From positions 1 to 64,000 of the forward strand of contig JADHZB010000743.1 of the NCBI GenBank assembly GCA_015657535.1: a stretch of DNA of 64,000 bases, given 5' to 3'. The notes under the pieces are model-generated. The model saw only the letters and a program-made list of their open reading frames with translations, had not been told where the DNA came from and searched no databases. Positions within the stretch are counted from its first letter, which is position 1. Every line of letters starts with the position of its first letter. This document shows positions 1 through 64,000 of this stretch, piece by piece. The DNA comes from Nephromyces sp. MM_2019. Lineage: Eukaryota > Apicomplexa > Aconoidasida > Nephromycida. The translations under genes and the position numbers were made by a program.

Positions 1-350
1 TATATTATAAAGATGCATTTGAATTATAGAGAAGTTATGTTGATAATGTGTATATGAAAACATATTATATAATATATATAAACTTTATTTTGATTTATAT
101 ATATATACAGCACAGAATTAATAATATATATATATTAGGAAAATATATACTATTTATTTAAAAATTAGTATATAAAAGTTTTATGTTATATAAGTTATAA
201 TTCTCTGAATTTTGGGTGTAAATTATATATAAGCGTTTGAATTTGTATAATAAACTTTTGTTATCATACAAATCATTAAATTATTTATATACACATTAAA
301 TTATTTTTGCACTCAAAAGTCTAAATAGTTTTAAATAAATTTGTATTCGA
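1..350. other. AT-rich 3' flank, no gene seen
   Basis: This is TA-rich sequence downstream of the threonine synthase stop codon. I see no open frame with protein-like composition, no RNA gene and no clear repeat beyond short TA runs. Confidence 0.6.
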
Positions 351-2098
351 TTATAAAAATTTTAATAAAAATTGTTCAACTTCATTTTTGTTTGCTGAGA
401 TAGTTGTAAATTTTTCTGGTAGTTTCTTAAGTGTTTCCATTTTCAGCTAAAATTAATAATTCATTATAATGGATATGGGATGGGTGTATAATGTGTGTAT
501 AGTGTGTGTGTAGTTTGTGTAGTGAGTGTATAATATATGTATAGTGTGTGTATGGTATGTGTATAAGCTATATATAGATTGTATATATGTGTATGTAGTG
601 TATGGGTAGTGTGTATGTGTGATATGTGAACAGTAAATGATAAATGTGTATAAGTTATGTGTATAAATATGGTATTATGAGTGTGTAACGTGTATAAAGA
701 TATGAGATAATGTGTGTATAATATGTAAATAATAAGATAGGCTATAGGTTTATAATGTAGAATTTAGAGTAGAACTAAGTCTAGTTGTGTATAGAGTTGT
801 GTATCAGATGTAAAAGAGTAAAAATTCATAATTTCAAGGGTTTAAATAGACTAAAATGTGTATGTGTGTATATAATTTGATGATAAGCTATTATTCCTTA
901 CATCTTCAGGTAAATCTGATTTCCAGTCGTGTGTGTGTAAAATTTTTTCAACCGAATTTAAAAATTTACCAAAATGTGCAGTTGAGATAACAACATGCTT
1001 ATAATTAGAAAATTCAGGGTATTTCTCATCATATTTCTTCTTTGAAACATAACCAACAGCTAAACAATATTTTGGAATTACACATATATATATTTATATT
1101 ATATATATAAGGTATATACACACAAATAAATCAAAAAGATTGAAGAAGCTTGTAAACATTATAAATAAATACAAATACATGGTCATATTTACAAATTAAT
1201 AATTTTTTCACAGCTGTAGATATAAAGATTCATACATACATGTAAGGTTTGTGTGTGTGTGTCTAATAAGGATTACCTGTGTGTGGGTCAATTACTAAGC
1301 CATACTTTTCATAAACTTCACCAATACCCTCAAGTGTTTCATCTTCAGAGGCCGAGAAAGCAAAAAATTCTAAAGAGCCAATAAATCAATAAATGCATAT
1401 ATATATATATATTGAATTTTTAAGTGCATATAGCTCCACATATATATAAAGTTTGTTAGTATATATCTCCATATATACACATATATATATATATATGTAT
1501 ATATCATATATTTCCATGTATATAAACACACATATATCTAAATAGCATATAAATCCATATACACACACACACACATCTGTTTGAGAGATATCTATATATA
1601 TATATATATATATATATAGTGACCTTGTTGACATTTTTCAAGTGCTTTTCTTTCAACATTGAAATTTCCATGTTTTGATAAAGTAGTAAATTTTGTGTGT
1701 GTATCTTGTGTATTATAGTCAAGAATTTCGAATATAAATCGTTCAAAATTTGATGATATTTGTATATCCATAGCAGGGCTCATAGTTGGTATAACTGTGC
1801 TCTAAGGTGTAAAAATAAATTGAAATGTGTGTGTATACATATATATATATATGTATTGTTTAATTTGATTTGATAGGGAAAATGTATGTAGTAACATAAA
1901 TATATACAGAGATAAAGATGGAGACCTTTCTTGGCTTTCTAATAACTCGAAATTATGTACCCTCATTATGTGCTTAGTTATATATATATATATATATATA
2001 ACTGTCCGTGTATTCTCATTACATATCTTTATTTGTTTTTTGTATGTATGATTATATTTATATATATGTATGTGTGTGTATATAAAAATAAGCTCATA

Positions 2099-2130
<32 letters not shown>

Positions 2131-4525
2131 CGGTGATTCCAAACACTTTAAATGTATTAGTAGTTGTTTAAGTGTGTAGTTCAAACCGATTGGTATGTTC
2201 CAGAATTGTTAAATCGTGTTAAAATGTCGTTAGAATTGCTTGCAATGATTAAATGGCGTAAGGGGGCGTTCATTTTCCTCGCATAATACCCCGAAAGAAT
2301 ATTTCCAAAATTACCCGTAGGTACAGTTACATCAATTTTCTCCTATAAGTAATGTGTATAGTGTGTGTGTATATATGACTATACGTATATATAGATATAA
2401 AGAGTGTATGAATAAGCATCTGTTAATGTGTGGGTGTTTATGTGAGTGTTTGTGTGAGTACTTGGTTGGACGCATGTATTTGTGCATATGTTTATTTGTA
2501 GTTTTATGTATATGGTTGTATGTACCTAAATGTATGTAGATCGATGGTTAGTATTAATTTATTTACTTACACGAATAAATTGGCTAATTAAAATAAGACA
2601 GGTTAATAAATTGGAATATATAATGTATATATAAGCATTGTAAGACTTACATCTTCATTACTGGTAAGCTTGAGTGAAGTGTACCAAAAGTATGTCATTT
2701 GTGCCAAAATACGTGCAAAATTGATTGAATTAACAGCTACCAGATGGTGTGTGTCTTTGAGATTAGATTTTAGTATACTTTTAACTATATCTTGACAATC
2801 ATCATATGTACCTACATGCATATAATAAAATGATTAAATGTCTTGTAAAAGTATTTTTAAGTGTGTTAGAAATGACTGAGTATTCGAACTTCAAGATTTG
2901 ATGATTAATTATTAACATTCACAAGAATGATATATTATATGTAAAAGCTCAGCTCTATATATTTATTAAATATAATATAAAATAGATATGTCTCAAAAAT
3001 TATGTATAATTGCGGGTATTGAAACAGGGGGACATAAATCTGTAAAAATTTATGAGCCATCGTGTATCTGTGTGTGCAATTAGTGATATTTATACTGTAT
3101 ATATGTATATATATATACCTTCAATTTTTACACATTTAATATTCTCATCAGTGCTAGTTGTCATTTGTAATTCTTGAATTAAAGAGGTTCGATCCTTTGG
3201 AAACAATATTGTGCATGTTATATTCCTTTTACCTTTGACACCTAATATATATATATATATATGTAGTGAGAAAGACTATATATATGTATATATAGTGTGT
3301 TTATTTATATAAAATGCTTATAGATATTTATCATAAATGTTTAAATACTATATTTAAGCTTAACATCTGTATAACTTAAATAAATATATAGTCCATTTAC
3401 TCATACAAATTTGCTAAATGTAAATACTTAAATACACTATATGTACAATTGAAAGATTGTGTTATGACAGACCTGCTATAGCTGCACTTCCAGTATCACC
3501 TGAAGTTGATCCTACAATATTTATTTTGTGACAGTAACCTTTTTCAATCATGTATTCAAATAGAGCTCCTGTAAGGTTCAAATAATTTGAATAACAATAT
3601 ATAACTATGTGAATTCGTATAAAAATATAATAATAGTAGGTGAAATTAGTACTAGGTCATATGTAAATTTTCATAAAAGCACTTAATAGCATTAGGAAGA
3701 AAATGTATGAAATTTAATAACCTAAAAATTGCAGTGCAACATCCTTGAAGGAGTAAGTTGGCCCATGATATAAATTAAGGAAATAATTATCATTTCCGAA
3801 AGGTTTAATTTCAACAACTTCATCCGTTTTGAAATCAGAAAAGCTCTCCGCAATAATTTTAGATAAATCATCGCTAGGTATATCATCAATGAACAATTTC
3901 ATAATCTCCAAAGATAAACTTTTGTAGTCTAACTTCCTACAATTTAAATAACATTCATATATATACATATATATGTACTCATAAAAATATAGATGTGCGC
4001 ACTCACATAGGGATGTATATTCATATATGTATACATAAACACATATGGATATATATAAGCACAATTATATAGATATGCGCATATAAATACAAACTTAAGC
4101 AAACATAAACAATCACACACGCTCAGACTAATGTATGAATTTAGGTGTATAGGAAAATAATCGATTGGTTGCTCAAAGACCTATATCTATATATGTATAT
4201 ACAAAGACATACTTACATAAATATATAGTTATGTAGGCCATAAATTTATTCAACTAAACAAGGAGATTCTAAAAACCATAGTTAAGTGTATAGATTATAC
4301 ATTGGAGATTGCCTTCGTTAAGGCATGAGGTGAATGTATAGTAGCTTAACATTTTTAGACAAGAGATTGTATTTGTAAAGCATACCTCCAAGCTTCCTGT
4401 GTTTGCTTTGAGATATAAGGTAACTTCTCAGGTACCCACAATCCGCCATTCTCAGCCATGCCATTTAACACAACTTGGGTAAAAGTTAAGTAATTTGATT
4501 CTCCACGAGTACCTCTAAATTTCAT
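351..4525 (-). CDS. Threonine synthase, 10 exons
   Basis: PLP-dependent enzyme converting O-phosphohomoserine to threonine. Exons on the minus strand: 4525-4386, 3936-3722, 3568-3473, 3241-3119, 2811-2651, 2342-2187, 1801-1624, 1369-1277, 1059-902, 446-351; every intron is GT-AG and all phases close, giving 471 residues, normal for the family. The N-terminus MKFRGTRGESNYLTFTQV is typical. The PLP lysine lies in HGPTYSFKDVALQFLG (about K111). Also visible are the phosphate-binding loop GSTSGDTGSAA (about residue 135), VPTGNFGN in exon 6 and DPHTAVG across exons 8 and 9. No targeting leader precedes the first methionine, so a cytosolic enzyme is inferred. Introns are 124-609 nt and full of TA and CA/GT runs. 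It is transcribed away from the HNH gene. The family call is very secure. Confidence 0.95.
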
Positions 4526-5087
4526 TGTTGAAAATTTATAGAATCAAGTTTATGCGGGAATGTGTATGGGAATAATCTATTGCTTAATGCTTTTAATAGT
4601 ATACTCAAACATATAGTTTTAAATTAACGATTCAGGTATACATAAATTTAAAGTGATAATGACTAGTATCCAATTTATTCCTCTAGAAATAATAAGTAGT
4701 TTGAAAAGTTTAGAATTTATTAATATAATGTCAAAATTATGATTCAGATAATTTATAAAATAACAGCGATTTGTTTAGAAATAAGCGGTATCTATGTTAC
4801 ACTAGCCCATACCATATAAATATATAAATATTTGGGTAGACGGTTATTTCTATGGATATCATCATCTTCTTTTACATCATTTTGTATCTTATTCAATCTA
4901 TATCTTAATTCGCCTAAAACACCATGTATATATTGTCCTTATTATACCCAAAATAAAATTATGGAAATTGATCATATAAATCAATTCAAACATCATTACC
5001 ATGAATTTCTCAAGCTATAGGAAGAAAAAAATTGAAAATTAAAAAGCGGTATGTGCATCTGCTAAAGGACCAATAATTGTGTTCAGT
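4526..5087. promoter_or_regulatory. Divergent intergenic region, threonine synthase / HNH gene
   Basis: 562 nt separate two divergent start codons and should contain both promoters. The sequence is AT-rich and I recognise no specific motif. A 62-codon open frame at 4832-5020 on the plus strand is not protein-like enough to call. Confidence 0.4.
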
Positions 5088-6701
5088 ATGAATTTTAAAG
5101 ATTTAAGGATTTTTAATAATTTCAACAACCTTTTTTCCCTTTCATATCATTTTTATCAAACATCTACAACAACATCAATATTGAGAAAGTCAGAAATTTT
5201 CGAACGCGTTCCAAATTTCGATGGGAAAGATAAAAAAAACTATCAAGTATCCACTCTTGGACGTCTAATGAATGACAAAGGAAAAATATTGAATGGTCAC
5301 AAGGCTCGAAACGGATATTGTTATGTGTGTATTAACCGTAAACAATATTCTATACATCGACTCGTAGCAGAAACATTTCTTTTCCGTTCCAAGCTAGAAT
5401 TATTGAATAAAAATATTGATAAATTAAGTTACCAGGCGAACCCAACAGCATCGACATTTACATTAGCTAACCAAAAATCAACAGAGCAAGATCGTACGAC
5501 TCAAGTTATTTTTAAAAGCTCTGGGAATGTTGCACACACTACAGCAACATCATCAAACAATGCTGGATTGGCTAACCAGTCCTCTGGAAATAAAATGTTA
5601 GCTCCTATAACAACTGTGGACAGTATCGGAATCACCAAGGCCATGGTAAGAAATATCGAATCTATTTCCTTAATAAACAGCCCGGTTTCTAAAAACTTAT
5701 CAAAAGAGACCCACAAGAACTCAGGAAACTCTGGAAAATCTGACAATTCAATAAAATCTATTGAAAGACTTACAGGCTCAGCAGATTGTAATAAAATCAA
5801 TGAGGAAGTCCCATTGGATAGTACCACAATTCCTATTGCCACAAGAAGCATTGGAATAATTCCCAAGGCATCAGAAAACTCTTTATCAACTTCTACAAGC
5901 ATTGACAACAGTCATCTAGTTTATAGTTCAGAGACACTAGGAAACAATATTTATAAAAACCAGAATTCATCTATATTACAGGTAGACCATATTAATGGTA
6001 TTCGCTCAGATAATCGACTTGTAAATCTACAATGGCTAACTATCAAGGATCATGCAAAAAAGACGGCAGCATCACGCAAGGCCAAACGTGATGAAGATTT
6101 CATTTCCGCGAAAGCGCGACCTTATTTACTAATCCATAGGTCTACATCTATGCCCATATTTTTCAATAAGTTTTATGATTTACTAAAATTTTTAGGTATA
6201 CAATTATCCCCAATGATTTCCAAAAGCCTAAGACGGTACCTTGCTATACAGAAAGAATGGAAATTACTAAAAATAGGTGATTCTAAGTTGCCTGGTGAGC
6301 GATTCAAGCCCATTATTCATACCCGATTATCAAACAATCCAAATACAACTAGAATTAATTCATCATCAAGAGAGAAACATTCAAATTATTTTATTTCAAA
6401 TCTGGGGCGTATCCGTTTTCCTAATGGACGAATCACTACAGGTGTAGCTTCAATTGACGGTTATAGAAGTGTTGGTATTAAAGGTAAAAACTATCTAGTT
6501 CATCGTCTTGTTGCATTAAATTGGCATTCATTACAAGCTAAAAAATACAATTACAATGATACCTTACAAGTAGATCATATCGATGGTGTGAGGCATAATA
6601 ATTGGGCTGATAATTTACAATGGCTAGATATCCAATCTCATGCACGTAAAACTGCCCAACAGAGACAGTGTAGGAAGAAGTCGGATGCTTTAATAAATTA
6701 A
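5088..6701 (+). CDS. Tandem NUMOD4/HNH homing-endonuclease-like protein
   Basis: Intronless frame of 537 residues from ATG 5088; an in-frame GTG at 5079 is a less likely start. It has two NUMOD4-plus-HNH modules. Module 1 starts near residue 38 (EIFERVPNF, then YQVSTLGRLMNDKGKIL), followed by an HNH first half (YSIHRLVAETFL). A Ser/Thr/Asn-rich insert of about 190 residues (roughly 105-295) separates it from its second half, VDHINGIRSDNRLVNLQW. Module 2 (about 435-530) is compact: YFISNLGRI, YLVHRLVALNW, then VDHIDGVRHNNWADNLQW. The catalytic H..DH..N pattern is kept in both. Homologues are DNA nicking or cutting enzymes, usually of phage or mobile introns; here the gene is free-standing between nuclear genes, so self-homing, domestication as a DNA-binding protein or a lateral gain are all possible. 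No intron in a neighbourhood of multi-intron genes supports a late arrival. Confidence 0.85.
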   Translation: MNFKDLRIFNNFNNLFSLSYHFYQTSTTTSILRKSEIFERVPNFDGKDKKNYQVSTLGRLMNDKGKILNGHKARNGYCYVCINRKQYSIHRLVAETFLFRSKLELLNKNIDKLSYQANPTASTFTLANQKSTEQDRTTQVIFKSSGNVAHTTATSSNNAGLANQSSGNKMLAPITTVDSIGITKAMVRNIESISLINSPVSKNLSKETHKNSGNSGKSDNSIKSIERLTGSADCNKINEEVPLDSTTIPIATRSIGIIPKASENSLSTSTSIDNSHLVYSSETLGNNIYKNQNSSILQVDHINGIRSDNRLVNLQWLTIKDHAKKTAASRKAKRDEDFISAKARPYLLIHRSTSMPIFFNKFYDLLKFLGIQLSPMISKSLRRYLAIQKEWKLLKIGDSKLPGERFKPIIHTRLSNNPNTTRINSSSREKHSNYFISNLGRIRFPNGRITTGVASIDGYRSVGIKGKNYLVHRLVALNWHSLQAKKYNYNDTLQVDHIDGVRHNNWADNLQWLDIQSHARKTAQQRQCRKKSDALIN

Positions 6702-7154
6702 GTAATTATTATTTTTTAGAAGAAATGCTATTTCAGATACTAAATTAAAGAATATAAAAATTGAATAATACAATGAAAAATATATCATGATTAATCAATC
6801 AAGATATCTCAACTGATGAATAGAAATTACAAAAGTCATTTTTTGTTCTTAATTTTAATAACACCCTCACAAAAAATTAATAACTATAAATTAAATGTAT
6901 AAAGTGTGAATTAATATGATTGATTGAAGATAGAATCCTTTATTACAAGAATTTTTGTGGTTTTCATTTTAATTTGAAGATTAAATGAAATCCAAAAGAC
7001 AATCTTGATGTGTAAGTGAGTTATAAGATAATGCACATTTTATTAAGATCACTTATTATTAGTTGAATTACTTTATAATCCATCCGATTTGAATCACTGG
7101 ACTCAAAAGAAAAATGATTCGGTATTTACATAAAAGAGTGAATTATTTCCAAAA
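6702..7154. other. Convergent 3' intergenic region
   Basis: 453 nt of AT-rich sequence between the HNH stop and the kinase stop. It should hold both polyadenylation regions. No gene or clear repeat seen. Confidence 0.55.
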
Positions 7155-9557
7155 TTAAGTGATATTGTTAGGTGTGTCGTGAGGCCTTGGTGTTAGGAAA
7201 GCTCCTCTTTGATCATTAAAACCATAATGACTTATATGTGAGCTTGAGTTACCATCAGTCATTTGTCCTCCCCTTGGTTGTTCAAGGAATGTTGTATCAT
7301 TAAGTCGATCTTGATTATATTTTGCGATAAATGGATGCTGTAAAAAATAATGTGTGTAATGTGAATTCATTATAGGATGTAATAAAAATTGATTAATGAA
7401 GTATACCATTAAAATGTTTTCAGCAGTTGGTCTATTTTCGGGGTTTTTATCTAAGCATGTTTCAAGAAAATCTTTGAATTCATTACTTAATTTGGATATA
7501 TCTAGATATCTTTGTTCTTGACCCTATTAATGGTGGAATGTATAAGTATCTATTAATCAATAGATCTAATTTATTTGCGATTTATCTTAAGAATTACCAC
7601 TTTACTCCAATGATAAGTTTGTATCCTTTTCATAACAACCTGTTTTGCAGTTTCATCATCTGCAAATTCATTTCCAACTGTACTGCCAAATGGTGGACGA
7701 TTGAACTGAAATAAGATCAAATCATATGTAAAATAGTATTCTTTATCTTAAATCATTTCTAGCTAAGATTTACCATAAGTTCGTATGCCAACACACCAAT
7801 AGTCCAAATATCAGTTTTTTGATTAAATTCTCCAAAAAGATTAGAACTACCGGTAGAGCGTGCACATTGCTCCGAAGACCAGTAGTCTAGGATTTTAGGT
7901 TAAATAAAATTCTTAATGGTTTCATACACATTTCAATTTTATTAAGTAAAATTCTTACCATGTGTACCACGATTTATATGCAATCCTTTGCGATGTTGTT
8001 TTGAACCTATATGAGCTGATAGCCCAAAATCAGCAAGTTTACACTGTAGATTGTGATTTATTAATACATTTTCCTGAAAAAAGAAAAAGGAAATATCCGA
8101 TAATCTGAAATCAAATCAAACTATTTATCAATGGATGTGATTAGTAGGATTTATATATATATGCATACTACTGACAGGTTTTAAATCAAGGTGCGCTATC
8201 CTTTTATCATGACATGTCCGAATTGCCCATGTAATTTCGAATAGCATCCTACAATAATTTTTTAGATGTATAAAATAATATTTCTAAATTAATTAACTCA
8301 AATCTTAAATTGTTATTTTATAAAATAAAATGCAAATGTTAGCAAATATGTTGGTTATCACAAATGTGTCGGTATTCCACATGTAGGTAAAACAGATATA
8401 AATAAAGTTATAATTCATACAGGTATAATTTAAAATAGATGTAACCATTAAAGCCTTAAAAGATGTAGAAATAGTTAATATTGATATAATAATACAGGTA
8501 TAGGGAATTTAGGAATTTAGTTCTTACCTTGAAATTGTAAGTTCATCAAAGGGGCCATATTTTTCCAAATAGCGAAAAAGATCACCATAATAACAATATT
8601 CCATAACAAGAAAAACTGAACTTGGTGTATCAAACCATGTGTATACACTAGAGGGAAAAAATGTATATAAATTATATATATATAAGATATAAGATATAAT
8701 TCTAAATTACAAATAAAACAAACCAAGTTATATGAGGGTGTTTCAGATGGGCTTGTAATTCTACCTCTTTTTTTAACAATGCTTCTTGGTTCCCTCTAAA
8801 TATTTTATAGAAAATTAGGTATAGTAAAATATTTTCTCCTAAGGTTTGTATTGTCGAAAATTTTTAGATCATTATCAAAATGTTACGATATGTTCTTATA
8901 GAATGAATGTCTCTAAGTTAATTTACTATACATATGAGGTAAGAAATTTAATTAATCAAATTCACTTGATAAAGTGAGTCCAGATATATTTAGTAATAAA
9001 AGCTAATAATGAAATAAATGAATATCTTAACACAAGTCATACCGGATAAGGTGCGCTTTGGCAATACATTTGAGTACACATATGTAACCCGTTCTTCTTT
9101 CACGTGCAAGAAATACAGTGCCATGAGCACCATCTCCCTATATTCATAAATTAGGGTGCAAGTCAAATTTCATAGTCCTAAATACACACTATAAAATAGT
9201 GGAAATTACTTACAATATATCCACCTATATCAAAATCTTTCAGTGTCCACTGGTAGGCATGCATTGAATTCTTTAGTGCAACGTCTTTACTGGAAGCCAG
9301 CATAGGTGTTTCCGCTATAAACTAAAAGAGTTTATTTATATATGTATAATATATTCAACAGTATTCAATGATCTTGTTTTTATCTTTATAAATAAATCAT
9401 ATTTACTCACTGGTTGGTTTGCATCATGCTTACATTGACCCTGACAATGTGTGTGTGAGTGGATGTTGGGTTCGATATTAAGAAATGAGTTATTGAATGA
9501 GATGTTGTTCATGCTAGCCTCCTCTTGGTTGCCCTCATAAGTAGTAAACGGTTGCAT
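7155..9557 (-). CDS. Aurora-like Ser/Thr protein kinase, 11 exons
   Basis: Exons: 9557-9411, 9321-9214, 9137-9043, 8795-8724, 8647-8528, 8248-8176, 8073-7959, 7886-7774, 7705-7598, 7523-7407, 7337-7155; 416 residues, all phases close. A His/Asn-rich N-terminal tail of about 70 residues precedes the catalytic domain. Aurora likeness rests on the entry YQWTLKDFDIGGYIGDGAHG with TVFLARE, then VLKCIAKAHL, a long helix C and the spacing to the hinge (VMEYCYYGDLFRYL). The catalytic loop is HLDLKPENVL, the magnesium motif DFG is intact, and GTHDY with SSEQ replaces GTLDY and PPE. Odd points: the HRD arginine is Leu, and the activation loop has no threonine where Aurora carries its activating site. 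Mitotic or division roles are known for the family; the regulatory mode here would differ. Subfamily could also be another AGC/CAMK-like group. Confidence 0.85.
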
Positions 9558-11111
9558 TTTATGTACACCTCAACTTTCCTATAAAATATTGTAGATGGGA
9601 TTTTCCCCAGAATTTCGCTATGCTCGTCTTCTCAGTTGGAGATATATAAATGTCTATTATTAAGTAACGACGAAAGATTACTAAAGTATGTGTGTATATA
9701 TGCGTGTGTATAAATTTACATCAAAATCATATGTTATGTTAACTTTTTATGTGTGCTGGTAGATCTATAAGTGTTGATGTATATATATAAATATATATGT
9801 ATATATATATATATATACAACCTCAAAAATATATGTAATAGTAATATGTTTATATATGTTTGTGTCTGTGTGTGTATAGATATATATATAAATGGGTGGG
9901 TGTGGAATTATATATCAAAAAACATGTAAGATGAATGTGCAACTATGCTTATAAAAATATGTAATCATGTATAAAGTTTATAATCTTATATGTATTTTAT
10001 AAACATACTTCAAAATATCTGTAAAATTAAAATGTGTGTGTTTATAGTTTGATGTGAAGTGGAGAGACATCAATTATTGTTTTCCATAAATTTTTTAGAA
10101 ACACTTTTTACACTATTTGATAATTAATTCATTTTTATACCATGAGGATGTGTGTCATTTTGAATTTTGGGATTATTTCAGTAAATATTTCTATCTAGAC
10201 ATTCCATGTGTAATTTACGCAATTTTAATTATAAATAACCCATTTGACATAAGCATTTAAGATATGAGAATAATGTGTAGGTTAGAAATATGTCGAATAA
10301 GAAATAGTAACAAAGTTAAAATAAATTTGAGCACAATTTTTCAGTGAAATAAAAGTCATTCCTTAAGCTCTTTTTTTAATTTTTAAACTCTAATTTAATT
10401 TTTGCTTGTGTTTTCAATGCTTATTTTAGATATACATATACTACACACACGCATAGACACATATCTATGTACACATTTACATAAAAATGGTGCATTTAAC
10501 TAAAAATACAATGATGCACACACACATTCAAACTTATATCTGCACATTTATATTTGTAAGTTCGATAATATATATATATATATATATTGTGAAGATAGGT
10601 ACCTATAAATTAAGTATGTGTGTATTGCAAATTCGTTGATTACAAAATTTGGGTATATATTTTTGAGATATTTAATTTACACTTAAATACATTAGGTCAA
10701 TATAGATTATTAAATAAATGTGTGCATATTATAGGGAAAAATAAAAACGAATCTGATATTCACACATAATATGTATATGTAATATTATATATTATTAAAT
10801 TTATAAGCACACACAAACATTCTCGAGCATATTTTTTTACAATTTTTTATACATTAATATTTGTTTATATGTATACAAATTTCTCTGTTTCTTTATATAT
10901 TTTTATCCATCTCTGTAAATAGTTACGTCTAATTAGTATGTATATATATATATAAATATAGCTTTATATAAATTAAAATGAGCTGGTTAGAGTTGGTAGA
11001 TATACAAACAGAGTTAAAAAATACTAATAAATTTATACAAACACGTATATATATATATAGATAGATATATATATATATAATCACAAAAATTTTTTTAGAT
11101 TTATAAAAAAG
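9558..11111. other. Microsatellite-rich intergenic region
   Basis: 1.55 kb between the kinase start and the TRAPPC8 stop, both on the minus strand. It contains many TA tracts (for example near 9790-9820, 10567-10590 and 11046-11080) and GT or CA stretches. The kinase promoter should lie near 9560-9800. I see no gene. Confidence 0.55.
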
Positions 11112-14100
11112 TTAGTGTGTAGATTTTGATTGAGTTGATGGATGACTGATAATAATTTCAAATTTATCAAAATGATCAGATTTATATTGATCACCATTTT
11201 CAAAATTAAATAAACAAAAAAATGTTTTAATATTGTATATACCAGTGCGTAAGAAATATGCTTGAAAATCTAAGCACACTATTTCTCCACTCTCTAAATT
11301 TTCAATGTTATATTTAGTTTGACCTATCCATCTAAATAAATTTATTTTTGATTTATCAATTATTTCATATTTTGTTTTTGAAGGTGTATGTGTATTCTTA
11401 TCATTATAATAACTCATAGATGAATTATTAGATGCTTTGGATAACATATTAATTGATATATCTTCTAATGATTTCTTCTATATTTTAAATTTAAAAAAAA
11501 GTATGTGTTGTATGTGCGTATATGTGTATGTGTGTGTGGGTGGGTGGGTGGAAGGGTGTTAGATGAGATGTATTGGGTGGGTGTGTGTTGAGTGGGTGTG
11601 GTAGGGGTATGTAGGATGAAGGTGTGTTGGGTGGGAGTGAGCTGGGTTGGTGCTTCATATTGTTTTGTATTTTTTGTATGAGCTGTGTGTGTATTGGATG
11701 GGAATGTACTTGTGTTAGGTTGGAATGTTGTGTTTGTATTTATGTTGTGTGTGTGTGTGCTTGTGGTGTATGTAAATCGTATTTAATTATCTATTTTCTG
11801 TATATATATGTATATATGTATAATATAATATATGTATTTACATTACCCCAGTAATCGATTCTGCTACGTAGGAACCTAAATAAAAAAAGTATTAATGTGT
11901 AGGAATATGTCTAAGAATATATGTTTCCATAAATCTCAAGACCATGCTTAATATAGATGTGTGTATGTGTGTGTGTGTAGGCTTATCTAAGTCATGTATA
12001 AATAGATTAAAATGGTTGTATACATTAACATCATATATATATGTATATATATATATATATATCTTAAGAACATGTAGATATAAAAGTATGTTGATCATCA
12101 ATAAAAATATATGTACAATAATGTGTATATTGAAAATTGTGTATATATAACCTCGCATCGATTCAGAGTTACCATCTTCGATAGTTGTGTAATCAAACAC
12201 ACCTTCTAGCTGATCATACAAAGCCCTATAAGCTTGCACAAATCCATTTTTTATATTAAAATTTGCTTTATTTTTAACTACAAATTTCATGTTGACTACA
12301 CACGGTTTATCTTCACTTAACTCAATACAACGATTTGGTATAAATATATATGTTTCAATCATTGCGTTGTGTGTGTGTTGATTTAAAGGCACTCTATTAA
12401 TCTGCTTTAAAATTTTTAAAAAATAGTATAAGGGGTGTGGGTGTGTGCTAGTTGTATATAAATATAAATATATAAACGATTTGTTGACTTGAAAGATTTT
12501 GAAAAATGATATAAGATATGTGTGTGTGTATCGTGTTAGATATATATATATGCGCTATATATACCTTGTGTGCATGTAAAACACCACTTCTTTTGATATT
12601 ATTCTTCAAGTGTATATTCCATTTGAAACGCAAATTGATTTTATCGCATTTTCTGTATATATATTTTTTAATTTAATTATATAAATTATATAACAGATAA
12701 TGTGCTCAAAAATATGTTAAACAGAGTTAAACAGTGATGTAAATATAATAATAGAATGTATGTAACAAAATGTGTGCACAAATGGGTAGATATGTATGTA
12801 TAAACATGTTTATAAATGTGTTTAGAATTGGTAAAGTTATGTATGCGAATATGATATAATCATGTTTATTAAAATGAGTGTATCTATATATAACGTTTTT
12901 ATTAACAAGAGAATATATGTGTATATCCACCTAATCATGTTAATTAAAATATTACTTATAAATTGTATTCGTGTTATCTTCTAATTGGCAAATAAATTGA
13001 ATAGATTGTTTAGGTGATAAAACAAGGGGTAATTTAAACATATCACCAATAATATTAGGTTTTACACACACAGATGTGTTTCTTGGTTCGTTTGTTAAAT
13101 AATAGTCTAAATTGTCCAAAACAAATAAACGGGGTAAAGGATTCTCTAATTTACAATTCCATAAAATCTTATTGTGATTTGGTGCCTCATGAATCTACAC
13201 ACAAAAGCATAAAAATGTGTACACACATAATAAAAAAATCATTGTATGAAATTATATCAAACAAGAGAATATAATATTTTTATTTAGGTGACCATAAATT
13301 TATACATAAATACACACACATATTTTATTACATTATAAATATAAAATATATACTCAAAACACATATTTATGATAAACACAACATAAATTCCATATGTATT
13401 ATATATTACACATACAAATATCATCTGATGCATATACGTATGTGTATATATATGAAACGTAAACACTCAAATGATATATATATATAATGCGAGATATATC
13501 TATACAAACTAAACATATATAAAATATACACATATAAATTAGACACACATCAAATAGACACAAAAGAGGCATACACATCTATAGCGCACACATACAATTC
13601 AAACACACACACAACACACACACACACAACACACACATACGCACACAACACACACTTATATATTACAATTCGAGAGGTAAATTGAAGGCCTCGTTCAACA
13701 AGTAAGAGTTTATCAAAAGAAATCCAACGCTCAGTTTGATTGGGGCCAATAATTTTCAAACAAAATCGAAGTTTATATAAACCAGCAAATTTGGCCTTTA
13801 ATTTGATGTGTACACGGAAACCAGAGGCAGCTGAAACAGGGAAAATATTGGTGTGTGTAGAGCTTGTGTGTATATACCCAATATCATTTGGACCATTCTT
13901 GACGGTTAATCCTGCACCCTTAAGTGTATCATGTGTTGGATGAATGTGTGTGTGTGAACTGGATGTAGATTGATCAGATATATATGATGCGTGTGTAATT
14001 GGAGGTGATGAAGGGATATTAGGATGTATGTTATTTGTATTAATGTTATGTGTATGAGTATTGTTATGTCTATTAGTGTTATTTGTATGATTATGATTAT

Positions 14101-15749
14101 GATTATGATTTGTTTCCATAGTTTGTGTTTTTGTAGGGTTATGTGTATGTATATGGTTTGTATCCATGGTGTGTGTGTGTGTATGTAAGTTATTCAATGA
14201 TGATGATTCAGTGTGTGTATGAGGTGTGTGTGTGTTTATATCTGCTTCATTGAAATTATAAGGTATATGTGCAAATGAGTGATTATCATGTAAATCTGAT
14301 TTTGAAGTTAGTTTGGTTATTGATGAAACGTTAATAATTGAACGTGGGAAAAAGGCCATTTGAAAATCATTTACAGGGGCATTAGAGGCGTTTAATAGGG
14401 CAAATGAACAGTGTGCTTCTTCATTAACTATTAAACTACAAATAGATGTCTTATGGTTATCTGCTGCACACAAATCAATGTTTGGAAGGTTCAAATTCAT
14501 AGGTTGCTCTTCTTTATCTGAGCTAAATTTACACACACACACATACATACACACATACAGGGAAAGAAACAGAGGGTATAACGCGGATATAAATGAAGTA
14601 GTGTATATGTGTATATATATATATTTAGGTGTATAATCAGTTATCTATTTTTAAACACATATATGTGACTGTATAATCAATAATATGAATCTATATACAG
14701 CCCCATATACACACACACACTCTCCACACGCTTACCCATACACACACCCCGTCCTAGGCATCCATACGCACACACAAGCGCACAAATACATACACATACA
14801 TACAAAAACACATTTACAGACAAGCATACACGTACACACAAACACACACGCACACACATACACACAAACACACATACACACAAGCACACACATACACAAA
14901 CACACACAAAAACACATACACACACACAACGAACTAAGGATAAGGATGATGATAAGATGGCCAATGTTCATAGTATATCTTAACACGAGGTAGATTTGAA
15001 TGCACGCAAAATATCAAACGATGGTCGTCGTTGTATGTGTGTTGAATGAGGTCACGTTTTTCCCACAGAGGTGCTTCAAAGGGCTCTTGTAGGGGTAAGT
15101 ATAAGTGTGTATTTTGTTTGAGTGAATAATAGAGGGGTAGATGTCTCTGTTGTGTGCGTGTGTGTGTGTGTCTATTACACAGTGTGTATGTGTAATAATT
15201 TGACTCATCTATAATCTTCATTGACGTGTTGTAACGTAGATCATACTTATAGTCTCTCTTCTTATTACCATTTAATGTAAATCGTTGTACAATTCGTACA
15301 ATATGAAATAAATCCCACTGAATACCTACATGTATTTATGTATGTGTGTGTGTGTGTGTGGTATGAGGAGGTAGCGATATAGTTTGATGTGTATGTAATT
15401 TGATGTGTATGTAATTTGATGTGTATGTAATTTGATGTGTGTGTAATTTGATGTGTATGTAATTTGATGTATATATAGTGTGATGTGTATATACTGTGAA
15501 ATATGTGTTTCTGTGTAAGAGCTATATATTTACCTTCAATGGTCATTTCACCCTCCATAGTTGGGATAGCCTCGAGCTGTATAGTTATAACCTCCCTCGG
15601 CTCTAAATTCACATTTTGACTGAAACACTCAATTCCGCTGTTTTCTTGGGTACTTTCGGCTATCAAATATAAATTGTATGCGCGTGTGCAAGGAAGTGTG
15701 TGCAAGGAAGTGTGCGCAAGGGTAGGTGTGCAAGGGTAGGTGTGCATGA

Positions 15750-15786
<37 letters not shown>

Positions 15787-17846
15787 ATTATAAAGGGATT
15801 GTTTGAGTTTTGTGTATATGAATTGAAATAGATCTATGAAAGGTATAGATATTTTAAATAATTATGGTAAATATGGATTGTGTGTGTTTGTGTGTGCAAA
15901 GTTTAGACAAGATGGATGATAAGGGTTTTCGAGTGTGTAAATATCTCATATAATCGTTAAATTTCACTTACAGTCAAGTGGTTCAATTTTACCAAATAAT
16001 TGAAGGTTATGGCATTCAATAGCAATGTTAAGTGGATTTATAAGTGTAACCTAATAAATAGTTAAAGTTTACATACATACATATATATATATATAATATA
16101 TCTAAAATCGTTTATATATATATTGTGTATGTGTAAAGTTTATATCAATCTATAAATCATATAGTAAAGGATCTACTGATTATTCATAATTGTGTGAAAA
16201 TAGAGGGTTAGTTGACGAGTTTTTAAAAGATTAAATAATGAGTATATAGTAATTATAATGTGTATTTAAGGTTCTTTTTATAGCTTACTTATATATACCT
16301 ATTTATATAGTTGTGTGTGTATATGTATATATAGATAGAATGAATTTAAAATATAAGTGTGTATAGATAAAATGCATTTAGGATACAGGGTGGTATAGAT
16401 CAAATGTATTTAAAATATAAGTGTGTATGTAAAACATATATGTGTGAATACATAAAATGGATATGTATATACACATTTATTACTTCGATCATTACAGTAC
16501 TATGTAGGGGTACAGATCGTTTCAATTCTTGAAATATAGAGTGGGGTAGATGGTGAGTTTTTTTGGGTGGATTTAATGAGGCTATTATGGGTTTAGGGTA
16601 TTTAAATTTGTTATTAATTAATTTACACATCGATACATTTATTAGGTGTGCCTGCCATTGTAATTCCATAGATGTGTGTTTATTTAATTGTCTATTTTTA
16701 CACAGTAAACGAGCCAAATATGGAAAATCTGGGGGCCTAAATTTATCAAAATCAATTGATTGTTCATTGGATATATTGTAGGGTGTGAAATCAATCAATT
16801 GCTCATTGTGTGTTGGGGTATGAGTATTCAATTCTTGTGTTATAAAATCATCAGATTCTAGATACACATTGATCCTGAAGAGGGGATAAGAAGTAATGTG
16901 TATACTATGTAAATGCTTAGTAATAGCTATTAGTGTATCAAAAGATATTAATTATAAATAAATTAATGTTTACTATACATTATATTATCTATCTTTGTTA
17001 ATACACTATTTATAAACTTATACTTAATATAAATAAATATCATAAAGAAATTGTGTAATTTAACATATTTCATCTATAATTTTAGATAGTGTTCTTGTGT
17101 TTACACAGATGCCTTAAACCATAAAAATTAAATATACAAATATCTACCTATATAAATACACACACCCTCAATACATACACATACGCAAGTAGATCAGTGT
17201 ATACACAGGAATGCTTTATATATATATTTACATCTTAGCGATCAAATTTTTATACTTTCATACATATCTATTATATATTTATAACCTATACATAAACTTA
17301 CAGCCTAATTTCCGAATTCCTATACCCTATATATATATATATATACACACACCACTAGACACATACACCCTAACACACAAACACACACAAACACACTCAC
17401 ACACACAAACACACACAAACACACACATACACACACAAATACACATACACACATACACACACAAACACACATACACACATACACACACAAACACACACAA
17501 ACACACACAAAGACACAAACACAAACACACACCACTACACAAATACAAACCACTACACAAATACACACCACTACACAAATACACACACACAAACACACAA
17601 ATAGACACACACACACACATACCTATTAGAAAAGGAGCCTAATTTATTTCTTTGAAAAAGTATAGGGAGTCGAATTTCGAGGGGTAATTTGATATTGAGC
17701 TGATCGTCCTCATCATCTTCATCGAATGAACGAAGTTCAATTTGATTTAACTCACACACACTTTGTTGCCAAATTTGGTACACATATGTAAACTCCCTCA
17801 AATAGGAAGCCTCCTTATCAGGTGAGGGTGAAGCTTGCCCTAATCA

Positions 17847-17940
<94 letters not shown>

Positions 17941-20109
17941 TATGTACATATATATACATATATATATATATGTGTGTGGATGCATGTATTTGTAGACATT
18001 AGCATACAATGTAATTAAGGATGGATGGACAGTATGTAAATGAATGGATTATAATGAAATTGAAAATATTATTTCAAAATGTGTGTAAATCACCTGCAAT
18101 ATCTGATAAGAATGGTTTGCAGCCATTAGAGAGGAATGACATTTCATAATTAAATGAAATGTAATTAAATAACATCTCAAAGTAATAAATTGATTGCCTT
18201 ATCATATTCAAAACAAAGGCCTAGTAATTATATATATATATATATACGTGTATATATAGAGTGATTGTGCTTGTGTTGTATGTGTGCTTGAAATGTGTTC
18301 AAACATTTTTGAATAAAACAAAGTACAAAAATGATTATAAGAAACTAAGTGTATAAATATATGCATATTGTGATTGTGTGTGCGTGTGTATAAAAATAAT
18401 ATATAATATATAACTTAAGCACACACAGGTCATAAATCATTTTGTGTGTGTGTTACCTGGCGAGCAAGCGTAAAGTAAAAATGATTGGGGATTTGTGTCC
18501 ATAAAGAAGGAGCATATCGTTCAACCAAATTTGAATAGCATCTTAATGAATGACTTTTGAGGGCTGAAATTGTAAAGTAAATGTGTGTAAACAATATTAC
18601 ATTTTATAAATTACAAATATGTGTGTGAAAAAATGAAATACGAAGTGTTTACACATTAAATTGTTATATTGACCCATTACAAATAAGTGTGTGAAAATGA
18701 AATATGAAATGCTTAGACACTTAATTGTTATATGGACCCATTACAAACAAGTATGTAAAAATGAAATATGAAGTGTTTATACATTAAATTGTTATATTGA
18801 CCCATTACAAATAAGTGTGTAAAAATGTAATACGAAATGCTTACACATTTTATTATAATATTGACCAGCCATGGTTAAGTAAAATATAAACTTTCTTGAG
18901 TTTGTGTCAAACAGTGGGATTGAAAAGGCTAATTGTTCAAGAAATAAACCGCCATGTAAGCTGTTTAAGCGAATGATATCCTCTTGTAAATTTTTGTCCT
19001 GTTTATTTATTATGTGTATGTGTGTGTGTATATGAAGAGATATCAATGTATATGTTGGCAGAATGGAGATATGTGTTTGTAAAGGTGTCAAAGTGTGTGT
19101 ATAAAGGTTTCAATAAACGCGTGTAAAGGTGTCAATAAGTGATTAGAGGTTTAAATGTGTGTTTAGAGGTGTTAATGTATGTTTAAGGGGGTAAATGGGT
19201 GTATAGAGGTGCCATTAAGTGTGTATAGGAGTCAATTATGTGTATTTATAGGTGTCAATGTGTGTTCTAGATGGGGAGGAAAAGGAGTGGGGAAGCTAAC
19301 TGTATGTGTTTCCTATGTATTTCTTGGAGGAAAATTGTATGAAAATGTGTGTATATTTGTAGGTGGAGTGTATGTTTGTGAGTATGCGTGTGTGGCCTTA
19401 TATATTTATGTACATATATGATCAGTGTTTGTGTGTATGGATAAACATACATATATTATGAAGTAAAGGATATATACACATATTGAATATGTTTTATAAA
19501 GATATAAATTTGATAAATCTTGTCTTACCAATGATCGATTTGTAATACTAAATACTTGTGTATATTGTTCATATAATTTGATAAGAAAGTCAGCCTTTTC
19601 AGTTGGATTTTTTGGTGTGTAGATAACACCACTATAATAATTTAGTAAGAGGCAACGAAGAGCATAACGAGTTAAGCCTGCCTATTTAAATATAAATTCA
19701 TTGTACAAATTATTGGCAATAAACTACAAAAAGTATTCATCTCAATTGTGTATTAATGAAACCCCCCGTCCATACACACACATACACACAAACACACACA
19801 TACACACAAACACACACATATTTATATATATGTGTATACATGCATCCATCTATACATACACACACTTATCCAAATAATATATACATATATAGTATACTTT
19901 GATATAAAGTTCAAAGGCAGTATTAAAACAGTTGGATGCTTCCCGCAAATTACTTTGCATAATACGACAACAGAGCCCAAACATTTCATAACTGGCCGCT
20001 AACAATGTTTAAATAAATATACATATATATGAGTATGTAATTCAAATATGGCGTCGTTCTATCATATTTATAACCTAAGTTTGTAGCACACTCATTAATA
20101 GGTATATGT

Positions 20110-20148
<39 letters not shown>

Positions 20149-23100
20149 CAAATGTGTAACTATTCTAACCCAGGTGTGTAACACTCTTCCCCTGTTTAAA
20201 GTCAGCTATGCTTGAGCGATAGCTTATTAAGGCCTTTTCATAATCTCTGATCATAAAGTGGTAATCGGCAAGTCTTCTCCCTTGCCACTCATGTGTGTGT
20301 ACCTTTAAACGTATATATATATATATATATATATAGGTAAAAATGAACATAATCAAATACCAGATAAATATGCACACACATATATATAGGGGTGTATATG
20401 TAGATATAATAGATTTGCAAATACACACGTATAAAGATATTAATTCTATTATAATAAATTTTCAAATACACACGCATAGAGATAGGCATCCAAGCATGAT
20501 TAATCTACATTACCATATATAAGGAGATAAATATTTAATTATGATAAATCTCTAAGTACACGCACACTCATTTTCAAATGTTACACAAATCTCTCAATAT
20601 AAACACACACAGTCTTATCCTATATATGTATTCTATTCTCCATTTCCAAGCAAACACCTATGTGTAGTGTATAACTACATATATATGTTTGGAAATAAAT
20701 TTACACACACATCTTATATATGCTTGAAGGGCATGTATGTTTTAAACATTTTAGAGTACCTAATTTTTGCTCAAGTGTGTGTTTGTGTGTATGAGACTTT
20801 AAATAGTACAAGTTACTAAAATGAGTACGAGTTTTAAGCATGTTTTAAACTGATATTTCACATATAGATAAAATATTTATGGGTGTGTAGCATAAGCGTG
20901 TTAAAAAATAGTAAAAATGTATGTAGTTACTATCCCTATAAATTTCAATTGCTTATATACTTACATAATAACTAGAGTAGCTGCTAGAATAATCATCATA
21001 TGAAGTTGAATTATGTTTTTCAGTTGTTGATATATCCGGCTCATCTAAATAGTTTATATAAAATAGAATCTTTTTCATAATAATAAATATAGTGTGTGTA
21101 TAAAAAATTTATATTCCAAGTTATGCTGTATTTGTAAATGATATGTATTTCATAATAAAATATAGTGTGTGTATAAAAGTTTATATTCCAAGTTATATTC
21201 TATGCGTAAAATAATATGTATTTCATAATAATAAAAATATAGTGCTTAAATAAAATTTTATATTCCAAGTTATACTGTGTTAGTAAAATAATATAAATTT
21301 TATAATAATTAATATAGTGTGTGTAGAATAAACATATTATTATATAAATTTACACTCACCTCCAGTTAATGCATTTCCAACAGCGTTTATAAATGCCTCA
21401 GCCGCTTCACCCGCTTTTTCTGCAACATTGACGGCTGTTGCGGCTAACAAAATAAATTTAAATATATATCACACCTAATTGTAAGCTACTTTATAATATA
21501 TAAATAGTATAAACCCACACATGTATACAATTAAAAATAGTAAGGTCGCACATACACATACATGCACAGCCCCATCCATAGCCAAATACAACCAAAACAA
21601 AAACCCCAGTACCACACATACATACACACGCATATACACACACAGTATACATACACACATACACACACAGTATACATACACACATACATACATACACACA
21701 CAGTATACAAACAACATATATACACACACATACACACAAAATACACACACAACATATATACACGCATAGACACACAACACACAACACACAATTCATAAAA
21801 CACACACAACTCACAACCCATACACATTTCAGACACCACTTACAAACCTGCACCTAGCCTAGGTTTCCTCCAAAAAAATTTGAATTGATTACGTATACCT
21901 TTCCGTGTGTTATTGATAGTTGATTCAAGTTTAAGTAGTTCATTAGATGTGTGTGTTAATATATGATTGTGTATAATGTCATGTAATATAGCCTTCATTG
22001 AGATAAGATCATCAAATAAAATAGATTTACAAAAATTATTTAAATATTCAGAATTATAACACCTTCTTGATGCAATAAGTATTGGTTCATTAGAAACAAT
22101 CTTATTCATGTCGTAGTCATTATCTATACCAAATTCATCATGTGTGTGTTCCGTAATAATATCACAGGGTAGAGTTGAACTTAGATGGAGTGTTAAATTG
22201 TTTGCATACATTTCTTTTATATTATAATTCAAAAAATTTGAAGAAGAAGAAGAATTTGTTTCACCCAAACTAAGGAATTGGCATTGATATTGTGGAAACA
22301 TCCTACATATTGATTCAAATCGTTGTGCAATTACTATATCACTTATGTGCGCAGTTTGGGCTGTGTGTGTAGTATTGGCTTTGTGTGTAATGTGGGGTAT
22401 ATGCGTATTAAGGGGTGTATGTGTAATGTGGGATGGTGGGTGGGTGGGTGATGTAGGGGGAGTGGGTAGAATGTTGTTTGAGTTTGTGTATGATAAGATA
22501 TTAATAAATATGATTGAAATTGGGAATGATGAGCTTAGATTTTTGTTACGAAATAAATATGGCCACTCTGAATTGTTTAGTAATTGTGTAATTGATGCAA
22601 TTGGATCTTCATCCCAACTACTTACAACTAAGATAAGCCCTAAATACATTTCAAGATATACAAGATTGTAATATGTATTTGTGTAGGGGGAGATATGTGT
22701 ATGGGTATGTGTGGACATATGTGTATGAGTGTGTGTGGGCATATGTGTATGGGTGTCGGTTAATATATGTGTATGGATACGTGTAGTATATGTGTAGTAT
22801 ATGTGTAGGATATGTGTAGGATATGTGTAGAGATATGTGAATGTGTGGTGTATATAGATGTATCTATATGAATGTGTATATATGTATGTATGTGTATTTG
22901 TAGTTTGGTATATGTCATTATATATGTATATATGTATAATAGTATTAGTATAGATATGTCATCATATGAGTGCATATAGGTTTATATATGTCATTGTAGA
23001 TGTGTGTATGTATGCCATGACACAACTGTCAGTGTATGTATATAACATATGAGATTCGTGTAAGCATATATATATATGAAAGTGCTGAGTAGTATGTTTG

Positions 23101-24030
23101 TGTCTTAAAGGTTATGAAGTTGATGATTCATATAAAGTATATGTAAATCAGCAACTACCTAATAGCTCATGTTTATAGGAGGTAAATTATATGCTATATA
23201 TAAGGAAATAAGGATTATCCAACATGATAGATTTGTTAGTGTATATAGATAATTTAGTTACCAATAGGTTGCTGCAATGTTTCATGTGCATTCCAGCGTG
23301 TTGCCTCAAATATAACTTCAGACCAAATCTTAAACCAAGGAAATTCAGTTGGATTGTTTATATTAAATAAATTTTTTGTGTGGATATTTGAAGGTGTGTG
23401 GCTAGAGTTTGCTGTACGTACATATGACAAACTTAGACCCTCGTTAGATATTGCGGAGAGTTGTGAGATTTGCTCCTTTTCGGTATTCTCTAATATCTTG
23501 TATAGTGTGTTGATATATTCCTTATCGTTGTAATAATAAGCACACTCCAAGTCTATAAATCGTACTGAGAAGTCATCAATTACACGAAATTGCTGACTTG
23601 TTGTAGGTTCAAATTGATTACTTGTTGTTGCCTTAGGTATCTTCCAGCTAAGGTCATCCTTATCCAATTCGAAAAAAGTGTTTGGGTCATATCTGTCTGA
23701 TGAATTATAAGCTGTGTAGCTTGGTGCGTAGCTATCAGTTTGCGGAGCACTGCTAGATGTGTTAGGAATGTTAGGAGGTGTTGTTTTCGTTGTTGATGCT
23801 TTGTAGGGTGCATATGAACTGGACTTGGGTTGAAATTTAGAAATCTTATATCCTTCTTTTAGGTGTGTACCACCAAATGGTTGAAATAAATCAGACAAGC
23901 TCAGTTTCATTAAAGCAGCAATTTGTCTTTTTATAAGTGGAGTTCCATGGACGAGTATAATGGGAGGAAAATTCAAATGTAGCCAAGATAGAAACTCCTT
24001 GGAACCCCCAGATGTTCTATTAGATTCCAT
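11112..24030 (-). CDS. TRAPPC8/Trs85-like TRAPP complex subunit, 21 exons
   Basis: Exons: 24030-23262, 22639-21848, 21443-21360, 21044-20965, 20302-20170, 19998-19898, 19681-19529, 18998-18845, 18563-18457, 18220-18094, 17839-17623, 16874-16484, 16050-15972, 15659-15534, about 15325-14987, about 14517-13667, 13194-12956, 12652-12565, 12401-12152, 11875-11847, 11477-11112. Total 1,824 residues with closed phases; the 15/16 junction and the exon 19 start (12401 or 12404) are less certain. Family evidence along the length: LSLSDLFQPF near the N-terminus, WFKIW, LADYHFMIRDYEKAL, GLFLEQLAFSIPLFD, HSLRCY, a beta-rich C-terminal half, and the end FRWIGQTKYNIENLESGEI. Human TRAPPC8 is about 1,435 residues; the excess is largely low-complexity His/Thr/Asn stretches. 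The protein belongs to TRAPPIII, a Rab1/Ypt1 exchange factor in early secretion and autophagy. Introns reach 740 nt and carry most of the window's CA/GT repeats. Confidence 0.88.
11515..11780 (+). repeat. G/T-rich low-complexity tract in TRAPPC8 intron 20
   Basis: Plus strand is rich in GTGGGTGG-like and GTGTGT runs. In the sense orientation it is CA- and CCCAC-rich and lies upstream of the exon 21 acceptor. It is non-coding in the gene model. Confidence 0.7.
13915..14245 (-). repeat. CA/CAT-type repeats inside a coding exon (His-Thr/Asn runs)
   Basis: Within TRAPPC8 exon 16 the sense strand carries CACACA and CATAAC/CATAAT runs read as alternating His-Thr and His-Asn for about 105 residues (approximately residues 1310-1417). 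The flanking exon sequence is of normal complexity. The frame stays open throughout. Confidence 0.75.
14705..14935 (+). repeat. (CA)n-rich tract in TRAPPC8 intron 15
   Basis: Plus strand is almost pure CA-repeat with interruptions (CACACA, CATACA, AAACACA); the sense strand is therefore GT/TG-rich. It produces spurious Cys-Val open frames on the minus strand. Confidence 0.85.
15381..15490 (+). repeat. 16-bp minisatellite in TRAPPC8 intron 14
   Basis: About seven tandem copies of GTAATTTGATGTGTAT, the outer ones diverged at both ends. It lies between exon 14 (ends 15534) and exon 15 (starts near 15325). Confidence 0.85.
17345..17620 (+). repeat. (CA)n-rich tract in TRAPPC8 intron 11
   Basis: About 275 bp of CA repeats with periodic AAACACA and CACTACACAAATACA variants, directly downstream (in sense) of the exon 11 donor at 17623. 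Sense strand is GTGTGT-rich. Confidence 0.85.
17850..17945 (+). repeat. TA then (GT)n microsatellite in TRAPPC8 intron 10
   Basis: A TA run followed by a nearly perfect GT run up to about 17937. Sense strand is (AC)n followed by (TA)n. Confidence 0.85.
18611..18860 (-). repeat. About 64-bp tandem repeat covering the exon 8 donor and intron 8 of TRAPPC8
   Basis: Units recur at 64-bp spacing; the sequence ACCCATTAC begins at about 18672, 18736 and 18800, with a diverged copy at about 18611. The last 30 nt of exon 8 plus its donor (18845/18844) align with the same unit, so most of this intron consists of copies of the exon-intron boundary. Exon 8 is read normally through the first copy. Confidence 0.8.
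19085..19265 (+). repeat. Degenerate short tandem repeat in TRAPPC8 intron 7
   Basis: Repeats of roughly 25 nt related to AGAGGTGTCAATGTGTGTAT, variably diverged, lying between exons 7 and 8 of the TRAPPC8 gene. Confidence 0.6.
21060..21345 (+). repeat. 72-78-bp tandem repeat in TRAPPC8 intron 3
   Basis: TTATATTCCAAGTTAT recurs at about 21109, 21181 and 21259, flanked by repeated ATAGTGTGTGTATAAA and TTTCATAATAAT blocks. It fills nearly the whole intron between exons 3 and 4. Confidence 0.75.
21545..21800 (+). repeat. (CA)n-rich tract in TRAPPC8 intron 2
   Basis: CACATACA, CACACACAGTATACA and related units recur over about 250 bp immediately downstream (in sense) of the exon 2 donor at 21848. 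Confidence 0.8.
22680..22990 (+). repeat. GT/TA-rich tract in TRAPPC8 intron 1
   Basis: Plus strand shows repeated ATATGTGTATG and GTATATGTGTAG units. It sits just upstream (in sense) of the exon 2 acceptor at 22640. Confidence 0.7.
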
Positions 24031-24479
24031 TGTGGTAATATTCCTTTAATTCATACCTAATAATGCTTAGTCATGAAGATCTTATTTGACGAATTAAATG
24101 TTTTAGATGTGAATAAGTATATTGTATTGTGGGTCTACGTGAGCTGTTTTTATATATATGTGGAGAGTTTTGTACAAATAGAGTACACCTTGATTATCAT
24201 CTAGCAACAATATCTTAGCTGTTTTAATGTTTTAATTTTTTGACCTTGTATATGTATCTCTTCTTAGTTTTGGAAGTTGCATATGTATGTAATTATTTTT
24301 GATGTATTGACAATTCTTAGCTTGTAAAGTTGTTATATTTATTTACATTATTATATTCATATACATAAATGGATATGTATATAGTTATGTGCTTTTAATT
24401 ACTTAGATTTGTTATTTATAGAGATTTGCTTATTGAATCTAGAGTAATAAACTTGTAAAGTTGTAAATGCATAGTTTAA

Positions 24480-26340
24480 TTTTAATATTTAAGTTTTATT
24501 ATAGAAGGGTTTGTTTAATTTTACTTATATTAAGATATTTCTTATATTTTTATAGATATATTCAATAACTCTTATAATTATATTGAGAATTTTTTTAAAG
24601 ACATCTTCCATGAAATTTAATATACTGATATTTTTGGTTATTTAAATATCATTCATTTGTGTATAAACTTATATATAAAACAAAATTATTTGCTCATTTA
24701 TTGGAAATAAAAACACGTCTATATATCTAAATCCAGAATACCTACCAGAATCCGCAATGGCTATGGAAGGATAAGTAATTTATTTTTTATTAAGAAATAT
24801 TCTCTTAGAAAAGTTAAAAACTAATGTGGATTCTGATTACGCTTTAGGGATTGGAGCAGAAACTCAGTTTGAATTAAAGCTTTCCTTAAAAAGTGTAAAG
24901 TTCTGAATACTGATTTGAGCATTTTCAAAATTGATATTATCAGAATTTAAATAAATTAGAATGTCTTTTGCAAAATATATATTATCTGAATTTCCATGGA
25001 TTGTATCATTAGTTGCAACAATTAATTGATCCTTGTGAACACAAAAGGCAGTACAAATATTTAAATTTATATTCTGATCTTTTCGGCTGTCTGTAACAGT
25101 CTTGAAAGAGTATTTAGTGCTTCTTGATCTTTTTCTCTTGGAAATTTTTTACTATTGTTCATAGCTTTTAAGTCTGTCCTTGAGTTTCGTTTATATCCAC
25201 TCCAAGAACAAGCAATGTTCTTCGAAAATTGAAAGACTCGTTATTTATTGCTTAGGTATGGATTAATTAATGCTCTTCAATATTGACCTTTTTTAATATT
25301 TCTCATATAAAGTTCTCGGTATTTTCTTCATGTAAAATGAGCTTTCCAGTGTCCTATTCGTTTATTAAATAATAATTGCTTTCAACTTTAAGTTTTCGAA
25401 TAATTTTTGAGTAGAAATTAGACTTTGTAGCATAGGAAAAGCTGAAAGTACCGCATCAAGAAAGCCTTCTTGAGAACAATAATACCGACCGGAATACCTT
25501 GATGCTCTAATATACTCTTTTAAAGTGTCGGATATTCCAATAGATTTCGTTAGTCCATCAGTCAGAGATTTTATAAACTCGGGATTAAAATAGTTACATT
25601 TCTTATGCCACATAGAGCTATTAACGGATCCAAACACTTTTGTAACATTAGTAACAACAAAGTCTTTGTTTTAAATCGTTGATAAAATAGGCCCAAATGC
25701 GTCTATATTATTCATTTTTGCAGCTAAGTATGCAGAGTCTTTAATAAGTGAAGCTTTATTAATTATTTTTCAATCTTTAATAACCAGTTCGGATAGTTTA
25801 TAGCGCTTAGCAAAGACTGTTTTTGAGAAAAAGAGTTTATTTTTACGCTTTATTAAATCATCAAGATATACTATTTTGGCTTGTGAAATATCATTGACAA
25901 TACAGTAAGTAAAATCCCATTTTGAAAATTTTAGCATATATAGCTCTTCTTCTTCAGCATAAATTTCTTCAAGTTATTAATACATTTCAGGTACGTTTTG
26001 ACTAACATTAACATCATTTGCTGAGAAATTATTTTATAGAGGTTATAGACAATGTTCATTAATCTATTTTTTTTCAGAAGCATAAATTGGTGCAGTAGAT
26101 TTAATATCTTCCATATGGTGTTAACTTGGAACAGAGGGTGCTAACAAAGAAGAATTTGATGTATAAGATTGATTGTTATTACTTAATTTTCCATTTTCTA
26201 GACTTTTTTTTTATTGAACCTCTTCTTCATTGTTAGTAGTTGTGTCGATTTTTTCCTACAATTCAATGTCTTGTCTAAAAACTTTTTAGTTAATATATTA
26301 AATCACTGCTTCATTGTAGATGATATATTTTTTAATTTCT
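24480..26340 (-). pseudogene. Protein-like minus-strand frame broken mainly by TAA/TAG
   Basis: One frame runs about 620 codons without a frameshift but with roughly 25 TAA/TAG and 2 TGA codons. Stretches between stops look like real protein: about 90 codons at 25637-25365 (with SSMWHKKCNYFNPEFIKSL and ASRYSGRYYCSQEGFLDAV), an acidic segment near 25950, and about 80 stop-free codons near 25120-24870 (CTAFCVHKDQLIVATND). I recognise no family. Readings: a decaying gene, sequence of an organism that decodes TAA/TAG as glutamine, or chance in AT-rich DNA. Neutral decay would normally also bring frameshifts. Boundaries are approximate. Confidence 0.35.
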
Positions 26341-27099
26341 AGTTAATATTGATTTTTTAGCATTTGGTAATTATCTGTATTGTTAAGCAAAAACAATTGG
26401 CTTTGCACATTCCAAAATAGCACAAAAATTCTCTAAAATAATGAAAAAACGTTCGAAATAATTAACCTACAAATAATCGGAGGTCTTTAATCTGTTTTCA
26501 GGTATATATTATGAAATAGAATAAAAAATATATAAAAAACTATATGAAAAAATAATCCCAATTATTATCTGTAAAAATCAAAGAAGCAATCAGAAGTTTT
26601 AATGTGCTAAAAATCAAGCCTTTAATAGTGAAATTAGTTTGCCCAATTCTCAATGGAGGTCCTAAATATATGAATGAAAAAAAAAATTATCTCAAAAAAA
26701 TTATTAAAATCATAATTGCTAACAAAAGAAGTATATTTTCTATTCACAAATCGCAAATGAGGGTTAATTTTGACCTAGAAAGGAGTAGGATCTCTAGTGC
26801 ATTTATGTGACACCCAATCTAAATAGATATCAAGCTACAAGGTGATAGAGTGTGCACTTAGATTTTTCTTTAAATAGGTGCAATCTAACATTCCTCGATT
26901 TTACTTTGAATCCCCTTTAAAAAAGTAAATAAAATCCACTCTTAAATTTTATAGAATTTTCCCTTTTTCCCTTAAATTAGAAGCTCACTTTTACTATTTC
27001 TAAAGTTGAACTTCTGATTATATATTCATATGACATTTAGCTTATACTTTTTTTTTACTTTTAATTACTAATTTAGTTATTAACAATTACTTAACCTTG

Positions 27100-27850
27100 T
27101 GCGATCATAATTTGAAAACCAAATTATTTTTGAATCATTTAAATAAGATTAACCTCGGGTAACACACTATGCGTATGTATTTAAATTTATCTATTTGAGT
27201 TTTACACAATTGACCATAGAACTAATAGCTATAACACCTGAACAAGACTGTCGGTCAGTTATAGCTTTTCCCTGTAACTCATGAATATTATGAAATCTTG
27301 CTATCTGTCTAAAAGTATTAATGCATTATTTTCTATTAACCACAATAGCCATAGAACTAGGCAATATAGGTTTCAGAGCTGACATCATTTTGTCATTATT
27401 GCGATTTTAATTACACTTGAACGAATTGAAATAAACATTAATTTTTTGAAATTCTATACATTATTTACAAAATCCTCAACTATTTAAATAGTTAAATCAA
27501 AAAATTTCGAACTAAAAGCTTTTCTTAAAAGTTGCAACTCTCCTCGAAAGTACATAAAACTGTTGAATTTTGAAAATAAGTTGTCATTTTGAGAATAGCC
27601 TTGAAAAAAATATTGTTTTACAACTCCAATAATTTTAGAACATCCAACATCTAAAACAAGAATACCATAAGATTGGATTATCTAGATCAATTTTATCTGC
27701 TGTGTTTGTAATATCATTAGCCCCTACCATTATAGAAAATGCATATTTTTTGAAACAGACTCAATATCTTCAAACTCAAATATGACTTTATCTATATTGA
27801 TACAACCAACAACTGGATCTACAGCAAATTTAACGAATATTTTTTAATAG
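27100..27850 (-). pseudogene. Second protein-like minus-strand stretch with TAA/TAG interruptions
   Basis: Near 27850-27750 one frame reads VDPVVGCINIDKVIFEFED; near 27690-27500 another reads LVLDVGCSKIIGVVKQYFF and FMYFRGELQLLRKAF; near 27400-27170 a third reads MMSALKPILPSSMAIVV, then a TAA, then FRQIARFHNIHELQGKAI. Frame changes and TAA/TAG codons prevent a model. Composition (Ala, Gly, Pro, Cys, Val) is unlike random AT-rich DNA. It may be the upstream part of the 24.5-26.3 kb item. No family recognised. Confidence 0.3.
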
Positions 27851-28449
27851 AAAAAAAGGTATAAATTGATGTCACATTCAGGATTAAGGAATATTAATAG
27901 CTTTAATCAAAAAATTGTTGAAACTAAAAAATTAATCAATCTTTGAAATAGAAAATTTAAGAAATTTGATCAGAATGAAGTTAATATTTCTAAGGGTGAT
28001 ATAGTGAAAGGAAACTTTTTATCACTTTATTTTTCAAAATTTATGTAAAATTTGAGATATAAATTCCAAGTTTTTGTTTAATTCAAAAAAATTAAATAGC
28101 TTAGTTTGCTTAATAAAGGAGAATATAGTAAAATCTCGAACTCCCCTTGATTTAATAAGAAAAATCACATATGAGAAGATGGTTTTCTTGTAAAAGTTGG
28201 CTCGAAGAGAAAAATTTTATCCGAAGAAACAAGTTTAAGAAAATCTTCTCTAAATGATACATTTCGATAAACATGAAGTAACTTCACTACTCTCACTTCA
28301 TAAATAATTTCTTAACTCATAAAAGAACATATGGAGAAATTTTTTATTAAATAATATAATACATTACATGATAAGAAATATATTTTTTAATAGAAAGAAG
28401 CTCCAAAATATATCGAAATAGTCATTTTTTATTTTGTTTTTTCAGTTGT

Positions 28450-28480
<31 letters not shown>

Positions 28481-28958
28481 AAACTTACAAATGAAAATAT
28501 GAGCGAAAGAAAATAATTTGTTACATCTAATCTTGATGTTAGTTATATCTAACAACTCTGTAATACTTAGTCACAACAAGTAATCAATCTTGTAAAGACT
28601 TAATAATTAACTACTCTATAGCCGTACATATTTAATTAAGTTGAAAAACTTCTTGAGGGGATTAAAAAGATTTATCTTAACTCCGATTAAGTTTCTTATA
28701 TTTTATTCTCAAGGACAGCACTTGTACAATATCTTGGATATGTGATGATATATATCATTCATATTTCTATAAGTAAAACAAATCGATCCACATCTTGAAA
28801 TTCTTCCAATAAGATCTTTTTCTTTATAAGTAATATTTCTTTATTTTATAGAAATATAAGAGTCAGGATATTACCACTTTTTGTATTATCATATATTATA
28901 GGATCATCAATGTTTAAAAAAATTCTTGATAGCTTCAATAGATACGATATGTGCGATT

Positions 28959-29309
28959 TCATTGATCACCGTCTCTTTTATTATGATTGATGCTTTTCAT
29001 TGTATTCTTGATTTTCTGAAGCTGCTGTTTTTGCTCAGAAGATAGCAGCTTACGTGTTTCTCTGGTTATACGTTCGCCTATCGTTTCATTTTGTTTCACT
29101 AACTTTTCAGAGTAAGATTTCCATTCATTAAAAAATTTTATGAATTGATCAGTACTACAATCTTTTAGACAGTGTAAACGGAACTCTTCTTTAACGAAGA
29201 TATCTCCTAAATTGCGCATTTGCAGAGGGAGCTTTATCCTATGCAACCGCAAAATATTCCTTGACAAATTTAATGCTTGATTGATCTGAAACTTGTTTAG
29301 TGAAGACAT
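28959..29309 (-). CDS. SDHAF3: Succinate dehydrogenase assembly factor 3 (ACN9 family)
   Basis: Single-exon frame of 116 residues ending in TGA. The LYR-family core is clear: an N-terminal helix with LSRNILRLHRIKLP in place of the LYR motif, then MRNLGDIFVKEEFRLH and FFNEWKSYSEKLVKQ, which is the SDHAF3/ACN9 arrangement. Family members work in the mitochondrial matrix and protect the iron-sulphur subunit SdhB during complex II maturation. Length suits the family; a Lys-rich C-terminal tail follows the core. It is divergent from the MLO gene, with 383 nt between the start codons. Confidence 0.85.
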   Translation of the reverse strand: MSSLNKFQINQALNLSRNILRLHRIKLPLQMRNLGDIFVKEEFRLHCLKDCSTDQFIKFFNEWKSYSEKLVKQNETIGERITRETRKLLSSEQKQQLQKIKNTMKSINHNKRDGDQ

Positions 29310-29692
29310 TATACTTCTAATCAGGTAGATTCAGTAATAATGCCTTCATCTGCAAGAAATTAAAGAATTTAGCTTGAGATTATATCACCTCAATTGATAT
29401 TTTCATGACAGTCAATGTGGAAAGTTTAAATTTGAAAATATTTTTCAATGATCTAAATGAGCATAAAATAATTTGAAATTACATCCTTTAACTCTTATAT
29501 AAAGCCTAGTTTGCAAAGGATTGATATGTTTAATTAGATTGCTTGTTTTAAAATTAAGCTATTAAATAAAGTGAGATACTTATATAGCAGCCTAGTCTGC
29601 TTCAAAAATATAGTGTATCTACAGTTATGTTCTCGAGAAAACTTGAAATACAAATTTTAATCATATATATTAAAAATAAATAAGAATGCAAA
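29310..29692. promoter_or_regulatory. Divergent intergenic region, SDHAF3 / MLO-like
   Basis: 383 nt of AT-rich sequence between two divergent start codons, presumably a shared or back-to-back promoter. No specific motif recognised. Confidence 0.4.
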
Positions 29693-32600
29693 ATGCTGCC
29701 AGTAATTTCATTCATATCGTTGACAGTTAACAATTCACAAGAATGGATTCTGATAATATTATTCTTTATAATAATATTCTTATCATTAGTATTCGATTTA
29801 ACTTTGAGTGGACTTGAGGTAAGAACAATAAGTAATATAAATATAACATATTTTCTAGGATTTTATAGTCGAGTTTAGAAAAGCTAGGTTATAACTCAAT
29901 AATTGGCCTCATCAAGAATGTTTACAAGGAGTTAACTCTTCTGGGTTTTGTTAGCATATCCCTTTTCATGCTCATAAAAAGTAAGTATTAATCAGACATT
30001 GCTCACAATTTGCTATAATGTTTTAGCTGGTGCCGTGTTACAACTAAATGATCGATACTTCGGAGTTTCTCAAACTGAAAAAGCAGCTATGAGTAAAGCT
30101 CACTCAGGTTCTTATTGCTTATTAAAACTCTTATTTGTCAGAAATTAAAATCATCCTAGAAAATTTGCATACAAGCCCGCCAACAAGACTAGTAGAAACT
30201 TTCGAGGTTATAGCTTTTAGTGTATTTGATTTCTCCAGAGATTATAATATATAGGAAATTCATATTCTGGTTTTTATGATTATGGTGATATTGACAGCTC
30301 AAGCGATTATGCTTAGCTACCTAGGAATTACAAGTAATCTTTTCATTATGAAACGATCTTCTACAAAAATTTTTTTCGAAGAAATAATAAAGTATCGAGC
30401 CTTGGATGCCAAATCTGAGGTAAGTTTTGCAGGCTCGCTTCGCTAATTCATTCTCAAATTGCTATTATAGCATGAATTACGTGAAGATATCAAGTACCAA
30501 AGCCGAGATCTCAAACAATCATTAAGGTTTTGGGCATTGAAAAATCGTTTTTATAATCCTTCCTATCCACAAGGTTAATAATTAAATATTGATTGAATTA
30601 AAGATAAAATTTAGGCAAGTCGCCCGACCGAGGCCTATTAAGAATCGAGTATTATATTAAACATGTTTAGAATTTTTTTAGCATGCCCTTTAAGCTTGTA
30701 TTCTCAGAATATCTATCAAATTGCCAAGGTGAATTCCTTTCTGAGTTAGTGGAGATACCTCGCAGTGTAAGAAACTACATAAGGTTATAAAACCAAATCA
30801 ATCTATGCTTTCAAAGGTTTTGATAATGTCAATTATTATCGTTTTACTATTGAGGCCAGCTTTGGGTAATTAGTAACAAAGCTTAAAACTTAAGAAAATA
30901 AACCTGCATAAAGATCTTGAAGGAGTTGAAGTCATAATTTTCATGATTATATCTTCTTTTGCAATTAGTTTTTGCACCCTACTATTGTCAATTTATCTTG
31001 GAACAAGGATGGAAAAACTCATCCCATCTGTTGATGGGACCACGAAACTAATTGGAAGCATAGTAGTAGATGATGAAGTGCTAGATCAGGTCAATTATAA
31101 ATAAATTTACTTCTTTTAATGTGAGATTTTTGCCCAAGGCTATGTCATGTGAAATAGAAGCCAGGTCGGAGTAATGTTTTAACATCTACATTCTAATTCA
31201 ACCATTTAAAGCCCTATAATCCAAAAAAGACATTTACCTTACAAGGTTGAATGTAATAGAACAGAAAACGTAGTTCTTTTCGGGAAACCAAATTTTACGT
31301 TGCGAGTTTTACAACTTCTATTTTTCTTTCATGCTGTATATCTTGCAATTCTCTTAAAGTGCATTAGCACAATGTAAGTTCCCCATACTTTCATGTCTAT
31401 GCTTGATACTGGTGCTTTAGTTCTTATGGTTCCTCTGATATATGGTTAGCAAATTGGTATTGGTCCTACCCACTTACCATATTGCCCCTTTCGTTGAGTT
31501 ATTATTGCTGGACACAGGTAATTTTGATATATTTTACTTGAAGTATTAAAAAAAGAATATAATTTAGATGATAACAAGTTTTTCTTTGCTTTCAAATTTG
31601 GATTTTCTAACATCCGGAGAGAAAATAAGAGTAGTTAGTTAAACAGTTCGCTGCATTACTCTCTTTTTTAAGAGTCTATAGATCGAAGACCAGATTGAAC
31701 TCAAAAGGGTGAAAAGGAACATACAATTTTCCAATGATTTGATGAGAGCTGTAAGAAATACAAGCACTAATAAGCTTTTAAAATTATATCTTAATAGACT
31801 ATGCAACAAGATTTTTCAGAAAGAGAAAAAAAATACTTTTTGGAGAAATATGAGGATTTGGACTTGCTGTCGAAAGCGACCATAGGTAACAATACAAATT
31901 TTAACTTAGAATAATGATTTTGATAAGAATAAAGAGAATATTTTTGAGTATTTTTCCAAAAGTAACTTGCATGTTGAAGACCAAAGTCCTGAAAAGAGGA
32001 TCTCAAAAGAGGTTCAAAAATAATCATCTTGCTCTGAGCCTTCAATTATAATAAAAATCCAATCTAGAATTTGATTGAAATCCTAGTTTCAATGAATTTC
32101 TTCGAGGTCTGAAAAGCCTCTTTAATTAAATAAAACTCATTAAACTAATTTCTATAGAATAAAGGGCTGGAGAATCAAAAGGATTCTAAAAAAGTACTTT
32201 CCCTTTTGAAAACTCATAGGTAGTCTAAAATTACCAAGTAAAATAGCGTTTTGAGTAGTTTTTACTAGCAAAAGTTTGAGCATGAAAGAATTCAAAATTT
32301 TTATGATGCAATTGAGCTTCAGAATTGATAAAAAGGGCTAGTTTATAGTCTTGCTGTTCATATTTTATAAAAATTAGAAATCTTCAGTTTCAACAGAAGA
32401 TGCAATTAAAAAATTGTTTAGAAGTCAAAGCGACTATGAGCAATGTAAAATAGATAAAGAAGAGCTCAAAAGCCTAATGAAGTAACTCAAATTTTATATG
32501 TAAAGAGTACAGATTATATCTTGCATAGTCAATTTTCCAAAGGAGATCTAGATGATATTTTAAAAAGCATAAATGAAAGAGGTAAAAGTAGTAATATCTC

Positions 32601-32734
32601 GAACTGAAACTTATAATATCCAATTTTCAGATGATTTAACTCAGATAGAGCTTGTTGAATGGATGGAATCAGTCCAAAAAAAGTCTTTGATTAACAAGAC
32701 TAATATGCTATTACAGAGTCGATTAAATATTTGA
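29693..32734 (+). CDS. MLO-family membrane protein with EF-hand-like C-terminus, 21 exons
   Basis: Exons: 29693-29818, 29869-29980, 30027-30107, 30142-30206, 30255-30419, 30471-30573, 30615-30648, 30682-30766, 30817-30865, 30914-31089, 31246-31373, 31421-31517, 31568-31630, 31682-31750, 31798-31885, 31935-32011, 32158-32219, 32269-32336, 32388-32481, 32508-32581, 32631-32734; 639 residues, stop TGA, all phases close. MLO likeness in order: hydrophobic N-terminus, SSLEKLGYNSIIGLIKNVYK then ELTLLGF, a helix (HILVFMIMVILTAQAIM), FWALKNRFYNP, paired helices ending LLLSIYLGTRMEKLIP, ENVVLFGKPNFTLRVLQLLF, and WYWSYPLTILPLSLSYY. About seven membrane helices are expected. The tail contains FRIDKKVSTEDAIKKLF, CKIDKEELKSLM and a final DDLTQIELVEWMESV, resembling degenerate EF-hands. 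Plant MLOs are calmodulin-binding calcium channels. Intron 18 (32337-32387) needs a GC donor. Introns are mostly 26-51 nt, unlike every neighbour. Confidence 0.72.
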
Positions 32735-32783
32735 TAGTTCTGGAGTTATTCAAAGTCCACTGCATAAAGTATGAAAAGAAATC
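32735..32783. other. 49-bp convergent gap
   Basis: Only 49 bp separate the MLO-like stop (TGA) from the thiamine pyrophosphokinase stop on the other strand, so the two transcripts' 3' ends very probably overlap. Confidence 0.6.
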
Positions 32784-34338
32784 CTAACATTTCTTTTCAT
32801 AATAATAATGTGGATTGCATTCAATATAGAAATTAGTTTTTATGTAAATCAAAATTGTCAAACAATTTAGATAATAATGTTTTGTTATATATAGAATTGA
32901 AAAATATATTGAATAATACCTTCTTTGAGAGTACCATAAAAGATCTTCAGTAGCTTGAACTGTCACAAGATCTTGCACAATCTGAAATGAGAAAAGTTGT
33001 GTTTTGGAAAATATTTGTAAATCGAAATATTATAATCATTAGATATTAAAAAGCAGAAATACAAGCAACTTAATTGGCCTTCTCTTAGCTTTTACAATTT
33101 CATAATGCCTTACTTCATTGCATGCACTTATCAAGCCACTCATTTCCATGGGTTGCCCCGAAAGATTGTATTTTAGTCCGCTTGATATTGTGGATTTACA
33201 AGGCTTAGCTGTAGTTTATTTGATTGTAGATGATCTCGAAGTCTCAATTAAAAAAGTAACACATTATTTTTAATTATTTTACCTAATGGTAGCAATCCAC
33301 ATTTATTGTTTACAAAAAATTTGGGGAGTTGTATAGTAACTTTGCCTTTAGGTATAGCAAAGCATAGAGAGTCATAATCAATCAGCATTACCTATAGTGA
33401 AGATGTGTCAAGTGTATGTAAAATAGGTATTCAAATTAAAGTTCTGAAGATGGATTTTTGGAACTAACAAGATTGTTATCAAGAGAATTTTGTTTGAGAA
33501 CTTTGAACAGAAAACCGATATTTCCAATAGAGTGATCAAACCTACCCCCAAGTCCACCTATAAGATTAAAAATAGTAAAGCTTGGTCAAAATTAGATGCA
33601 AATTCTGGATTTTTACGAACACATAATTATTATATTTTCTTGGGGTTTAAGCCTAGATTTTAAAATTTTCCAGCATTTCATTGTGTCCGTGCTATCTTGG
33701 TCATTATGGTATATAATTGGTACATTGATATTTTTATAATATTCAATAACCTACAAGAGAATAAAATGAGTTATTTTTAAATTTATATAGCCTAAAAATA
33801 CACCACTTTTTTCAAGAATTGAAGCTTATATTACCTCATTTTTTATTGAGTCAAGATCTCCGCATATAAGTGTCGGTTTGGTAGTATCTTCATTTGCTTT
33901 AGTCTGGTTTATATTCAATTCATACAAGTGATTTGCAGCTCCATCAGCTATAATTAATGATTTCGCCCTGGAGTAAAATTCAACACAATTTGGTAAGAGA
34001 GGTTGGTTTAATTGTATTACATGAAATGGCTCATGGTTCTTGATATTGGTATCACTTTTATCTTTGTTCAGGATATAATCAAGGAACTCGAAGTTTAAAA
34101 TATTCTCTTTTCCATCCAGAACCTTATCATTCTTATACAAACCAACACCACTTGAGATGTTACTAAATCTTCTCCATGAATAGTTTCTAAAATTAAATCC
34201 CGCTATGAAAGTACTTTTCAGATAAAGGGGAGATAGGTGGAATAATTTCAGTGATGGAAGGCTCATATTGATTACCCTGCTATTCCACGTAATGGTGCTC
34301 AAATATAGAAATAAATGTATTATTAATAAAAGGCCCAT
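32784..34338 (-). CDS. Thiamine pyrophosphokinase, 6 exons
   Basis: Transfers pyrophosphate from ATP to thiamine, making the cofactor that the PDH E1 encoded at 52.4 kb needs. Exons: 34338-33835, 33750-33621, 33557-33469, 33391-33283, 33208-33114, 32981-32784; 374 residues with closed phases. Motifs: IIADGAANHLYEL, LICGDLDSI, NDQDSTDTMKC, GLGGRFDHS, CGLLPLG, SGLKYNLSG and a final VTVQATEDLLWYSQ. It is longer than human TPK1 (243 residues): an N-terminal extension of about 110 residues begins with a hydrophobic stretch (MGLLLIIHLFLYLSTI), possibly a signal or targeting segment, although Met25 is an alternative start. The last about 45 residues after the conserved LLW are Tyr/Ile-rich; a further short intron ending just before the same stop is possible. 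Confidence 0.88.
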
Positions 34339-35129
34339 AGTTTACAAGGAGTGCTTAGTCCTCTTACTTGATAATAAGACTTATCACACCTGTTCTTCGA
34401 TGTTACAGATTTGGTTAGGATAAAATCTAGTTTCATGCATCATAAAAACTTAATAATTTGAATTAATACAAATAACGCTTTTTAATAAACATATCTATAA
34501 TTATCTTCTCAATTTTTGTAGGAGATAATATTTTATTTATAAATTAAATTTATAATGATCTATATTATTTATTATTTCTTTTTAGTTTAGATGCAAATCT
34601 AATTTACTTATCGAGTGTTATTTTGCATTCGTTTCAAATAAAAAAGTCTTAAAAGTTTCAATGTCAAATAATCAATTAAGGTAATTTTAGATACTTAAGA
34701 CGAGCATATAATTTTTATCAAATTCTTATCATCACAAAAAATTTTACTTAAAATAGATGTTGTTTCTACCCTAATAACTGATATTGTTAAAAACTAACAC
34801 ATGGTATCTTGTTTTAAATTTGATCAAACTGTGTGTTTTATAGTATATAACGTTTTATCCTATGTGATGTAATATATTATTGCCTAATTATGAAATCGTG
34901 TAATACTTATTTGAGGATAAGCTATGCAGTTGTAAATTATAATTATGATATACCCTATTTATGCAAGGATAAAGTAAAATTATATTTTGCTGCTGCGAAC
35001 GCATAATTAATGTCATTGTTTATATATACATATGTTAACAAGGGTTTATGATTAGACTCTACGCCAAATCTGGGATGATAAGTTGTATTGTGATTTATCA
35101 TTTTATTTGTTTTTGAGTAGTCAATTTTA
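34339..35129. other. Intergenic region upstream of thiamine pyrophosphokinase
   Basis: 791 nt between the TPK start and the NUS1 stop, both genes on the minus strand. AT-rich; should contain the TPK promoter and NUS1 3' end. No gene seen. Confidence 0.5.
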
Positions 35130-37348
35130 CTATTTCCCATGCCTTTGTGAACTTATCGAGAACTTTAATAGTATACGAGATAGGTCCGATACTTCCATAC
35201 TCCAAATTTCATAAATCTCAGCATCAGCCAAGCACCATGGAGGGATACCGAACTTACCAAATGGGAAAATAACGTCCACTTGAGTTGATATCTTACCAAA
35301 AGATTGCTTCAGATCTAGAAGAATCTGACGAATCAAAGATGGAAGTTTAATGTCGTGTCTTATGGCAGGTTTTTGTTCCTGGGAACATAATATAATGCAT
35401 ATATACGTATAGGCATATATATATATATAAATATATATAGTAAATCAATTAAGGTATTATATTAATAAATTAAATAATTGCTTTAAAAAATCTCTAGTAA
35501 ATTCAATCTAAAATTGTTCATAAATTATGTCTTATAAGAGTAGGAATTTGATTTTTTATTATTAAGATCTACCTGGTTATCAGATTTCAGTGACTCGAGG
35601 TTTGAAGGTGGCTGTGTTGAAATAGAATCAGTGTCGGTACACTCTTTTAACCTCCTAACTTTAGAAAAATTTAATATATCTAGAATCAAACACATAAGGT
35701 TTATTTATACATAAGCGAGAATAAAAAACTTGAGAAAGGTACCTTTTTTAAGAAACACTTTTTGTTTTGATTCATTTATCGGGCTAAGAACATAATGGTT
35801 GAGACAATAGCTTAAGAATGAGGCTAAAGATTGAAAGATGGATGGCCTGATTGCAACTATGCAATCAACAGGTTGCCAATCTCCTCCACATCTTAGCCTC
35901 ATGTAAATCTCCTGGTGTCTTAAAGAGGACATCAGCTGTTCTCTGTTTAAGATTTGATGATGCTTTGGCTGTGTGGTGCCTTCACTTAGTTTGTAGTTGT
36001 GTGGCATATTTGTTTGATTTTTAGATTTGTGTGCTGTGTCTTTATCTGAGTTTGTGGCTTGGATAATATCGTTATAATAAACAGTCATCAAATCAAGGTG
36101 TGCATCATGGGAATCCAGCACTCTCCAATGGTTGTGTATGGATTGAATATTACCATTTAAAAGTAAATTGTCAAAGTCATTGTTTGGTGGACATAGCTGT
36201 TTTTATGGGTAAAAACAAGTTTAGTAAATATTAAGTTCAAATGAACAAATTTAAATAAGATTGAAATTATATTTTTGAAGATGTAAAATAATAAAAATCG
36301 AGTGTTTACACTATGAAAAGGCCAAGTTACTCAGCAAATTATAGTAACTTATAGATTCAATGTAAATAAAACATGATTCTTGAATATAAAACAAGAAGTT
36401 CAATACCTATAAATAACAATATATTTGGGTACAAAAAATTTTAAAAAATTGATTAGCAGGCAAATAATAATATATCTAATGCAGTGAAAGTGTAGCTTGC
36501 AAATTAAATAAATGCACAGAGCACCCAATGTGCAAAAATTGAAAATGTTTCTAACACAACTTACGCATATTGAGCTTTTACACAAGCATAAGCATATACC
36601 TAGTAGCCTATTAAACACATATCCACTGAGAATTTCTATATAAGTACAATCTTTTACACTACACATCTTATACCCATACACAACACTTCACACAGTGTTT
36701 TATTATATACACACACAATTCTAAACTATAGGAGCCCCAATTTGCAAACAGTCCCACAAATTTCCATGTATAATCCTAAAGACAACTCATTGTTATAAGC
36801 TCAGATACACAAGTTTTCATATGCAAAATTACACATGGTTTTATGGGCATAAGTAATTATTTATAGTACTAAATGTAAATAATCCAATCTATACGCGTTA
36901 GAGATATAGGAATCTGATTATATAATGTATATATCAATATGCTTAAAACCTGAGTTTTATGCCTATATCGTAAAATTTGATGAAATTTTTTCTCAAGGGC
37001 TTCGTTTAGTATTTTGCAATTTGCTTTTATATGACCCTCAGCCTCATAAATGGTGATATTTGGGATGGAAAAGTTGAAGAGGCAGTGTATAATCAAATTA
37101 GCTAGTTTTTGGTTAATCTGTTGAAAAGGTGTTGCGCCTATAGGTCTAACCAGGATCAGGATGTGATTTGGAGATTTGGTGTGATATGTGTATGTAGTTC
37201 TTCGTCTCCATGTATGTAGAGAAGTAATGTGTGATCTCAGACAGTTATAAGACGTGTATATGAGGTAAAGTGGTAGTGACAAAAGTATGAATAGCCACTG
37301 CTTGATAAAAAAGTAGCTAGTGTTCATGAGGCTAGTTGTGCATAACAA
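35130..37348 (-). CDS. NUS1/Nogo-B receptor-like dehydrodolichyl diphosphate synthase subunit
   Basis: Exons: 37348-36950, 36196-35743, 35679-35573, 35378-35130; 402 residues, phases close. An N-terminal membrane helix (about residues 12-32) is followed by LVRPIGATPFQQINQKLANL and NFSIPNITIYEAEGHIK, matching the pseudo-catalytic prenyltransferase fold of NUS1. The C-terminal exon has DVIFPFGKFGIPPWCLADAE and ends SSQRHGK, keeping the RxG element that in this family completes the partner's active site. The protein would pair with a DHDDS-type cis-prenyltransferase at the ER to make dolichol for glycosylation. It is longer than human NUS1 (293 residues): exon 2 carries a polar insert (about residues 180-215) and a segment around RCGGDWQPVDC that I cannot assign. 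Call rests mainly on the N- and C-terminal blocks. Confidence 0.78.
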
Positions 37349-40300
37349 TTGTGTATGTGTCTATAAAGGTGTTAGGGTCAAAAGTTTTAAATATGTTTAT
37401 TCTATTTGGTGTATGTATATGCTTGTGTATATCAGTAGATGTTGTTTCTGGACATTTTTAATTGTTTCAGGGTGGATGTTGTTTTAGGGTGTAGGTGTAG
37501 GGTTTGGGTAAGTATGTTGGGTATGTGTTTATAATTATATTTGATGCTTAAGTTTTCTGAGTGTTTGTTTGATGTTAGATATATCTATATATATGTGAAT
37601 GTGTTTGAGGGTTCGAGTATGTCTGTGTTTGTGTGTATCTTTTCGGTTGGATTTGAAAACAATTCAAGTATTTGTACTTGTTACACATAACTTAACTTAG
37701 TTAATGTTAATTTATGCTCAAATTCTTTCTTTTAGTTTATTATGTGAATCAGATATGTTAAAATTTACAATTCCTTATGTATTCGAAGTAAAATCTGAAA
37801 GACCATTTTGTGAGAAAGTCATTTTATTAATAGCATTTTATTAAGGAATTATGCAAATATTACTTACACACTTTTGCTTTGCTATGCTTGTGATAATTAT
37901 CAAAGTGTGTGCCTAGTTTAATAACCAAATTGTTGAACTATCTATTTAATGGTTTTTTCAAATCATGTTCTAAATGTTTCTCTGCTTAAATTTCTTCTTA
38001 CTAGTAACCTTGGTTGTATATGTCAGCTATCAAATCTTACTTGTGAGCATGTAAATATATAACGAACTATGTAATTTACAAGCTTGGGTAACAACAAGCC
38101 TTTATGTAAATTGTTTTCAACTAAAATTTAGTTCGAATATGATTCATTTGCTGTTGTCAAAATAATATGTAAACAAAGACAAGTAAATTTATTGGCAGTA
38201 TTAATTGGATGTGCATGCTTACTTATCTAAATTTGCTGCTTGTGTAATTCTTTTGTGCAAATGTGTCCATAGTTTGTGAATGTTATAATTATTTTTAATC
38301 TATTACCATTAGCATTCGCACACATGTGTGAAGATCATTTTACTTAATAAACATCAAGCACAATCATAATGAAAATAAATATTGTAAATGTAAATCACTT
38401 ATGCTTCATAGAAAACAATTAGTAAACATCTAAAGTAAACAGTTTAGATTGAAAAACAATACAACAAAAATTAATTCATTGGAGCTAAATAACCAAGATA
38501 TAACACTGACCCTCAAATGACCTTTGCAAAATACACATATACTACTATCCCATTTTACAAATTATTCACGATCTATATCAAACTAAATTTTAAAAATATA
38601 CGTTTTCTACTTTAGAGATTATTTATAAAATATATATATCATATCTCAAATTTTATTCACATAGCAGATATATTTATAATGACTTTTCATTAAAGACTCT
38701 CTTGATCGTCCAAATCTATTATTTTTCTAGATTTCTAAATGAACGATTACTAGTTTATAAAAATTAGATATATAATCATTTCACTGATGTACGTGCACCA
38801 TCATCTTCATCCAATTACCCGTTTGTTAATAGACTAAAGGAATAGTTATTTTTACAATACCTTGAGTATATTTTCAGATTTTTAAGTCAGAATATGCCTA
38901 GATAAACAGATGCTTAAATCTTTGTTCAATTACCTAAAAAAATTAAAGCGAAGAAATAACTACAAAAATATCTTAAACGATAATCTGGCAATAATCATTT
39001 CCACCACTTTATATCCTATATTAGAAATTGATTTTTTTCAATTATCATCATTGAAAGTATTAAATATATCTATAACTACTTTTTAAAAAGTAATCTTACT
39101 AAGCAAGACGGCCAGATAAATTTATAAACATTTTTCAACAAATTTATGCTGCTAATAAAAGTATCTGTAAAATAAATTTTAATATATTTTGTTCAGATTT
39201 CTAATTTATGGCTAATCTGTTTTTAATGAAAATCATCAAATTAAAACATATAAGCAAACTAATTAAGGATTTGAAATTTCATACCTTGATGCAGTATTTT
39301 AATCCTATAAATGGGAATTCAACATTTAGGTATTAAACATTTTTCTTTCAAGCTCAACGAACGCTTCAAGAGATTCACCAAATTAAAAATTACAACGATT
39401 TTAACAAACTTTTCAAATCTCATAAATGTAGCAAAAATTGAAAGTCACAAAAGTCAACCTAAGTGGTTTTAAATATAACAAAATTCAAGTTTTAACAACA
39501 GTTTCAATAAAGTACATCAATATATAAAATAACAAGGTTAATCCAGCATGACACTTAAATGTGCTATTTTTGTAATTAATAAGAAATAATAGATATAAAT
39601 CAAATAAACCAAAAGCTGCTTGTGTGTGTTTGCAATACTTAAGCTGTGATATGAATATATTTATTTATTATTCATCCTTATTTGCTTCTATAGAAGGTAT
39701 ATGCTCAAATCATTTTCCCACTCCATTGATTTGATCAATTTTGGAAAGATATTCATATCTTTATGTTGATCTATCTAATTGAGGAATTTATCAAATTTAT
39801 GTTTGGTATTTAGATTAAATATAATATTTTGGAAATAGTATTGCTTTTAAAATAATGTGTGTAAAGAATTATTGCATGTGTAATCACAGCAAGTTTTTTC
39901 AATTATTTTGAACCTTTTACCTTAATATAGCTACCGCTTTTCACTGTTAAGTCGTGTTAGCACTCGCTATTTGTTATAACATTTTAGTGACAAATGAACT
40001 ATATTTTGTAAAACTTAAAATCTAGAATTCTCTTTCGCTCAAATTGCTTCTCCTAGAGCTCTTAAATAATATTTTTATTTTTTAAAAGTCTTAGGTGGTA
40101 AGAAAATTGACTAGAAATCTGCTACATATAAAAATGATCTAAAAGAAGATTAAGTGCAGATCAAATATCTAATATTTACCTAACTTTTTTCAACAAATCC
40201 TATTTATTATTATAGCAAGTGTGTTATGATGCTGATTATCGCCACTGTTTTAATTGAGTGTGAGATGATGCTTAAATTATTCTGTTTGTTATGGAATATT

Positions 40301-42073
40301 AACACGTAGTTGTAAAATTTGGAAATCAAATAAGCTAGTAAACAAAAGTAGCCATAAAACTTGTCCGGATTTACTTGCACAAGAGGATTAATCACATATC
40401 TCTGTGTTACATTTGAATGTCTACTCTAACAATCCCAATTTGAAACTCTCTTGGAGCACATAGTAGACGTAATAATGTTCAAACACAACAAAACACGTAT
40501 TTAGACTGCCTGCAAGCACGAAAATCTGTACGCTTAGATAGTTTGAAACTCACAGCAATAATAGCACACAACGTTAAGTGCAAACTAAAAAATCGAAATT
40601 TAAGCTAATTTAGGTAATAGTTCTGCATTGAAAAAACAGCTGAGTTCTAATTTACATCAAACATTGAGAAAAATATCAATCTGAGCAGTTTAAAAACTGA
40701 ATAGCCCCTACACAAAGCCAACTAATGTGTTCAATTAACCATTGGATACCCACCTTTATCCCAATTCACTGCATTTAACGCATTTTAAAATTTTGTTCAA
40801 CGATTTAACAAAGAAAGATTATTTTAGATATTTCATAATTTATTATATGATCAATGAAAATAATTACCAGTTATTTTAGAATTCTATTTACTTGTGAAAA
40901 TAGCTATAAAATAACTCAAACACATTCTCTAATTACACATAATGTATAAAAATTACACAAATCAAGCTACAACACTGAAATCATTTAATACACCTACAAT
41001 TTAATACTTAACATAAACTATAGATGTTAGTTAGCATAACAATTTGAAACTGATAGATCAATTATATAGGCAATTTTAGATTAAGTAACACCTAGAAAAT
41101 AACATTATCATAACTAATAAATAAAAAAATTATTACTAAGCACCAAAAAGCAATTAACAACTAAATCTAACTTGCTACTAATAAACATAAACACACATAA
41201 AACTACTTCGATACATAACATATTACATATATATTTATATCTATATATATATATAACCACAAGCTCTGTTGGATATGTTTATTATTATACATAACATCTC
41301 TACATATAGAACCATATCTACCTCTATCTAACCTTCAAAATAAATCTTTGGAAATACATTTATGAGCTAAATGCTCTTGTGCTGTACACATGTAATTTGA
41401 TTAACACCTTTGGCCAATTTGAATCAAATATAAATATAAAAAACTTATATTTCATTTGAAATTAATCTATATATATATCATGTGAATATCCGAGGTATTG
41501 TTCTCATACACACAAACACTATGCAAGAGAAATATTTAAGGGGTTCTCAGACAAAATCCACTAGATATTAGCAATTATTACAATTTCAGATATATACAAT
41601 TACTACCCAAAACACAGATAAGCATTCAATATCGAAGTGAAATTATATCATTAAATGAATACTTGGTTTATCTGAATTAACCTTAGGTACAAATTAGGTT
41701 TTATTTTTGGAACACTTGAATAACAAAAATGTACCGAAATTACACATAACTTTATTGAAAAACCATCAAATTTTTATTAATTAGGATATAAATATCTAAT
41801 TTTCAAATCGGAAAATAATTTTGCTAAATTACATAAAAATTAGAAATACAACTTATACTCTTTATTTACCACACATCTAAACACATACTAAGTAGCGATT
41901 TTGTTCAGAAGATCATAGACATTACTATAATAATTTACGTTATAGCTATTTTGAAGCTCTAAGATTTTCATAAATACACACAGCCCCCAAAAGTCATCCC
42001 TAAGACTTTAAAAAGGAAAATAATCCCATCCAGAACATATCATTTGTAGACGAACTTGTAAAATCACGCCCAA
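37349..42073. other. 4.7-kb divergent intergenic region, NUS1 / ApiAP2
   Basis: A G/T-rich stretch lies at about 37370-37650, just upstream of the NUS1 start; the rest is plain AT-rich DNA with scattered short TA runs (for example 41235-41255). I find no protein-like frame longer than about 60 codons and no RNA gene. It is large for this window and must hold two promoters. Confidence 0.5.
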
Positions 42074-43198
42074 ATGAAAGAAAGAAAACGAAAAGCACCA
42101 ACACTTCCTCCCGAACAAACACTATATAACAATGAAAGCAGTCACTTTATTCCCGTGAGTCAAACATAATGTCAATATAAAACTATACACTATAAATAAA
42201 TACACTTACTACAAATAGCAACAATTTGTAATTAAACACTCAATATAAGTTTGACAAGCATATAATTTAGCTTATATGTAGGAACTTACACTATTCAGAC
42301 CCATAAATACATAATAAATTACATATCTATCAAATATATATAAATCACTAATCAAACTGTATAGGAATGGGATCATAATAAGCAAGAAAATTATACACAC
42401 CACAACTTAAATTGGTTTAATGGCTTAAGGGGAATTTGTACAAAATTAGATGATATTTGTGTGAGAATAAATCCTTATTTTCCACATGCTATGAATCAAT
42501 GGGAAAATGACACATCTGATATAGCCACGATTAACAGATTTCTATCCGAAATATCAACCTACAATGGTAAGATTTTTATTTGTTTTAAATTAAAATTTGA
42601 TATTAGTGTTTATAGTCAGTTTATCAATAGGGTAAACTCGATTTGTATATACCGATTTATTCCATAAATATCTAAAAGCATTCTACATCATTATCCTTTG
42701 TTTATAGAAGCTAACCCCAGGCCAATATATTATAGACAACCACACATTATGAATGATCCCTACAATCCTATGTTATCAATAGACAATCAAATGCAAAATT
42801 CAACCTGGCTTTACACGCAACCTATCCCAACACAAAACATATCTACACAACCTATACAATACACATCTATGAACCCAACCAAACAAGATACCCCCGTTTA
42901 TAGTTCAAATATTCCATACAAACCCGATGTAAAGGACTATGAATATCTTTTAGATTTCCCACACAAGAATCAACCAGATTTAAATTCACCCGAAGATTTA
43001 AAAATGGATATACCAGGCGTATATTGGACCAAAAATTCATGGATAGCTTCATGGTATCAAAATAAGAAACGACACTATAAATCGTTCTCAGCTAAAACAC
43101 ATGGATTTTACAAAGCAAAATTCTGGGCTATTAAAGTAAGGTTAATGGAAGAATCAAAACCATCTGTAAATGTTAAGAGTAAATTCAAATTATTATAA
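42074..43198 (+). CDS. ApiAP2-type transcription factor with one C-terminal AP2 domain, 3 exons
   Basis: Exons 42074-42154, 42365-42566, 42708-43198; 257 residues, GT-AG introns, phases close. Exon 1 begins MKERKRKAPTLPPEQ, a basic start that may be a nuclear signal. The middle is Asn/Gln/Pro/Thr-rich and unstructured. The C-terminus (about residues 205-250) is a single AP2 domain: IPGVYWTKNSWIASWYQNKK, then SFSAKTHGFYKAKFWAIKVR, with the conserved GV.W, W.A.W, F...HGF and AK..AI..R pattern of apicomplexan AP2 domains. Such proteins are the main sequence-specific transcription factors of Apicomplexa and relatives. The target motif cannot be read from sequence. It is convergent with ATP synthase beta. 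The domain call is secure; the exon 1 start is the only good ATG upstream. Confidence 0.88.
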
Positions 43199-43821
43199 TA
43201 ATAAACAATATAGTGTGTTTTCGCAAATTTTTTTATATAAAAACAAAACTCAAATTCTACTCAAAAAAGTGACATAAAACTTTCTTATGCTTGGCCTTTT
43301 GCTATTAAAATAATATATATATATATATATTGAAAACAGTTTAAGATAACTTAATATAAATCCCATTATTAGTATTATTTTGGCTTTACTTTGTGCATAT
43401 GAAAACTTGTTTGGTCTCATTCATTGATAACAAATTGTGCATTTAAAACATTATGTTAATAAAAGTATGTCTAATTGTGAGATTTTTATAAAACTGTTTT
43501 GTGGCAAATTGTAATCAAAAGATAATGGAAGGAGAGTTTTCTGTATGGCTTGTATGATTCAAATTAAACTAGCGTTTATGCAAAATCGTTTCGTGGAAGC
43601 ATATTATAGTTGGATGATGCTGCTAATAAACTGTAGGATATATGTACAAATCTTAAACATCTCAAATAGGGGCAATGAAATCAAAAAAATTATGTTTCAT
43701 ACACATAAGTTTCCAAGTTGCGATGTTTTGTCAAATAAATTAGAGGGCTAATTGTGTGTGAGAATTTGATTCAAAAGTTACAAGTACTTTGTTTACAAAT
43801 ACAATTAGGTAAAAAGAAATT
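43199..43821. other. Convergent 3' intergenic region
   Basis: 623 nt of AT-rich sequence between the ApiAP2 stop and the ATP synthase beta stop, with one TA run at about 43312-43331. No gene seen. Confidence 0.55.
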
Positions 43822-48213
<4,392 letters not shown>

Positions 48214-50212
48214 TTAGGTTTCTTTATCAAGGCTGTCATCGGTGGATGCAGTGGTTTTGCTTGAAGGAGTTTCGATTTCTTCAAGAAGTGGCTTCTTTTC
48301 TGAGCTAGATGGGTTTGCAATTGAAAATTTTAAAGAAAAAACTAAGACTCCAGATGCACACTGAGAAAGTATCATGTAAATATAATAAATAAAAATATAC
48401 ATATAATATCAAATCCCTTGAGTTTGTTATTACCAGCACAGCCGCACATGTTTTAAGTGGGGAAAGACATTGGGATGGTTCAATGTGACAATAGAAAAGG
48501 TGGCTAAGGAAAAAAACTGTTGGGGTCCTCACACCCTTGAAAAGAAGTATAGGCTTTATTAAAAAGAATTCAATTGTACCTAACCATTTATCACCTTAAG
48601 TACTCCAGATGAGATGGCACCTAAGTGTTTGAGTAAGTACCATAATGTAGCAGATCGAAGAATCCCACATAATAATAGTAGTAAAAAACAAAAAAGAGCG
48701 ATCTAAAGAACAAGAAATTTCTTATGAGATTCAATGAAGCTAATTGATGAAGAAATTCAACCATACTTTTGAAGACCCGCCTTTCTCACGAATGTTACGA
48801 ACAATCAATTCATCCCACCTTGGGATAGTCCAGCCAATCGTCCAAAGTGATAGCAAAGTAGTGCTAAATAGCCTACAAACATAATAGTTTTCAATTTTGT
48901 GAAATGTTGAAGAAATGTTCTATTCACAAGATTGATTTATAGCTTTCAATAGATACTTGAAATTGAAAAAAATATATATCATAGTCTTCATTAGTGCTAT
49001 AAATTCAGTGCTTTAAGTTACAAGCAGGGTGATTGTTCAATAATTTATGCTTTTCGTTTTTATAATGGCATAGTAATCTGCTATTCTAGATCGTTTTGTA
49101 GATCGGAAATTCAGGTATTTAATAAGCGTTACCCAGTCAAAAAAACAAGGTTTAAACCCTCAATGGGTTCTTTGTCAGTCAGGAATTTTTCATTTAAGAC
49201 TGAAACAAGGGCATGCTGTGAATACAAAGTAGATGTAATAAAGCATGTTTAAAGAAATACTATAGCTTGAAAACCTACCAGCATTGCTGCAAGCATAGTC
49301 AGTGATCCCCCGATAATTTCATTTCGGCCAGCCGATTGAGAAGCTTGAAACCCCTTCAATGATAAGCCGGTGCATATTAAGAAGATTCCCAGCCACTGGT
49401 TGAGAGTTACCCGTTTTTTAAGAAGGAATCTTGATATTAGAGCTATCCAGACACTTGCCGAGCTTGCGGCCATCATATATACCGCACTTCCAGCAAAAAT
49501 AAGTCCAACTGGATGATGCCATAGATAAAAATTATTTATAGTTCCAAAATTTTAAAAAATGGTTGGAAGCTTTGGAGAACACCTCAGAAGTTATAAATTA
49601 TATTATAGTATCATGAAATTTTCTATTAGAACGAAAGATAGAATCTAGAAGCTTATGTTAGGCACATATCAGTTAGTTATCTATAAAGCTTGAATTTCTC
49701 GCAATTTATATACTTGAGAAAATTCAGTACAATTGCTTACCTTTTTCTAGGAGTTGATGAAGGATATCACCTATGGCTAAAATTATAATGTAGATAAATT
49801 TTTTCCTTTCTTGCCTAAAAATAATCAGGTCCAAAATATTATTTATAATTCAAATTCTTAACTATCTATACCAGATGCTCCTCTTTCGAGGTCCCAATCC
49901 CAGTAGTACCATTGCTAAGTATGTTGGCGCTATGTATAAAAACGTACTTGCCTACAGGTGTAAATAAAGAAATAGTTGCCCATGTAATATGATTCAGAGT
50001 TCTATATTTAAGCTTACAGCAGCTGCACCTTGATGCTTCATTAGGTCAACCTGAAAGGTTCATGATAAACATTAAGACGAATGCGATCATATCAAAAGCT
50101 TGTATAGATGTTTTACCAATAGTGGCTGTGAAGAGTTAGTTATTACATATATAGCGCATCTTAGTAAGATACCCACTGTTGTGGGTGTTGGATCGACCTC
50201 AAAAGCGCTCAT
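48214..50212 (-). CDS. DMT-superfamily (SLC35-like) transporter, 10 exons
   Basis: Exons: 50212-50117, 50050-50018, 49951-49872, 49814-49741, 49508-49279, 49215-49133, 48872-48767, 48702-48595, 48535-48434, 48360-48214; 352 residues with all phases closed. The protein is largely hydrophobic, with about ten predicted membrane segments. The central block SAVYMMAASSASVWIALISR then FLLKKRVTLNQWLGIFLICT is the EamA/SLC35 signature, and KHLGAISSGVLKVGVRTPT resembles the C-terminal half of nucleotide-sugar transporters. The tail is Ser/Thr/Glu-rich and cytosolic by inference. Substrate cannot be read: SLC35F6, nucleotide-sugar and CRT-like carriers are all possible. It is divergent from PDH E1-alpha. 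Confidence 0.75.
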
Positions 50213-52386
50213 TGTCTTTGGTCGTTGTACGTATTTTCACCTATCAGATTGTATTAGAATAAAGTTTATAATTTTTTGTTCTTCCTCGGAAGAATTGTAT
50301 GGTGAAATTATGATATCTTAACACTACATGTATAAGATGAAACAAAATCTTAAATTTATTTATTTGAATAAGTCCAAAAATGAACTTTTCGCTATTATAG
50401 TTTTCTATTTAGTTCAAAGCTATTAAATCAAAGTTATGTTTGCTGTTCAATTTAAGTTGGATTCGTGCTTATATCTTAAATTGTAAACTTTATGAGAAAT
50501 TGAGGGAGCTTTAGGTGATCAGGTAAAACTTAAAAATAATCTTACACATTTTTTACACTTAATAACTGTTATTTACTCTAAGTTAATGTTAAGCAAAGTG
50601 TATGAGTATATAGTGTTTGTTGAGTCATCTTCATAATAATTCTGGGAAGGTTTAAAGCTAGTGCTTAATAAGAGATAAAGAAAATACGAGGTTTGGATCG
50701 CACTGACAAATAAGATGCCACAGAGAAATCTAATACAAGTCTTTTGAAAAAGTACTCAATTGTGAAATTATGGAGCGTCAGTATCTTACAATTTAAAGTG
50801 AAGCAAATGCTTATGAGTTAGTAAGCATAGGAAGCAGTACACAATGTTTGATAAGCTAGAGAATCACTCTATCAAATTATATTTTTCAAACTAATTTCTA
50901 AATGTTTTATTTATCTGGAGGGATTCCTACTTTCCACTCTGTGGCATATAAAAGGCGATAATGTGAATTTATAGTAATTTGAAAATTATACTAGTAACAA
51001 TAAGAGTTCACCTAATTTAACTATTAGAAATGATTGACAAAAATCTCTCCTAGTCACCACAATTTTGTACCATATTGAATCTAGTTTTTCTACTAGTTTT
51101 TTAAAGTTCTTTTTCTTTTCTCGGAACAAAATTTTGGAACCTTTCTAGTTTTCAAAATATCACGATAATTTCTATTTTATAAACCCGTGACATTCACCGT
51201 CTACTGCATCACTAGATTCGAAAAACATTTTTCCAGTCCATGAGCAAAACGCACAAGTCACCAAGGCTAAGAGTTGCCTCAAATGATGATTTTTAGAACC
51301 ATAAATACCTACTTCATAATCGAATTCTAGTGCATCAATTTCACACCATTAGTGAATACCACAAATATCAACCTTGATAAAATAATAACTAAGAATTTCC
51401 ACGGATTACTGCCTGCTAAATAACAATGATTATTGATTGCTTCTTTCTTTCAAGTATGCTTTAAAATTCTTTGCTGAAGAGATTTTGTTGGAAGCTTATT
51501 TAATTCGTTTCCTATATTTCAACAAAACTGTTGGTTCAATGTAGGTATTGCTTTACTTAAAATTGGTAACAATTTTTTTCCAAAAATTTTATCATAAACA
51601 ATTTTTGCTAAAAAATACTTTCAAAAGCACTTCACACTATGATGATAAGATTTTATTTTTTTTTATTAAAAGAACCAATACTACCACAAAAGTTTCAAAT
51701 ATCAAATTAAATGTTACAAATGATACAAGTAAATTTTTATTGATCATCTTAAAGCGCACGCAACCCTTAACATTTACAAGTTTCATCAACATATATAAAT
51801 AAAACAAGGAATAATGTACAAAAGAATCTATTATTCCAACTATGTAAACTTTGGCATGAATACTTATATTCGCAGTAATTCTGAAACCACGCTCACTAAA
51901 CATTCGACGTGACGCTTTAAAAGGCATTTAAGCTGAACATAATTTAACCTGTTTATACCACATTTGAAATAATAAACAACACATTTGTAGCAGCTTCGGT
52001 ACAAAATGATTCTCAGTTATATAACACATGAACCTAAATGACATTATTTTAGATGTTTAATAAAATCATAACTGATTCGCAAAATCATTATTAATGTTTT
52101 AAAAAGTTTCATACACCCACATTTCGATACAAAATATGCAATGAACTAGACACTCGAGAGTTTATTTTGGACAATTTAACAACACACATAATTTCTTGTT
52201 ACTAAAACCTATAGCCACTAAATCATTTATAGATTAAATTACCATTGTCGAGTTTAAACACACATCGTAGTAACACTTCAGACATCTTCTGACCACTACT
52301 TAACTTTAAACCTCCCTCTTTATAGTTTAGTTTGCGTATACTTACTCACTGATCCGCTTTCAAGTTACTTTGTTCCAATCACAATA
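50213..52386. promoter_or_regulatory. 2.2-kb divergent intergenic region, transporter / PDH E1-alpha
   Basis: AT-rich sequence between divergent start codons; both promoters should be here. An 84-codon and an overlapping 96-codon frame on opposite strands near 51548-51927 have low-information composition and I do not call them. Confidence 0.4.
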
Positions 52387-54170
52387 ATGAATACACTTTA
52401 TTCTTTCTTCCTACAAGGGCTAATTATCTGCTGCTTCCATCCCTACTTTTCTTTCGGATTTCAGTCCAACACACTGAATAACACACCCAAACAGGGAATT
52501 AATCCAGCATTTGCTACATCAACCACACTCCCCAAAACGACCCCAAACATAATCAAGCCTGAAGTAGCAATTCCTAATACACAAGTCGTCTCTACGATAT
52601 CACCACATTCACCTTCAATTCGCGATCGATTGGTAGGGGACAAAGAAGATGTTTCCCAAGAAGTTGCTCAGATGCTTTATGAAGATCTTCTTATAGGTAG
52701 ATATGTAGAAGACATGTGTGCCCAGATGTACTACCGAAGTAAGGTTGCTGGTTTTGTACATCTTTATAGTGGACAAGAGGCCATAGCAACAGGTGTTATC
52801 AAAGCACTCAGAAAGGATGATTATGTTGTAAGCACCTATCGCGATCATGTACACGCAACAAGCAAGGGTGTACCCATCAAAGAAGTTTTAGCTGAATTAT
52901 TTGGGAAAGAAGCGGGGTGCTCAAAGGGTAGAGGTGGATCAATGCATATGTTCAGTAAAGAATATAATTTTGTAGGAGGATTTGCCTACATTGGTGAACA
53001 AATACCGGTAGCTCTAGGTACCGCATTTGCTTCAACTTTCAAGAAAAGTACTCCAGCCATTAATGATAAGTCTTCTGATCAAGTTTCAGTATGCTTCCTT
53101 GGAGATGGTGCTGTTAACATCGGACAATTTTACGAATCACTAAACTTAGCGGCCCTTGCAAAACTCCCTGTGATTTTCGTAATAGAAAATAACAATTGGT
53201 ACGACTCACATAATATTACTACAATATCTTAAGTACACCTGCTTTACAAATTTATTGTATTTTTATTTTAACATTCATTTTGTCTTTACTTCAAAATGCG
53301 ATTTCTGTCAATAGGGCCATTGGTATGGCATCATACCGCTCAACTTCAGTACCGGAACTATACAAAAAGGCTGACGCTTTTGGTATTCCTAGCTTCGAAG
53401 TTGACGGTATGGATGTTTTATCAGTCAGATCAGTTGCACGAAAGGCCATTGATAGAGCCAGAAATGGCCTTGGACCCACTGTTATAGAAGCTTTGACTTA
53501 TCGATTTAGGTGAGGTACATGTTTGACTTTCAATTTTGATATAGTTAAATATAAGTAGTGCTTAAACCTAAGCCTGTGTATTCTTTTACTAATTTTCAAA
53601 ACTATTTCTCCCAATCTAGGGGTCACTCACTTGCAGACCCAGATGAATTAAGAGCCCCACTTGAACGTAAGACATGGCAGGAACGTGATCCTGTACTTAG
53701 TTTTGGAAATTATATGAAGTCAATGGGCTATGCAACTGATGGTTTGCTTAAACATACACAAACCAAGGCTAGTTTAGAATTCAATATTTTTTCATAAATC
53801 TAAATTCAATCCTCACTTTTTATCAGATTCGTGATATGGTTAAAAATGCTGCGACTTTTGCAGAAACTTGCCCTGATCCTCCGATTGAGGAACTGGGGGA
53901 ATATATATTTAGCACTCATTATACTCCTAAGGAGGAAAATTTCTCAGATGAACAGCTTAATGCATATGCTCGTTCATTAGCCAATGAATTGGATGAACAG
54001 GTTTGTCTTTATGGAATCGTAACCATATTTCTAAAACTATTCAAGCACTATATTTCGATTATAAAATTTAACTTTATAATCTACGCAATCAGGCATTGAA
54101 GAAATCTGGGGAGCGAAATTTCCATAAACCGGTTGAGTTTCAAACCAATCCTTTGTTAGTGATCGATTAA
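52387..54170 (+). CDS. Plastid-type pyruvate dehydrogenase E1 component subunit alpha, 5 exons
   Basis: Exons 52387-53198, 53315-53509, 53620-53767, 53827-54000, 54093-54170; 468 residues, phases close. The N-terminus has a hydrophobic signal-peptide-like stretch ([20 protein letters not shown]) followed by a Thr/Ser/Asn-rich transit-like region to about residue 80, the bipartite pattern of proteins sent to a secondary plastid. The TPP motif runs from [20 protein letters not shown] to the following NNN. Phosphorylation-loop region [15 protein letters not shown] and the substrate loop GGSMHMF are present. E1-alpha decarboxylates pyruvate for acetyl-CoA used in plastid fatty-acid synthesis; the partner is E1-beta, not in this window. 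Intron 3 (53768-53826) begins with GC rather than GT. Apicoplast location is inferred. Confidence 0.94.
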
Positions 54171-54568
54171 TTTACCCCCAGATAATCATCCTCACCTTTA
54201 ACATAAATTTGTAGAGTTTAATTATTTCTGTATCTCGGTTTATTATTATGTCGATATATAAATCTTAATAAATCTTTGCCCATATTTGAGCTATTGTTAT
54301 TTCTATGAAAGGGCGCTTTTCACATCATCATAATCGATCTATATTGTTGAAATTAATGTCTACTAGCAACATGAAAATTCAAATATTTTTGGTGAAGTAA
54401 ATTTTTTTTTAGTTTTCTCAAAAAATTCATCAGAATACATTTCAAAATTCATTATAATAATTGAGATAACTCCACGTAAATATTTGGAACAAATTTAATC
54501 TAAATAAAAACAATTTATTTGAAACGAAAAATGAAATTAAAAGATAGTGTAATTATGCGATTTTGAGC
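54171..54568. other. Convergent 3' intergenic region
   Basis: 398 nt of AT-rich DNA between the PDH E1-alpha stop and the stop of the next minus-strand gene. Nothing else seen. Confidence 0.55.
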
Positions 54569-57319
54569 TTATTTTTTCAAAGCCTGCTCTAAAGTTCCCA
54601 TTTTGATAGCTTTCATGAATTCAGTCATTTGGGATTGCTGAAAAGAAGTTTAAATCAAGTATATAATATGCATATTCATAAGCATTGTTGTGGAAAGCTT
54701 TAGTACGGCAGACTATATATGCTTTGAAGCTATGTGCAATGTGAACTATTAAATTATTTTACCGTATAGAGTTAGCTACTAAAAAAGGTGACTTACATCT
54801 TGCTCAGCTTGTGCCATGTCCTGCATGATAGACTGGGCTGATGAGGCTTCTTGTTTAGCAGATTTTGTTGGGCTCGCAGCTAAACTATTTGATTCGATTA
54901 GTGTTTGGAGCTGATCTGTTTTGAAAAGTTCAGTGAAGAATTCTTTCTTTTGTTGGAATTCTTCGGCAAAGTCTGGGTTCATAGTGAAATAAAGCTGTTC
55001 ATAAAAAGTATTCTCTTTTTCTAGCATATCTTCCATATTGTTAATTGTATTGAAAACAGCTTCGGGGTCAGTCATCATTTGAGCATTTTGGAATTTTGAT
55101 TTCATTTCTTCAACGTAGTGTTCAAAAACAGGGTAAAATGCCTCCTCTTTAGACATTCTGCGTAAGAATGCATCAGCAAAAATTTCATCACTTGTGTTAA
55201 ACCTGTGAAAATTAAACATTTAGGAATAATGTATTGGAATTTCCCCACTTTGTTGGAGCTTTGTAGAGTGTGATGTGTGGTTTAATTTGTAAGATAAAAC
55301 ATTTTATAAATCTATGTCACGCATCTGAAATTGGCTCTTGTATATTGATCTATTCATATAAATGTAAACGCGTTTATTAAATCATGATAGGGTGCTCATA
55401 TTCGAAAAGTTTAGAGATTTTTTACTAATTGTTACCATTCTGCGGGTCTCTTGGATACAATATCAACAAAAATGTCAAATATGGTTGCGTATGCTGGCGT
55501 AAATTTTTTTCCAGTAAGTGCCATGTGGTCCTAAAATTAAATTTAAGCGTATATGGGTCGGATTTTAATTAGATTATGCATTCTTACAAATAGTGAATTC
55601 ATTGCTTTTTTGGGGGAAGGGGGTTCATGTGAGTGATGGCTTGGTAAATAATACAGGGCATTTACATCTTCACCAAGTGAATATACGTTGCCTTTCCCAC
55701 CATCGGTGTTTATAGCGCTTTTGTAACCAGTTTGAGTTTGGAAAGGTATGAAAGGGTGGGTGAGGAAAAGGAAATTGCCCATCATTCGACCAACCATCAT
55801 TTCATAAGCTCGGGCTTCAGAGTTAATAAGTTTAGTGTGGAACTCTTCGCCGTCATGCGCATAGTCAGAAGGTTGAAGGTCAAGTCCACGTTCCTTTTCA
55901 AGATTATCCAACTGCATCTTAGCCCTTCTCCTGTGTACCTATATATATATATATTTGTTGTTAATTGTACTGAGGATAAATAAATTTTATAAATCAAGGG
56001 AGCCATACCACAGAGATGAATTGATATCGATATTTTTCAATATCTGTCAACCATTGCCAGGGTGGTAGTTCTGGGAAGAATCTGTAATTACCACCAGTTA
56101 GTGTGAGGTAATAAGTCATGTGCTCCAAAAATGCTCGTCTGAATTGCATAAGGAGGTATAGATTGTAAATAAATGTTGCTAAAAGGGTAGTTAGAATGGT
56201 ATTACCTGTGAAGGTCATAGTATTCCCATGAAGGTAAGTGCTCCATGTAGCAATAAAGAATTGATGTGTTGCTACGATCATTAAAGGTGCCAACTTTCGT
56301 ATGCCAAGTTTTTTTTGAGCTCTGGTAAAATAAAAACCACGTTACAGAGTCACATTGCGTATAGAGTATAAGTTACCTCAATCTCGGCTGGTAATTCTGG
56401 GTCATTTGAGGTAGGGTTTGGATTATAAAAATGATGCTTCTCTATATAAGCTTGCCAATATAAATCCGATTCTACCCACTGAGTTACAGGAAAATAGATT
56501 TTAGAAAGTAGAAATTAAACAAAGCTACAAGGAAGTACCTCGTTCGTGTCAATTTTCCAAATTGGTGGATTGTTGTAAGATACCCATAAGGCTCTAGCTC
56601 CATTTGACACAAGGCCTTCAGAGTATTCTACAGATTTTTGGCAGCTAGATATGGCCTCTTCATACAAGTTCCATCCATTTGTTTGAGCCTTTACCATTCG
56701 ATTGTGGTCCTCAGAAGCAAGGCTTTCGATTAATTTCATTTGGTTATCATAGAATCCTTTAAGGCTTGAGAAAAATATACCAGGCTTATTAAAATTAGTT
56801 TTAATTTAAAGGGAAAATTTCCTACCATTCAACAATATTTGTATGGTTAATGGAGCTCTGCCATTTAGGCCAGTCAATATCTTCGGGTGCCTTACTCTTT
56901 GTAACCTTATCAATAACATTCTGTACATAGCTGTCTCTAGTCCTCAACTCTTTCCATGCATTCATGTCGATATTTGTTTGTGTGAAGGCAGATAGATTGT
57001 GCCATGTTTGCCTCTTGGGGAGCCCTTTCAGGCTGAGGGATAATCTGATAGACAGCAAATAAAAACAGGGAATTTTATAATATTTTAAGGATAGATCTTC
57101 CTTAACGCAATGTATATAGCACAATGTGGTGAAATATGTCAGATATCCAATCATGATATCAGATGTGCTGTTTCGTAATAAAAGAAGAATCTATCTTTCC
57201 ATTTTCGAAAAGCATAATATAAGAAAATTTCCATGTAAGCTCAAATAAAGGGGGGAAGATAGTCTATATATATTGGAAGTATGATCATCTTGTCAATATT
57301 ACCTTCTTAAGCGTTGCAT
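54569..57319 (-). CDS. Mitochondrial protein with ATP synthase subunit d-like N-terminus, 10 exons
   Basis: Exons: 57319-57303, 57044-56826, 56764-56539, 56478-56377, 56321-56206, 56138-56009, 55938-55588, 55530-55436, 55202-54797, 54637-54569; 576 residues, all phases closed. The start MQRLRRLSLSLKGLPKRQTW is an amphipathic basic mitochondrial presequence split by an intron. PEDIDWPKWQSSI with WCLKGFYDNQMK resembles the subunit d pattern of F1Fo ATP synthase (PPAIDW...). The remaining about 450 residues (for example HPFIPFQTQTGYKSAINTDG and PPWQWLTDIEKYRYQF, a Glu-rich helical section and a C-terminal MTEFMKAIKMGTLEQAL) match nothing I can name. Alveolate ATP synthases are known to have very large lineage-specific subunits, so an extended subunit d or an associated stator protein is my best reading; it could be another inner-membrane complex protein. 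Confidence 0.55.
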
Positions 57320-58755
57320 AGGTTTGAAATAAACGTAGGAGCAGCTAAAATTATGAAAGTGTTGGTTCGAGAGTTGTAATTTAAACATTAAGCTTTTTCT
57401 AAACTTTGACGTTTTTAAAACAAATCTACAATGTGCTAGTAATCTACTACGAAATGCTTAGTAATGTTATGTATACTTCATTTGAGCACTTATTCTACAC
57501 TAGCCTCAAGAAATGGTATGCTTACTTGACTGGTTCTATAGCACATTGAGATATATGCTACCACTTAAGTTGCTTTCAACTTTACCTACTTTGCCACGCC
57601 AGCTGAGGAGTTTGTGTGTTATTTCACCATGGATTTGTTTTAGATTAAGGATTAAATAAAGTGAAACAAGTACTCTTATTCCACTGTTCTGAAAAACATG
57701 GATTTTAGAAAGCGTAAGCCTAATTTTGAAATTGAGACCTAACAAACAATTCAACCTAGAACTCATCATCTTAAAACTAAACTATCATAGCACCCCAAGG
57801 AAAGCTAAAAATAAAGCCGAAGCAACGCAGTTTATCACTCAAACCGAATTAGAGTTGCAAATATAAATAGACTTTAAAGTAATTCTTAAGTAAATACTCA
57901 AATCCTGAGATAAGCAGATGAGGAAACCAATCAAAATATATCTTAAGAGAATGCATAGCGCCCTTGTTTTGACAGAATCTAATTATGGCGCAAAGCGATC
58001 TAACCTATATTGAAGCATAACATTACGCAGTTTAAATAAAAAAAGAAAATCAACAGCAAAAACTTTTAGTATGATCCACATAAAAGACATCCAATACACT
58101 AGCTCTGAAATGATTGTTCATAAAATCTGAGAAAGATCATCTTCGCCATCATATCACCTTATAATGCCTTGATAAATCAATTCATTCTGGAAAAGTCAAT
58201 CAAATACTGTATTGATGCAATCTTTCGGTGCGTCAGTACGGGAAAAAATATTTATTACAACTTTAAAAGAGCTCACGAGAGTCTGTTTTATGTGTGATAG
58301 ATTATCTGTTATAATTGCTAAATACCTAAGTTTTCCACTATTGCAACCCTTAAGATGTTTAATAAGCTGGTTTAGGCAACTAGATCATAATCGAAGAATG
58401 AGCGTTAGAATTGGCAAGCTGTGAAACTTCAAGAAAAAAAAACAATTGAGCTACTTGGATGCAATACATGGATAAGTATATAGTAAAGCCTTTCCTTTGC
58501 TCTTTAAGACTTTTAATACAACTCGATTGTATCTTTTTGTTCAGTTTCAAACTTACCCAAGTCTTATTAGCTTCAAAAGACAATGAAAAACAATCGAAAA
58601 GTTAATCGGGTTATGAATATAAATGAAATCACTCCCTTTGAATAACTTCACTGAAAAATGACACGTTATACTATCATTATCCAGTAGTTGGAAGCATAAA
58701 AATAGCAAAGGGAATATTAATTGAATGTTTCAAAATTTTGAATGAAAATTGTTTT

Positions 58756-59085
58756 TCAGATCAATCTAATTTCAGCTGGATTAAACAAGATACAATAGGG
58801 ATTTGTACTCAAACCTGGAAGATTGCACATTAAAGCTTTACTGCTTATCCCGTTTGAAACAAGTCGGAATGTATTTATACGATAGAGCAAAAGAAAAGTC
58901 AAATTTTGAACAAGTGTGGTAATATCAATGCTCCCAATAGTGCCAAGAGTGCCAAGGATCTTACTTGAATCCAAGCCAAAGTTGTTTTTAAAATAATTTT
59001 TAAATACAGCGTAAGGCAAGCTTAATATTTTGGCAAAATTTGCTAAAGATAAGCCAACAATCCTAGCATTAGCAATCAGACAACT
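58756..59085 (-). CDS. Unidentified hydrophobic coding segment
   Basis: About 110 stop-free codons ending in TGA: SLANFAKILSLPYAVFKNYF, LDSSKILGTLGTIGSIDITT, FLLLYRINTFRLVSNGISSK, LPGLSTNPYCILF. Rich in Leu, Ile, Gly and Ser, perhaps membrane-associated. It is probably an exon of a larger gene, since no good start or acceptor could be fixed. No family recognised. Confidence 0.35.
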   Translation of the reverse strand, partial: SCLIANARIVGLSLANFAKILSLPYAVFKNYFKNNFGLDSSKILGTLGTIGSIDITTLVQNLTFLLLYRINTFRLVSNGISSKALMCNLPGLSTNPYCILFNPAEIRLI

Positions 59086-60544
59086 GAATCTGAGACGTAA
59101 AACTCAAATTTAAAAATTAGTAGAAAGGTTAAGCTCTATATATGGTCTTAAAACCTGTTTATATTGAGTTTTAAAGTGGAACTTACAGCAACAAGTACAA
59201 ATCCATCAAAACCCGCACCGAAAGGATTTCCAAATTTTAGGCCTTACCTCTCAAAATATATTAAGTAATTCCTAAATTTTACTCGTAGCTCTATTTATTA
59301 CCCGATTATAAAAGCCTTGGCTTGCATTTTTAGCTTTTAAACCCTTTTTGAATTATTTGAACACTTTTTCTTTTTTAGTTTCATCTACCTATTATATATA
59401 TTTTCTTAATTAGAGTTCAAGTTTCAAAGTAGTTTTGATTTTGTAATCGAGCTTCAATTTGGTATAAATACTTTTATTCTGATTAGGATCTATGTAAATA
59501 AGGTGCTTTTTTGGAAGTTAAATCTAGTGTAATTATCTAGTATCAATCCTTATGTAGACTTTCCACTGCTGACTCATCATCTATAATCCTATTGTTTAGC
59601 CCATAGTCCTATGAAAATGCAATGATTATGTAGAGTGTGTTTTTAATTTAATATAAGAAGCTACTAGCACTTTATGTATTGTAATGAAATAGAGATGAGT
59701 TAGCCAGGTTTATCTATTTAATTTTCTTATTTATAGTCATTTTCAGTACAAGAGGTTTTCTCAATAAATTGACTTTTTGCTTTTTTTAAATTTTGGCTAA
59801 ATTAATCCACTAAAATCTTTGATTCTTCGGTACTTTGCTAGAATCTCTCTCGGATTTCATGTTTAACTCTAAGTTTCTCTTTATTTTAAAAGTTAGTTAG
59901 ATTTAGCCAGCTATTCTAAATAGTAAAACTAAATGACCTCATTAGTAATAAGATATTTATTTTAGACATTGTTAAATACAATAAGCAATCTATGCATAAA
60001 GCTCTATCTCGAAGCTATAATATAGCACATCTGCCTTGGTTTATATAATTATAGCACTCTCCAAATAACTATTTTAACAAGGTACCGAAAGTTATTATAT
60101 TTTGTTTTACTTTCTTTCAATTGAAAGTTGTAGCTTAGACATAGAATAAAGAGCAAACTGTTACACATTAGAGCAATTTTGTAACAAAGACATTGTACTT
60201 GCAAGCACATTTTTATGGAGTCTGCTTTTGTTGGTATCCTAATTTGTCAAGAGAACTGCACATACTCGGAAAGTCATATGCTTTTTAATTAATTAGATAC
60301 AGTTTATGGAGCTTTAGCACCAACAAATCGTGTGTTAACCATCGCTAATAAAAAGGAAAAGAAAGTTTCAGATGGAATGTATTGTAAAAGACTAAAATCT
60401 CATTCTTTGATTTTAAGCAGCAGCTTAAGATAGAAAATCCTGGTAATTATCCTAATTTGCTACTAAGCACCACTATCACAATCACCTTATATTGTCTTGG
60501 GTCGAAATCAATAGCACTTCTCAGCAAATCATTCTCTCCCTTTT

Positions 60545-60690
60545 GTTTGCTGTAGACAAATTATTCCTAGCTTAGGTCCTTTAACAGCTCCAACACCTTT
60601 AATCAGCTCTCTAGGCAGCTCAAATCTTCATTTACCAATAAGTCCTGAGCATGTAATTTTATTAATCCGCTATCTTTTGGTATTGAATTA
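60545..60690 (+). CDS. Possible exon, unidentified gene
   Basis: After a strong acceptor (TTCTCTCCCTTTTGTTTGCTGTAG) a frame reads QIIPSLGPLTAPTPLISSLG and LPISPEHVILLIRYLL before a GTATTG donor. Proline/serine-rich and unlike random AT-rich DNA. No family recognised; neighbouring exons not found. Confidence 0.3.
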
Positions 60691-61335
60691 ACTAGCATTC
60701 TAATTTACTCGATTGAAACTCAAGATGAAATCTAGATTTGAGATAATTCAAAATAAGCCTTACTTGCTATTGCCGTACCTGGAGATCAAATAAAGTTAGC
60801 AACTTAAGTCGTCAACCGAAAAATGAATAGGTGATGCAAGTTTTAAACAAAGGATGTAAAATTAAATTGTTATGTTATCAGCTTAAGAATGTCTCTCTTA
60901 ATGAAATAGTATTTAAAACTGATGATAACGCATAATCATTTGGGATGTGTCAATTCTGATTGCTTGAACTTTCAGTATTTTAATCTGAATTTATAATGTT
61001 GACAATATTTCACTAGTTAAAAGAATTCTGTTCATTGTATAAATAATTTTTGACTAGTTTTTTAAATAGGAAATTCATGCCTTCCCTTATGACAATTGTT
61101 TTGTTATGTTCAATTTCAGTTAACACGCATTTGCTTTTTGCTATAAAATTGCCAAATGCACGGGTGTTACAGGATATAAACAATGGTCTAGCATTTCATC
61201 ACTGACGACATCTAGTGAATAATTTCCTGGTATATGCCAGTGAGTTACTTTTTCATCCCTCATATTAGATTTTTTGCTATCAAAATTATCAGCAAGCTCC
61301 AACCACACTTATAATTTATTGAGTAATTAAATCAT

Positions 61336-61620
61336 GTGCTAGGTGCTTGGAAGGTGCGCTTTGTGAGTCTCAATCAGTGGAGATGCGTGCCCTTAGACCA
61401 GCTAAGGCATGTTTGCTTTCAAATTGTAAAGCAGCTACAAGACATTTTGAGTATAGCAATTGTCACCGAGTTGGGAGAATTTGACTTTGGTAAAATCATT
61501 CTTAATAAATTTACTAGGTATCCCCGTAAATTAGAGTTGAAAAACGTATTCACAGAGTGTTTTTTAATTTGTTTTCTAGAATCTATACATCTGCTTGAGG
61601 CTTTTCGTTTCTTTATTTAA
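61336..61620 (+). CDS. Possible exon, unidentified gene
   Basis: About 94 codons with balanced composition: GAWKVRFVSLNQWRCVPLDQ, LRHVCFQIVKQLQDILSIAI, FDFGKIILNKFTRYPRK. A second frame over the same DNA is also fairly protein-like, so the reading frame is not secure. No family recognised. Confidence 0.25.
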   Translation: MLGAWKVRFVSLNQWRCVPLDQLRHVCFQIVKQLQDILSIAIVTELGEFDFGKIILNKFTRYPRKLELKNVFTECFLICFLESIHLLEAFRFFI

Positions 61621-62130
61621 GTATAAGGGCGTGTGTGAGCATATAATAGCTTTATAAATTTATAATTGTCTCGTTAAGTAGCTGAAAATACCTAATTTCA
61701 TCTTCCCTGACTCAAATTAAACCCATCTCAATCATCACGATATATCAGATACTTTTATTTATAAAGTCTTGATTCCAATCTTTGAGAAAAAACTAATAAT
61801 CGCAAAAATAATTTCACTTGCTTCAACATTTTTACTTGCTCCAAGGCAATCATTTTAATTCATGCATTATGGAAGTTGATAATCCATCTTCAAATCAATT
61901 GAATTAACATTCTCTTAGTTTCAAATTCTCAAGAAAAAACTAATAATTGTAAATGCAATTCCGCTTGCTTCAGTTATTTGTACTGCTTCAAGAAAATCAT
62001 TTTGGTTCGTGCTTTATGGGGTTAGATAATTCTCTTTTAAACTAATCGAATTAACATGATTTTAGTGTGTTAAATCAAACAAAACATTGTAAAAGTGTTG
62101 GCATGTAAGGCTTATTGTGCCCTTCACAGG

Positions 62131-62353
62131 TTTGGAAACCTTTTAGGTCAACCCATGGCTCATATAAATGTGATGAATATGTTCTCGTTTTATAACAAGG
62201 AAGAAAAAGGTGACGATCTTGCAACACTAATCGGAATTATAAATGGAGTAAAGAATTAATACGTCATTCCACCTTTTAATCGCAGTATCAGCTGCACGAG
62301 GGTGTTCATATGCCTATCCCTGAACCTTTTTTTAACAAGCAAGGGTGTATTTC
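62131..62353 (+). CDS. Possible two-exon segment, unidentified gene
   Basis: From an acceptor at about 62130, a frame reads FGNLLGQPMAHINVMNMFSF and EEKGDDLATLIGIING up to a GTAAAG donor; a 38-nt intron ends in CGCAG at 62285 and the frame continues in phase as YQLHEGVHMPIPEPFFNKQG. The splice phases match, which supports a real gene. No family recognised. Confidence 0.35.
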
Positions 62354-63261
62354 AGTAAATTTGCTTGTATCATGCTAGTGCTTAATTTTCTTTGGAATTA
62401 TATGGTTTAAACTTTCAATATAGCTTAAATTAAAATCTGACATTACAAGTCGCTAGCTTAGATTTTACTAACCTTAAAATCCAAGCCTGTATGTTCCAAA
62501 TATTTCAAAAATCAAAGGCTCCACCTCCGAATCATATTAGTTTTCTGAGTCCTTTAATTATGCTATTTCTTTGTTTTCATATATACAAAAGGCCTAAAAG
62601 CTTGCATACTACTTCCTTACTTAAGAAATTTTCTGCTATTTAGTAATTTGTCTTACCTAGTATATGTTTATATCTCCTTATGAAATTTTATTAGAGCCTG
62701 CTTGGTATTGGTAAATAATCAATCTTTGAAAGCTCAACACGACTTTTTGATGCTTAAGTGAGTAGCACAGTATATAAATTCTAATTAACTCAGCTTGAAT
62801 AAAGTTAAAGTATCAATAAATCTATTGAATTAATCTGTTATATTTCACATCTTATACAGCCAAAAAGAGTTTCTGGTGAATGTAAATTAGTAATTTTGGA
62901 AGCATACAAACCAAAATTGGTGCATCTCTAGTAAATCCGTACTAGGCTTTTTCAAGGCAGAATAGCCAGTGCTTAATTTATTTAATACAGGTAAAGCAAA
63001 CAAATGTTTCCCTACTTGAGGTTTCAGAGTATTTCCATATATGCTGAACTGATTCAGCCATGCAGCATTTTCGCAACCACATTATCAAGCTTAAAACCAT
63101 CAGAAAACACTCATTACAGCTGTTCATTTAATATAAAATGTAGCTAATGCATTTAACTGATTTCAAAAGCTTTTACACAAGCAAATTGTCACCTATGCCT
63201 TAATCATTAAAAGGTAGCAGCTGTGGGAAAATTGCGTTAGTAGAATATTGGATTAGTGCCC

Positions 63262-63753
63262 TTTCAATTAAGAATTCAATTGGTTAGGAGCATGGCAAAT
63301 TCCAAATTCACATGTGCTTGAGTCTCTTTTAAAGCAATAGTAACCTATATGTTAACATACAGGCTTTAGTCCAGCAGTTCCAACTAGTATTCAAACAAAA
63401 TTGAATTTAGCTAGATATGACCCAATAGTTAATGAAAATGTTATAACTTAGAGTGTTGCCAAACTAGCCTCCACACAAAATAGTCTAATTGATAAATCCA
63501 TCATCTACGGATGGATCTTTTTTAAGGAGGATATTTCTCTGATTGATGCAAGTTTTGAAGCGCGTGTTTCTGATATATAAATATTTAACCCTGTCTTTAG
63601 AATGTTGAAGAAATTTTCTTGGCATATGTTGTATAGCAAGGCAATATTTGACATTAAACCCAGCTCATTACACTCTTAAACGTGCTTTATAGCGCGTATA
63701 AGACCGACTGTGATGCCAAAATTATAAAATTAACTGAATACTTTCATTTCATG
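63262..63753 (+). pseudogene. Protein-like frame with TAA/TAG interruptions
   Basis: One frame reads GAWQIPNSHVLESLLKQ, GFSPAVPTSIQTKLNLARYD, SVAKLASTQNSLIDKSIIYG, SLIDASFEARVSDI and FNPVFRMLKKFSWHMLY before a TGA near 63753. Eight in-frame TAA/TAG codons interrupt it. Composition is that of a real protein. As with 24.5-26.3 kb, decay, unrecognised tiny introns or glutamine decoding of TAA/TAG could explain it. No family recognised. Confidence 0.3.
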
Positions 63754-64000
63754 AGAAATTATTTTAGATTGTTCAATTTAAAGGCTTCGATCTTGGTATT
63801 CACTTTACAATTGCACTAATTTAGATGAATCTTAGTAAATCGAAGAAGATTACAATCTTAGTTAGCGAACATTCATCAATGCATCGATTCTTCAGCTTAT
63901 TCCTATTTGAAAAATGTTAACTTTATTAAGTGCCCCGCTGTAGAAATATAACTAAGGATTTTTTTGAATCCTTGTATAGTGGATACTTGGTATATGAACA

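What the first reader, a model, noticed from the sequence alone, without database searches (positions are those of the whole stretch)
29693..32734. MLO-family gene in a plastid-bearing alveolate
A 21-exon model with perfectly closing phases gives a seven-helix protein with several MLO landmarks in the right order (ELTLLGF; FWALKNRFYNP; LGTRMEKLIP; ENVVLFGKPN; SYPLTILPLSLSYY). MLO proteins are best known from land plants and green algae and reported in few other protists. Presence beside an ApiAP2 gene and an apicoplast-type PDH is unexpected and bears on calcium signalling and on the origin of the family.
Basis: partly seen in the sequence, partly recalled or inferred. Interest (0 to 1): 0.8.

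Follow-up and report, generated by a model that had tools for sequence, protein, structure and literature searches.

The report
MLO-like membrane protein in apicomplexans
A distant relative of the plant MLO membrane proteins, some of which are reported to pass calcium, occurs in Toxoplasma and Eimeria relatives and in several copies in this genome, with a calcium-sensor-like tail attached, so it may be a calcium channel of these parasites.

Summary
A profile from T. gondii and Cyclospora proteins alone recovers it: 834 against at most 63 in 20 shuffles, 19 of 23 introns identical. Best relative: a T. gondii 'EF hand domain-containing protein'; others are in Besnoitia, Cyclospora, Eimeria and at three or more further loci of this genome. 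The MLO kinship holds for the family: Pfam Mlo hits 8 of 8 proteins at E <= 0.02; this one is below the cut-off (15.2 of 24 bits), 3 of 7 relatives are above. The family profile aligns with two plant MLOs from helix 1 to 6 (E 5.5e-11). Best reading: a separate apicomplexan MLO-like branch, probably a Ca2+-permeable membrane protein with a built-in Ca2+ sensor; channel activity is inferred. MLO-like proteins in unicellular eukaryotes were reported before; I saw no paper on this EF-tailed form.

The parts
29693..32734 (+). MLO-like/EF-tail gene, 24 exons, 637 aa (ATG 29693, TGA 32732-32734). Exons: 29693-29818, 29869-29980, 30027-30107, 30160-30206, 30255-30333, 30382-30419, 30471-30573, 30620-30648, 30695-30766, 30817-30865, 30914-31089, 31139-31164, 31212-31373, 31421-31517, 31568-31630, 31682-31750, 31798-31885, 31935-32011, 32068-32106, 32158-32219, 32269-32336, 32388-32481, 32529-32581, 32631-32734
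29693..30333 (+). Exons 1-5: TM1-TM3, the part with the strongest MLO signal (Pfam Mlo profile 5-70 at residues 13-78)
30382..31517 (+). Exons 6-14: second cytosolic loop and TM4-TM7, with LVFSEYLSNC (aligned with the plant FDFHK stretch) and LFGKP (aligned with plant WF-[NH]-RP)
31568..32734 (+). Exons 15-24: cytosolic tail collinear with the EF-hand region of T. gondii P0001; the EF loop is decayed here (SDYEQCKIDKEE)
32337..32387 (+). Intron 21, GC-AG type, 51 nt; supported by alignment to P0001 and by the spliced alignment that excluded this gene

Best explanation
A nuclear gene, probably of an apicomplexan or close relative, encodes a polytopic membrane protein homologous to the MLO family, with an EF-hand-type tail at its C-terminus. 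It belongs to a family shared with coccidians (T. gondii, Besnoitia, Cyclospora, Eimeria) and present at four or more loci here. Most likely mechanism (inferred): the seven-helix core is a Ca2+-permeable channel, as reported for several Arabidopsis MLOs expressed in animal cells, and the tail does in cis what calmodulin bound to the tail does in plant MLOs, so that local Ca2+ gates it. In the window copy the Ca2+-coordinating loop residues are lost, so it would be a Ca2+-insensitive or subunit-type paralog, while C435 keeps an intact EF loop.
For: Shown: gene model and relative. Coccidian family. Pfam Mlo in 8 of 8 proteins, over the cut-off in P0004, P0006, P0007 and in paralog model C487 (27.5 bits). 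Family HMM (8 sequences) against cotton MLO 44.5 bits, best of 1000 shuffles 5.3. hhalign of 11 family sequences against cotton plus recalled barley MLO: 306 columns, E 5.5e-11 (no shuffles run on this one); C-half alone (6 sequences) E 3.4e-4 against a best of 0.043 in 60 shuffles. EF hands in P0001 E 1.8e-15 and C435 E 1.7e-7. Paralogs. Inferred: channel activity, from passages of PMC13360292 on MLO1, MLO2 and MLO7 and on calmodulin binding by plant MLO tails. PMC9436416 lists TGGT1_216620 as 'Ca2+ influx channel with EF hands'; whether P0001 is that gene is untested.
Against: The window protein alone is below Pfam's cut-off; the own genome searched exon by exon with Pfam Mlo and with cotton MLO gave no match. 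With three sequences the C-half comparison was no better than shuffles (E 0.025; best of 60 shuffles 0.02). HMMER sees only TM1-TM3 in each protein. Structure predictions were poor (pLDDT 52 and 50) and the fold search gave 0 matches at E <= 0.001, so the shared fold is untested. No data on transport or localisation. The window copy's EF loop is decayed and no EF-hand family reaches E <= 1 in it, which weakens Ca2+ gating for this copy. PMC13360292 itself says that MLO channel activity may not matter in epidermal cells.
Confidence: 0.6

Rival explanations
1. An MLO homolog that is not a channel: a seven-helix Ca2+-sensing scaffold whose EF tail reads Ca2+ and whose core binds partners.
For: PMC13360292 says that plant MLOs might not conduct Ca2+ in epidermal cells and gives the C-terminus a role in relocalisation. 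The homology evidence fits this reading equally.
Against: Channel activity of several MLOs in animal cells is reported in the same paper; a T. gondii EF-hand Ca2+ influx protein is on record, though its identity with P0001 is untested.
Confidence: 0.3
2. The MLO resemblance is convergent: an apicomplexan seven-helix family with an EF tail, similar to MLO only in TM1-TM3 by composition.
For: HMMER finds only TM1-TM3; the window copy is under the cut-off; the first C-half test failed; no good structure.
Against: Block shuffles that keep local composition reach only E 0.035 (best of 40) against 5.4e-8; the C-half becomes E 3.4e-4 against 0.043 (best of 60) with paralogs added; among 24,736 Pfam models Mlo is the only one hit by 8 of 8 members at E <= 1.
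Confidence: 0.08
3. The window copy is a decaying paralog, the working copies being C435, C487 or C1008. (This can be true together with the other readings.)
For: Its EF loop has lost coordinating residues; it has a shorter N-terminus than P0001.
Against: 637-codon frame with no stop across 24 exons and uniform 46-56 nt introns; 33-35% identity to T. gondii over most of its length, 40% over the 420 core columns.
Confidence: 0.12

Closest known systems
T. gondii EF hand domain-containing protein P0001 (UniRef, strain COUG) and its coccidian relatives
   Same: Same order: helix pair with YKELT-LGF, LND-Y-GVS-TE, SPPT-L-E-FEEIH, LLLRPALDL-G-E, FGKP, then a C-tail (EF hands in P0001); 31-35% identity, 96% of the query covered.
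   Different: The window copy lacks about 60 N-terminal residues and has a decayed EF loop. Five of the seven database models (P0002, P0004, P0005, P0006, P0007) lack the TM6-TM7 stretch, probably through annotation.
   Same: Collinear profile match TM1-TM6; helices in the same order in low-confidence models.
   Different: First outside loop short and without cysteine in the window protein, P0001, P0003 and the three paralog models; EF-hand-type tail in cis; 17% identity in the profile alignment. A calmodulin-binding peptide was not looked for.
TGGT1_216620, 'Ca2+ influx channel with EF hands' (Chang et al. 2019, cited in PMC9436416)
   Same: T. gondii protein with EF hands, listed as a Ca2+ influx channel (passages).
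   Different: Not shown to be the same gene as P0001; the Chang paper is not held.

Membership tests
MLO (PF03094) | Pfam Mlo score over the curated cut-off (24 bits) | tested here: not met
   Window protein 15.2 bits, E 0.007. Relatives: 3 of 7 over it. Paralog models: C487 27.5 bits over it, C435 21.2 and C1008 15.3 under it; the C487 and C1008 models scanned were partial, 394 and 350 aa.
MLO (PF03094) | Collinear homology over the membrane core | tested here: met
   For the family of 11 sequences, not for the window protein alone: hhalign 306 columns, E 5.5e-11; C-half of 6 sequences E 3.4e-4 against 0.043 best of 60 shuffles. The earlier C-half test with 3 sequences failed.
MLO (PF03094) | Seven transmembrane helices, N-terminus outside, C-tail inside | tested here: inconclusive
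   Hydropathy gives TM1-TM6 in the window protein and TM1, TM3-TM7 in P0001; low-confidence AlphaFold models of P0001 and cotton MLO show helices in the same order. Orientation not tested.
MLO (PF03094) | Four conserved extracellular cysteines (plant MLOs, PMC10780410 passage) | tested here: not met
   No cysteine in the first outside loop (residues 87-117) of the window protein, nor in the matching stretch of P0001, P0003, C435, C487 and C1008.
MLO (PF03094) | Calmodulin-binding peptide in the C-tail | not tested
   Not searched for; the tail is instead collinear with the EF-hand region of P0001.
MLO (PF03094) | Ca2+ channel activity | not testable with these tools
   Needs expression and recording.
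EF-hand proteins | EF-hand Pfam match and canonical loop (D1, D3, D/N5, E12) | tested here: not met
   Window copy: no EF-hand family at E <= 1 (E 4.5 for EF-hand_7 with the earlier 665-aa model), loop SDYEQCKIDKEE. Met in P0001 (E 1.8e-15) and C435 (E 1.7e-7); loop residues also kept in P0003 and P0006.
Coccidian MLO-like/EF-hand family (P0001 group) | Full-length similarity and same order of parts | tested here: met
   E 9.9e-84, 96% coverage with the 665-aa model; alignment of the final model; spliced profile 834 against 63. Strict one-to-one orthology is open.
TGGT1_216620 | P0001 is the product of this gene | not testable with these tools
   No accession mapping; the paper is not held.

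The most novel reading that the evidence does not exclude
Coccidian apicomplexans use an MLO-family channel with a built-in EF-hand sensor as a plasma-membrane Ca2+ entry channel (P0001 being the reported 'Ca2+ influx channel with EF hands', TGGT1_216620); plants recruit calmodulin to do what apicomplexans fused in cis, and this organism has expanded the family into Ca2+-sensing and Ca2+-blind subunits.
Probability: 0.35. Interest if true: 0.88.

Novelty: new variant of a known kind. Interest (0 to 1): 0.7.

Why it matters
PMC8216714 says that the molecular nature of the T. gondii plasma-membrane Ca2+ entry channels had remained elusive, and itself offers TgTRPPL-2 beside a still unnamed nifedipine-sensitive channel (passages). 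PMC9436416 says that Ca2+ release channels are missing from apicomplexan genomes or diverged beyond recognition (passage). An MLO homolog with an EF-hand tail is a concrete candidate; the ion-channel review PMC9799330 mentions neither MLO nor 216620. For MLO itself, plant papers place its origin in algae or photosynthetic unicells or call it an ancient eukaryotic protein found in other unicellular eukaryotes; an apicomplexan branch with a fused sensor would sharpen that question.

Tried and rejected
Pfam Mlo and cotton MLO against the genome exon by exon: no match; short exons can explain this, so it was not taken as absence. First gene models of 655-666 aa were rejected because alignment to P0001 showed stretches to be intronic. 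The 84-nt GT-AG alternative to intron 21 was rejected because the GC-AG form restores a helix that aligns with P0001. The first C-half comparison with MLO was not significant and is reported. Structures of P0001 and P0008 were too poor to compare; fold search: 0 of 414 matches at E <= 0.001. No MLO in the PDB by sequence at E <= 1. T. gondii TgEFP1 was rejected: 149 aa, no membrane helices (passages of PMC9139715). Organism by rRNA: the Rfam request did not complete 11 times, the window holds no Rfam match at the gathering score, and an exact 18-base rRNA motif had no match in the genome. Ten paper searches listed no paper that I recognised as being on MLO in apicomplexans; only listings and 'find' passages were seen, no paper was read whole. 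Two key papers are not held (Kusch 2016; Chang 2019), so 'not in print' is not claimed. The tree leaves the place of the window protein among paralogs open.

Full report
1. The gene. At 29693-32734 (+) the sequence supports a 24-exon gene of 637 codons. All 23 introns of the model measure 46-56 nt (mean 49), 22 GT-AG and one GC-AG. The main test used a profile made only from T. gondii P0001 and Cyclospora P0003: spliced alignment to the window scored 834, against a maximum of 63 (mean 44) for 20 shuffles and 55 for the opposite strand. It gave 24 exons and 19 of my 23 introns exactly; of the other four, three differ at one boundary and one at both. The script's preference for introns of 44-58 nt had been set after seeing this gene.

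2. Relatives. A search of 5.8 billion proteins with an earlier 665-aa version returned one protein at E <= 0.01: a T. gondii 'EF hand domain-containing protein' of 716 aa, E 9.9e-84, 31% identity over 96%. A search with the alignment of both added Besnoitia. With residues 75-480 of the T. gondii protein as query, 8 proteins came back at E <= 1: T. gondii itself, Besnoitia, Cyclospora, three Eimeria species, one unnamed, and, at E 0.65, a Gossypium MLO-like protein. In each search only about 8000 candidates sharing most words were scored, so absence from the lists means little.

3. MLO membership. Pfam Mlo matched 8 of 8 apicomplexan proteins (worst E 0.018), best in the TM1-TM2 stretch of each; 3 of 7 relatives exceed the cut-off (27.8, 34.1, 29.5 bits), the window protein does not (15.2). 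Of three paralog models, C487 exceeds it (27.5 bits, best stretch at profile 145-184, TM3), C435 (21.2) and C1008 (15.3) do not; C487 and C1008 were scanned as partial models. Profile-profile comparison with cotton plus barley gave E 5.4e-8 over TM1-TM3 (40 block shuffles: best 0.035; reversed: 0.5). TM4-TM7 of three sequences alone gave no signal (0.025 against 0.02 in the best of 60 shuffles). With the three paralogs added, the core of 11 sequences aligned from TM1 to TM6 (306 columns, E 5.5e-11; no shuffle was run on this comparison), and the C-half alone, now 6 sequences, gave E 3.4e-4 against 0.043 for the best of 60 shuffles. I conclude homology to MLO, in a separate branch. In the tree the two plant sequences are split from the 11 others by a long, fully supported branch, which says nothing about origin. 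Against full membership: this copy fails the Pfam cut-off, and the first outside loop has no cysteine in 6 of 6 sequences looked at.

4. The tail. P0001 has EF-hand pairs (best E 1.8e-15, two stretches) and C435 has EF hands (E 1.7e-7). The window protein has none by Pfam at E <= 1, but its tail aligns with that of P0001. At one EF loop P0001 reads DADQDNRISEEE, C435 DADKDDKVTQEE, P0003 DTDGNQRISLDE, P0006 DTDGDRQISLEE, and the window copy SDYEQCKIDKEE (five tails aligned): the coordinating residues at positions 1, 3 and 5 are lost, position 12 is kept. In C487 and C1008 the loops, read by eye, also look decayed.

5. Paralogs. Searching the own genome (48.3 Mb, 1127 contigs) with P0001 gave 6 matches at four places: C435, C487, C1008 and the window contig C399. 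Spliced alignment with a profile that included the window protein scored 486, 251 and 523 for C435, C487 and C1008, against 49, 47 and 58 for one shuffle each; the shuffles were run with a slightly shorter maximum intron (75 instead of 90 nt). The C435 model reaches the tail, the C487 and C1008 models with longer introns allowed. Counts are lower bounds: the C435 query did not ring at the window gene. In the tree C435 and C487 pair (98/96); the order of the window copy, C1008, that pair and the coccidian group is unresolved.

6. How it may work. Shown: homology to MLO, conserved membrane core, EF-type tail in relatives, decay of a loop in this copy. Taken from literature passages: several Arabidopsis MLOs show Ca2+ channel activity in animal cells, and plant MLO tails bind calmodulin (PMC13360292); the same paper warns that the activity may not matter in vivo. 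Inferred: the apicomplexan protein is a Ca2+-permeable channel whose own tail senses Ca2+. A T. gondii 'Ca2+ influx channel with EF hands', TGGT1_216620, is listed in PMC9436416 on the authority of Chang et al. 2019. I recall that paper as reporting plasma-membrane location and a defective response to extracellular Ca2+ after gene removal, but I saw only its citation. PMC9139715 cites it for 68 EF-hand proteins, of which eight have transmembrane domains. P0001 could be one of those eight; that it is TGGT1_216620 is a guess.

7. Organism. Not identified. Its ATP synthase beta (43825-45483, -) has 6tmh as best PDB match, which I recall as T. gondii; the named relatives of the MLO-like protein, other than cotton, are coccidian. 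An apicomplexan or near relative is likely.

Noticed in passing
window 5043-6698 (+): A 552-codon open frame with HNH_3 (E 2.1e-11) and NUMOD4 (E 5.8e-11) domains, to my knowledge of homing-endonuclease or phage type and unexpected in a nuclear contig of this kind.
   Followed up: no
window 28959-29330 (-): Divergent neighbour upstream of the MLO-like gene: LYR-motif protein (Complex1_LYR_2, E 8.9e-12), by my reading like SDH assembly factor 3.
   Followed up: partly
window 33829-34341 (-): Thiamin pyrophosphokinase catalytic domain (E 6.6e-08) downstream of the gene.
   Followed up: no
window 42668-43195 (+), 43825-45483 (-), 52258-53229 (+), 23257-24045 (-): AP2 domain (E 1.8e-10), ATP synthase beta (E 2.1e-68), dehydrogenase E1 (E 3.5e-41) and Trs85 (E 1.3e-07); 10 ORFs were scanned, 4 of them without a match at E <= 0.01.
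   Followed up: partly
P0002, P0004, P0005, P0006, P0007 (database entries): Five of the seven public models of this family lack the stretch that holds TM6-TM7 in P0001, P0003 and the window protein, breaking off after the motif P-I-D-[DE]: probably annotation errors that hide the family.
   Followed up: no
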